Assembly: GCA_025267735.1 (NCBI GenBank)
Contig: CM046295.1
Span: 18,818,938 to 18,882,937, forward strand
Direction of reading: 5' to 3'
Length of the DNA: 64,000 bases
Source of the DNA: Mactra quadrangularis
Lineage: Eukaryota > Mollusca > Bivalvia > Venerida > Mactridae
Part shown: positions 1-64,000 of the stretch, piece after piece
Position numbering within the stretch: position 1 is the first letter of the stretch
How the letters are laid out: the number at the start of each line of letters is the position of its first letter
Notes under the pieces: model-generated
Database searches by the model: none
The model's input: the letters and a program-made list of their open reading frames with translations, nothing else
What the model was told of the DNA's origin: nothing
Program-made: the position numbers and the translations under genes

Positions 1-573
1 TAGATGACCACCTTACTAGCAAGTAAATAAATTGTTAATCTAGTTACGTTATTATTTACTACTAAATAAACTGGTTAATTATTTGGTTATCCAGTGGCAG
101 AAATATACCACAATAGGTTGATGTGTATTTTTTTTAACACTGATCTGAAGTCCCATACAGGTTAGTCAAAAATAATTGGATTAAAATAATCCATCAAAAA
201 CAAATAGTTCAAAAATTGAACAAAAGCATATTCTCTAGAGTAAAAGGTCAACATAAACTATTGCCTAGCTCTCACTGTGATTTGGACACCCGGGCAAATC
301 TTAGCCACACCGAGATGAACAGCATTTAATTGAATCAGTGATAACCGGATAGTAGCGCCGGAGAATTTTAAAATATACCACCGGGATTCACTGGGAAGCG
401 AAACCAATACCGGCACATTCAAGGGATATCCAGGTCATCACTGTAGCCCTCACAGCATGACCCTTCTATTTACCTTAAGACCAACGGTTTTAACTGCGGT
501 AAACCAGCAATGAGTATAGTCTGTGTCCAATGTGGAGATACAATGAATCCCGGTTTTGCCACCATGTTCTCTT

Positions 574-865
574 CTTTTTTGTTGGATTTAACGGCGTAGC
601 AACACATTGTATAGGTTATATCGCGGCGGTTAGTCCACATATACTCACTGTTCCTGGAAAGGCTAAATCTATGGATTAAGCTGTTTACCAACTACTAGGT
701 GCACTCTTCCTTCAGTGACTGACTACTGTCCAATATGATTTGAATTAGTGGTAGGAGGGAGAATGGCTGAAGAAATTATTAAATGACCCAGCTCAACAAA
801 GAAATGCCAGGCCCGGGAAACGAATCCACAACCGCTCGATCAGTAAACTTGAGTCTAGATCTCAT
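574..865 (-). mobile_element. SINE-B copy (tRNA-derived), degenerate
   Basis: The element reads on the minus strand. Its left end is a T-rich stretch followed by the tail motif GGATTTAACGGCGTAGCAAC. The right end is a decayed tRNA-like head in which B-box and A-box remnants are still visible in reverse complement. It matches better-preserved copies at 27387-27700 and 54735-55048, and the paralogous copy in unit 4 at 39309-39592. Confidence 0.65.
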
Positions 866-1948
866 CACTAATATTCCCAGTCATTCTGGTCCATCTGCTA
901 CAAAGTCCTGTTGTACATCATAGCACACATCGGTACGGTGTGGACAGGGCACAGCAATAAACAACGTGCACATTTAGCGTTTTAAATATTCTAAGCAAAG
1001 AAATTAAAAATACAAAAAGCAGAACATAAAAACCCAACATGGAATGTACGTACATAAAATACATTCTTATACAATAACAGTGTAACAACAATCCCCAGTC
1101 TAATGTGAAATCCTCACACATTAGATAATTTAACACAGGCGTGCATGCAAGTAATCTGGATTTGCGAACATATTCACTGTAGGACACTTGCTTTATGATT
1201 TCAGGAAAGCAAAAATTCAAAAACTGAAAAGGGGGAACTAGGGGCCTTAACTAGTTAGGAAAGTAACAAATTCAGAAATTGAAAAAAACAAATTGATAAA
1301 GTTTTGAGAAATATTGATATTTTCCAATTCAAACATTTTTGTGTGTATTTTTCAATAAATCAATCTTTTTAATTACCATATGGGCATAATGATGGAATTA
1401 TTATGTAGACCCACTTTTTAAGTCAATCTAATTAGCATTTTCAAAGGGAAGCAACTTAATTTTTTTGCGTTGTCTGACCTATGTCTTTCCGCGGGATTCA
1501 CTAAAACACGGAATGTAGATTTTGAGGCGAAATGGACTAAATGAAGATTTTATGGCGAAATGGAGTTTTAATTGTATAATAACTTTTTTTCGACTGATAA
1601 TATTTATTTTGTAACTGAAAATGAACATAGGTATCATATACTACACAAATATCGATAAAATTAAAAAAAAATGTTTTACTAAGAATGATTTATTGCCGAA
1701 TTCGTACAAATTAGCGTACCAAAGTCCATTTCGTAAACTAATTGGAGACGAAATGGAGTCTTAATTGTTTCATATAACCTGTATCAAGAATGTCGATCCT
1801 GTCGGCGAGTTGTAACCTTTGTTTTTTTGGGTTTTGGCGTCAGTTAGAAACGATTCCTGTCCATTGCTACATCGTCAAAAGTCGCGATCGTCGAAAAGAC
1901 CCGATTAAAGTGTCATGCAACTTGAAATAGGAATGAACACACTGATAA

Positions 1949-3478
1949 CAAGTAAAAAATTGCTGCTAAATGCAGCAAATTGATTGTCACGGCAAACAAA
2001 AAAAGAATTATAAAGTATAATCTAAAGGTAACTCTAAAAGCATTATATTGAATTGTCATGTTAAGGTTTTTCAGTAATAAAAAGGTAACTTGTTATAAAA
2101 CTTTTTCCTGTTCATATGTATTATTTTGTTCCAAGAGCCTAGTAAGATTCTCGATACTAGTTAGATCGAGAATCTTGATAACCTTGGGGTACGAGAATGG
2201 TCTGGATCTAGACACCATCTTTATGCCGACAGGATGTTTGATTTCAGTTGGATTTATTTCCAGTAATTCAAATTTGCATGGCGCTTAAAAAGATCGGCAA
2301 ACGGGAAAACGTAGTCTTTCAGAACAGAAGCTATTTACATGACTTATCGCTTCTGTTCAGTCAAGTACTCCTTACATTGCGGATCTGTCCTTACCAATCC
2401 GTGTGACTATTGGTTCCCAAAAGTGATTTGTATAATAATGGACGATCGTTGGTCTCAGGGCAAAATGAAAATCAAAGTACATAAAGAGGCCTTTTAACCG
2501 CAACAGCTACTTCCTAAAAACAAAACATGACGTAACCGGTTTCAGACGTAAAGGTGCGTCATAATTATCATTAGAAGGTTCGTCCACAGATTAGCCCATA
2601 CCGAACTGTCCAGAAGCAGTAGGATGTAGATTTGCTATACAAAATATTTTATCTGTACAACTGCTCGATCTATAACCTGGTCCGTAACTCTTACGCTCTT
2701 GAAATTAACTGGTCCGCTACACTTAATCATAGTGTGAAAAGATCGTCAATTTATCTCAATTAAAGTAAGAATTAAAAGTCAATGTAATACGATTAGGCTT
2801 CTTTATTTATACAGTCCGCTAAAAAGGACAAAGAGGTATATCATTAAAATATTACATTTGAATCCTATCAAAATTGTTTTCAAATGATCATGTGTCTAAT
2901 AGTTGAAATATATAATATTTACAACAATATGATATGAATCAATCGACGATTCTTTTTATAGTTGAAATCTGCAAACTTATTTCTTAAAAAAATAATTATG
3001 ATATTAGTATTTATATATTTACATTTGAATAAATATTAATTGTAATTTCCCAAAACTCTATCAATCTTATCTTTTCAAATAAAATATTGGCAAATCTCAA
3101 ATATATATCGACTATACACACATTATGATACGCATATTTGTTATACTGTATCCGTATACTAAACTGGTCCGCTGGTCCGGTTGGTCCGCAAATTATACCT
3201 ACCCCTTTTCATGTAAGTCGAAAGGATTTGCGGAAATGTGTTGATGTTAAACGCTGATTTTTCGTTTGTTGCACTGTTGATAGAAATATTGTTAATGGTT
3301 TCCACCAAAAATGCTTTTTCTATGTAACTTTTAACGGGAATGCGCTATACTATAACTGCATTAAAGAAGCAATAAATTTGTCGACAATAGAAATCGAAAG
3401 GATTTATGTCATGTGACTTTTGCCCATTGCTATCAAAATATACCCATCACAATATCACGGCGTTGAGACGCCGTGAAA
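1949..3478. repeat. 1.5 kb segment present only in unit 1
   Basis: Unit 4 runs straight through this position (about 40712) while unit 1 carries 1530 extra bases. The right edge ends in a perfect hairpin, a 9-bp stem with a 4-base loop at 3455-3476 (core CACGGCGT / ACGCCGTG). No terminal inverted repeat or clear target duplication is visible. A 76-codon ORF inside resembles nothing I recognise. It may be an insertion (the terminal hairpin recalls Helitron-type 3' ends, though no CTRR follows) or the ancestral state lost from unit 4. Confidence 0.5.
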
Positions 3479-3854
3479 TAATAAAATTATAGCATTTTTC
3501 TATTTTAACAATATTTTATTGATATTTTTTAAAGATGTGTCGATGAACAGCCACTCACTTGTTTGAAAGAGACCCCAGCATTCAACATTCCATCGCCACG
3601 ATCATGCATCGACATTTGTGCAATGTTTTACGTTTTTTCACTTATAAAGTTCACAAGGATTCATGCAAAGTGAAATTTGATACTCACCACTCTCTGCACG
3701 AACATTTCGTGTCAAAATGTGTAAACCACACCCTGTGTGCCGATTGAGTGCATCGGACCGTATCAAATAATTTTTTCCCACAAATCGGTAGAAAATGACA
3801 CAAAAATCACCTCTGCAAAGTTTAATAAGGATCCATTGGCCCGTTATAAAAAAA

Positions 3855-4121
3855 TCAAAATTTGAAAAGTGATCGGTTAGAACTTTTGTTCAGTGTATAT
3901 TCACCCATACTGTCGTTTGAGCTAATCTTTTGTCTCTTACGTTGTTTATTGGACTTTGCTAGTGGAATGGTGGTTAATACGTCCTATTCGTGTTGACTAT
4001 TTAAAACGTCGAACGGATTGTTTGTCAAAACCTGACCACTTACAGTGTTCGCAATATCACCACTATCACCGGAACTTTGTATATCCATTTTAACAATGTT
4101 TAAGCTACTTAAGTCCAACAA
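3855..4121 (-). pseudogene. Broken copy of a small minus-strand ORF
   Basis: This is the paralogue of the 88-codon ORF at 41095-41361. The two sequences are nearly identical, but base 3986 is A here where unit 4 has C. On the minus strand that changes the GAG codon for residue 46 to TAG. The reading frame is otherwise kept. The product is unrecognised; see the unit 4 entry. Confidence 0.4.
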
Positions 4122-6240
4122 AAAGTACTTAGAAAATTAAAATATTCAGTATATGCTGAGAGCTGATTTAAAACACGTCAGCCATGTTTGACCGGAAGCG
4201 GAAAACATTCAAGATTGATCGTTTAAATTGAAACAAGAGCTATTTATCATATCAGTCAGAAGTAAGGTCTCAATTATTTAATATAACACATGATGCACTT
4301 TTACTGACCAAAACAATATTGCTAATATTTTTTTCTGTAGGGGTTACACTGTTAATGTAAATTTAACTGTTAAGATTTTGTCAACATGTTTGTTAGTTAT
4401 GTTAAAGATACAAACTGACAAAAACTTTGTTTAGATATATGATTAGACAGTTGACAAGTGACAATGGTCAATAGTGCGTAACTGATTGCTAGGTGTTTAA
4501 CACTCGTCAAAACTTGATTACATAAACAAGATTAGCGGCAGAATTATTAATTGAATTTTAGACAACGGTGACCCCCCTCTCAGCCAATCAAATTACTTAA
4601 AAAGTGTTTCATAAATCCCATAAAACACGGTTATTGACTGAAAGTATGGGGTGCAACAAGACTATTTTAAGTGGGGTGCACACTAAGAACAAAATGAAAT
4701 GTTATAGTTCGTATACAAGCGACCACGAACATTGGAAAAGTCTAATTATGATCTTATTTGTTGACAAGCGTAAATCATTAAATAGTACAACCCCTTGTTA
4801 AAAGTCTAGAACCGCCCCATAATCAGTTTAATACAATTAACTGAAATGCTTCAATAAGCTTATCTGTATTTAGTCTGGATTACCTGTCCCTTACCACTAT
4901 CGTTATCAAGTCAGGCAAAGCACGATCATGGCTGCACTCCCAGTTTTTATTCAGATAACAAAATTGTCGTATACGATTTCTTTATCTGCATGATCATTTG
5001 CTGACAATAGTAACTTTAGTAGGAATTCGGTACTATACAAGAAATTCAAAGTCGATTTACTGATTGCTCGTATACTAAGCGAACAATTAAGCAAAAAACA
5101 TGCCTCGAAGTTAACACAATTCAGACGTGAAATAGTCTCATTAGAATTTCGGAAACTTTATCTATCATAAATGTAACCGAACTACTAAAAAATGTATCCA
5201 CTGTAATTCTTGTACAGTGATCTTCAGATTTAAGCCCGTGTAGTGAGAATTGTTCATATGAAAACCTTATCATCCAATACCTAATTCATTAATAGGGCTA
5301 AGCCATTATCATGCTTTGCCTGACGTTCTTTTACCTGTCAAAGTACGACTGGGAACCGGACAAATCTATTTGAAAGCTAACCGACTTGAGAAATTAACTG
5401 TCCTTTTTGCTCATAACCGGGAGACAAGGAAGCGCATATTTTTACAAGTTTAAAACTACTGCAAACGAATGATTTTATTGAATTCATCCGATCAAGTTAA
5501 TACAACATGTTATGTTATTTTAAAGAAAACCAAGATCTATACTTAAGACAAAAAGCTTTTCGATCAATTGTATTTTGGATAGTTCATACAATGTAATTGA
5601 GATTTTCTACCATTTTTATTCACGACAATCGTCTTGATGGTTTTAAGCAGGTGAAAAAAAATATTGGTAGGGGTTGATTCAAAGGTCCACTTGTTCCTAC
5701 AAAATAGAACGACCAGTATTATGTAACACAATGCAATTCACATCTATTCACTCCCTTGATTACATATTAAACCGACTATATATGAGAAATATGGTCTAAA
5801 ATGAATATTCGCATGTTTATTAGGTATAACTATAACAATGCAGAAAATGATGAAATTCGTAAAACAATAACATGTACTTACAGCCTAATAACACTCTTGG
5901 TTAGCCAAAACATTCTCTAGTTCTACGATAAAGAATTATTCCTAACACGACTCATCACTGTGATTATTTATCAAAAATGATTTTTATCCATTGTTTAACT
6001 GCCGATATGTACATGGGCACAAATATTTATATCCACGAATAACACAATCTAAATGTTGTTCATGAGTTTTAGTTAGCTTTCGCACGAAATTCACGACACA
6101 AATATCGTACGCTTTAGATTAAGGCCAACCATATTTCTCTGCGTTTTATATGGCTTTAAGGTGACAGTAGTATAAATACGTGACAAAATAAATAAAAAAG
6201 GACATTATAAACATATAATTTCCTACCCGTTGTCTAAGTC

Positions 6241-6333
6241 GGATAGAGTACTCGTAGCAGTTTGATATGAGATTTATCAACTCGCTTCGCTCGTTGATAA
6301 ATCCCATATCAAACTGCTACTCATGCTCTATCC
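6241..6333. repeat. Near-perfect 93-bp hairpin
   Basis: Arms of about 40 bases (starting GGATAGAGTACTCGTAGCAG and ending in its near complement) flank a loop around CTCGCTTCGCTCG. The same palindrome occurs in units 4 (43535-43627) and 5 (59721-59812). It may be the remains of a foldback element. No gene overlaps it. Confidence 0.85.
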
Positions 6334-6384
6334 TATACGTCTTCGATACACTGGCAATGACAATACTGTACAACAAAAGGAATG

Positions 6385-8455
6385 TTGATCGACATTATTT
6401 GATCAGTTGATTAAATCTTCTATAATCATTTGGTCAGATAAGCGATCTACCATCAGTTGGCCAGTTAAGCATTAAATATTCAATTAGTCAGTAAATCGTT
6501 CTTTATTCATTTAGTCAGTTAAGCGTCACATATATTTTATTCGGCCGATAAAAAAAATTCTTTAAAGTTTTTTATAAATAATTTCATATCCATATTTTTA
6601 TTCTTTATTTCAATATACATTCATTTTTGTAACGAAAAGGAGAAGATTCCGAGCGTAGTTTTTCCAAAAATATCATTCGGTTCATTATTAGACATAACAT
6701 AATTTTAATATTACTTATAACGGATGATTTAGTTCTTTTAAAAAGTCGAGTGTTACGAGTTCTATTTCCATGCGGCATTAACTGGTACTCCGAACTGTCC
6801 CTAAAATAATACATTACTGTTTTTCCATTATAATCTTCCCATATTATATCTAAAAACATATTTTTGAAATTATTTGATTTACAATTCTTATTTTTAATCT
6901 TATAAAAATGCCTCTCAATTTTTTTCCCATCCTTTTAATATTCTTTCCGTCCATTGTGATGTCTATCAATCCATAAAATTACATAAAGCATTGGTCAGTA
7001 AATATTATATTCCTTTGGTCAGTAAAGCATTCTGTATTCATTTGGTCAGTTAAATATTATTTATTCATTTGATCAGTTAAGCCGTATACATGTAGATTCA
7101 TTTGGTCAGTTAAGCATTATATATTCATTTGGTCAGTTAAGCCTTATATATTTATTTGGACAGTTAAGCATCTAATTTATATTTGGTCAGTTAAGCCTTA
7201 TATATTCATTTGGTCAGTTAAGCCTTATATATTTATTTGGACAGTTAAGCATCTAATTTATATTTGGTCAGTTAAGCCTTATATATTCATTTGGTCAGTT
7301 AAGCCTTATATATTCATTTGGACAGTTAAGCATCTAATTTATATTTGGTCAGTAAGTCTTTTAGATTCATTTGGTCAGTTAAGCATCTAATTTTAATTTT
7401 GTCTGTTAAGCATTCTATATTCATTTGGTCAGTTAAATATTATATATTCATTTGGTCAGTTAAAGATTCTATATTTATTTGGTCAGTTAAGCATTCTTCA
7501 TGTACATTCATTTGGTCAGTTAAAGATTCTATATTCATTTGGTCAGTTAAGCATTCTATATTCATTTGGTCAGTTAAGCAATCTATATTCATTTGGTCAG
7601 TTAAGCATTCTATATTCATTCAGTTTTGCTTTCAATATGTTGGTAAGTTAAAAAAAATTAAGTTCATAATCAAACTTTTCTATATATGTTTTTTTTTCAA
7701 TTTGGTCAGTTATATTTTCATGGTATTATAACCACTCTATATTTAACTGGTCATTCAAGAATTGACATCCTAAAACGTTGACCAGTTGAACATTGAGTGT
7801 TTATTATTCCTTGCAATCATTGGTCAGTAATTTGTTCAATATTCTTTTCGTCAGTTAAGCGTTTTATAGTTATTTGGCCATTTAATTTGCAAAAAAAACA
7901 TCTTATTTTACCAATGACTAAATGGTCAGTAAAGCGTAAGACATAAGTTTGCTCATTTAACGCTTTTTATTAATATATAAACTCTCAATCATTTGGTCAG
8001 TAAAACAATTTTTTATTCATATTGGTCAGTTAAACATTTTACCATCATTTGGTCAGTTAAATATTCTGACATTTAAAGATAATATTTAAATCATTTTCTT
8101 CTGAAATAAATACCTCTTGTCTTTTTGTTAAATTCTCTGAAATTATTTATTTGAAAAATTATTCTTATTGTGAAATCATTAATATCGCTATCTTATCTTT
8201 CTATTTTTAATTAAGTATTTTTTTTAAATTATTTTTTTAAAACAAATTATTATCTTTATAATGACATTATTAAATTTGGTAGAAAAATATCACAACATCA
8301 ACATAAAAAAATAATCCAACAATATCAACAAAACACCTAAGCGATACAGTCATTTCAATCCCTTCTTTGTTTAACTGGTTAGTTAAGAACATAATTGCAC
8401 TGTATTTAACTCGTCAGTTAAGCACACTATATTTAACTCGTCAGTTAAGCGGTCA
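6385..8455. repeat. 27-bp minisatellite (TTTGGTCAGTTAAGC), unit 1
   Basis: The core at about 7010-7640 is roughly 23 monomers of a 27-base unit containing CATTTGGTCAGTTAAGC and an AT-rich spacer. On both sides, from 6385 and out to 8455, single decayed monomers recur at irregular spacing, so the whole segment looks like an old array with a recently homogenised core. Because 27 is a multiple of three, long open frames appear on both strands (for example 7345-7731). They are by-products of the repeat, not genes. Confidence 0.92.
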
Positions 8456-8471
8456 GTGTTTTAGGAGAACC

Positions 8472-8556
8472 CGTAACCTAGGAAGTGTCGAGCTATCCAC
8501 CATTTTTGTCAACACTGTGTTCATAGCAACAATCTAGGCTAATGGAAGATTTAAAG
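8472..8556 (+). other. Putative non-coding exon 1 of gene copy 1
   Basis: A short block conserved in all five units (GTAACC, GTGTCGA, CCATTTTTGTCAACACTGTG) ends in TTTAAAG followed by GTAGAA, a possible splice donor. In units 2 and 3 the donor is stronger, AAAG followed by GTATGT. The matching acceptor would be the TCTTTTCAG just before the coding ATG. The start of the exon is not determinable from sequence alone. Confidence 0.35.
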
Positions 8557-9003
8557 GTAGAACTTAATTACAATAATTGATTTTATTTAATCTTTGTTTT
8601 AGCTGTTTAATAAACTGAATTATGTTTTAACAAGCACGTTTTAGCTTTACGTTTATCCAAAATTGAACAAAAATCTATATCGACGATAAATATACGCGCA
8701 CTTTCGGTTTCGTTGTTTTACAAAATTTATCTTTGCAAATACAAAATTCCGTAGAATAGATGATAAACTTACACAAATATTTCGTTAGCTTATTATTTAA
8801 TTGATGAAGTTTTAGGAAACGCTATATAAATGTTCGATTTTCCGAGAATTGGTAGTAGCTATTTTTAGAATCGTTAGACCATTTTCCGAAAATACCATAT
8901 TCGTACTCAATATATTCGTACTTGAAATTTCGCCCCTTGACCAAATTATGTAACGTGGCTATCTTTAATTTTGTGTGCTTTCGCATAATTTATAAAGCAG
9001 TGA

Positions 9004-9024
9004 CTAGAGTTACAGTAACTCTAG
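9004..9024. repeat. 21-bp perfect palindrome conserved in all units
   Basis: Core TAGAGTTACAGTAACTCTA with one more complementary pair outside. It is unchanged in five units: here, 21437-21457, 32841-32861, 48026-48046 and 62811-62831. It lies about 450 bases into the putative intron. It could be a dimer-binding protein site; that is inference only. Confidence 0.5.
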
Positions 9025-10798
9025 GTTCCGTGTTAAAGGTCACGGGGGGACGTATCTGTAGACAACCCTGTTGGCGAGACTACAGTTACGGGATGATATG
9101 GATGTTTCAATTTTTAAATTAAAATTTAAAGAATCATGTTTACATTCGTTATTATTCAACAGAAAGTCATCGGAAAACTTGTTTATATTCATTATGTACC
9201 TCGAAATAAACAATTATTTACCGACGTGACCTATCCTATAATTGTTATTACACGCGCCATATTACTAATAAACTAACCGGATGTTTAATTTATGGCGATT
9301 TGACGTTGTCGTCTTCAAAGTGTCACATACAATATATAAAGTTTACTTGAGTGATAAGTTATAGAGTTGGATTATAATTTGGACTAAATTTGTATAATTT
9401 TGGACGGTATTTAAAGCAAATGTTGATAGGAAATAGACATTTTAGAGTAATTTTAATTGTGAATAATTTGCAGGTGTCTAGTAAGAAAGTCGGCGGTTTT
9501 CGATAGTTAAATTGACTCAATTTCGTCAACAAAAAGGGCAATTTAGCTTGATAAAAAGTGCTTAGTACTTAGGGGGAATCGTTCAATGAATTGTTAGAAA
9601 GTCGATGTTTTTGTGAAAAAAATTCAGTTTGTCGTTCCACACCAAATCTTTTAAATTCTAACGAGAATATTAACAATCAGGTAATAGAAACTACCCATTT
9701 ATAACCAAAAGTTAGTTCTGGCTACCAAAACTTTATAAGCCGCTTGTTTACATTTTGATTTTCATCAGATGCGTTCATTAACAGTATAAACACGGGTTCG
9801 CTGAAGACCTTTAGCTAACAAAAGTCAGCAATTTTACTAAAATCTCGGCAGTTATCTCGTAGAAAAATCGCTTTTGCAATTAAATAAGCTAATTCCACCA
9901 AAAAATGCTCAGTACTTTTCCTACAATGCCCCGTGATTCTTCAGTATGCAAATCTGGGGGGGGGGGGAGACTGTCTAGATTTTTCAATTCAATGAACAGG
10001 TCAATGTTTTAGGTAAAGATCGCGATTATTGAACATCATCATGACAATGTAAAAATATATCATTTAGACATTTTTTTTCAAATTGAAGACATTTTGCTTT
10101 TGATTCTGTCAAAAATAATGGTCGATTTTGCATTCGATTATCGCCGTTTTTCATGCAAGACTATAAAGATTTTTTATAGTAAAAATACTAAAGAATTCGT
10201 CTATTAATGTAACAGGGTGATTATTTTATATTATATATTACATTAAATTTCCTGGTTTAAGGGAGACAACTCAAAAACCTTAATTTATTGATTATATACT
10301 GGTTATTTCCCTTTATATTTATGTATTAAATATGTTTTTATAAAGCCTGATTAAATTATATGCGGCGGGAAAATATCATGCTTTTTTAGTGATTTCAATC
10401 ATAATTACATATAATAAACTGGTTTAGACCTTTTTTTAGTCATTGGCCACTCCTTTTTATAAAATTGCATTTTTGAATATTACGTATCCTAATAAAATAT
10501 AGGTTATTTTGAGAATCTTGGGATGTATCTATTAACTTGCGATATTTTACTTCAACAGAAATGTAGTAACTTAATTGAGTCATATTGTCTAAAGTAAAGT
10601 CAATTTACTATAAAGAAGTAACAAATGCTGTTTAATGTTGCATGAATTAATATTTCACTGAACCTATACTTTATATGTCACCTTTATTTTGCAGATATTA
10701 TGATTAATAGAAACACAGATTGAAAGATGACTTGATGAGATAGTTAAATTGTAATAAACGTCCTATCCATAATCGGTAGGTTTTTTGTAATTATTATT

Positions 10799-11090
10799 AT
10801 GTAATGCCGAAGTCAGCGGGTGGGTGGGCGGACAGGCATCAACTTTTGGTTTCTGCTCAATAACTTTAGTTTGCTTCGGCCTATTGACACCAAACCTGGT
10901 GTATCGGTAGATTATATCAAAAGGCAGCTTGGATTGCTACTCAGGTGTCTGTAATCAAGGTCAAGGTTACTGACACTAAAAATAGAAATTCAGTTTCCGC
11001 TCAAAAACTTTAGTTTGCTTTGACCTATTAACACCAAACTTGGTGTATGGGTAGCTTATATCAATACGGTACATGTAATATAATTAAGAA
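10799..11090 (+). repeat. Dispersed mollusc-type repeat, two monomers
   Basis: Two related monomers of roughly 130 bases follow each other, each with the phrase AACTTTAGTTTGCTT, a CCTATT(A/G)ACACCAAAC motif and TTGGTGTAT. Unit 2 keeps the left end, a short hairpin starting AACCAGGTTTTC, which this copy lacks. I associate such sequences with widespread molluscan repeats from general knowledge, not from a search. Paralogous copies are at 22908-23215 and 34305-34600. Unit 4 has lost it. Confidence 0.6.
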
Positions 11091-11571
11091 TTACTAGTTG
11101 GGTTTGTTTCTGCCACTATACGAACATGTATGGGTCAGTAATTTGCATATGGGGAAATATTGGACTGAAATTACTGACCCTTACATATCTACGTAATGAC
11201 AGTAACTCTATTTTAAAATGCCGATTTTTTATCTAACAAAAACGAGGCAATTTCTACTTTTTCTAAAATGAAGTTAACACTTCAAAAGGGGAAAAAAGAT
11301 GTACAAGAATTTTTTCTTAAAAGCTTGAGTCTTTGACGCATGACGCCCGGCAAAATGAATCACTGCCGAAATTCATGAAAATATTTCTACTTTTGATATT
11401 TTTTTAAATTGAATAAGGGGAAAATGATTTTGATGGGGATTTTTTTTTCTGGCGACAGACGCCGACTATCAGCGTCAATTTGTTAAGGAAAAAACCCCGG
11501 CCCTTGTTCATTTATTTTCAAATTTACATGACTTAAATATAATATAACCATTGATATCTGTCTTTTCAGAA

Positions 11572-14500
11572 ATGGCTACATCAGGCAATCAACAGAAGAA
11601 TTCAAGTATAAAAGGATCAGACTTCGTGTATGATCTTGTGTGTAAACCTTGCCATCTTGATGATATAGCAAAACCTGCCTTTGGATATTGTACTGATTGC
11701 GATGAACACCTTTGTTCAATGTGCTATGTTAACCACAAGAAATTGAGACCAAGTAGACATCATAAACTATTGGATTCCAGTTCTATGCCTCAAACACAAA
11801 CACTTGATGACACAGACACAGCAGTATCTGATAGTCTTACTACACCGTGTGAGAAACATAGCCAGAAGTGCATTGAATATTACTGCAATGATCACAAGGT
11901 AACACTTTGCAGTGTTTGTGTTACTTTGAATCATACCAAGCCTTGTAAAGTTGATTATATCCCTGATATCTCCAAAACAGTCCTGAATAGCGATATCTTA
12001 CGAGAGATAATTGCTAGAGCACAGTCTATTGAGGTCAAGTGTGACACCGTGAAGAAAAGAACATCACAGGATACACAACAAACGATAGCTTCTTTAAAAA
12101 AATCACAGTCTGATTTGAAGAAATACAGAAATGACCTAAACAGGAAACTTGATAACCAGGAAATGGAAATTTCTAAGAAGATAACTGATTTGACGGAAGA
12201 AAATAACAACAAAGTAAAGACCACAGGAACAAAATGCGATGTTATGAAAGCGGATACTCAGCTGCAAAAGGATACACTGAATCAAATGAATAAATCCAAA
12301 CAGCCAAATCAACTATTTATAGAAATACAACAAACCAGAAAAATCCTAGATGAATATGAGGACAGTCTACAGTCTATTGAAAGCCAACATCACCTTGATG
12401 AGTATCAGTTTATACCAAATACAGCTATACTTGAAGCCAAAAACGTACTTGGGACGATATCATCACAGCAACAAGTGATGTCACCATCTACCCACTCCAA
12501 TATACCACCACAAAGACATCAGCGTATAGATATCAAACCGACATACAAGGATGAAATATTGGTGAAAACAAATGGAGACCAGAAAGAGTGTTGGATCACA
12601 GGTATACTGTATAGCGGGTATTATCTGCGGGGGTTTTATTTTGGCTTTATTGGCGGAAAATGAAAATGCGCCAAATATAAACACCGCGAATACAAACCTC
12701 CGCAGAATTAAGTCGCCGCCATATTGTTTACTAAGGGACATTACTGTTAATAAATTATGTATTCATTAAAATATATATGTATTAACTCCTTTAAAACAAT
12801 AATTATGTAGTGAATTAGGTGAGATTTATTATGTAAATGAACGAAAATACAGACAGACAACACAGTCATTCTAACAATTAGACGACAGGTTCCATCAAAA
12901 CTCGGTTACGAAACTCAACGACGCTGCCGCCATTTTGTTTAATTTATAAACCCGTACGCCGGTCATTTCCGAATCTTCATGATTTAAGCTCAAACACTTA
13001 TTTGATTGTCGTAAAAAACAAAGTCATCTTTAGTATCGCAATTAATTTAATTGCTTGCTATCAAACCGAAGACAAACTTCTCATCACCTAATTTAACAAC
13101 TTGAGTAAAAAGAGCGGAGTTTCTGTTTAAGTAGCTTATTATTAATTGATATTCAAAAGAAAACTATTGTCAAATTCATATGTAGATTGGAAATCTAACG
13201 TCACGTGACGACGCTTTATAATTAATTTTGTCTGTTTAAAGACTCCACTAGGTGGGTTGATTATACATTGTTTGTGACAAGCTGTTAATTTTAAAATATG
13301 TTGGACCTTGATCAATGAATTCAGGTAAATTGGCAATTTTTAAGGAGTGCGTGGCCGCAAACTTTAATACCAATATTTTTTTGACAAAGGCGTTATTCAC
13401 GACTATAAACAAACATGCGAAAAACATTTATGAACAAATAGTTATTATTATAAGACTCTCGCGAGATGGGCTTACTTATGCAATTTGTCGAACGATCAAT
13501 CAAATTTAGCAGCACCCAGTTAATATTTTTTAACAAAAACATACACATTTAATGGCGATTCTTATCACATGATTAAACTTGTTCCCGTCAAAACATCGTC
13601 GTAGAAATATATAATATGTTGTGTAAGCGTTGGTTTTTCACACATCCGCTTAGATTATGCAATTTTGGTGACAATTAATTCAAAAATTTGAAAAGTCGCG
13701 GTCGGTAGCGACTATGTACCTTTGACCATCTTTTACCGGGAGGTTTAAAATTGGCGCTCACAGTAATTTCCGCCAATATTTAGCATCGCCAATACAAAAC
13801 TCTCTTGTTTACGCGAAATTTTTGCCCCGCAGAAATAACCCGCTATACAGTAACTGAAATAGTACCAGATATTTTGGTATTAGCTGATTTTAACAACCAG
13901 TCAATCAAACTTGTTAATGTACAAAGTAAATCGGTTACGTCAACACTCAGACTAGAAACTGATCCCTGGGATATAACAACAGTATCTACAACAGAAGTTG
14001 CTGTCACCGTACCTGATGGAGAATATATACAGTTTGTTACAGTATCTAACATGCTGGAGAAATCTCGTAGGATAAATACCAATGGTAAATGTCGTGGTAT
14101 ATGTTATCATCAAGATAAACTTATTGTTACATACTGTTACTGTTACCCTGGTAAACTTGAAATACTTGATATGAAAGGTAAAGTGATCAAATCAATAACC
14201 AAAGATACAACAGGTAACAATATATTCTCTGACCCATACTATGTACAAGCTACCTACAAAAACATTTATATCTCTAATAATGGTAACAACAACATATTCA
14301 TGGTAGATTATAACGGTATTGTTATATCTAGATATGAAGTGAAGAATCCTTGTGGACTGGCTTTGTTACAGGATAGCAGTATTTTAATATGTTCCATGAT
14401 AGAAAATAAACTATATCAACTAACAGGAGATATAAAAAAGTGTACTGTTATGTTACAAGATGTAGAAAGTCCTCAAGCTATATGTGTAAATCATCAAAAT

Positions 14501-14575
14501 AGTAAAGTATATATTAGTAGGTTTACTGTAAGTGGCAGCAAGATAAGGAACAATATTCTTGTATGGAACATATAA
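11572..14575 (+). CDS. TRIM-like B-box/coiled-coil/NHL protein, copy 1 (split by a MITE)
   Basis: The first part (11572-12606) encodes B-box 1 (CxxC at residues 24/27, then Cys40, Cys43, Cys48, Cys51, His55), B-box 2 (Cys93, His96, Cys105, His108, Cys113, Cys116, His121, Cys125) and the coiled coil. The NHL-like propeller follows from 13851. Between them lies a 1244-bp transposon at 12607-13850 that brings a stop at 12661-12663. If transcribed, the insert could act as an intron: donor CAG|GTATAC after 12601, acceptor TATACAG at 13850 or the better GCCCCGCAG at 13832. Both joins keep the frame (584 or 590 aa). An upstream in-frame TTG at 11551 is not the start; the ATG follows the 3' splice site, as in the other copies. 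No RING is present. It is either a working two-exon gene or a pseudogene. Confidence 0.7.
12607..13850. mobile_element. Tc1/mariner-like MITE inserted in gene copy 1
   Basis: Terminal inverted repeats of 26 bases with three mismatches start CTGTATAGCGGGT, and the target dinucleotide TA is duplicated (12605-12606 and 13851-13852). The intact paralogues show the empty site GGTATAACTGAA. TA duplication points to the Tc1/mariner superfamily. No transposase is visible: the ORFs inside are under 90 codons and unrecognised, so it is non-autonomous. It sits at the boundary between linker and propeller and may behave as an intron. Confidence 0.88.
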
Positions 14576-15523
14576 ATATTCTAATCACTATGTACTCTAC
14601 ATTACATATCATCAGTTTGACAACACCATTCTTGTATGGAATGTTTGACTTTATGTACATTGACATTAATTATGTTCAGACCTGATTTAACAGTTTTAAT
14701 CAAAGTACTGAAAGTACAGTAAAGTCAAGAAACAAAAATGTTGTCATTTTACTATCAATATATATTTGTTAGACGTACATATCATAATAGGATGTTGAAG
14801 TTTTTTAGTATAGAACAAGGGCAAGTGTTTTTATGGAATATCTAAATATACATGTACATTGACTTTAATTATGATTAAAACTTAGTACTTTTAAATCAAA
14901 GTACTGAACATACTGAAACGTCAAGAAACATTATTGCTGACACACGGTGATATATATTTGTGACATACAGTGCCATCCATAAATACATTTACACTTACAA
15001 AGAAATAGTTTTTCACTTTTGCAATTAAAATTTAGTTTAGAAATATTAACACATTAGGATGGTCATAATATATAGTAATATTTGAAAGGGGAGTAATGCT
15101 TCTTCATACAGCTGTAATCGTTTTACATGTACATGTATGATCTAGACATATGTTTTTGATATTGTTGGTAAATTTTTTAATCAAAGCGCTGAAAGCACTG
15201 GAGCAAGACTATACTGATTGTTAAGTTGGAATAAGACGATACAGTCATCACACGATACGATGCGTATCGATACGAAAAGAGACGATGTGGTTATTTACGA
15301 TAGGTTACAGGTAGTTATTGTAAAAATATTGTAGAAAAACATTCACAATATTTACATTCTTTAATTTATGATCGCCTTGAAGATAAACTCAACGGAGGAA
15401 AGCTTCAAAAGTCGGTTCAAAACACATCACTTAGCAATAAGCCTTAAAATTCTCAAAATAATTTAATAATATGTTTACTTTTGTGATGTCCTAGTAAAAA
15501 CAATGCAGTTGACGTAACGTGTA
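14576..15523. other. 3' flank of copy 1
   Basis: No gene is visible. The first 350 bases contain diverged re-copies of the end of the coding exon: TTCTTGTATGGAA at about 14629 and TTTTTATGGAATAT near 14830, each followed by TTGAC(A/T)TTAATTATG and AATCAAAGTACTGAA. A single monomer of the 25-bp minisatellite lies at 14949-14976. A perfect 12-base palindrome, CGTATCGATACG, is at 15263-15274. Confidence 0.6.
14949..14976. repeat. Single unexpanded monomer of the 25-bp minisatellite
   Basis: The sequence TATATATTTGTGACATACAG followed by TGCC occurs once here. At the same paralogous position, units 2 and 4 have about 30 and 36 monomers. The flanks (CATTATTGCTGAC on the left, ACATTTACACTTAC on the right) match those arrays. 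Confidence 0.8.
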
Positions 15524-15851
15524 TAGGGCTGTCACGATATACCGGTATATTACAATACACAGCTGTGGCAATACATACCGCGGTACGGTTTTAAAGTACC
15601 GGTATTTGGCGATATTTTCCATTGGAGAATTTAACTGATAATGCGCGTCACAGTCCTAAATGACCGTATATACTTAAAGAGGCTAGATTCTGTCAGTAGC
15701 TGCATGTAAGATTTGCAATGTTTCTGTTAAATACAGCGGAACACAACGAATTTAAAAAGCCCACGATATATCGTGGTACGTATTGCGATATGGTGCTAGC
15801 GTATTGCAATATATATTTGCAATACGCTTCTAGCGTATCGTGACAGCCCTA
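15524..15851. mobile_element. 328-bp hAT-like MITE
   Basis: Perfect 16-base terminal inverted repeats, TAGGGCTGTCACGATA and its complement, bound a 328-base element without coding capacity. The flanking 8-mers AACGTGTA and GTTGTGTA agree in five of eight bases, consistent with an aged 8-bp target duplication as in hAT elements. The inside is rich in CGATAT and GCGATA words. Confidence 0.75.
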
Positions 15852-17154
15852 GTTGTGTATATGTATGTGAAGAAAATGATTGTTTTAGAAGTCGTTCTCT
15901 TTAATAACTTCTGTTTTACATGTACATGTATGGGATGACAATTTCTTGGAATGTAATTATTTTATTAGTTTTTCAAATATCGTCAGTATGCAAGAAAATT
16001 ACTTTTTTAACTCAATTAACTAATAATATATAACACAGAATGAGTTGTCCATGGGCTGAGTTGTTCAAACGTTGGGTTGAGATTAGGGACGATATGCCAA
16101 TATATCGATGCGTATCGATACGTCGGGGTCACGATACATATCTAGGCCCAGCACGATATATTGCGATACGACACTGACATTCGTAATCAGGGAAGTCACT
16201 GCATTGTCATTAGATTTTTAGTGTCCAACTTGTTTGTCGTCAAGTTATATAATCTGTGGCTGGTTTTAAACTGGGTATGGTACAGCTCAACTAGTGGACA
16301 TCATATATCAGTTACCTTAAAAAACTATTCTATTGTACGATTATATTTATTGAACTGTCTGATTGCATAAATTAAAACGTTAATACTGGGTTAATTTTGG
16401 TAGTTCACGTAGAGCGTATTGTCAGCACATAACATTTGTGTATTTCATTTTATTTGAAATATGTATCGTAGTTTGTGTGGTCATGTGGTGAGACGGACGG
16501 TGAGCTTACAGATCTTTATATCGTGGGTTCGAATCCTGATAGAAACATATTTTTATCTCTTTCTAATTTTGATCATAGACGGATTGCGTACAACACATTG
16601 CCCTGTGCATCATGAAACTTGTAGAAGCCTTTGTTATAAATTTGGTGGCATCTCATTAAGTGATGATGACAATATCACAACCGACTCTGTCAGTAAAATT
16701 AAATTATATTTTTATTGTTTTGAAGTGTTTTATTTCTTTTTCAAAAAATTACTGAGCAAAATAGAAGTAAAACAAAAAATTACAAAAATTACATAATTAG
16801 CTTCAGATCGCTCTCCTTTCAGAAATAAGAGGTTTAGTAAGTAGCACTGCATTTTCACTGTACAACCATTCGGTCAGATGAGAAAATGACAATAAAATAA
16901 AATTAATATAAAATTTCCACATATAGAATGCGGAAATTAATATATACGGAGTGCGATAACCGTGTAATTATGCAATCGGACAGTTCAATGTAATCGTACA
17001 ATATCATTATTGTAATTTCTTCTATTAGCATTAAAATATCGACACTGCCTCAGGCAGTAAAACGTAAATTCTTCATTTTTGTTGTTCTTGTAGTTCATGA
17101 TTTGTGGGTTTTTAGCCAATATTTGCTGACCATCACTTTACACAGAATCAACTA
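15852..17154. other. Unassigned intergenic DNA, unit 1 only
   Basis: No convincing gene. A second CGTATCGATACG palindrome is at 16111-16122, and GATA-rich bases at 16080-16170 resemble the MITE just upstream. A weak tRNA-like stretch at about 16478-16545 has a B-box (GGGTTCGAATCCTGA) but no good A-box. ORFs of 69 and 111 codons (16161-16370, 16461-16796) are AT-rich and resemble nothing I know. Confidence 0.4.
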
Positions 17155-17420
17155 GACCCAGATCTGTAGCGCAGTTGGTAGCGCGCCAGGATTTCGAATC
17201 AAGTGTCCCGAAAGAGTTAAGCTTTCGAATTCCAACAGGGAGGTTATTCACTTCCTTGAAAATTTGACAAAAATGTCAAATTTCTTTCATAAATAAGGTA
17301 TATGGAATAAGATGTATGTATAATTTTCCAGCCTTGTGGAAGGGTAGGTGAGTACTGATTTAAGACAAATGTCAAGGAAAGCTAGGTTAGGTGCGCTGGA
17401 CGCAGTTATATTACCTAGAA
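17155..17420 (+). mobile_element. SINE-A copy (tRNA-derived)
   Basis: The head CAGATCTGTAGCGCAGTTGG contains an A-box, and a B-box-like stretch lies near 17222. The body with GACAAAAATGTCAAATTTC and CTTGTGGAAGGGTAGGTGAG follows. The tail reaches TTACCTAGAATTGTG. It is the plus-strand form of the complete SINE inserted at 38294-38574. Confidence 0.75.
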
Positions 17421-17640
17421 TTGTGTTTACAACCTACTCACTGTTCCTGGAAAGGCTAAATGTCTGGATTAAGTTGTAAATAGACACATACAGATATGTA
17501 ATTCTGTCAGTGTATGAAAACTGCCCTACATGATTATGAAGCAGTAGTAGAAGGGAGAAATGGCTTAGAAAATAATCTAATGGCAAAACTCTATGTAAGC
17601 ATGCCCCGTCTGGGTATCTAACTCTAAACATTCAATCTGT
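17421..17640 (-). mobile_element. SINE-B-like body joined tail to tail with SINE-A
   Basis: CCTACTCACTGTTCCTGGAA to CCCCGTCTGGGTATC matches the SINE-B body and part of its head on the minus strand. It begins directly where the plus-strand SINE-A ends. The same back-to-back arrangement recurs in the 3' flanks of units 2, 3 and 4. Confidence 0.6.
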
Positions 17641-18700
17641 AGACTTGTATTTAGAAACCTACACTGTTATTATAATGACAGTTATCATTTCATTAGGTAA
17701 TATCTTTCAGGGGCAAATCCAGGATTTTTCCTGACCCCTTCCATATTCGCCTATACTGGTAACTGTGACCTTTCAGCGTGCTAAAGTGATAAAACGTTGC
17801 TCTTTTTAATAGTAAACAAATCGATGGTAGGGTGTTTGCAAAAAGCAAGCAGTATACAGTACATACACTTTTCTGCTTAGCCTCGCGTAGGTATCATGTT
17901 AACCTGCATTCGGAACTACCTCGGCGATCTTCTACGCAGATAAACCTCGGAAATCAGACGTGGTAGGAATACAACCAGGTTCTAAGGTCTGGCGACTGTC
18001 ATTTTCATGTCAAGGTTTAATAATGACATCGTTACACGCTTTATCTTATTATTGTTTTATCAGTACAATGTCTCACACATCGTAGTTTCTGTGTAGTTAA
18101 GTCTATATTACCAAATTCCTATATCTAATTTTTCACTTCATGATATCCGAGGTTTATCGTAGATGATCGCAGAGGTTGTTCCGAATGGTAAATCGGACAA
18201 GAATCAAAATACTAAAAGCTCTTATCAATCTGAATCGTGGCGATTTTTTAACTATTTTCTTATTGAAACCGTTGCAATTGTGGTGGCCAGGGATTCTATA
18301 TTCAACCTTTTTTCATCATAATATTCATGACGAAATAGTTATGATACGTAACTTGTTTACATCGTCTACGTCACGCAATTTAAAATGAGCCGCCCAATTG
18401 CAGTCTGTGAATAATACCACTGTTAAATTAGCATGCAAACCTTGGTCTAAAAATGGAAATTACGAAATCGAAATTTGATTAATAGTGTTTTCGTCTAAAT
18501 GAAAGCTTAACATTGATTGGTCGACACAAAGTTCATCTCAACGTGACCTTCCACGGAGACAGTAGAGATCCTGTACGACAACGCTCTACATGATATCTTT
18601 TCAAGGAAATTGAGTCACGTAGTATTGCCACTGTCTATTACAATCTGAAGCAGGAAGATTAATGCTAAAACAATTTGATCAAATACTGTCTATTTTACGT

Positions 18701-19080
18701 AGAGTCCCCACCAAAAGTTTGGAGACATTTTCACTTTGCAGGTCAATTGAATAGCTTTTATCTAAAATGTTACAACTGTTAATTAGTTTTGCTTTATTTA
18801 TTTGGTTATCATGATGGTCATAACTGAGGTTACACACATAGCTTTAAAAAAACCTATGTTTAAATAATTACAATAATCATTGTTTTGGAGGCTTTAGGAT
18901 ATCAGATGTTGAATCTTATAAATAAGCTGCATTTGTGTAATTTGTTTTCATTTTATCGCAATCCATCACAAACCACATTTAAAATATATTTTTAACAAAA
19001 TAATGTTTATTCAAAAATAATCATCAAAATTCAAGAATTGTAGTAAATTTCTTTTGTCTCCAAACTTTTGGTGGGTACTG
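18701..19080. mobile_element. ~380-bp Tc1-like MITE with 20-bp inverted ends
   Basis: CCCACCAAAAGTTTGGAGAC at 18707-18726 is repeated as a perfect complement at 19056-19075, followed by TACTGTA. The sequence style and the TA-containing border fit Tc1-like elements. There is no coding capacity. The unit 3 paralogue (29865-30517) carries a second MITE inside. Older relatives beginning GGTACCCACCTGAAATTTGG lie in the 3' flanks at about 26888, 37392 and 54238. Confidence 0.85.
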
Positions 19081-19811
19081 TATATGAAATTGAAAACTAA
19101 TAAGATGTACACTGGGAAAGTACCGGCCTTTATCTAGGTGATATTCTAACCAATCGGTGAGTGACTTTTTTGAGGTTTTAAGTTAATTTGCATATTCAAT
19201 TTCTGTTTGCATCCTTATTCGTTTTTAATTTGGTTTAATCTTTTGGATGCAATAAAACAGCTTGATATTTCTCATACATGTACTTTATTTCATTCGCAAT
19301 TAATTAAAAACTGACTGAGTACTAGGGAATTAAGAAGCAGACTCGAAAGTGATAAATCTAAGTTGTGAGAACTTGGTTCACAAACGAGCTAAAATAAGTT
19401 AGTAAAAAACTAATTAAAAAAACTGATAAGTATAACTTATTCTTACAAAATAAGATATTTTTCATTTATAACATAATGTCCATCATTTTCTATAGTTTTG
19501 ATACGATGGCTTTTAGGTGAATGTTTTTTTAGTTTTAGAGTTTTTATTTTCTTCTTACGGACAATGCACCTGACCAGCAGAAAGACTGTCACCCTGGGAC
19601 AACCACCTACAGTTTACGAAAGAAGACGGTGTCTGGTTGCCCGGGACAACCACCTTTTAGTTCGGGCAAACAACAATTTATCTTGGGCAACCAAAAAGTC
19701 TGCAAATGAGATTTAGTGCTTAAGCTTAAAATGAACGGACAACAACTTTCATATCCTATATTCGTAGTCTGCTTGACACTATCAATGAGAGATCAGTTAT
19801 ATTCCATCCAG

Positions 19812-20118
19812 TTTTTTGTTGGGTTTAATGCCATAGCAACACATTGTATAGGTTATATAACGACATTCAGCCCACCTACTTACTGTTCCTGGAAAGGCTA
19901 AATATCTGAATATAGCTGTTAACAAATCACTAAGCGCATACTTTCGTCAGTGACTGACAACTGCCCTACATGATTAAGAAGCATTGGTTGGAGGAAGAAT
20001 GGCCGTAGAAATAATTTCATGACCAAGCTCCACGAAAATAAACCCCGTCCAGGAATCGAACCAACGACTCCTTGATCAGTAGACTTGCGTGCTACCAACT
20101 GAGCTAGCCGAGCGGACT
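19812..20118 (-). mobile_element. SINE-B copy (tRNA-derived)
   Basis: Minus-strand SINE with T-rich left end TTTTTTGTTGGGTTTAATGC and, at the right, a head with B-box (GAATCGAACC in reverse) and A-box (CCAACTGAGCTAGCC in reverse). The flanks TATATTCCATCCAG and ATACATTCCACACAG look like an aged target duplication. The paralogue in unit 3 is 31215-31525. Confidence 0.78.
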
Positions 20119-20254
20119 ATACATTCCACACAGTTTATGTTTACATTACAGAAGCGAGTACCATGGAACAATTATTATGATGAATATGCTTAGCTTTCAC
20201 ATTGATGTAGCAGAGGTATAACACGGCACGTGTACTCCCTTACCTTCAAGCTAG

Positions 20255-20345
20255 TTTTATTGACGACGTGGTAGAGTGTCCGCTGACGACAAGCCCTATA
20301 GAGAGGTCGTGGTTTCGAATCTCAGTTCGGCCCATGGAATTTTAT
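20255..20345 (+). repeat. tRNA-like stretch, probably a SINE head
   Basis: GTGGTAGAGTGTCCGC resembles an A-box and GTGGTTTCGAATCTC a B-box, about 40 bases apart. The acceptor arm does not pair well, and the unit 3 copy (31665-31735) has a deletion in the middle. This is more likely a repeat than a functional tRNA gene. Confidence 0.4.
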
Positions 20346-20912
20346 GGGGTTACGTTTGGCCACCAACGTAAATTACCTACTTATTTGTGTGATTGCACCC
20401 TTAGATAGTCCCACAGACAATCAAACTGCAAGAATTCGAGGACGATTTTTTTTATTACTCACATCCGTTCTTCGTATTACTTTCCGGTAGTTTTTACGCT
20501 AATAATTCTGCTTTAGGGTCCGTGAGTAAGTCATTGTCATACCAGCATTTGCTGAACGAAGCGTTTTTTACTTGACAATGAGATGTCAACAAAATGCAGA
20601 CAAAGTATTTTTAGTTGAGGCAAACGTGGTAAATTTTGTACACAAAATATCATTTAAAACGTTCGACGTAAATTCAAGGTACTCTAAAAATACAAATTGA
20701 TAAAGTTTTGAGAAATATTGTTTTTTCCCATTTAAATATTTCTGTGTGTATTTTTCAATAAATCAATCATTTTTATTACCATATGGGCATAAGAATGGAA
20801 TTATTATGTGGACCCACTTTTTACGTTAATCTAATTAGCATTTCTAAGGGAAGCAACTCAAAATATAATATTTAGTAGCGTCTGACCTATGCCTTTCCGC
20901 TAATAGTGGTGT

Positions 20913-20993
20913 GTAACCAAGGGAGTGTCGACGATCCACCATATTGTCAAGACTGTGTTCATAGTGCTCAAAAACATATTGGAAAAGTTAAAG
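20913..20993 (+). other. Putative non-coding exon 1 of gene copy 2
   Basis: Conserved with the same segment in the other units and ending GTTAAAG followed by GTATGT, a close match to the splice donor consensus. No ATG opens a long frame. Its start is unknown. Confidence 0.4.
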
Positions 20994-23693
20994 GTATGTT
21001 ACAACTATTTATTTCATTTAATCTTTGTTTTAGCTTTGTAATAGATTGAATTATGTTTTTAACAAGCACGTTTTAGCTTTACGTTTATCCAAAATTGAAC
21101 AAAAATTGATATCGACGATAAATATATGAGTACTTTCGGTTTCGTTGTTTTACAAAATTTATCTTTGCAAATACAAAATTATGTTTTATCGATGATAAAC
21201 AAACTGACATATTTTGTTAGTTTATTATTTAATTGATCAAGTTTTAGGAAAACGCCATAAAAATGTTCGATTTTCCGAAAATTGGTTGTTACTATTTTTA
21301 GAATGATTAGAACATTTTCTGAAAATAGCACATTCGTACTCAGTATATTCGTACTTGAAATTTCGCCCCTTGAACAAATTATGTAACGTGGCTATCTTTA
21401 ATTTTGTGTGCTTTCGCATTATTTATAAAGCAGTGGCTAGAGTTACAGTAACTCTAGGTTCCGTGTTTACGGTCACGGGGGGGGGGACGTATCTGTAGAC
21501 AACCCTGACAGGCAAGACTACAGTTACGGGATGATATGGATGTTTCAATTTTTAAATTAAAATTTAAAGAATCATGTTTACATTCGTTATTATTCAACAG
21601 AAAGTCATCGGAAAACTTGTTTATATTCATTATACCTCAAATAAACAATTATTTACCGACGGCGACGTGACCTATCCTATCAATTGTTATTACACGCGCC
21701 ATATTACAAATAAACTAACCGGATGTTTAATATATGGCGATATGACGTTATCGTCTTCAAAGTGTCACATACAATATAATTATAAAGTTTACTTGAGTGA
21801 TAGAGTTGGATTATAATTTGGACTAAATTTGTATAATTTTGGACGGTATTTAAAGCAAATGTTGATAGGAAATACACATTTTAGAGTAATTTTAATTGTG
21901 AATAATTTGCAGGTGTCTAGTAAGAAAGTCGGCGGTTTTCGATCGTTAAATTGACTCAATGTCGTCAACAAAAAAGGCAATTTAGCTTGATAAAAAGTGC
22001 TTAGTACTTAGGGGGAATCGTTCAATGAATTGTTAGAAAGTCAATGTTTTTGTGAAAAAAATCCAGTTTGTCGTTCCACACCAAATCTTTTAAATTCTAA
22101 CGAGAATATTAACAATCAGGTAATAGAAACTACCCATTTATAACCAAAAGTTAGTTCTGGCTACCAAAACTTTATAAGCCGAAGACATTTTGCTTTTGAT
22201 TCTGTCAAAAATAATGGTCGATTTTGCATTCGAATATCGCCGTTTTTCATGCAAGACTATAAAGATTTTTTACAGTAAAAATACTAAAGAATTCGTGTAT
22301 TAATGTAACAGGGTGATTATTTTATATTACATTAAATTTCCTAGTTTAAGGGAGATGACTCAAAAACCTTAATTTATTGATTGTATACTGGTTATTTCCC
22401 TTTATACTTATGTATTAAATATGTTTTTATAAAGCCTGATTAAATTATATGCGGCGGGAAAATATCATGCTTTTTTAGTGATTTCAATCATAACTACATA
22501 TAATAAACTGGTTTAGACCTTTTTTTAGTCATTGGTCACTCCTTTTTATAAAATTGCATTTTTGAATATTACGTATCCTAATAAAATATAGGTTATTTTG
22601 AGAATCTTGAGATGTATTTATTAACTTGCGATATTTTACTTCAACAGAAATGTAGTAACTTAATTGAGTCATATTGTCTAAAGTAAAGTCAATTTACTTT
22701 AAAGTATTACAAATGCTGTTTAATGTTGCATGAATTAATATTTAACAGAACCTATACTTTATATGTCACTTTTATTTTGCAGATATAATGATTAAAAGAA
22801 ACACAGATTGAAAGATGACTTGATGAGATAGTTAAATTGTAATAAACGTCCTATCCATAATTGGTAGGTTTTTTGTAATTATTATTATGTAATTAAGTAA
22901 TTTTATTAACCAGGTTTTCAACGAAAACTGGGTTATTGTAATGCTGAAGTCAGCAAGCGGGTGGGCGGACAGGCGTCAGCTTTTGGTTTCTGCTCAATAA
23001 CACTAGTTTGCTTCGGCCTAAACTTGGTGTATCAGTAGATTATATCAAGAGGCAGCTTGGATTGCTCCTCAGGTGTCTGCAATCAAGGTCAAGGTCACTG
23101 ACACTAAAAAAAGAAGTTCAGTTTCCGCTCAAAAACTTTAGTTTGCTTTGACCTATTGACACCAAACTTGGTGTATGGGTAGCTTATATCAATACGGTAC
23201 ATGTATTATAACTAAGAATTACTAGTTGGGTTTGTTTCTGCCACTACACAAATATGTATGGATCAGAAATTTGCATATGGGGAAATATTGGACTGAAATT
23301 ACTGACCCTTACATATCTGCGTAATGACAGTAACTCTATTTTAAAATGCCGATTTTTTTATCTAACAAAAACGAGGCAATTTCTACTTTTTCTAAAATGA
23401 AGTTAACACTTCAAAAGGGGAAAAAGATGTACAAGAATTTTTTCTTAAAAGCTTGAGTCTTTGACGCATGACGCCCGGCAAAATGAATCACTGCCGAAAT
23501 TCATGAAAATATTTCTACTTTTGATATTTTTTTAAATTGAATAAGGGGAAAATGATTTTGATGGGGATTTTTTTCTGGCGACAGACGCCGACTATCAGCG
23601 TTAATTTGTTAAGGATAAAACCCCGGCCCTTGTTCATTTATTTTCAAATTTACATGACTTGAATATTATAACGACTGATATCTGTCTTTTCAG
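20994..23693 (+). other. Putative 5' UTR intron, unit 2
   Basis: A 2700-base interval from GTATGT to TCTTTTCAG. Inside are the 21-bp palindrome (21437-21457), a long G run near 21476 whose length varies among units, an 80-codon ORF at 21574-21816 identical to that in unit 3, and the mollusc-type repeat at 22908-23215. Compared with unit 1 it lacks the bases around 9735-10075. Confidence 0.45.
22908..23215 (+). repeat. Dispersed mollusc-type repeat, best-preserved copy
   Basis: Begins with AACCAGGTTTTC, a short spacer and GAAAACTGGGTT, which pair as a hairpin, then two related monomers with TTTGGTTTCTGCTCAATAAC and CAAACTTGGTGTAT. The hairpin end is missing from the copies in units 1 and 3. 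Confidence 0.6.
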
Positions 23694-23695
23694 AA

Positions 23696-25444
23696 ATGGC
23701 TACATCAGGCAATCAACAGAAGAATTCAAGTATAAAAGGATCAGACTTCGTGTATGATCTTGTGTGTAAACCTTGCCATCTTGATGATATAGCAAAACCT
23801 GCATTTGGATATTGTACTGATTGCGATGAACATCTTTGTTCCATGTGCTATGTTAACCACAAGAAATTGAGACCAAGTAGACATCATAAACTATTGGATT
23901 CCAGTTCTATGCCTCAAACACAAACACTTGATGACACAGACACAGCAGTATCTGATAGTCTTACTACACCGTGTGAGAAACATAGCCAGAAGTGCATTGA
24001 ATATTACTGCAATGATCACAAGGTGACACTTTGCAGCGTTTGTGTCACTTTGAATCATACCAAGCCTTGTAAAGTTGATTATATCCCTGATATCTCCAAA
24101 ACTGTCCTGAATAGCGATATCTTACGAGAGATAATTGCTAGAGCACGGTCCATTGAGGTCAAGTGTGACTCCATGAAGAAAAGAATATCACAGGATACAC
24201 AACAAACCATAGCTTCTTTAAAAAAATCACAGTCTGATTTGAAGAAATACAGAACTGACCTAAATAGGAAACTTGATAGCCAGGAAAAAGAAATAACCAA
24301 GAAGATTACTGATTTGACCGTAGAAAATAACAACAATGTTAAGACCACTGGAACAAAATGCGATGTTATGAAAACGGATACTCAGTTGCAAAAGGATACA
24401 CTGAATCAAATGAATAAATCCAAACAGCCAAATCAACTATTTATAGAAATACAACAAACCAGAAAAATCCTAGACGAATATGAGGACAGTCTACAATCTA
24501 TTGAAAGCCAACATCACCTTGATGAGTATCAGTTTATACCAAATACAGCTATACTTGAAGCCGAAAACGTACTTGGGACGATATCATTACAACAACAAGT
24601 GATGTTACCATCTACCCACTCCAATATACCACCCCAAAGACATCAGCGTACAAATATCCAACCAAGAAACAAGGATGAAATATTGGTGGAAACAAGTGGA
24701 GACCAGGAAGATTGCTGGATCACAGGTATAAATGAAATAGTACCTGATATTTTGGTATTAGCTGATTATAACAACAAGTCAATCAAACTTGTTAATGTAC
24801 AAAGTAAATCGGTTACATCAACACTCAGACTAGAACATAAACCCTGGGATATAACAACAATATCTACAACAGAAGTTGCTGTCACCCTACCTGCTGGACA
24901 ATATATACAGTTTGTTACAGTATCTAACAAGCTGGAGAAATCTCGTAAGATAAATACCAATGGTTACTGTCATGGTATATGTTATCATCAAGATAAACTA
25001 ATTGTTACATACTGTTTCCCTGGTAAACTTGAAATACTTGATATGAAAGGTAGAGTGATCAGATCAATAACCACAGATACAACAGGTAACAATATATTCT
25101 CTGAACCAATCTATGTACAAGCTACCAACAAGAACATTTATATCTCTGATAGAGATAACAACAACATATTAATGGTAGATTATAACGGTATTGTTATATC
25201 TAGATATGAAGTGAAGAATCCTTATGGACTGGCTGTGTTAAAGGATAGTAGTATTTTAATATGTTCCAGGAGTGAAAATAAACTATATCAACTAACGGTA
25301 GATATAAAGAAGTGTACTGTTATGTTACAAGATGTAGAATATCCTCTAGCTATATGTGTAAATCATCAAGATAGTAAAATGTATATTAGTAGGAATAGTG
25401 GTGACAGCAAGATAGCCAACAATATTCTTGTATGGAACATATAA
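23696..25444 (+). CDS. TRIM-like B-box/coiled-coil/NHL protein, copy 2 (intact)
   Basis: A 582-residue product from one exon; the ATG follows a TCTTTTCAG splice site by two bases. B-box 1 ligands are Cys24, Cys27, Cys40, Cys43, Cys48, Cys51, His55 and His63/64. B-box 2 ligands are Cys93, His96, Cys105, His108, Cys113, Cys116, His121 and Cys125. A coiled coil runs at about 140-275, a Gln/Pro-rich linker at 295-345 and a six-blade NHL-like propeller at 346-582, ending VLVWNI-like. There is no RING, so ligase activity is not expected without a partner. In TRIM2/3/71-type proteins the propeller binds RNA or protein and the coiled coil makes dimers; here the ligand is unknown. Residues 361, 381-382, 400-402, 424, 426, 441, 470-472, 485-487, 510, 525-526, 549-551 and 567-574 differ among copies. 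It is cytoplasmic by family; no signal peptide is seen. Confidence 0.93.
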   Translation: MATSGNQQKNSSIKGSDFVYDLVCKPCHLDDIAKPAFGYCTDCDEHLCSMCYVNHKKLRPSRHHKLLDSSSMPQTQTLDDTDTAVSDSLTTPCEKHSQKCIEYYCNDHKVTLCSVCVTLNHTKPCKVDYIPDISKTVLNSDILREIIARARSIEVKCDSMKKRISQDTQQTIASLKKSQSDLKKYRTDLNRKLDSQEKEITKKITDLTVENNNNVKTTGTKCDVMKTDTQLQKDTLNQMNKSKQPNQLFIEIQQTRKILDEYEDSLQSIESQHHLDEYQFIPNTAILEAENVLGTISLQQQVMLPSTHSNIPPQRHQRTNIQPRNKDEILVETSGDQEDCWITGINEIVPDILVLADYNNKSIKLVNVQSKSVTSTLRLEHKPWDITTISTTEVAVTLPAGQYIQFVTVSNKLEKSRKINTNGYCHGICYHQDKLIVTYCFPGKLEILDMKGRVIRSITTDTTGNNIFSEPIYVQATNKNIYISDRDNNNILMVDYNGIVISRYEVKNPYGLAVLKDSSILICSRSENKLYQLTVDIKKCTVMLQDVEYPLAICVNHQDSKMYISRNSGDSKIANNILVWNI

Positions 25445-25825
25445 ATATTCTCATCAATTCGTACTTTACATTACATATCATCAGTTTGACAACACCACTC
25501 TTGTATGGAATATTTGACTTTATATGTACATTGACATTAATTATGTTCAGACTTATCTTAACAGTTTTAATCAAAGTACTGAATGTACTCTAAAGTCAAG
25601 AGACAAAAATGTTGTAATTTTACCATCAATATATATTTGTTAGACGTACGTATCATAATAGGATGTTGAAGTTTTTTAGTATAGAACAAGGGCAAGTGTT
25701 TTTATGGAATATATGAATATACATGTATATTGACTTTAATTATGATAAAAACTTAGTACTTTTAAATCAAAGTACTGAACATACTGAAACGTCAATGAAC
25801 ATTATTGCTGACAAACAATGATATA
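25445..25825. other. 3' flank of copy 2
   Basis: No gene. Diverged re-copies of the coding-exon end (CTTGTATGGAATATTTGACT near 25500; TTTTTATGGAATATATGAAT near 25700) lead into the minisatellite. I see no AATAAA signal placed convincingly for polyadenylation. Confidence 0.5.
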
Positions 25826-26566
25826 TATTTGTGACATACAGTGCCATATATATTTGTGACATACAGTGCCATACATATGTGTGATATACAGTGCCAAATA
25901 TATTTGTGACATACAGTGCCATATACATTTGTAACATACAGTGCCATATACATTTGTGACATACAGTGTCATATATATATTTGTGACATACAGTGGCATA
26001 CAGTGCCATACATATTTGTGACGTACAGTGCCAAATATATTTGTGACATACAGTGCCATATACATTTGTGACATACAGTGCCATATATATTTGTGACATA
26101 TAGTGCCATATATATTTATGACATACAGTGCCATGTATATTTGTGACATATAGTGCCATATATATTTGTGACATACAGTGCCATATATATTTGTGACATA
26201 TAGTGCCATATATATTTGTGACATATAGTGTCATATATATATGTGACATACAGTGCCATATATATTTGTGACATACAGTGCCATATATATTTGTGACATA
26301 TAGTGTCATATATATTTGTGACATACAGTGCCATATATATTTGTGACATACAGTGCCATATATATATATTTGTGACATATAGTGCCATATATATTTGTGA
26401 CATACAGTGTCATATATATTTGTGACATACAGTGCCATATATATTTGTGACATACAGTGCCATATTTTTGTAACATACAGTGCCATATATATTTGTAACA
26501 TACAGTGCCATATATATTTGTAGCATACAGTGCCATATATATTTGTGACATATAGTGCCATCTGTA
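25826..26566. repeat. 25-bp minisatellite, about 30 monomers (unit 2)
   Basis: Monomer TGACATACAGTGCCATATAT plus ATTTG, 25 bases, with small changes (TATAGTGCC, TACAGTGTC). The unit has no stop on the minus strand in any phase, so all three minus frames stay open for long stretches with a 25-residue period. These ORFs (25767-26573 and its overlaps) are repeat by-products. Confidence 0.95.
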
Positions 26567-26887
26567 TATACATTTACACTTGTTAATAAGTAGTTTTTTT
26601 CACAATTGCAGTTACAATTTAGTTTAGAAATATTATCACATTAGGATAGTACATAAGAATAGTTATAATAGATAGTAATATTTGAAAACAAAATAATGCT
26701 ACTTCATACTGTTGTAATCGTTTTACATGTACATGTATGATCTAGAGATATGTTTTTAATATTGTTGGTAAAAATTGAAAAAAAATATTAACAAAAATGT
26801 AAAAGTATTCATGGATAGCAGTGTATGTCTTATTATAACTTGAGACAAAACAAGACTTAATTTTACGGTTGTAAACAATGTACTGAA

Positions 26888-27200
26888 TATACGGTACCCA
26901 CCTGAAATTTGGAGGCATTTCCATTTTATAGGCCTACTAAATTTATAGTTTTTATCTAAACAGTTTATTTTCATATGTTATTTAGTTTTGCTTTGTGTTT
27001 TGGTTATCATTATAACTTAGACTATTCAAATAGCATAAAAATATGTCATTGTAAATAATTACAATAAAAATTACTTTGGATGCTAAAGTTTGTCAGATGT
27101 TCAATTTTGTAAATATGTTGCATTCATGAGGTTTAATTATTTCATTCTTGTTGTAAAGTAACTTTTGAACCCTAATGCGTGTTTATGGTTTATTTTGTAT
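26888..27200. mobile_element. Degenerate relative of the Tc1-like MITE
   Basis: GGTACCCACCTGAAATTTGG, followed by a GGCATTTCCATTTTATAGGC body and AGTTTTGCTTTGTG...GGTTATCATTATAAC, parallels 18701-19080 with many changes. The right inverted end is not recognisable. Copies at the same relative place occur in units 3 and 4. Confidence 0.55.
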
Positions 27201-27359
27201 TATTATATCATTGTTGTAATTTCTTATATTATTTGCATTAAAATATCGACACACGCCACCTCAGGCTGTGAAACGTAAACTCTTCATTTTTGTCGTTTTT
27301 GTATTTCATAGTTTGTGCGTTTTGCTAATATTTGCTGACTATCACTTATCATAGAACCA

Positions 27360-27945
27360 ACTAAACCCAGGTCTGTAGCGCAGTTGTAGTGTTTTTTTGT
27401 GTTGGGTTTACTGCCGTTGCAACACATTGTATAGGTCATGTAATGGCGGCCAGTCATCCTACTCACTCCTCTTGGAAAGGCTAAATCTCTGGATTTAGCT
27501 GTTAACCAACTACTAAGCGCATACTTTCGTCAGTGACTGACAACTACCCTACATAATTAAGAATCATTAGTAGGAGGGAAAATGGCTGTAAAAATAATTT
27601 CATGACCAAGCTCCACGAAAGTATGCCCAGCCCGTGAATCGAACCCATGACTCCTCGATCAGTAGAATTGCGTGCTACCAACTGAGCTAGACGGACAGCT
27701 TAGCGCAGTTGGTAACACGCCAGGATTTCGAATTTTGTGTACTGAAAAAGGTACGGTTTCGAATTCCACCAGCAGAGAGGTTATCCACATCCTCGAAAAT
27801 TTGACAACAATGTCAAGTTTCCTTCATTTATAAGGTATATTGAGAATTTTCCAGCATAGTAAAAGTGTAGATGAGTTCTGGTTAGAGACAAACGTCCGGG
27901 AGAGGTCGGTTAGGTGGGCTGGATGCCTAAAATTGTGTTGACAAC
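27360..27945 (+). mobile_element. SINE-A interrupted by a SINE-B
   Basis: The head CCCAGGTCTGTAGCGCAGTTG stops at 27386 and resumes at 27701 with TAGCGCAGTTGGTAACACGC. The body with GACAACAATGTCAAGTTTCC follows, and the tail GCCTAAAATTGTGTTGAC lies near 27940. The interruption is the SINE-B listed next. Confidence 0.75.
27387..27700 (-). mobile_element. SINE-B nested inside SINE-A
   Basis: A 314-base minus-strand SINE flanked by an 11-base direct repeat TAGCGCAGTTG (27376-27386 and 27701-27711), the target-site duplication. The head, at about 27625-27695, has reverse-complement A- and B-boxes and resembles a tRNA-Lys 5' half (GCTAGCTCAGTTGGTA type). The T-rich end at left is the 3' tail. The same nested insertion is in unit 4 (54735-55048), so it predates that duplication. 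Confidence 0.85.
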
Positions 27946-28208
27946 CTACTCACTGTTCCTGGAAAGGGTAAATGTCTGGATTAAGTTGTAAACCAGTTGA
28001 TAGGCACATACAGATATGTACTTCCTTCAGTGTATGAAAACTGTCCTACATGATTATGAAGCCGTAGTACGAGAAGTACTAGTAGAAGGGAGAAATTGAA
28101 GTAGATATAGTTTAATGGCAGAACTCCATGTAAGCATGCCCCGTCTGGGTATCGAACCCTAAACATTCAATCTGTAGACTTGTTCTCTAACAACTAATCT
28201 AGCTGGGC
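27946..28208 (-). mobile_element. SINE-B-like body, tail to tail with SINE-A
   Basis: CCTACTCACTGTTCCTGGAA to CAACTAATCTAGCTGGGCGG on the minus strand. It contains a short local duplication around GTACGAGAAGTACTAGTAG. It matches 17421-17640 and 55286-55553. Confidence 0.6.
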
Positions 28209-28804
28209 GGCTTCAATAACAGTGTAACAACAATCCCCAGTCTAAAGTGAAATCCTCACACATTAGATAATTCAACACAAGCGTGCATGCAATTTATCTG
28301 GATTTGCTAACATATTCACTGTAGGACACATGCTACATGATTTCAGGCATGCAAGAAAAGCAAAACATTCAGAAATTGAAAGGGGGACTAGGGGCCTCAA
28401 CTAGCTAGGAAAGCAAAAATTCAGAAACTGAAAAGGGGAACTACAGGGCTTAACTAGCTAGGAAAGCAAAACTTTTCTCTGATTTTTAGAACATGTATGA
28501 ACGTAACAAATGTACGTAATGGTTTCATGCCTCTGGGATTGTCGGTCTTCCCCCACCTGTAAAAAATCAGAAAAATTCCGCAAAATAGCGGAAAAGTCTC
28601 ATGACTGTAAAAAAGGCGTCACAATTCACTACAAATAACAAACAACATTTTTCATCTTCACACAATCACTTCCATGATTATCACAGTTAGAGAAAGATAT
28701 ATTTAGAAAGTTCTATATTTAGTAACGATCTATTTTTAGACACAAGCTATTTTAGTAACATTCTCTATAAAAAGAAAACTGGTTTAAGATATTTATTATC
28801 CTAC
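28209..28804. other. Unit 3 junction segment
   Basis: Bases 28212-28440 match 1070-1250 of the long block (AATAACAGTGTAACAACAAT onward), with a local re-copy of the AGCTAGGAAAGCAAAA phrase. Bases 28445-28804 have no partner elsewhere in the window, and no gene is visible there. Confidence 0.55.
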
Positions 28805-29864
28805 TATTGCATGACGTATTTAGAAACCTACACTGTTATTATAATGACAGTTATCATTTCATTAGGTAATATCTTTCAGGGGCAAATCCAGGATTTTCCT
28901 GACCCCCGCCATATCCGCCTATGCTGGTAACTGTGACATTTCAGCATACTAAAGTGATAAAACGTTGCTCTTTTTAATAGTAAACAAATCGTTGGTAGGG
29001 TGTTTGCAAAAAGCAAGCAGCATACAGTATATACACTTTTCTGCTTAGTCTCGCGTAGGTATCATGTTAACCTGCATTCGGAACTACCTCGGCGATCTTC
29101 CACGCAGATAAACCCGAAATCAGACGTGGTAGGAATACAACCAGGTTCTAAGGTCTGGCGACTGTCATTTTCATGTCAAGGTTTAATAATGACATCGTTA
29201 CACGCTTTATCATATTATTGTTTTATCAGTACAATGTATCACACATCGTAGTTTCTGTGTAGTTCAGTCTATATTACCTAATTCCTGTATCTACTTTTTC
29301 ACTTCATGATATCCGAGGTTTATCTTCGTAGATGATCGCAGAGGTTGTTCCGAATGGTAAATCGGACAAGAATCAAAATACTAAAAGCTCTTATCAATCT
29401 AAATCGTGGCGATTTTTTTAACTATTTATTGAAACCGTTGCAATTGTGGTGGCCAGGGATTCTATACTCAACCTTTTTTCATCATAATATTCATGACGAA
29501 ATAGTTATGATACGTAACTTGTTTACATCGTCTACGTCACGCAATTTAAAATGAGCCGCCCAATAACAGTCTGTGAATAATACCACTGTTGAATTAGCAT
29601 GCAAACCTTGGTCTAAAAATGGAAATTACGAAATTGGAAATTTGATTAATAGTGTTTTCGTCTAAATGAAAGCTAAACATTGATTGGTCGACACAAAGTT
29701 CATCTCAACGTGACCTTCCACGGAGACAGTAGAGATCATGTACGACAACACTCTACAGGATATCTGTTCAAGGAGATTGAGTCACGTGGTATTGCCATTG
29801 TATATTACAATCCGAAGCAGGAAGACTAATACTAAAACAATTTGATCAAATACTGTCTACCATA

Positions 29865-30517
29865 CGTGCAGTACCCAACAAAATTTTGGAGACATTTTCA
29901 CTTTGCAGGTCAACTGAATAGACTTTATCAAAATTGTTATAAAGCTCGTTTAGGATAATTTGAGACAAACGACTCAGTTTGTTTACATATTTGAGACTCA
30001 GGTATTACATAAAACAGGGAGGTCAACTGATTTTGTGTATTGAAAGTATTTGACATGTCTTAATGCATGGAACGTGCGTTCTCATACTAAATCTAATACA
30101 TCGAAAACACACTGATAATGGTCGATAATTACGTGTACTAGACTAAAATCCACCTGTGTATAAAAATGGTATCGTTGTATTTTGTCTTAAGTTATCCTAA
30201 ACGAGCTATAACTGTTAAGTAGTTTTGCTTTATTTATTTGGTTATCATTATGATCATAACTGAGGTTACACACATAGCTTTAAATAAACCTATGTTTAAA
30301 TAATTACAATAATCATGGTTTTGGAGGCTTCAGGATATCAGATGTTGAATCTTATAAATAAGCTGCATTCGTGTAATTTGTTTTTATTATATCACAATCC
30401 ATCACAAACCATATTTAAAATATATTTTAAACAAAATAATGTTTATTAAAAATAATCATCAAAATTCAAGAATTGTAGTAAATTTATTTTGTGTCCAAAC
30501 TTTTGGTGGATACTGTA
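29865..30517. mobile_element. Tc1-like MITE (unit 3 copy), hosting another MITE
   Basis: The left end CCCAACAAAATTTTGGAGAC has decayed; the right end CCAAACTTTTGGTGGATACTGTA is better kept. It corresponds to 18701-19080 with the nested element at 29943-30207 removed. Confidence 0.8.
29943..30207. mobile_element. 265-bp MITE nested in the Tc1-like MITE
   Basis: Perfect 16-base inverted ends AGCTCGTTTAGGATAA, with partial pairing about a dozen bases further. A 4-base repeat ATAA lies at 29939-29942 and 30208-30211. Unit 2 gives the empty site (GTTACAACTG at about 18770). No coding capacity. The superfamily is unclear; a TA-type target is possible. Confidence 0.87.
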
Positions 30518-31214
30518 TATGAAATTGAAAACTAATAACATGTACACTGGAAAAGTACCGGTCTTTATTGAGGTGATATTCTAACCAATCGGTGAGTGAC
30601 ATTTTTGCGGTTTTAAGTTAATTTGCATATTCAATTTCTGTTTGCATCCTTATTCGTTTTTAATTTGGTTTCATTTTTTGGATGCAATAAAACAGCTTGA
30701 TATTTCTCATACTTTATTTCCTTCGCAATTAATTTAAAACTGACTGAGTACTAGGGAATCAAGAGGCAGACTCGAAAGTGATTAATCTAAGTTGTGAGAA
30801 CTTGGTTCACAAACGAGCTAAAATAAATTAGTAAAAAACTAATTAAAAAACTGATAAGTTTAACTCATTCTTACAAAATAAGATATTTTTCATTTATTAC
30901 ATTATGTCCATCATTTTCTATAGGTGAATGTTTTTTTAGTGTTAGAGTTTTTATTTTCTTCTTGCGGACAATGCACCTGACCAGCAGAAAGACTGTCACC
31001 CTGGGACAACTACCTACAGTTTACGAAAGAAGACGGTGTCTGGTTGCCCGGGAAAACCACCTTTTAGTTCGGGCAAACAACAATTCATTTTGGGCAACCA
31101 AAAAGTCTGCAAATGAGATTTAGTGCTTAAGCTTAAAATGAACGGACAACAATTTTCTTATCCTATATTCGTAGTCTGCTTGACACTATCAATGAGAGAT
31201 CAGTTATATTCCAT

Positions 31215-31525
31215 CCAGTTTTTTGTTGGGTTTAATGCCATAGCAACACATTGTATAGGTTATATAACGACATTCAGCCCACCTACTTACTGTTCCTGGA
31301 AAGGCTAAATATCTGAATATAGCTGTTAACAAATCACTAAGCGCATACTTTCGTCAGTGACTGACAACTGCCCTACATGATTAAGAAGCATTGGTTGGAG
31401 GAAGAATGGCCGTAGAAATAATTTCATGACCAAGCTCCACGAAAATATACCCCGTCCAGGAATCGAACCAACGACTCCTTGATCAGTAGACTTGCGTGCT
31501 ACCAACTGAGCTAGCCGAGCGGACT
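31215..31525 (-). mobile_element. SINE-B copy, paralogue of 19812-20118
   Basis: Same structure and flanks as the unit 2 copy (TATATTCCATCCAG on the left, ATACATTCCATACAG on the right), so it was inherited through the unit duplication. Confidence 0.78.
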
Positions 31526-32315
31526 ATACATTCCATACAGTTTATGTTTACATTACAGAAGCGAGTACCATGGTACAGTTATTATGATGAATATGCTTAG
31601 CTTTCACATTGATGTAGCAGAGGTATAACACGGCACGTGTACTCCCTTACCTTCAAGCTAGTTTTATTGACGACGTGGTAGAGTGTCCGCTTACAACTAG
31701 AGAGGTCGTGGTTTCGAATGTCAGTTCGGCCCATGGAATTTTATGGGGTTACGTTTGGCCACCAACGTAAATTACCTACTTATTTGTGTGATTGCACCCT
31801 TAGATAGTCCCACAGACAATCAAACTGCAAGAATTCGAGTACGATTTTTTTTTATTATTACTCACATCCGTTCTTCGTATTACTTTCCGGTAGTTTTTAC
31901 GCTAATAATTCTGCTTTAGGGTCCGTGAGTAAGTCATTGTCATACCAGCATTTGCTGAACGAAGCGTTTTTTACTTGACAATGAGATGTCAACGAAATGC
32001 AGACAAAGTATTTTTAGTTGAGGCAAACGTGGTAAATTTCGTACACAAAATATCATTTAAAACGTTCGACGTAAATTCAAGGTACTCTAAAAATACAAAT
32101 TGATAAAGTTTTGAGAAATATTGTTTTTTCCCATTTAAATATTTCTGTGTGTATTTTTCAATAAATCAATCATTTTTATTACCATATGGGCATAAGAATG
32201 GAATTATTATGTGGACCCACTTTTTACGTTAATCTAATTAGCATTTCTAAGGGAAGCAACTCAAAATATAATATTTAGTAGCGTCTGACCTATGCCTTTC
32301 CGCTAATAGTGGTGT

Positions 32316-32396
32316 GTAACCAAGGGAGTGTCGACGATCCACCATATTGTCAAGACTGTGTTCATAGTGCTCAAAAACATATTGGAAAAGTTAAAG
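32316..32396 (+). other. Putative non-coding exon 1 of gene copy 3
   Basis: Nearly identical to 20913-20993, ending GTTAAAG followed by GTATGT. Confidence 0.4.
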
Positions 32397-35071
32397 GTAT
32401 GTTACAACTATTTGTTTCATTTAATCTTTGTTTTAGCTTTGTAATAGATTGAATTATGTTTTTAACAAGCACGTTTTAGCTTTACGTTTATCCAAAATTG
32501 AACAAAAGTCGATATCGACGATAAATATATGAGTACTTTCGGTTTCGTTGTTTTACAAAATTTATCTTTGCAAATACAAAATTCTGTTTTATCGATGATA
32601 AACTTACTCAAATATATTTTGTTAGCTTATTATTTAATTGATGAAGTTTTAGGAAACGCTATATAAATGTTCGATTTTCCGAGAATTGGTAGTTGCTATT
32701 TTTAGAATCATTAGACCATTTTCCGAAAATACCATATTCTTACTCAATATATTCGTACTTGAAATTTCGCCCCTTGAACAAATTATGTAACGTGGCTATC
32801 TTTAATTTTGTGTGCTTTCGCATTATATATAAAGCAGTGGCTAGAGTTACAGTAACTCTAGGTTCCGTGTTTACGGTCACGGGGGGGGGGGGACGTATCT
32901 GTAGACAACCCTGACAGGCAAGACTACAGTTACGGGATGATATGGATGTTTCAATTTTTAAATTAAAATTTAAAGAATCATGTTTACATTCGTTATTATT
33001 CAACAGAAAGTCATCGGAAAACTTGTTTATATTCATTATACCTCAAATAAACAATTATTTACCGACGGCGACGTGACCTATCCTATCAATTGTTATTACA
33101 CGCGCCATATTACAAATAAACTAACCGGATGTTTAATATATGGCGATATGACGTTGTCGTCTTCAAAGTGTCACATACAATATAATTATAAAGTTTACTT
33201 GAGTGATAGAGTTGGATTATAATTTGGACTAAATTTGTATAATTTTGGACGGTATTTAAAGCAAATGTTGATAGGAAATAGACATTTTAGAGTAATTTTA
33301 ATTGTGAATAATTTGCAGGTGTCTAGTTAGAAATTCGGCGGTTTTCGATCGTTAAATTGACTCAATTTCGTCAACAAAAAGGGCAATTTAGCTTGATAAA
33401 AAGTGCTTAGTACTTAGGGGGAATCGTTCAATGAATTGTTAGAAAGTCAATGTTTTTGTGAAAAAAATCCAGTTTGTCGTTCCACACCAAATCTTTTAAA
33501 TTCTAACGAGAATATTAACAATCAGGTAATAGAAACTACCCATTTATAACCAAAAGTTAGTTCTGGCTACCAAAACTTTATAAGCCGAAGACATTTTGCT
33601 TTTGATTCTGTCAAAAATAATGGTCGATTTTGCATTCGAATATCGCCGTTTTTCATGCAAGACTATAAAGATTTTTTACAGTAAAAATACTAAAGAATTT
33701 GTCTATTAATGTAACAGGGTAATTATTTTATATTATATATTACATTAAATTTCCTAGTTTAAGGGAGACGACTCAAAAACCTTAATTCATTGATTGTATA
33801 CTGGTTATTTCCCTTTATACTTATAAATATATTAAATATGTTTTTATAAAGCCTGATTAAATTATATGCGGCGGGCAAATATCATGCTTTTGTAGTGATT
33901 TCAATCATAATTACATTATAATAAACTGGTTTAGACCTATTTTTAGTCAATGGCCACTCCTTTTTATAAAATTGTATTTTTGAATATTACATATCTTAAT
34001 AAAATATAGGTTATTTTGAGAATCTTGAGATGTATTTATTAACTTGCGATATTTTACTTCAACAGAAATGTAGTAACTTAATTGAGTTATATTGTCTAAA
34101 GTAAAGTCAATTTATCATAAAGTATTACAAATGCTGTTTAATGTTGCATGAATTAATATTTCACAGAACCTATACTTTATATGTCACCTTTAATTTGCAG
34201 ATATTATGATTAATAGAAACACAGATTGAAAGATGACTTGATGAGATAGTTAAATTGTAATAAACGTCCTATCCATAATTGGTAGGTTTTTTGTAATTAT
34301 TATTATGTAATGCCGAAGTCAGCGAGTGGGTGGGCAGACAGGCATCAACTTTTGGTTTCTGCTCAATAACTTTAGTTTGCTTCGGCCTATTGACACCAAA
34401 CTTGGTGTATCAGTAGATTATATCAAGAGTCAGCTTGGATTCTACTCAGGTGTCTGTAATCAAGGTCAAGGTCACTGACACTAAAAATAGAAATTCAGTT
34501 TCCGCTCAAAAACTTTAGTTTTCTTTGACCTATTGACACCAAACTTGGTGTATGGGTAGCTTATATCAATACGGTACATGTATTATAACTAAGAATTACT
34601 AGTTGGGTTTGTTTCTGCCACTACACAAGCATGTATGGATCAGTAATTTGCATATGGGGAAATATTGGACTGAAATTACTGACCCTTACATATCTGTGTA
34701 ATGACAGTAACTCTATTTTAAAATGCCGATTTTTTATCTAACAAAAACGAGGCAATTTCTACTTTTTTCTTAAATGTAGTTAACACTTCAAAAGGGGAAA
34801 AAAGATGTACAAGATTTTTTTCTTAAAAGCTTGAGTCTTTGACGCATGACGCCCGGCAAAATGAATCACTGCCGAAATTCATGAAAATATTTCTACTTTT
34901 GATATTTTTTTAAATTAAATAAGGGGAAAATGATTTTAATGGGGATTTTTTTCTGGCGACAGACCCCGACTATCAGCGTCAATTTGTTAAGGAAAAAACC
35001 CCGGCCCTTGTTCATTTATTTTCAAATTTACATGACTTGAATATTATAACGACTGATATCTGTCTTTTCAG
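32397..35071 (+). other. Putative 5' UTR intron, unit 3
   Basis: 2675 bases from GTATGT to TCTTTTCAG. Contains the 21-bp palindrome (32841-32861), a G run of about 13 near 32881, the intact 80-codon ORF at 32980-33222 and the mollusc-type repeat (34305-34600). Confidence 0.45.
34305..34600 (+). repeat. Dispersed mollusc-type repeat
   Basis: Paralogue of 10799-11090 and 22908-23215, without the hairpin end. Confidence 0.6.
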
Positions 35072-35073
35072 AA

Positions 35074-36825
35074 ATGGCTACATCAAGCAATCAACAGAAG
35101 AATTCAAGTATAAAAGGATCAGACTTCGTGTATGATCTTGTGTGTAAACCTTGCCATCTTGATGATATAGCAAAACCTGCATTTGGATATTGTAATGATT
35201 GCGATGAACATCTTTGTTCCATGTGCTATGTTAACCACAAGAAATTGAGACCAAGTAGACATCATAAACTATTGGATTCCAGTTCTATGCCTCAAACACA
35301 AACACTTGATGACACAGACACAGCAGCATCTGATAGTCTTACTACACCGTGTGTGAAACATAGCCAGAAGTGCATTGAATATTACTGCAATGATCACAAG
35401 GTGACACTTTGTAGCGTTTGTGTCACTTTGAATCATACCAAGCCTTGTAAAGTTGATTATATCCCTGATATCTCCAAAACTGTTCTGAATAGCGATATCT
35501 TACGAGAGATAATTGCTAGAGCACGGTCCATTGAGGTCGAGTGTGACTCCGTGAAGAATAGAATATCACAGGATACACAGCAAACGATAGCGTCTTTAAA
35601 AAAATCACAGTCTGATTTGAAGAAATACAGAAATGACCTAAACAGGAAACTTGATAGCCAGGAAAAAGAAATTACCAAGAAAATTACTGATTTGACGGTA
35701 GATAATTACAACAAAGTAAAGAGCACTGGAACAAAATGCGATGTTATGAAAGCGGATACTCAGCTGCAAAAGGATACACTGAATCAAATGAATAAATCCA
35801 AACAGCCAAATCAACTATTTATAGAAATACAACAAACCAGAAAAATCCTAGACGAATATGAGGACAGTCTACAATCTATTGAAAGCCAACATCACCTTGA
35901 TGAGTATCAGTTTATACCAAATACAGCTATACTTGAAGCCAAAAACGTACTTGGGACTATATCATCACAACAACAAGTCATGTCACCATCTACCCGCTCC
36001 AATATACCATCACAAAGACATCAGCGTATAGATATCAAACCGACATACAAGGATGAAATATTGGTGAAAACAAGTGGAGACCAGGATGAGTGTTTGATCA
36101 CAGGTATAACTGAAATAGTACCAGATATTTTGGTATTAGCTGATTATAACAACCAGTCAATCAAACTTGTTGATGTACAAAGTAAATCGGTTACATCAAC
36201 ACTCAGACTAGAATATCTACCCTGGGATATAACAACAATATCTACAACAGAAGTTGCTGTCACCGTACCTAATGGACCATATATACAGTTTATTACAGTA
36301 TCTAACAACATGAAGGAGTCTCGTAGGATAAATACCAATGGTAAATGTCATGGTATATGTTATCATCAAGATAAACTTATTGTTACATACTGTTTTCCAG
36401 GTAAACTTGAAATGCTTGATATGAAAGGTAAAGTGATAAAATCAATAACCACAGATACAACAGGTAAAGATATATTCTCTGATCCACACTATGTACAAGC
36501 TACCAACAAAAACATTGATATCGCTGATTATGGTAACAACAACATATTAATGGTAGATTATAACGGTATTGTTATATCTAGATGTGAAGTGAAGAATCCT
36601 CGTGGAATGGCTTTGTTAAAGGATAGCAGTATTTTAATATGTTCCAGTGGTGAATATAAACTATATCAACTAACGGGAGATATAAAGAAGTGTACCGTTA
36701 TGTTACAAGATGTAGAAAGTCTTCAAGCTATATGTGTAAATCATCAACATAGTAAAGTGTATATTAGTAGGAATAAGTATTATGACAGCAAGATAAACAA
36801 CAATGTTCTTGTATGGAACATATAA
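35074..36825 (+). CDS. TRIM-like B-box/coiled-coil/NHL protein, copy 3 (intact)
   Basis: A 583-residue product from one exon, with the same architecture as copy 2: two B-box-like modules with all zinc ligands kept (residues 24-64 and 93-125), coiled coil at about 140-275, linker, six-blade propeller from about 346. No RING. Against copy 2 I count by eye about 30 changed residues in the first 345 positions, about half of them in the linker, and about 45 in the last 237, which include one extra residue in blade 6 (RNKYYDSK-like). In the propeller the silent differences are only about 7-10. Many changed codons differ at two or three bases inside identical flanks. The ATG follows AG at 35070-35071 by two bases. 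It was probably made by unit duplication from the same ancestor as copy 2. Confidence 0.93.
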   Translation: MATSSNQQKNSSIKGSDFVYDLVCKPCHLDDIAKPAFGYCNDCDEHLCSMCYVNHKKLRPSRHHKLLDSSSMPQTQTLDDTDTAASDSLTTPCVKHSQKCIEYYCNDHKVTLCSVCVTLNHTKPCKVDYIPDISKTVLNSDILREIIARARSIEVECDSVKNRISQDTQQTIASLKKSQSDLKKYRNDLNRKLDSQEKEITKKITDLTVDNYNKVKSTGTKCDVMKADTQLQKDTLNQMNKSKQPNQLFIEIQQTRKILDEYEDSLQSIESQHHLDEYQFIPNTAILEAKNVLGTISSQQQVMSPSTRSNIPSQRHQRIDIKPTYKDEILVKTSGDQDECLITGITEIVPDILVLADYNNQSIKLVDVQSKSVTSTLRLEYLPWDITTISTTEVAVTVPNGPYIQFITVSNNMKESRRINTNGKCHGICYHQDKLIVTYCFPGKLEMLDMKGKVIKSITTDTTGKDIFSDPHYVQATNKNIDIADYGNNNILMVDYNGIVISRCEVKNPRGMALLKDSSILICSSGEYKLYQLTGDIKKCTVMLQDVESLQAICVNHQHSKVYISRNKYYDSKINNNVLVWNI

Positions 36826-37391
36826 ATATTCTCATCAATACGTACTTTACATTACATATCATCAGTTTGACATCACACTTCTTGTATTGAATGTTTGACT
36901 TTATGTACATTGACATTAATTATGTTCAGACCTAATTTAACAGTTTTAATCAAAGTACTGAATGTACAGTAAAGTCAAGAGACAAAAATGTTGTAATTTT
37001 ACCATCAATATATATTTGTTTGGCGTATGTATCACTATAGGATGTTGAAGTTTTTTAGTATAGAACAAGGGAAAGTGCTTTTGTATGGAATATATGAATA
37101 TATATGTATATTGACTTTAATTATGATTAAAAAATTAGAACTTTAAAATCAAAGTACTGAACATACTGAAACGTCAAGTAACATTATTGCTGACATATGG
37201 TGATATAAGGGAAAGTGCTTTTTATTGAACATATAAATATATATGTACATTAACTTTAATTATGATCAAAACTTAAATCTTTAATATCAAAGTACTGAAC
37301 GTACTGAAACGTCAAGAACCATTATTGCTGACATGCAGTGCTTGAGACAAAACAAAACCTAACTTTACGGTTGTAAACAATGTACTGAATA
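36826..37391. other. 3' flank of copy 3 with a local tandem duplication
   Basis: About 150 bases (AGGGAAAGTGCTTTT to TTGCTGACAT) occur twice in a row, near 37069-37205 and 37208-37340, unlike the single version in units 1 and 2. The 25-bp minisatellite is missing: TTGCTGACATGCAGTGC runs directly into CTTGAGACAAAACAAAACC. Confidence 0.65.
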
Positions 37392-37600
37392 TACGGTACC
37401 CATTTGAAATTTGGAGACATTTCCACTTTATAGGCTTATACAAAATTAATAGTTTTTATCTATAACAGATTATTTTAATATGTTATTTAGTTTTGCTTTG
37501 TGTTTTGGTCATCATTATAACTAAGACTAGTCTATTCAAATAGCATATATATGTCATTGAAAATAATTACAATAAACATTACTTTGGAGGCTTAAGTTTG
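37392..37600. mobile_element. Degenerate relative of the Tc1-like MITE
   Basis: GGTACCCATTTGAAATTTGG start, with a body as at 26888-27200. Truncated at right by SINE material. Confidence 0.5.
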
Positions 37601-37659
37601 TAGTTCATGAGTTGTGTGTTTTGCCAATATTTGCTGAACGTCACGTAACATGGAACCAA

Positions 37660-38195
37660 ATAAACCCAGGTCTGTAGTGCTAATGTATTTTTTCTGCTTT
37701 TATTTGGTTTAACGCCGTAGCTACACATTGTACAGGTCTTGTGACAGCAGCCAGTCAACCTACTCACTCCTCCTGGATTTAGATGTTAACCAACTACTAA
37801 GCGCATTATTTCGTCAGTGACTGACAACTGCCCTACATAATTAAGAACCATTGGTAGGAGGGAGAATGACCATAGAAAAAATTTCATGACCAAGCTTCAG
37901 TAGACTTGCATGCTACCAATAGAGGTAGCCCGGCGGCTTAGTGCAGTTGGTAGCGCACCAGGATAAAGTGACCCAAAAGAGGAACGGATTCAAATTCCCT
38001 CAGGGAGTTTATAACTTACTTGAAAATTTGACAATAATGCCAAATTTCCTTTATGATGGGTATATGGAATGAGATGAATATGTAATTTTCAAGCATTGTG
38101 GAGGGTAATTTGAGTACCGATTTAAGACAAATGTCCAGGAGAGCTAGGTTAGGTGCGCTGGAGGCAGTTATATTACCTTGAATTGTGTTGACAAC
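37660..38195 (+). mobile_element. SINE-A with nested SINE-B, unit 3
   Basis: CCCAGGTCTGTAGTGC at the left; the interruption by a SINE-B on the minus strand spans about 37685-37934, whose head is damaged. SINE-A then resumes with CTTAGTGCAGTTGGTAGCGC and continues to GAATTGTGTTGAC. Confidence 0.7.
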
Positions 38196-38745
38196 CTATG
38201 CACTGTTCCTGGAAAGGCTAAATGTCTGGATTAAGTTGTAAACCAGTTAATAGACACATACAGATATGTAATTCCGTCAATGTATGAAAACTGTTTTATT
38301 TTTTATTTATTGGAGTTAACGCCGTATCGACACAATTTAGGTCATTTCACAGCGTCCAGTGCACCTAACCTAGCTTTCCTATAACCAGTACTTACCTACC
38401 CTTCCACAAGGCCGGAAACTTCTCCATATTTTCTCTAATCAATGGAGGAAATCGACATTATTGTCAAATTTTCATGGAAGGGTATAACCTCCCCGGGCAG
38501 GATTCGAACCCGCACCCCCTCGGACACGAGTATCCAAATCCCAGCGCGCTACCAACTGCGCTATAGACCTGGGTTGTATGAAAACTGCCCTACATGGTTA
38601 TGAAGCAGTTTTAGAAGGGAGAAATGGCTCAGAAAATAATCTAATGGCAAAAATCTTAGGCAAGCATTCCCCGTCTGGGTATCTAACTCTAAACATTCAA
38701 TCTGTAGACTTGTTCTCGACCAACTGAGCTAGCCGGGTTGCTTCT
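38196..38745 (-). mobile_element. SINE-B-like body split by a later SINE
   Basis: The minus-strand body, as at 17421-17640, is interrupted after TGTATGAAAACTG by the SINE at 38294-38574 and then continues to CAACTGAGCTAGCCGGGTTG. Confidence 0.65.
38294..38574 (-). mobile_element. Complete SINE-A insertion with 13-bp target duplication
   Basis: 281 bases flanked by TGTATGAAAACTG at 38281-38293 and 38575-38587. The minus-strand head (CAGGTCTATAGCGCAGTTGG at its 5' end) has clear A- and B-boxes (GGTTCGAATCC in reverse). The T-rich left end is the tail. Units 1, 2 and 4 show the uninterrupted site (about 17515, 28030, 55378), so the insertion happened in unit 3 after duplication. Confidence 0.93.
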
Positions 38746-39308
38746 ACAATACTAATGACAAGATATTGTTAAAAAAATAATTATTACGAATTCTTTATTT
38801 TAGTTTTTTTTGTTGAAAAAACAAATGACACCATACATTTCATAATATAGAATAAATTATTTCAAATCCCTCATTGTACTAATACACAATTTATATACAA
38901 CATAATTAAATTAATAAAACAGAAAAAAATAATATGGTGTCATATTTCTGCCATTAGATGGCAACCTTACTAGCAAGTGAATAAATTGATAATCTAGTTA
39001 CGCTTTAGTAAACTACTAAATGATCTGATTTATTATTTGGTTATCAGGTGGCAGAAATATACCACAAACGGTTAATGTGTTTTTTATATTTAACACTGAT
39101 CTGAAGTCCCATACCGGTTAGACAAAATAATTTAATTGAAATAATCCATAAAAAAATTCTGAAATTGAAAAAAACATACTCCTAGAGTAAAAGGTCAACA
39201 TAAACTAATGCCTAGCTCTTACTGTCCCGGTGTACAGACACGGTGAGTTGTTATTTGGACACCCGGGCAAATCTTAGCCACACCGGTTTTGCCGCCACGT
39301 TCTCTTCT

Positions 39309-39592
39309 TTTTTGTTGGATTTAACGGCGTAGCAACACATTGTATTGGTTATATCGCGGCGGTTAGTCCACATATACTCACTGTTCCTGGAAAGGCTAAA
39401 TCTATGGATTAAGCTGTTTACCAACTACTAGGTGCACTCTTCCTGCAGTGACTGACTACTGTCCAATATGATTTGAATTAGTGGTAGAAGGGAGAATGGC
39501 TGAAGAAATTATTATATGACCAAGCTCAACAAAAAAATGCCAGGCCCGGGAAACGAATCCACAACCGCTCGATCAATAAACTTGTGTCTAAA
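39309..39592 (-). mobile_element. SINE-B copy, paralogue of 574-865
   Basis: TTTTTTGTTGGATTTAACGG start and decayed head at right, matching the unit 1 copy. Confidence 0.65.
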
Positions 39593-41094
39593 TCTCATCA
39601 CTAATATTCCCAGTCATTCTGGTCCATCTGCTACAAAGTCCTGTTGTACAGCATAGCACACATCGGTACGGTGTGGACAGGGCACAGCAATAAACAACGT
39701 GCACATTTAGCGCTTTAAATATTCTAAGCAAGGAAATTAAAAATACAAAAAGCAGAACATAAAAACTCAACATGGAATGTACGTACATAAAATACATTCT
39801 TATACAATAACAGTGTAACAACAATCCCCAGTCTAATGTGAAATCCTCACACATTAGATAATTTAACAGAGGCGTGCATGCAAGTTATCTGGATTTGCGA
39901 ACATATTCACTGTAGGACACTTGCTTTATGATTTCAGGCATACAAATAGCTAGGAAAGCAAAAATTCAGAAACTGAATAGGGGGGACTAGGGGCCTCAAC
40001 TAGTTAGGAAGTAAAAAATTCAGAAATTGAAATATTGTATTCTAAAAATACAAACAAATTGATAAAGTTTTGAGAAATATTGATATTTTCAAATTTAAAT
40101 ATTTTTGTGTGTATTTTTCAATAAATCAATCTTTTTAATTACCATATGGGCATAATAATGGAATTATTATGTAGACCCACTTTTTAAGTCAATGTAATTA
40201 GCATTTTCAAAGGTAAGCAACTTAATTTTTTTGTGTTGTCTAACCTAAGTCTTTCCGCGGGTATCACTAAAACACGGAATGGAGATTTTGAGGCGAAATG
40301 GACTAAATGGAGATTTTATGGCGAAATGGAGTTTTAATTGTATAATAACTTTTTTTCGACTGATAATATTTATTTTGTTTACTGAAAATGAACATAGGTA
40401 TAATATACTACACAAATATCGATAAAATTAAAAAAAATGTTTTACTTAGAATGATTTATTGCCGAATTCGTACAAATTATCGTACCAAAGTCCATTTCGT
40501 AAACTAATTGGAGACGAAATGGAGTCTTAATTGTTTCATATAACCTGTATCAAGAATGTCGATCCTGTCGGCGAGTTGTAACCTTTGTTCTTGGGTTTTG
40601 GCGTCAGTTAGAAATGATTCCTGTCCCTTGCTACATCGTCAAAAGTCGCGATCGTCGAAAGGACCCGATTAAAGTGTCATGCAACTTGAAATAGGAATGA
40701 ACACACTGATAATAATAAAATTATAGCATTTTTCTATTTTAACAATATCTTATTGATATTTTTTAAAGATGTGTCCATGAACAGCCACTCACTTGTTTGA
40801 AAGAGACCCCAGCATTCAACATTCCATTGGCTACGCCACGATCATGCATCGACATTCGTGCAATGTTTTACGTTTTTTTACTTATAAAGTTAACAAGGAT
40901 TCATGCAAAGTGAAATTTGATACTCACCACTCTCTGCACGAACATTTCGTGTCAAAATGTGTAAACCACACCCTGTGTGCCGATTGAGTGCATCGGACCG
41001 TATCAAATTATTTTTTCCCACAAATCGGTAGAAAATGACACAAAAATCACCTCTGCAAAGTTTAATAAGGATCCATTGGCCCGTTATAAAATAA

Positions 41095-41361
41095 TCAAAA
41101 TTTGAAAAGTGATCGGTTAGAACTTTTGTTCAGTGTATATTCACCCATACTGTCGTTTGAGCTAATCTTTTGTCTCTTACGTTGTTTATTGGACTTTGCT
41201 AGTGGAATGGTGGTTAATACGTCCTCTTCGTGTTGACTATTTAAAACGTCGAACGGATTGTTTGTCAAAACCTGACCACTTACAGTGTTCGCAATATCAC
41301 CACTATCACCGGAACTTTGTATATCCATTTTAACAATGTTTAAGCTACTTAAGTCCAACAA
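41095..41361 (-). CDS. Small unrecognised ORF, possibly a retroelement fragment
   Basis: 88 codons on the minus strand; a likelier start is the second Met (residue 12, MDIQSSGDSG). The product is polar, with an NPFDVLN-like motif near residues 35-41 and a basic KQRKRQK stretch near 59-65 that could be a nuclear signal. NPF/YDVL-type words also occur near the start of LINE ORF1-like proteins, so it may be a retroelement relic. Unit 1 has a stop at residue 46. I do not assign a function. Confidence 0.3.
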   Translation of the reverse strand: MLDLSSLNIVKMDIQSSGDSGDIANTVSGQVLTNNPFDVLNSQHEEDVLTTIPLAKSNKQRKRQKISSNDSMGEYTLNKSSNRSLFKF

Positions 41362-43534
41362 AAAGTACTTAGAAAATTAAAAAAATCAGTATATGCGGAG
41401 AGCTGATTTAAAACACGTCAGCCATGTTTGACCGGAAGCGGAAAACATTCAAGATTGGTCGTTTAAATTGAAACAAGGGCGTATTTATCATATCAGTCAG
41501 AAGTAAGGTCTCAATTATTTAATATAACACAGGATGCACTTTTACTGACCAAAAAAATATTGCTAATATTTTTTTCTATAGTGGTTACACTGTTAATGTA
41601 AATTTAACTGTTAAGATTTTGTCAACATGTTTGTTAGTTATGTTAAAGATACAAACTGACAAAAACTTTGTTTAGATATATGATTAGACAGTTGACAAGT
41701 GACAATGGTCAATAGTGCGTAACTGATTGCTAGGTGTTTAACACTCGTCAAAACTTGATTACATAAACAAGATTAGCGGCAGAATTATTAATTGAATTTT
41801 AGACAACGGTGACCCCCTCTCAGCCAATCAAATTACTTAAAAAGTGTTTGATAAATCCCATAACACACGGTAAAATGTTTGATATTATCAGATCGTTTTC
41901 TCCGTGCGTTAAACTCGAGAAAACATTGACTGAAAGTATGGGGTGCAACAAGACTTTTTTTAAGTGGGGTGCACACTAAGAACAAAATGAAATGTTATAG
42001 TTCGTATACAAGCGGCCACGAACATTGGAAAAGTCTATGATCTTATTTGTTGACAAGCGTAAGTCATTAAATAGTACAACCCCTTGTTAAAAGTCTAGAT
42101 CCGCCCCATAATCAGTTTAATACAATTAACTGAAATGCTTCAATAAGCTTATCTGTATTTAGTCTGGATTACCTGCCCCTTACCACTATCGTTATCAGGT
42201 CAGGCAAAGCACGATCATGGCTGCACTTCCAGTTTTTATTCAGATAACAAAATTATCGTATACGTTTTCTTTATCTGCATGATCATTTGCTGACAATAGT
42301 AACTTTAGTAGGAATTCGGTACTATATAAGAAATTCAAAGTCGATTTACTGATTGCTCGTATACTTAGCGAACAATTAAGCAAAAACCATGTCTCGAAGT
42401 GAACACAATTCAGACATGAAATAGTCTCGTTAGAATTTCGGAAACTTTATCTATCATAAATGTAACCGAACTACTAAAAAATGTATCCACTGTAATTCTT
42501 GTACTGTGATCTTTAGATTTAAGCCCGTGTAGTGAGAAATGTTCATATGAAAACCTTATCATCCAATACCTAATTCATTAATAAGGCTAAGCCATTATCA
42601 TGCTTTGCCTGACGTTCTTTTACCTGTCAAAGTACGACTGGGAACCGGACAAATCTATTTGAAAGGTAACCGAAGTTTTGAAAAATTAACTGTCCTTATT
42701 GCTTATTACCGGGAGACAAGGAAGCGCATATTTTTACAAGTCTAAAACTACTGCAAACGAATGATTTTATTGAATTCATCCGATCAAGTTAATACAACAT
42801 GTTATGTTATTTTAAAGAAAACCAAGATCTATATTTAAGACAAAAAGCTTTTCGATCAAATGTATTTTGGATAGTTCATACTTTCAACAAAACAAATGTT
42901 TAGGCGTCATCATGCACTGTTTATATCTTGATGGTTTTAAGCAGGAGAAAAAAATATTGGTAGGGGTTGATTCAAAGGTCCACTTGTTCCTACAAAATAG
43001 AACGACCAGTACTATGTAACACAATGCAATTCACATCTATTCACTCCCTTGATTACAAATTAAATCGACTATATATGAGAAATATTGTCTAAAATGAATA
43101 TTCGCATGTTTATTAGGTATAACTATAACAATGCAGAAAATGATGAAATTCGTAAAACAATAACATGTACTTACAGCCTAATAACACTCTTGGTTAGCCA
43201 AAACATTCTCTAGTTCTGCGATAAAGAATTATTCCTAAGACGACTCGCCACTGTGATTATTTATCATAAATGATTTTTTATCCATTGTTTAACTGCCGAT
43301 ATGTACATGGGCACAAACATTTATATCCGCGAATAACACAATCTAAATGTTGTTCATGAGTTTTAATTAGCTTTCGCACGAAATTCACGACACAAATATC
43401 GTACGCTTTAGATTAAGGCCAACCATATTTCTCTGCGTTTTATATGGCTTTAAGGTGACAGTAGTATAAATACGTGACAACATAAATAAAAAAGGACATT
43501 ATAAACATATAATTTCCTACCCGTTGTCTAAGTC

Positions 43535-43627
43535 GGATAGAGTACTCGTAGAAGTTTGATATAAGATTTATCAACTCGCTTCGCTCGTTGATAAATCCTA
43601 TATCAAACTGCTACTCATGCTCTATCC
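43535..43627. repeat. 93-bp hairpin, unit 4 copy
   Basis: Same palindrome as 6241-6333 with two or three base changes, arms still pairing. Confidence 0.85.
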
Positions 43628-44279
43628 TATACATCTTCGATACACTGGCAATGACGATACTGTACAACAAAAGGAATGTTGATCGACATTATTTGGTCAG
43701 TTGATTAAATCTTCTATAAACATTTGGTCAGATAAGCGATCTACCATCAGTTGGCCAGTTAAGCATTAAATATTCAATTAGTCAGTAAATCGTTCTTTAT
43801 TCATTTAGTCAGTTAAGCGTCACATATATTTTATTCGGCCGATAAAAAAAATTCTTTAACGTTTTTTATAAATAATTTCATATCCATATTTTTATTCTTT
43901 ATTTCAATATACATTCATTTTTGTAACGAAAAGGAGAAGATTCCGAGCGTAGCTTTTCCAATTATATCATTCGGTTCATTATTAGACATAACATAATTTT
44001 AATATTACTTATAACGGATGATTTAGTTCTTTTAAAAGGTCGAGTGTTACGAGTTCTATTTCCATGCGGCATTAACTGGTACTCCGAACTGTCCCCAAAA
44101 TACATTACTGTTTTTCCATTATAATCTTCCCATATATATCTAAAAACATGTTTTTGAAATTATTTGATTTACAATTCTTATTTTTAATCTTATAAAAATG
44201 CCTCTCAATTTTTTTTCACATCATATAAATATTCTTTCCGTCCATTGTGATGTCTATCAATCCATGAAATTACATAAAG

Positions 44280-45455
44280 CATTGGTCAGTAAATATTATA
44301 TTCCTTTGGTCAGTAAAGCATTCTATATTCATTTAGTCAGTTAAACATTATTTATTCATTTGGTCAGTTAAGCCTTATATATTCATTTGGTCAGTTAAAC
44401 CTTATATATTCATTTGGTCAGTTAAACCTTATATATTCATTTGGTCAGTTAAACCTTATATATTCATTTGGTCAGTTAAACCTTATTTATTCATTTGGTC
44501 AGTTAAACCTTATATATTCATTTGGTCAGTTAAACCTTATATATTTATTTGGTCAGTTAAACCTTATATATTTATTTGGTCAGTTAAACCTTATATATTT
44601 ATTTGGTCAGTTAAACCTTATATATTTATTTGGTCAGTTAAGCCTTATATATTCATTTGGTCAGTTAAACCTTATATATTCATTTGGTCAGTTAAACCTT
44701 ATATATTTATTTGGTCAGTTAAACCTTATATATTTATTTGGTCAGTTAAACCTTATATATTTATTTGGTCAGTTAAACCTTATATATTTATTTGGTCAGT
44801 TAAATCTTATATATTCATTTGGTCAGTTAAACCTTATATATTCATTTGGTCAGTTAAGCCTTATATATATATTTGGTCAGTTAAACCTTATATATTCATT
44901 TGGTCAGTTGAGCCTTATATATTTATTTGGTCAGTTAAAACTTATATATTTATTTGGTCAGTTAAGCCTTATATATTCATTTGGTCAGTTAAGCCTTATA
45001 TATTTATTTGGTCAGTTAAGCATCTAATTTATATTTGGTCAGTTAAACCTTATAGATTTATTTGGTCAGTTAACCATTCTATATTCATTTGGTCAGTTAA
45101 AGATCATATCATATATTCATTTGGTCAGTTAAAGATTCTATATTCATTTGGTCAGTTAAGCATTCTATATTCATTCGGTCAGTTAAGCATTCTTCATGTA
45201 CATTCATTTGGTCAGTTAAGCATTCTATATTCATTTGGTCAGTTATAGATCTTATATTCATTTGGTCAGTTAAACATTCTATATTCATTTGGTCAGTTAA
45301 GCATTCTATATTCATTTGGTCAGTTAAGCATTCTATATTCATTTGGTCAGTTAAAGATTCTATATTCATTTGGTCAGTTAAGCCTTCTATATTCATTTGG
45401 TCAGTTAAGCCATCTATATTCATTTGGTCAGTTAAGCATTCTATATTCATTCAGT
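44280..45455. repeat. 27-bp minisatellite, about 43 monomers (unit 4)
   Basis: Two monomer forms run in blocks: TTATATATT(C/T)ATTTGGTCAG with TTAAACC in the left two-thirds, and TTCTATATTCATTTGGTCAG with TTAAGCA in the right third. This is the longest of the three arrays. The minus-strand 113-codon frame at 45109-45450 is a by-product. Confidence 0.94.
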
Positions 45456-45511
45456 TTAGCTTTCAACATTTTGGTAAGTTAAAAAAAATTTAAGTTCATA
45501 TCCTTTAATTA

Positions 45512-46657
45512 AGAAATAACTTACAGTTGTCTATATTTTGTTGTCTAATAAAACATAGGCACGAGTTGTGATGCGCGTATGATTAAATCACGAGTGCTTT
45601 AGCACGAGTGATTTAATTAGCGCATCAAACGAGTGCCTATGTTTTATTAGACAACAAAATATAGACAACTGTAAGTTATTTCGATTCTAACATCGCAAAA
45701 TACATCCCTAGAAAATATATATTTATAGAACTATTTTTAACTGTCAGAAACGCCATGCTGTTGAAATCCACCCCCAGGGCAAAGGCCAAAAATAGCCTTT
45801 ATTTACACAGTTCTCATTGATAATTGTTTCTAATTCCAAACAAATAATATTAAAATCTTATTTGAAAAAAATGGAACCCAAAACTAAATACGAATTGTCA
45901 TAGTTTTATTTGTGTGTTAAACATCATTCTTTAAAATAAGCGCCGTGAAATAAACATTCGACCTTGCCCTTAGTGAGTGACATTTTATAAACACATGATG
46001 ATGTAGCATTTAAGTTCGATGTTTTCGACGGAATATTGCAAATACTGCTTAAATAATTGGATGTTAACTGGATATTAGTGTGTTATCAGACAGTTTGATG
46101 GATATTTTTTAAAAGGTTGGATATAAATTGGATTTATGAACGCGTGTCAAGGAAGAATAGATTTTCGGAAAATCAACGCTGCTCGTGTCAGCTTGGATGA
46201 TTATGAACTTGAAAGAATACACGTAGCCAGTTCTATTATATTATGCTATGCACAGTTTGGCTTTAATTAAATAGTCAATCTTTGTATTTTTCGTATAATG
46301 GCTGGCATGATCGTCGGATGAAGGACAGGATGAAATGAAACAGCGGAACCGGGAAATGCTGGGACTTAGTCTTAGAAAACATCTTGAAGTAGGTCTTTTT
46401 TATGCTAGAATCGTTTTAAACTCAATTTATACCATTTTCGTTCAAGTAATAAGGTTTAGTACATGTTTTACATTTACTGACATGTTCCAAGGTTCTGTTA
46501 AAGTCAACCCTTATAAACTCGGGCACTATTTTCGGCTTTGCTCATTTAACGTGGGGAGTAAAATTTCAACAGCCGTCACGAGCTATATTTTGTTGAATAA
46601 TAAAGCATAGATGACGTCACATTAAATAAAGAGTGAAAGCGCACGTGCCTATGTTAG
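45512..46657. mobile_element. 1146-bp unit-4-specific insertion starting with a large palindrome
   Basis: Units 1 and 5 lack it. The five bases AATTA flank both sides (45507-45511 and 46658-46662), a likely target duplication. The left 170 bases form a palindrome. The phrase CTATATTTTGTTG plus TAATAAAACATAG is present at about 45530 and again, changed, at about 46582. A 91-codon ORF (46335-46610) is unrecognised. The family is unknown. Confidence 0.7.
45513..45682. repeat. 170-bp near-perfect palindrome
   Basis: Arms of about 84 bases begin GAAATAACTTACAGTTGTCT and end with the complement. The centre is CTCGTGCT-type pairing around GTGCTTTAGCAC at about 45598. Outer 45 bases pair perfectly, the middle with a few changes. 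It should form a cruciform or long hairpin. Confidence 0.9.
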
Positions 46658-47493
46658 AATTATTTATCTACTATTGCAATAAACAAAATAAATCAAACTT
46701 TTCTATATATGTTTTTTTTTCAATTTGGTCAGTTATATTTTCATGGTCGAATAACCACTCTATATTTAACTGGTCATTCAAGAATTGACATCCTAAAACG
46801 CTGACCAGTTGAACATTGAGTGTTTATTGATCCGTGCAATCATTGGTCAGTAATTTGTTCAATATTCTTTACGTCAGTTAAGCGTTTTATAGTTATTTGG
46901 CCATTTAATTTGCTAAAAAACATCTTATTTTACCAATGACTAAATGGTCAGTAAAGCGTAAGACATTAGTTCGCTCATTAAAGCTTTTTATTAATATATA
47001 AACTCTTAATCATTTGGTCAGTAAAACAATTTTTTATTCATTTTAGTCAGTTAAACATTTTACCATCATTTGGGCAGTTATCTATTCTGACATTCAAAGA
47101 TAATATTTAAATCATTTTCTTCTGAAATAAATACCTCTTGTCTATTTGTTAAATTCTCTGAAATTATTAATTGAAAAATTATTCTTAATGTAAAATCATA
47201 AATATCGCTGTCTAATCTTTCTATTTTTAATTAAGTATTCTTTTTTAAATTATTTTTTAAACAAATTATTATTTTTTATAATGACATTATTAAATTTGGT
47301 AATATATCACATCAACATAAAATATAATAAAATAATCCAACAATATCAACAAAACACTCGAGCGATACAGTCATTTTAATCCCTTCTTTGTTTAACTGGT
47401 CAGTTAAGAACATAATTGCACTATGTTTAACTCGTCAGTTAAGCGCACTATATTTAACTCGTCTGTTAAGCGGTCAGTGTTTTAGGAAAACCC

Positions 47494-47576
47494 GTAACCT
47501 AGGAAGTGTCGAGCTATCCGCCATTTTGTCAACACTGTGTTCATAGCAACAACCTAGGCTAATGGAAGATTTATAG
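47494..47576 (+). other. Putative non-coding exon 1 of gene copy 4
   Basis: Conserved block ending TTTATAG followed by GTAGAA. The donor is weaker than in units 2 and 3. Confidence 0.35.
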
Positions 47577-50500
47577 GTAGAACTTAATTACAATAATTGA
47601 TTTTATTTAATCTTTGTTTTAGCTGTTTAATAAATTGAATTATGTTTTTAACAAGCACCTTTTAGCTTTACGTTTATCCAAAATTGAACGAAAATCTATA
47701 TCGACGACAAAATATACGCGCACTTTCGGTTTCGTTGTTTTACAAAATTTATCTTTGCAAATTCAAAATTCCGTTGTATCGATGATAAACTAACACAAAT
47801 ATTTTGTTAGTTTATTATTTAATTGGTGAAGTTTTAGGAACCGCTATAAAAATGTTCGATTTTCCGAGAATTGGTAGTAGCTATTTTTAGAATCGTTAGA
47901 CCATTTTCCGAAAATACCATATTCGTACTCAATATAATCGTACTTGAAATTTCGCCGCTTGACCAAATTATGTAACGTGGCTATCTTTAATTTTGTGTGC
48001 TTTCGCATAATTTATAAAGCAGTGGCTAGAGTTACAGTAACTCTAGGTTCCGTGTTTAAGGTCACGGGGGGACGTATCTGTAGACAACCCTGTTGGCGAG
48101 ACTACAGTTACGGGATGATATGGATGTTTCAAATTTTAAATTAAAATTTAAAGAATCATGTTTACATTCGTTATTATTCAACAGAAAGTCATCGGAAAAC
48201 TTGTTTATATTCATTATGTACCTCGAAATAAACAATTATTTACCGACGTGACCTATCCTATCAATTGTTATTACACGCGCCATATTACTAATTTAAACTA
48301 ACCGGATGTTTAATTTATGGCGATATGACGTTGTCGTCTTCAAAGTGTCACATACAATATAATTATAAAGTTTACTTGAGTGATAGAGTTGTATTATAAT
48401 TTGGACTAAAAATGTATAATTTTGGACGGTATTTAAAGCAAATGTTGATAGGAAATAGACAATTTTAGAGTAATTTTAATTGTGAATAATTTGCAGGTGT
48501 CTAGTAAAAAAGTCGGCGGTTTTCGATCGTTAAATTGACTCAATTTCGTCAACAAAAAGGGCAATTTAGCTTGATAAAAAGTGCTTAAGTCAATGAATTG
48601 TTAGAAAGTCGATGTTTTTGTGAAAAAAATCCAGTTTGTCATTCCACACCAAATCTTTTAAATTCTAACGAGAATATTAACGATCAGGTAATAGAAACTA
48701 CCCATTTATAACCAAAAGTTAGTTCTTGCTACCAAAACTTTATGAGTCGCTTGTTTACATTTTGATTTTCATCAGATGCGTTCATTAACAGTATAAACAC
48801 GGGTTCGCTGAAGACCTTTAGCTAACAAAGGTCAGCAATTTTACTAAAATCTCGGCAGTTATCTCGTAGAAAAATCGCTTTTGCAATTAAATAAGCTAAT
48901 TCCACCAAAAAATGCTCAGTACTTTTCCTACAATGCCCCGTGATTCTTCAGTATGCAAATCTGGGGGGGGGAGACTGTCGAGATTTTTCAATTCAATGAA
49001 CAGGTCAATGTTTTAGGTAAAGATCGCGATTATTGAACATGACAATGTAAAAATATATCATTTCAACATTTTTTTTCAAATTGAAGACATTTTGCTTTTG
49101 ATTCTGTCCAAAATAATGGTCGATTTTGCATTCGAACATCGCTGTTTTTCTTGCAAGACTTCAAAGATTTTTTACAGTAAAAATACATAAGAAATTGTCT
49201 ATTAATGTAACAGGGTGATTATTTTATATTACAGTGTATTATATTACATTAAATTTCCTAGTTTAAGGGAGACGACTCAAAAACCTTAATTTATTGATTG
49301 TATACTGGTTATTTCCCTTTATACTTATGTATTAAATATGTTTTTATAAAGCCTGATTAAATTATATGCGGCGGGAAAATATCATGTTTTTTTAGTGATT
49401 TCAATCATAATTACGTATAATAAACTGGTTTAGACCTATTTTTAGTCATTGGCCACCAGGGATGGGGCCAATTAATTGCTCTGAACAATTAATTGCCGAT
49501 TAATTACTGTGTGAAAAACAATGGTAATTGTAATTAATTATTTTATCCAAAAAAATGCAAAACTATGGTAATTATAATTAAGGGTCATTCCATACCAAGT
49601 CACCCAGGGCCTCTTAGTTCAAGTCTTAGATTTTGCTGAAATTTTAACCACATCAAATTTAATCTTATTCATGGAGAAATCCAAAATTTTAGTGTTGTGC
49701 TCAAAATAGTTTTTGAGATACAGATGTTTGAAGTTGGTACGTATTGCACTATTATTGAAGTAAGAAATTGGTCAGTTTTGAGCCATCTTTGAGGGCAACA
49801 TTTTTAAAGTAAGAGAGCTCTTAGAGTCCCTTAATTCCATATATGTACTCACATTTAGGTAAATATTTGAATTTAATAATCATTTAGATTCTTATTTTTT
49901 CCTTTTTTGAGAAATATTGATCGGAAAATGGCCCCGCGGCCAATTTGCGCAAAAAGTTAATTTAGTGCTGTAAAAGTCTTGATTTATAAATTGCAATATT
50001 TTCTTTATTTTTCAGGATATTACTTTAAAAGTTTCAGGGAATATTCTTATAATCATAATTGATATGTATATGGTGTTAATTTATTGTAAATCAATAAAAG
50101 AAAAATATTTTTGTATTTTATTCAAGGGTACCCCCTCTTTTTTTTACGAAATTAGTTATTTTCATAAGTTTGATGTGCTATAATTTTTTTTATTTTTTAA
50201 GATGTTCTTATAGAAATGGGTATACATGTTCTTGATATTGTCCTTAATCATGGAATTGTATTTAAATAAGTTTAAAACTATTTGTTTTGAAGAAAATAGT
50301 CTCTAAAAGTGGCCCAAAATTGAAATTTTTGGTTTTGGCTCTAGTGTTCAAGTAGCCATACAAAAATAGGGACAAATGCTATCGCTCTGAAACTTTTTTA
50401 TTGCATTATCCAACTATATATTAATATCATACTAAAAATAGAGAATGTATTTTACTTCTATCTATAGAAAAATCATGTTTCAAAAAACACCATTTTTACT

Positions 50501-50962
50501 GAATCTAGCTGCATTCGCGCATTCTTGTTGATAGTAATTTTGCATATGAGGAAATATTGGACTGAAATTACTGACCCTTACATATCTGCGTAATGACAGT
50601 AACTCTATTTTAATATGCCGATTTTTGATCTAACAAAAACGAGGCAATTTCTACTTTCTCCAAAATGAAGTTAACACTTCAAAAGGGGAAAAAAGATGTA
50701 CAAGAATTTTTTCTTAAAAGCTTGAGTCTTTGACGCATGACGCCCGGCAAAATGAATCACTGCCGAAATTCATGAAAATATTTCTACTTTTGATATTTTT
50801 TTAAATTGAATAAGGGGAAAATGATTTTGATGGGGATTTTTTTCTGGCGACCGACGCCGACTATCAGCGTCAATTTGTTAAGGAAAAAACCCCGGCCCTT
50901 GTTCATTTATTTTCAAATTTACATGACTTCAATATTATAACGACTGATATCTGTCTTTTCAG
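47577..50962 (+). other. Putative 5' UTR intron, unit 4
   Basis: 3.4 kb ending in TCTTTTCAG. Keeps the 21-bp palindrome (48026-48046). About 686 bases present in unit 1 (10451-11136), including the mollusc-type repeat, are replaced by 1076 unrelated bases (49457-50532). The small ORF of units 2 and 3 is disrupted here. Confidence 0.45.
49457..50532. mobile_element. Foreign block replacing intron sequence, hAT-like left end
   Basis: The left border CAGGGATGGGGCCAATTAAT followed by many AATTAATTG words resembles hAT element ends. There is no matching right end, and no target duplication. A second phrase, GGGTCATTCCATACCAAGTC, starts near 49583 and may mark another truncated repeat. No coding frame of note. 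Confidence 0.6.
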
Positions 50963-50964
50963 AA

Positions 50965-52712
50965 ATGGCTACATCAGGCAATCAACAGAAGAATTCAAGT
51001 ATAAAAGGATCAGACTTCGTGTATGATCTTGTGTGTAAACCTTGCCATCTTGATGATATAGCAAAACCTGCATTTGGATATTGTACTGATTGCGATGAAC
51101 ATCTTTGTTCCATGTGCTATGTTAACCACAAGAAATTGAGACCAAGTAGACATCATAAACTATTGGATTCCAATTCTATGCCTCAAACACAAACACTTGA
51201 TGACACAGACACAGCAGTATCTGATAGTCTTACTACACCGTGTGAGAAACATAGCCAGAAGTGCATTGAATATTACTGCAATGATCACAAGGTGACACTT
51301 TGCAGCGTTTGTGTTACTTTGAATCATACCAAGCATTGTAAAGTTGATTATATCCCTGATATCTCCAAAACTGTCCTGAATAGCGATATCTTACGAGAGA
51401 TAATTGCTAGAGCACAGTCTATTGAGGTCAAGTGTGACTCCGTGAAGAAAAGAACATCACAGGATACACAACAAACGATAGCGTCTTTAAAAAATCACAG
51501 TCTGATTTGAAGAAATACAGAAATGACCTAAACAGAAAACTTGATAACCAGGAAATGGAAATAACCAAGAAGATTACTGATTTGACCGTAGAAAATAACA
51601 ACAATGTAAAGACCACTGGAACAAAATGCGATGTTATGAAAACGGGTACTCAGCTGCAAAAGGATACATTGAATCAAATTAATAAATCAAAACAGCCGAA
51701 TCAACTATTTATAAAAATACAACAAACCAGAAAAATCCTAGACGAATATGAGGACAGTCTACAATCTATTGAAAGCCAACATCACCTTGATAAGTATCAG
51801 TTTATACCAAATACAGCTATACTTGAAGCAGAAAACATACTTGGGACGATATCATCACAGCAACAAGCCATGTCACCATCTACCCATTCCAATATACCAT
51901 CACAAAGACATCAGCGTATAGATATCAAACCGACATACAAGGATGAAATATTGGTGGAAACAAGTGGAGACCAGAGAGAGTGTTGGATCACAGGTATAAC
52001 TGAAATAGTTCCTGATAATTTGGTATTAGCTGATTGTAACAACCGGTCAATCAAACTTGTTGATGTACGAAGTAAATCGGTTACATCAACACTCGGACTA
52101 AAATATGAACCCTGGGATATAACAACAATATCTACAACAGAAGTTGCTGTGACCGTAACTGGTGGACAATATGTACAGTTTGTTGCAGTATCTAACAACC
52201 TGAAGAAGTCTCGTAGGATAAATACCAATGGTCAATGTCAAGGTATATGTTATCATCAAGATAAACTTATTGTTACATACTGTTGGCCTGGTAAACTTGA
52301 AATACTTGATATGAAAGGTACAGTGATCAAATCAATAACCAAAGATACAACAGGTAAATATATATTCTCTCTACCACACTATGTACAAGCTACCAACAAA
52401 AACATTTATATCTCTGATAGAGATAACAACAACATATTAATGGTAGATTATAACGGTATTGTTATATCTAGATGTGAAGTTAAGGATCCTCATGGACTGG
52501 TTTTGTTAAAGGATAGTAGTATTTTAATATGTTCCAGGGGTGAAAATAAACTATATCAACTAACGGTAGATATGAAGAAGTGTACTGTTATATCACAAGA
52601 TGTAGAAAGGCCTCGAGTTATATGTGTAAATCATCAAGATAGTAAAGTATATACTAGTAGGTTTAGTGGTGACAGCAAGACAGACAACAATGTTCTTGTA
52701 TGGAATATATAA
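50965..52712 (+). pseudogene. TRIM-like B-box/coiled-coil/NHL protein, copy 4 (frameshifted)
   Basis: The reading frame matches the other copies to residue 175, where a run of seven A in the paralogues is six A here (near 51488-51493). This shifts the frame and ends the product at 181 aa, with both B-boxes intact (all zinc ligands kept) but most of the coiled coil and the propeller lost. The rest stays open from about 51507 to 52712 with the usual propeller, so the total length is exactly one base short of a 582-aa gene. A single-base loss in a homopolymer may be a sequencing or assembly error. Propeller residues at the variable sites differ again (for example Trp at the position of Phe441, His at 510). 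If the frameshift is real the truncated form could act as a B-box-only fragment. Confidence 0.85.
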
Positions 52713-52965
52713 ATATTCTCATCAATACGTACTCTACATTACATATCATCAGTTTGACATCACACTTCTTGTATGGAATATATGACTTTATATGTACATT
52801 GACATTTATTATGATCAGACTTATCTTAACAGTTTTAATCAAAGAACTGAATGTACACTAAAGTCAAGAGACAAAAATGTTGTCATTTTACTATCAATAT
52901 ATATTTGTTAGACGTACGTATCATTATCACTGAACGTATTGAAATGTCAAGTAACATAATTGCTG
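52713..52965. other. 3' flank of copy 4
   Basis: No gene. Resembles the 3' flanks of copies 1-3 but lacks the third re-copy of the coding end, running from TTAGACGTACGTATCATTAT into the minisatellite. Confidence 0.5.
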
Positions 52966-53899
52966 ACATACAGTGCCATATATATTTGTGACACACTGTG
53001 CCATATACATTTGTGACATACAGTGTCATTATATATTTGTGACATACAGTGTCATTATATATTTGTGACATACAGTGCCATATATATATATATATATTTG
53101 TGACATACATTGCCATATATATTTGTGACATACAGTGCTATATATATATATATTTGTGACATACAGTGCCATATATATATATATTTGTGACATACATTGC
53201 CATATACATTTGTGACATACAGTGTCATTATATATTTGTGACATACAGTGTCATTATATATTTGTGACATACAGTGCCATATATATATACATTTGTGACA
53301 TACAGTGCTATATATATTTGTGACATACAGTGCCATATATATTTGTGACATACAGTGCCATATATATTTGTGACATACAATGCTATATATATTTCTGACA
53401 TACAGTGCCATATATATTTGTGACATACAGTGCCATATATATTTGTGACATACAATGCTATATATATTTGTGACATACAGTGCCATATATATATATATTT
53501 GTGACATACAATGCTATATATATTTGTGACATACAGTGCCATATATATTTGTGACATACAATGCCATATAAATTTGTGACATACAGTGCCATATAAATTT
53601 GTGACATACAATGCTATATATATTTGTGACATACAGTGCCATATATATATATATATGTGACATACAATGATATATATATTTGTGACATACAGTGCCATAT
53701 ATATTTGTGACATACAATGCCATATATATTTGTGACATACAATGCCATATATATTTGTGACATATAGTGCCATATACATTTGTGACATACAATGCCATAT
53801 ATATTTGTGACACACAGTGCCATATACATTTGTGACATACAATGCCATATATATTTGTGACATACACTGCCATATATATTTGTGACATATAGTGCCATC
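52966..53899. repeat. 25-bp minisatellite, about 36 monomers (unit 4)
   Basis: Same monomer as at 25826-26566 with extra TA dinucleotides in several units (TATATATATATATATTTGTG), so the lengths vary. All minus-strand frames remain open over long stretches, producing overlapping ORFs of 71-211 codons that are not genes. Confidence 0.95.
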
Positions 53900-54237
53900 C
53901 GTATATACATTTATACTTGTTAATAACTAGTTTTATTCACGATTGCAGTTAGAATTTAGTTAAGAAATATTATCACATTAGGAAAGTACATAAGAATAGA
54001 TATAATAGATAGTAATATTTGAAAAGGGAATAATGCTACTTCATACTGTTGTAATCGTTTTACATGTACATGTATGATCTTGAGATATGTTTATATAACT
54101 GTTGGTAAAAATTGAAAAGAAATATTAACAAAAGTGTAAAAGTATTTATGGATTACAGTGTATGTCTTATCATACGATTTTTGTATTACTTGAGACAAAT
54201 CAAAACCTAACTTCACAGTTGTAAACAATGTACTGAA

Positions 54238-54560
54238 TATACGGTACCCACCTGAAATTTGGAGGCATTTCCACTTTATAGGCCTGCAAAATTTATAGTT
54301 TTTATCTAAAACAGTTTATTTTCATATCTTATTTAGTTTTGCTTTGTGTTTTGGTTATCATTATAACTTAGACTATTCAAATAGCATAAATATATGTCAT
54401 TGTAAATAATTACAATAAAAATTACTTTGGATGCTAAAGTTTGTCAGATGTTCAATTTTGTAAATATGTTGCATTCATGAGGTTTAATTATTTTATTCAT
54501 GTTGTAAAGAAACTTTTGAAGCCTAATGCATGTTTAAAGTTTATTTTGTATCATTCTATC
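54238..54560. mobile_element. Degenerate relative of the Tc1-like MITE, unit 4
   Basis: Matches 26888-27200 closely (GGTACCCACCTGAAATTTGG start). Confidence 0.55.
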
Positions 54561-54711
54561 ATTGTTGTAATTTCTTATTTTATTTGCATTAAAATATCGA
54601 CACGCCGCCTCAGGCTGTGAAACGTAAACTCTTCATTTTTGTTGTTTTTGTATTTCATAGTTTGTGCGTTTTGCTAATATTTGCTGACCATCACTTATCA
54701 TAGAACCAACT

Positions 54712-55285
54712 AAACCCAGGTCTGTAGCGAGCTGTAGTGTTTTTTTGTGTTGGGTTTTCTGCCGTTGCAACACATTGTATAGGTCATGTAATGGCGGCCA
54801 GTCATCCTACTCACTCCTCTTGGAAAGGCTAAATCTCTGGATTTATCTGTTAACCAACTACTAAGCGCATACTTTCGTCAGTGACTGACAACTACCTTAC
54901 ATAATTAAGAATCATTGGTAGGAGGGATAATGTCTGTAAAAATAATTTCATGACCAAGCTCCACGCAAGTAAGCCCAGCCCGGGAATCGAACCCGTGACC
55001 CCTCGATCAGTAGAGTTGCGTGCTACCAACTGAGCTAGCCGGGCAGCTTAGCGCAGTTGGTAACACGCCAGGATTTCGGATTTTGTGTACTGAAAAAGGT
55101 ACGGTTTCGAATTCCCCCAGCAGAGAGGTTATCCACATCCTCGAAAATTGACAACAATGTCAAGTTTCCTTCAGTTATAAGGTATATTGAGAATTTTCCA
55201 GCATAGTAAAAGTGTAGATGAGTTCTGGTTAGAGACAAAGGTCCGGGAGAGGTCGGTTAGGTGGGCTGGATGCCTAAAATTGTGT
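54712..55285 (+). mobile_element. SINE-A with nested SINE-B, unit 4
   Basis: CCCAGGTCTGTAGCGAGCTG, then a minus-strand SINE-B at about 54735-55048 whose head is the best tRNA-like one in the window (54972-55045, A-box CCAACTGAGCTAGCC and B-box GGGAATCGAACCC in reverse). SINE-A then resumes at TAGCGCAGTTGGTAACACGC. It parallels 27360-27945. Confidence 0.78.
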
Positions 55286-55553
55286 TGACAACCTACTCAC
55301 TGTTCCTGGAAAGGGTAAATGTCTGGATTAAGTTGTAAACCAGTTGATAGGCACATACAGATATGTACTTCCTTCAGTGTATGAAAACTGTCCTACATGA
55401 TTATGAAGCCGTAGTACGAGAAGTACTAGTAGAAGGGAGAAATTGAAGTAGATATAGTTTAATGGCAGAACTCCATGTAAGCATGCCCCGTCTGGGTATC
55501 GAATCCTAAACATTCAATCTGTAGACTTGTTCTCTAACAACTGAGCTAGCCGG
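55286..55553 (-). mobile_element. SINE-B-like body, tail to tail with SINE-A, unit 4
   Basis: Nearly identical to 27946-28208, including the GTACGAGAAGTACTAGTAG local duplication, showing that the 3' flanks of units 2 and 4 share a recent ancestor. Confidence 0.6.
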
Positions 55554-56968
55554 GCGGCTTCTACGATAATAATGACAAGATATTGTCAAAAACATAATTA
55601 TTACAAATTCTTTATTTTAGTTTTTTTGTTGAAAAAAACAAATGACACCATACATTTCATAATATAGAATAAATTATTTCAAATCCCTCATTGTACTAAT
55701 ACACAGTTTATATACAACATAATTAAATTAATAAAACAGAGAAAAGAATAATATGGTGTCATATTTCTGCCATTAGATGACCACCTAACTAGCAAGTGAA
55801 TAAAATGATAATCTAGTTACTTAACTGGTTAACTACTAAATAAACTGGTTAATTATTTGGTTATCTGGTGGCAGAAATATACCACAATAGGTTGATGTTT
55901 TTTTTTAACACTGTTTAACACTGAACTGAAGTCCCATTCAGGTTAGTCAAAAATAATTTGATTAAAATAATCCATCAAAAACAAATAGTTCAAAAATTGA
56001 ACAAAAGCATACTCTCTAGAGTAAAAGGTCAACATAAACTATTGCCTAGCTCTCACTGTGATTTGGACACCCGGGCAAATCTTAGCCACACCGTGATGAA
56101 CAGCATTTAATTGAATCAGTGATAACCGGATAGTAGCCCCGGAGAATTCTAAAATATATACCACCGGGAAGCGAAACCAATACCGGCACATTCCAGGGAT
56201 ATCCAGGTCATCACTGTAGCCCTCACAGCATGACCCTTCTCTTTACCTTAAGACCAACGGTTTTAAGTGCGGTAAACCACCAATGAGCATTCAATTCAGA
56301 TAACAAAATTGTCGTATACGTTTTCTTTATCTGCATGATCATTTGCTGACAATAGTAACTTTAGTAGGAATTCGGTACTATATAAGAAATTCAAAGTCGA
56401 TTTACTGATTGCTCGTATTTTTAGCGAATAATTAAGCAAAAACCATGTCTCGAAGTGAACACAATTCAGACGTGAAATAGTCTCGTTAGAATTTCGGAAA
56501 CTTTATCTATCATAAATGTAACCGAACTACTAAAAAATGTATCCACTGTAATTCTTGTACAGTGATCTTTAGATTTAAGCCAGTGTAGTGAGAAATGTTC
56601 ATATGAAAACCTTATCATCCAATACCTAATTCATTAATAGGGCTAAGCCATTATCATGCTTTGCCTGACGTTCTTTTACCTGTCAAAGTACGACTGGGAA
56701 CCGGACAAATCTATTTGAAAGCTAACCGAAGTTTTGAGAAATTAACTGTCCTTATTGCTTATTACCGGGAGACAAGGAAGCGCATATTTTTACAAGTCTA
56801 AAACTACTGCAAACGAATGATTTTATTGAATTCATCCGATCAAGTTAATACAACATGTTATGTTATTTTAAAGAAAACCAAGATCTATATTTAAGACAAA
56901 AAGCTTTTCGATCAATTGTATTTTGGATAGTTCATACTTTCAACAAAACAAATGTTTAGGCGTCATCA

Positions 56969-58444
56969 CAGTGTTTATTCTAGGATTTGAATAATGTGGG
57001 GGATCTGCCCCCACCTCTTGAAAAAATGTGGGGGATTTTGAAAAAATATGGGGGATGTAAGGCAATGCGATAAATGACCGACTAAAATTAGTTTCCATTC
57101 AGTGCTTTTGAAATAAGTTTGATTTGTAGTTATGAAAAATAAACGAACAAAAAAAACCCAAAAATATGTTTTTAATCGTCAAAGTTTGTTAATAAATAGC
57201 TCTATATATGTATCTAAATTTTAAATAAAAAATTAAGTCATTACATACAATATTAAAAAAATGTTAACGTTAATTCACCTTTCATGTCAATAATCAACAC
57301 AAATATTTTTCCCTATATGTATCTGCCGATTTTTTTGGCGAAATCGAGAGAATGGGCCGAGTTTTCGGCAAAAAAACCACCTTTTGCTGATTTTTTTCGG
57401 CAAAATCGGAAAGAAAAAACTTATTGCCAATTTACCGGTAAAATCGAAAGTTGATGGGATCGCATAATTTTACATTGTCTTGAAACATGCTGAAAGTTAC
57501 GGAGCAACGGCCCGTAATCACACGATTAAATATCAATAATTGTTAGTCAATTACATTATAACCGACCAAGTAGCTCTAAAATCCATAACATAGACATCGT
57601 CCGTCGTTATCGAATTTAGGTCGGCGGCAATCATCAAAGAAGTTGATATGCCTCGACTATCAGTTCAAAAGGACTTAGAACCAACACACTTTAAATTGAT
57701 TTTTAACGACGGTTGTTTTCTTTGTTCATACTCGGATTAAAATTGAATTATATGACCATAAATATTACGATATTCAATGAATATTTTTAAATATTGACAG
57801 TGTCAAAATCACAACTAAGTTTACTCAAACTGCCACTACGAGGTGCTAATTAAATTTTATCACCTGACCTTCGTACTTAATTGCCAACACGTATCCTTTC
57901 AAAACGATTTAACAATTGACATTTGTCATGTTTGTATAACATTGTACATTTTTGGCTTTTTTGTTCGCGGATTGTTTTTTCACAAATCATGTCATGTGTT
58001 GCCTGGCAAGTAAAATTGAGTAATTGCTCAATTCAAATTCGGTATTATAATTAGGCTGATTTTTTATAAAATAAATTAGTTTTAAAGAATAAGCATCTTT
58101 TACTTTTGATAAAGAGTTTACACATTAAAAAGGCAAACTGGATGTTCCGGCGTCCACGGTAAAAAGCTTGCGTCTCTAACACAGGACACACGGCAAAATT
58201 TACATTGAGTTTAAACATTATTTGACTGGTTTTTGCACTTCATATCAAAAGTGGGACGCAAAAAATCCTGAATTTTCCGTCGTAAAAATACGAAGTTTTA
58301 TGGGTACAAAAGGTAAGACTAATCATTGAATTATTGCAACGTGATTTGAAGTGGGGGATTTGTCCCGCACATCGTCAAAATATGTGGGGGATTTTCTAAC
58401 AAAGTGGGGGATTCCCGCGATCCCGCGGCCTAGAATAAACACTG
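56969..58444. mobile_element. 1476-bp non-autonomous DNA transposon
   Basis: Perfect 16-base inverted ends CAGTGTTTATTCTAGG, with CATCA on both sides (56964-56968 and 58445-58449). Unit 4 shows the uninterrupted site GCGTCATCATGCAC. Just inside each end are three copies of (G/A)TGGGGGAT in direct orientation. CAGTG ends suggest hAT, but the visible duplication is five bases instead of eight. No ORF of note. The segment near 58090-58200 resembles the DNA just upstream of the gene coding exon. Confidence 0.88.
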
Positions 58445-58673
58445 CATCATGCACAAATGTTTATATGATAACATAATGTATTTAACAATGTAATTGAGAT
58501 TTTCTACCATTTTTGTTCACGACAATCGTCTTGATGGTTTTAAGCAGGTGAAAAAATATTGGTATGGGTTGATTCAAAGGTCCACTTCCTACAAAATAGA
58601 ACGACCAGTATTATGTAACACAATGCAATTCACATCTATTCACTCCCTTGATTACATATAAAACCGAATATAT

Positions 58674-59257
58674 GGGTCCATTCCAATCATACACTCCGAG
58701 TGCTCGGAGTGGAGTAGCTGAATGGAACGTGTCTGCTCCAGAACGAGATCGGAATTAGAAAAACCAACATGGCGACCATCTGTCAACAACTCACACTGTT
58801 GGAGACAGATAGCGAGGACGAAGCCTCGGTTGATGATATAATGCCTTTGCTAGCTTCTTTTGTATCAGTCTTGTATGTTAAATTATAGTGTTGATATTGA
58901 CGTTTTTCAAAATAATGTTTGGCCTTTTCGTACCATAGAGCGTTGACTGTTGCCATGGTAAAGCGTAAAACTGTTTAAGTATACACACCAAAATACTGCA
59001 AAAAGCTTAAAGTATCATATTACTGATTTGATTGACATTTAAGCTTAACCCTGTCAAAATTGCTCCATAACCTTAAAAAATATACAGCATTATTTCACTA
59101 ACCGCCTCATGCCGCCATTACTACAACAACAACTACTCTCTCTCTGCACCACCTATATTTTTGGAGCGGAGGGAGCACACTCGGAGTGCACTCTTTTGTC
59201 ATTCCTTTGCACATAGGAGTACTCGGAGCACTCCGAGCGCATGAATGGAATAGACCC
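58674..59257. mobile_element. 584-bp PIF/Harbinger-like element
   Basis: Imperfect inverted ends of about 32 bases (GGGTCCATTCCAATCATACA versus GGGTCTATTCCATTCATGCG), 3-base duplication TAT (58671-58673 and 59258-59260), and the empty site visible in unit 4 near 43072. GGG ends and a 3-bp A/T target fit PIF/Harbinger. It is rich in CTCGGAGTGCTC words near both ends. Confidence 0.85.
58769..58888 (+). pseudogene. Short coding remnant inside the Harbinger-like element
   Basis: A 39-codon frame beginning ATGGCGACC and containing an acidic DSEDEAS stretch, in a more GC-rich segment than its surroundings. It has the look of the first coding exon of a transposon gene kept while the rest was deleted; GTATGT near its end could be a donor site. 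Too short to assign with confidence. Confidence 0.35.
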
Positions 59258-59720
59258 TATATGAGAAATATTGTCTAAAATGAATATTCGCATGTTTATT
59301 AGGTATAACTATAACAATGCAGAAAATGATGAAATTCGTAAAACAATAACATGTACTTACAGCCTAATAACACTCTTGGTTAGCCAAAACATTCTCTAGT
59401 TCTGCGATAAAGAATTATTCCTAAGACGACTCACCACTGTGATTATTTATCAAAAATGATTTTTTATCCATTGTTTAACTGCCGATATGTACATGGGCAC
59501 AAATATTTATATCCACGAATAACACAATCTAAATGTTGTTCATGAGTTTTAATTAGCTTTCGCACGAAATTCACGACACAAATATCGTACGCTTTAGATT
59601 AAGGCCAACCTTATTTCTCTGCGTTTTATATGGCTTTAAGGTGACAGTAGTATAAATACGTGACAAAATAAATAAAAAAGGACATTATAAACATATAATT
59701 TCCTACCCGTTGTCTAAGTC

Positions 59721-59812
59721 GGATAGAGTACTCGTAACAGTTTGATATGAGATTTATCAACTCGCTTCGCTCGTTGATAAATCCCATATCAACTGCTACT
59801 CATGCTCTATCC
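59721..59812. repeat. 92-bp hairpin, unit 5 copy
   Basis: Same palindrome as 6241-6333, with an A missing from one arm. Confidence 0.85.
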
Positions 59813-60469
59813 TATACATCTTCGATACACTGGCAATGACGATACTGTACAACAAAAGGAATGTTGATCGACATTATTTGGTCAGTTGATTAAATCTTCT
59901 ATAAACATTTGGTCAGATAAGCGATCTACCATCAGTTGGCCAGTTAAGCATTAAATATTCAATTAGTCAGTAAATCGTTCTTTATTCATTTAGTCAGTTA
60001 AGCGTCACATATATTTCATTCGGCCGATAAAAAAATTCTTTAACGTTTTTTATAAATAATTTCATATCCATATTTTTATTCTTTATTTCAATATACATTC
60101 ATTGTTGTAACGAAAAGGAGATGATTCCGAGCGTAGTTTTTCCAAAAATATCATTCGGTTCATTATTAGACATAACATAATTTTAATATTACTTATAACG
60201 GATGATTTAGTTCTTTTAAAAGGTCGAGTGTTACGAGTTCTATTTCCATGCGGCGTTAACTGGTACTCCGAACTGTCCCCAAAATAATACATTACTGTTT
60301 TTCCATTATAATCTTCCCATATATATCTAAAAACATATTTTTGAAATTATTTGATTTACAATTCTTATTTTTAATCTTATAAAAATGCCTCTCAATTTTT
60401 TTCACATCATATAAATATTCTTTCCGTCCATTGTGATGTCTATCAATCCATGAAATTACATAAAGCATT

Positions 60470-61390
60470 GGTCAGTAAATATTATATTCCTTTGGTCAGT
60501 TAAGCATTCTGTATTCATTTGGTCAGTTAAATATCATTTATTCATTTGATCAGTTAAGCCGTATACATGTATATTCATTTGGTCAGTTATGCATTCTATA
60601 TTCATTTGGTCAGTTAAACATTATTTATTCATTTGGTCAGTTAAGCCTTATAAATTCATTTGGTCAGTTAAGCCTTATATATTTATTTGGTCAGTTAAGC
60701 CTTATATATTTATTTGGTCAGTTAAGCCTTACATATTTATTTGGTCAGTTAAGCCTTATATATTTATTTGGTCAGTTAAGCCTTATAGATTCATTTGGTC
60801 AGTTAAGCATCTAATTTAATTTCGTCTGTTAAGCATTCTATATTCATTTGGTCAGTTAAAGATTCTATATTCATTTGGTCAGTTAAGCATTCTATATTCA
60901 TTTGGTCAGTTAAGCATTCAATATTCATTTGGTCAGTTAAGCATTCTATATTCATTTGGTAAGTTAAGCATTCTATATTCATTTGGTCAGTTAAACATTC
61001 TATATTCATTTGGTCAGTTAAGCATTCTATATACATTTGGTCTGTTAAGCCTTATATATTTATTTGGTCAGTTAAAGATTCTATATTCATTTGGTCAGTT
61101 AAGCATTCTATATTCATTTGGTCAGTTAAGCAATCAATATTCATTTGGTCAGTTAAGCATTCTATATTCATTTGGTCAGTTAAAGATTCTATATTCATTT
61201 GGTCAGTTAAAGATTCTATATTCATTTGGTCAGTTAAGCATTCTATATTCATTTGGCCAGTTAAGCAAGCTATATTCATTTGGTCAGTTAAGCATTCTAT
61301 ATTCATTTAGTCAGTTAAGCATTCTATATTCATTTGGTCAGTTAAGCATTCTATATTCATTTGGTCAGTTAAGCATTCTATATTCATTCA
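60470..61390. repeat. 27-bp minisatellite, about 34 monomers (unit 5)
   Basis: Core array of CATTTGGTCAGTTAAGC monomers, with TTATATATTTATTTGG forms on the left and TTCTATATTCATTTGG forms on the right. Decayed monomers extend on both sides, as in units 1 and 4. Confidence 0.94.
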
Positions 61391-62280
61391 GTTTAGCTTT
61401 CAATATTTTGGTAAGTTAAAAATTTAAGTTCATATCCTTTAATTATTAATCTACTATCTACTTTTGCAATAAACAAAATAAATTAAACTTTTCTATATAT
61501 GTTTTTTTCAATTTGGTCAGTTATATTTTCATGGTCGAATAACCACTCTATATTTAACTGGTCATTCAAGAATTGACATCCTAAAACACTGACCAGTTGA
61601 ACATTGAGTGTTTATTGATCCGTGCAATCATTGGTCAGTAATTTGTTCAATATTCTTTTCGTCATTAAGCGTTTTATAGTTATTTGGCCATTTAATTTGC
61701 TAAAAAACATCTTATTTTACCAATGACTAGATGGTCAGTAAAGCGTAAGACATTAATTTGCTCATTTAACGCTTTTTATTAATATATAAACTCTCAATCA
61801 TTTGGTCAGTAAAACATTTTTTTATTCATTTTGGTCAGTTAAACATTTTACCATCATTTGGGCAGTTAAATATTCTGACATTCAAAGATAATATTTAGAT
61901 CATTTTCTTCTGAAATAAATACCTCTTGTCTTTTTGTTAAATTCTCTGAAATTATTAATTGAAAAATTATTCTTAATGTAAAATCATAAATATCGCTATC
62001 TAATCTTTCTATTTTTAATTAAGTATTTTTTTTAAGTTATTTTTTTAAAACAAATTATTATCTTTATAATGACATTATTAAATTTGGTAGAAAAATATCA
62101 CAACATCAACATAAAAAAATAATCCAACAATATCAACAAAACACCTAAGCGATACAGTCATTTCAATCCCTTCTTTGTTTAACTGGTTAGTTAAGAACAT
62201 AATTGCACTGTATTTAACTCGTCAGTTAAGCACACTATATTTAACTCGTCAGTTAAGCGGTCAGTGTTTTAGGAGAACCC

Positions 62281-62363
62281 GTAACCTAGGAAGTGTCGAG
62301 CTATCCACCATTTTGTCAACACTGTGTTCATAGCAACAATCTAGGCTAATAGAAGATTTAAAG
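62281..62363 (+). other. Putative non-coding exon 1 of the fifth gene copy
   Basis: Matches 8472-8556 closely, ending TTTAAAG followed by GTAGAA. The coding exon itself lies beyond the window. Confidence 0.35.
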
Positions 62364-64000
62364 GTAGAACTTAATTACAATAATTGATTTTATTTAATCT
62401 TTGTTTTAGCTGTTTAATAAACTGAATTATGTTTTAACAAGCACGTTTTAGCTTTACGTTTATCCAAAATTGAACAAAAATCTATATCGACGATAAATAT
62501 ACGCGCACTTTCGGTTTCGTTGTTTTACAAAATTTATCTTTGCAAATACAAAATTCCGTAGAATCGATGATAAACTTACACAAATATTTTGTTAGCTTAT
62601 TATTTAATTGATGAAGTTTTAGGAAACGCTATATAAATGTTCGATTTTCCGAGAATTGGTAGTAGCTATTTTTAGAATCGTTAGACCATTTTCCGAAAAT
62701 ACCATATTCGTACTCAATATATTCGTACTTGAAATTTCGCCCCTTGACCAAATAATGTAACGTGGCTATCTTTAATTTTGTGTGCTTTCGCATAATTTAT
62801 AAATCAGTGGCTAGAGTTACAGTAACTCTAGGTTCCGTGTTTACGGTCACGGGGGGACGTATCTGTAGACAACCCTGCTGGCGAGACTACAGTTACGGGA
62901 TGATATGGATGTTTCAATTTTTAAATTAAAATTTAAAGAATCATGTTTACATTCGTTATTATTCAACAGAAAGTCATCGGAAAACTTGTTTATATTCATT
63001 ATGTACCTCAAAATAAACAATTATTTACCGACGGCGACGTGACCTATCCTATCAATTATTATTACACGCACCATATTTCTAATAAACTAACCGGATGTTT
63101 AATATATGGCGATATGACGTTGTCGTCTTCAAAGTGTCACATACAATATATAAAGTTTACTTGAGTGATAAGTTATAGAGTTGGATTATAATTTGGACTT
63201 AATTTGTATAATTTTGGACGGTATTTAAAGCAAATGTTGATAGGAAATAGACAATTTTAAAGTAATTTTAAGTGTGAATAACTTGCAGGTGTCTAGTAAG
63301 AAAGTCGGCGGTTTTCGATCGTTAAATTGACTCAATTTCGTCAACAAAAAGGGCAATTTAGCTTGATAAAAAATGCTTAGTACTTAGGGGGAATCGTTCA
63401 ATGAATTGTTAGAAAGTCAATGTTTTTTGTGAAAAAAATCCAGTTTGTCATTCCACACCAAATCTTTTAAATTCTAACCAGAATATTAACGATCAGGTAA
63501 TAGAAACTACCCATTCATAACCAAAAGTTAGTTCTGGCTACCAAAACTTTATAAGCCGCTTGTTTACATTTTGATTTTCATCAGATGCTACATTAACAGT
63601 ATAAACACAGGTTCGCTGAAGACCTTTAGCTAACAAAAGTCAGCAATTTTACTAAAATCTCGGCAGTTATCTCGTAGAAAAATCGCTTTTGCAATTAAAT
63701 AAGCTAATTCCACCAAAAAATGCTCAGTACTTTTCCTACAATGCCCCATGATTCTTCAGTATGCAAATCTGGGGGGGGGGAGAGACTGTCGAGATTTTTC
63801 AATTCAATGAACAGGTCAATGTTTTAGGTAAAGATCGCGATTATTGAACATCATCATGACAATGTAAAAATATATCATTTACACATTTTTTTTCAAATTG
63901 AAGACATTTTGCTTTTGATTCTGTCAAAAATAATGGTCGATTTTGCATTCGAATATCGCCGTTTTTCATGCAAGACTATAAAGATTTTTTATAGTAAAAA
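62364..64000 (+). other. Start of the putative 5' UTR intron, unit 5 (cut by window end)
   Basis: Matches unit 1 from 8557 to about 10180. Includes the 21-bp palindrome (62811-62831), a 73-codon version of the small ORF (62943-63164) and a G tract near 63770. By alignment the coding ATG would fall about 1.4 kb past the end. Confidence 0.6.

What the first reader, a model, noticed from the sequence alone, without database searches (positions are those of the whole stretch)
24727..25444. Once-per-blade hypervariable residues on one face of the propeller
Seen: comparing the four copies, variable residues recur at two equivalent places in nearly every blade. One is the loop before each Pro/Gly-turn strand: RLExxPWD (381-382), NGxCxGICY (424, 426), FSxPxYVQ (470, 472), KNPxGLA (510) and VExPxxIC (549, 551). 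The other is the turn between inner strands: PxGxY (400, 402), YCxPGKL (441), ISxxxNNN (485-487), CSxxENKL (525-526) and SRxxxSK (567-574). Codon 510 is Cys, Tyr, Arg and His in copies 1-4 within otherwise matching flanks. Established: in NHL-type propellers the D-A and B-C loops form the top, ligand-binding face. Inference: these proteins recognise varied ligands and the binding face is diversifying, a possible undescribed recognition repertoire.
Basis: partly seen in the sequence, partly recalled or inferred. Interest (0 to 1): 0.88.

Follow-up and report, generated by a model that had tools for sequence, protein, structure and literature searches.

The report
Clam propeller proteins diversify one face
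A likely clam genome carries dozens of copies of a gene whose predicted propeller-shaped domain shows positive selection at matching points on one face of all six blades, so the proteins likely form a repertoire that recognises varied targets, possibly those of pathogens.

Summary
The gene is one of 14 tandem copies (4 in the window). About 56 family loci were fetched from the genome, 38 with one full-length open frame. Home-written M8a/M8 models give 2dlnL 194-203, against at most 20.5 in 40 recombining null simulations. AlphaFold2 (pLDDT 93.8) predicts a six-bladed NHL propeller; by its strand order 24 of 28 selected sites lie on the D-A/B-C (top) face, at 12 of 12 top junctions. The register is sixfold: residues -1 and +1 of a conserved Pro/Cys vary, the Pro/Cys hardly does. 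The pattern recurs in a sister cluster, in a ~30% identical family on contig C5, and at protein level in Mactra and Ruditapes. The closest precedent is Podospora HET-D/E WD40 propellers, with selected pairs in the same two loops. No ligand, expression or immune role was tested. Verdict: a likely bivalve recognition repertoire, new variant of a known kind.

The parts
23696..25444 (+). Finding gene (copy c02): single open frame of 582 aa, B-box1 / B-box2 / long helix / NHL-type propeller, no RING in the ORF
23762..23890 (+). B-box-1-like zinc fold (residues 23-65); C24, C27, C40, C43, C48, C51, H55, H64 at least 90% conserved in the 62-sequence alignment (their role as zinc ligands is recalled from the B-box pattern)
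   Evidence: Pfam PF22586 E 0.003, below its curated cut-off for c02; 53 of 62 sequences match at E<=0.01
23969..24070 (+). B-box 2 (residues 92-125); C93, H96, C105, H108, C113, C116, H121, C125 invariant in the 62-sequence alignment
   Evidence: PF00643: 61 of 62 sequences at E<=0.01, c02 itself below cut-off
24116..24511 (+). predicted long helix 141-241 plus helix 245-272, coiled-coil-like
   Evidence: AlphaFold2 full-length model
24593..24649 (+). predicted flexible linker (residues 300-318, pLDDT < 50)
24665..25438 (+). six-bladed NHL-type propeller (residues 324-581); N-terminal strand 324-330 closes blade 6
24707..24718 (+).
24767..24778 (+).
24836..24847 (+). D1-A2 loop, sites 381, 382 (384 in the sister cluster)
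24887..24901 (+). B2-C2 turn, sites 398, 400, 402
24965..24973 (+). D2-A3 junction, sites 424, 426 around Cys425
25016..25018 (+). B3-C3 junction, site 441
25103..25111 (+). D3-A4 loop, sites 470, 472 around Pro471
25151..25156 (+). B4-C4 turn, site 486 (487 in the sister cluster)
25217..25225 (+). D4-A5 loop, sites 508, 510 around Pro509
25268..25273 (+). B5-C5 turn, sites 525, 526
25340..25348 (+). D5-A6 loop, sites 549 (sister cluster) and 551 around Pro550
25394..25417 (+). B6-C6 turn, sites 567-569 and 574, variable in length
11572..14575 (+). tandem copy c01, its frame interrupted in the linker by an insertion
35074..36825 (+). tandem copy c03, intact 583-aa ORF
50965..52712 (+). tandem copy c04, frame broken once before the propeller

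Best explanation
This gene is one of a large, mostly clustered family (38 full-length open copies seen) whose predicted six-bladed NHL propeller carries positively selected residues at matching points on one face of every blade, and that face is likely a variable ligand-binding surface of a recognition repertoire. Shown from sequence: the N-terminal part (B-boxes, predicted coiled coil) is conserved (dN/dS 0.27-0.38) while about two positions per blade junction change faster than synonymous sites, in two clusters of this family and in a second propeller family of the same genome. Predicted: the fold, and hence the faces; both ends of the domain would leave on the opposite face, so the variable face would point away from the coiled coil. 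Inferred: the coiled coil dimerises and B-boxes may assemble dimers, as in TRIM proteins; each copy binds a different protein, peptide or glycan through its top face; tandem duplication, exchange between copies and selection supply new specificities; the most likely driver is conflict with pathogens or parasites inside cells. With no RING in the ORF, the output would be blocking by assembly or recruitment of a partner ligase, untested.
Against: No ligand, expression, infection or population data. 4 of 28 array sites are not on the top face, and top-face enrichment is not significant in two of three array thirds taken alone (p 0.054 and 0.23). Faces follow from strand order; I saw the model's secondary structure, not its coordinates. 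In the C5 family the D-A loops as a whole are at dN/dS 0.66 and C-D loops at 1.19 on few synonymous changes; only single positions stand out. In the sister cluster position +1 does not vary in blade 6. Whole-propeller dN/dS (1.25) has a bootstrap range that includes 1. My models are home-written and anti-conservative: 7 of 40 (no recombination) and 17 of 40 (recombination) nulls exceed 2.71, so small values such as 5.6 for the array N-terminus or 11.1 for the C5 N-terminal part mean little. No RING in the ORF, so the usual TRIM ligase output is missing. The full-length model has pTM only 0.49. Immune function rests on analogy.
Confidence: 0.7

Rival explanations
1. The propellers are RNA readers, as in Brat, Mei-P26 and LIN41: the top face diversifies to follow changing viral or transposon RNAs.
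For: Many of the best fold matches are RNA-binding NHL domains. RNA binds a basic patch on the top or upper surface (PMC9070667, passages; PMC5908797, passages). In the sister cluster the core sites are on average somewhat basic, -1 to +5.
Against: Top-face net charge varies in sign: -3 to +5 in 10 array copies, -2 to +6 in 11 sister copies. Core sites are rich in Tyr, Phe, His and Gln as well as Arg: K+R 15%, D+E 10%.
Confidence: 0.12
2. The same repertoire serves recognition of self against non-self within the species (gamete or cell fusion, transmissible cells) rather than pathogens, as the fungal HET-D/E propellers do.
For: The closest precedent in pattern is an allorecognition family (PMC1805685).
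Against: Many loci in one genome, nothing known of polymorphism; B-box proteins are normally intracellular (general knowledge, no call).
Confidence: 0.12
3. Relaxed constraint: loops of redundant copies drift freely.
For: Loops are generally variable; some copies are broken.
Against: dN/dS is about 4 at the sites, above the neutral 1. Array bottom loops A-B and C-D are at 0.27 and 0.73. The residue between the two variable ones does not change in five of six blades of the array or of the sister cluster. N-terminal domains of the same copies are at 0.27-0.38.
Confidence: 0.03
4. Artefact of exchange between copies, of a mutational hot spot, or of the site models.
For: Incompatibilities cluster along the full-length array alignment (0 of 1000 permutations as low), so copies have exchanged segments; my code is anti-conservative under recombination.
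Against: The pairwise counts use no tree. Segment trees keep the signal. Simulated recombination reaches 20.5, not about 200. pS at the sites rises less than twofold while pN rises more than sixfold.
Confidence: 0.03

Closest known systems
Podospora anserina HET-D/HET-E/HNWD family (NACHT-WD40 allorecognition proteins)
   Same: Propeller with positively selected residue pairs in the d-a loop (7, 9) and the b-c turn (25, 27) of each blade, all on the top face; gene family; exchange between members (PMC1805685)
   Different: Fungal NACHT/WD40, 7-8 highly similar blades that are exchanged and vary in number. Here an NHL-type propeller of six diverged blades (mean 17% identity in c02) behind B-boxes and a coiled coil; whole genes are duplicated in tandem
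TRIM-NHL proteins (TRIM2, TRIM3, TRIM71/LIN41, Brat, Mei-P26, Thin)
   Same: B-box, long helix and six-bladed NHL propeller; best fold matches of the propeller
   Different: No RING in the ORF; expanded to dozens of copies; hypervariable top face without a consistently basic patch
TRIM5alpha-like restriction factors (RBCC with PRY-SPRY)
   Same: Works alike if the reading is right: conserved assembling N-terminus, C-terminal recognition domain with a few variable loops (recalled, no call)
   Different: Different C-terminal fold; few or single loci rather than a large array (recalled)
B-box orthogroup OG708 of bivalves, Regan et al. 2021
   Same: A B-box zinc-finger orthogroup with many more copies in bivalves than in the comparison group, as I read one table passage (PMC8382680, passages)
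   Different: The passages seen give domain and copy number only; the main text has no hit for 'NHL'. Membership of this family in OG708 not tested

Membership tests
TRIM-NHL (class VII TRIM) | RING finger at the N-terminus | tested here: not met
   No RING in Pfam at E<=10 nor by a C3HC4 pattern in the 582-aa ORF; an upstream coding exon was not excluded
TRIM-NHL (class VII TRIM) | One or two B-boxes | tested here: met
   16 Cys/His positions invariant or at least 90% conserved in 62 sequences; PF00643 in 61 of 62 at E<=0.01, though c02 itself (19.4 bits) is below the curated cut-off of 24.1
TRIM-NHL (class VII TRIM) | Coiled coil | tested here: met
   Predicted helices 141-241 and 245-272; dimerisation not testable
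TRIM-NHL (class VII TRIM) | C-terminal six-bladed NHL propeller | tested here: met
TRIM-NHL (class VII TRIM) | RNA binding or ubiquitin-ligase activity | not testable with these tools
   Top-face charge of both signs among copies argues against the Brat/LIN41 type of RNA patch
HET-D/HET-E type NLR-WD40 | NACHT domain and WD40 repeats | tested here: not met
   Neither in the Pfam list for c02; weak WD40-type matches in a few of 62 homologues only
HET-D/HET-E type NLR-WD40 | Near-identical blades homogenised by internal exchange | tested here: not met
   Blade-blade identity in c02 mean 17%, maximum 29%
HET-D/HET-E type NLR-WD40 | Positive selection on d-a and b-c positions on the top of the propeller | tested here: met
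   works like, not a member
Hypervariable recognition repertoire (general kind) | Multicopy family, conserved N-terminal part, diversifying surface on one domain | tested here: met
Hypervariable recognition repertoire (general kind) | Demonstrated binding of varied ligands and induction by infection | not tested
   No such data available here

The most novel reading that the evidence does not exclude
Heterodont bivalves have independently evolved a germline recognition repertoire built on six-bladed NHL propellers: at least two large gene families in one genome use the same sixfold 'x-[Pro/Cys]-x' platform, with 20 or more variable residues on one face, to bind changing intracellular targets. 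It would be an animal counterpart of the fungal HET-D/E propellers and would do with a propeller what LRR or immunoglobulin repertoires do elsewhere.
Probability: 0.55. Interest if true: 0.92.

Novelty: new variant of a known kind. Interest (0 to 1): 0.85.

Why it matters
Invertebrates lack antibodies, and how they generate specific recognition is an old open question. This family points to a defined surface, residue by residue, that selection keeps changing in dozens of gene copies, so the question becomes testable: express a few propellers, find what each binds, and swap the named residues. The same design arose in fungal non-self recognition (HET-D/E), which would make the propeller top a convergently evolved, reusable recognition platform. 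Sixfold symmetry with a conserved Pro/Cys between two variable positions may also give a design rule for engineered binders.

Tried and rejected
Relaxed constraint, mutational hot spot and recombination artefact were each tested and rejected (see rivals). A permutation test for exchange inside the propeller alone was not significant (111 of 1000 array, 655 of 1000 sister cluster as low), whereas the full-length and N-terminal array alignments were (0 and 1 of 1000); I therefore do not claim blade shuffling. Rfam reached no gathering score in the window. The 10 paper searches gave no description of a diversifying NHL face: 0 papers for 'NHL domain' + 'propeller' + 'diversifying selection'; the others (two were aimed at precedents, not at this question) were read as listings only, apart from passages or one section of five papers. 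The oyster immune-expansion paper PMC4346834 has TRIM only as trimAl in the passages shown. Species identity was not established; kinship to Mactra antiquata (58% protein identity) suggests a mactrid or related clam.

Rows dropped before counts. c12 (propeller like c07) from the array tests (one search's domain table still held it); c00, c01 and c04 from runs that need the whole propeller or N-terminus (10 array genes). The sister-cluster set is the close clade of 12 genes of the 22-Mb cluster: near-identical L023, L029, L031, L032, L050 were dropped, divergent cluster members were left out (three of them added in one run, 15 genes, 22 of 25 sites top); L048 also left out. C5 set: L072, L086 (near-identical) and L095-L097 (divergent) dropped, 25 of 30 used. 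The 24-site core list was compiled after seeing the array and sister-cluster results, so only Mactra, Ruditapes and C5 test it out of sample; likewise the register anchors, tested out of sample. For Ruditapes 54 of 120 pairs (propeller identity at least 0.45) were used. One search scored 75 of 2081 candidates, so copy numbers are lower bounds.

Full report
What it is. The finding lies in a single open frame of 582 codons (23696-25444), the second of four tandem copies in the window; the window is G000:C3:18818938-18882937 of a 979-Mb genome. The array runs on to 14 copies (18.81-19.01 Mb), 11 with one full-length open frame; a sister cluster lies at 22.2-22.9 Mb on the same contig, and other copies elsewhere on C3 and on C8, C13 and C16. 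Of the 58 fetched loci with at least 50% identity (two genes held twice, so 56), 38 have one open frame over the whole protein. Closest named relatives are hypothetical proteins of the clam Mactra antiquata (best 58-59%), then Ruditapes and Mercenaria (best 36-38%), so the source is very likely a heterodont bivalve.

Is the variability real, and is it selected? In nine copies outside the window these sites have pN 0.371 and dN/dS 4.17; the other 211 propeller codons have 0.058 and 0.78; no circular shift of the site set does as well. Residues 1-321 of ten array genes have dN/dS 0.27. Because copies exchange segments, I refitted each third on its own tree (55, 94 and 42) and simulated the null: 40 data sets without recombination reached at most 9.6, 40 with shuffled 20-codon blocks at most 20.5, though small false positives were frequent (7 and 17 of 40 above 2.71). 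The result does not hang on the models: the pairwise counts use no tree.

Where are the sites? In an antiparallel four-stranded blade, D-A and B-C loops lie on one face and A-B and C-D on the other; Paoletti et al. place the first two on the top, the interaction platform (PMC1805685 section 10). With residues 322-582 included, ten array genes have 28 sites at posterior above 0.95, 24 of them top, and at least one at each of the 12 top junctions, three of these (424, 441, 551) at strand ends. The four others are 369, 412, 514 and 562. The sister cluster, a separate clade of 11-12 genes, gives 22 of 25 top sites and 11 of 12 junctions, and shares 15 sites with the array where 2.3 are expected. 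By loop class the array shows dN/dS 1.6 (D-A), 2.4 (B-C), 0.27 (A-B) and 0.73 (C-D). Against this: in thirds taken alone, the top enrichment is significant in the middle array third only (p 0.054, 0.010, 0.23), in all three thirds of the sister cluster.

A sixfold register. Each D-A junction has a conserved Pro or Cys (340, 383, 425, 471, 509, 550). Positions -1 and +1 to it vary in every blade of the array, the Pro/Cys only in blade 6: dN over the propeller-wide dS is 8.5, 0.38 and 5.5 at -1, 0 and +1; 5.5, 0.12 and 2.0 in the sister cluster, where +1 does not vary in blade 6. HET-E has selected pairs (7, 9) and (25, 27), also two apart, at the same two loops. Blades of c02 are only 17% identical to each other, so this is not recent copying of one blade.

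Beyond this family. A search with the propeller alone found a second group of single open frames (363-407 aa in 26 of 30 fetched), mainly on C5 and C13, 27-31% identical in the propeller. Pfam on 4 of the 30 shows no B-box in the frame. Twenty-five of the 30 were analysed: 2dlnL 301; 23 sites, 22 mapped, 21 of these on the top face; register 3.5, 0.03 and 2.6; the core sites of the first family at 2.4 against 0.42; each third far above the simulated null on its own tree (54, 105, 78). Whole D-A loops there are at 0.66 and C-D loops at 1.19, so the signal sits in single positions. In Mactra (3 paralogues) the core sites differ at 0.72 against 0.18 for the rest, and in Ruditapes (16 paralogues, 54 of 120 pairs used) at 0.77 against 0.31 (proteins only, so no dN/dS).

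How it most likely works (inference unless marked). Both ends of the propeller would leave on the bottom face in the predicted topology, so the top would be free. Core sites hold 30% aromatic or His residues against 7.5% elsewhere, and top-face charge takes both signs among copies, which suits protein, peptide or glycan ligands better than the basic RNA patch described for Brat, LIN41 and Mei-P26 (passages). The conserved B-box/coiled-coil part would assemble the protein and pass the signal on. Conflict with intracellular pathogens is the most likely driver; recognition of self against non-self is the main alternative. None of this was tested.

Novelty. The kind (positively selected top face of a propeller in a recognition gene family) is known from Podospora. 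An animal, B-box/NHL version was not found in 10 searches of the open-access library; most subscription papers are not held, and a B-box orthogroup enlarged in bivalves is reported (PMC8382680, passages). Hence: new variant of a known kind, with high interest because the surface is defined to the residue and the test is direct.

Noticed in passing
genome G000: C5 0.28-1.19 Mb, 7.79-9.87 Mb and others, C13 33.83-34.05 Mb, C3 1.04 Mb (L069-L098): A second large propeller family (30 copies fetched, open frames mostly 363-407 aa, no B-box in the 4 scanned) with the same top-face diversifying selection; its upstream exons were not examined.
   Followed up: partly
window 12607-13850: A 1.24-kb element with terminal inverted repeats (ends CTGTATAGCGGG / CCCGCTATACAG) flanked by TA is inserted in the linker of copy c01 and interrupts its frame; looks like a non-autonomous DNA transposon with a TA target duplication.
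   Followed up: partly
window 51440-51560: Copy c04 has a single frame break at a short A run before its propeller; copy c00 (outside the window, L067) also changes frame at the linker. Real or assembly error was not decided.
   Followed up: no
window 7006-7620, 44297-45451, 60483-61388; 25821-26561, 53090-53898: Two minisatellites, one of 27-bp units and one of 25-bp units, recur at several places in the tandem array; the 25-bp one lies just 3' of copies c02 and c04.
   Followed up: no
C3:18912174-18913922 and C3:18997168-18998916 (c07, c12): Two array copies 85 kb apart show the same propeller protein in the alignment, a sign of recent segmental duplication or conversion inside the array.
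   Followed up: no
L029, L031, L032, L033 (C3 22.63-22.82 Mb): Four nearly identical propellers differ at the B3-C3 junction 440-443 (YCPPS, YGWPS, YGCPR) and at few other places, suggesting that change at a hypervariable turn begins soon after duplication.
   Followed up: no
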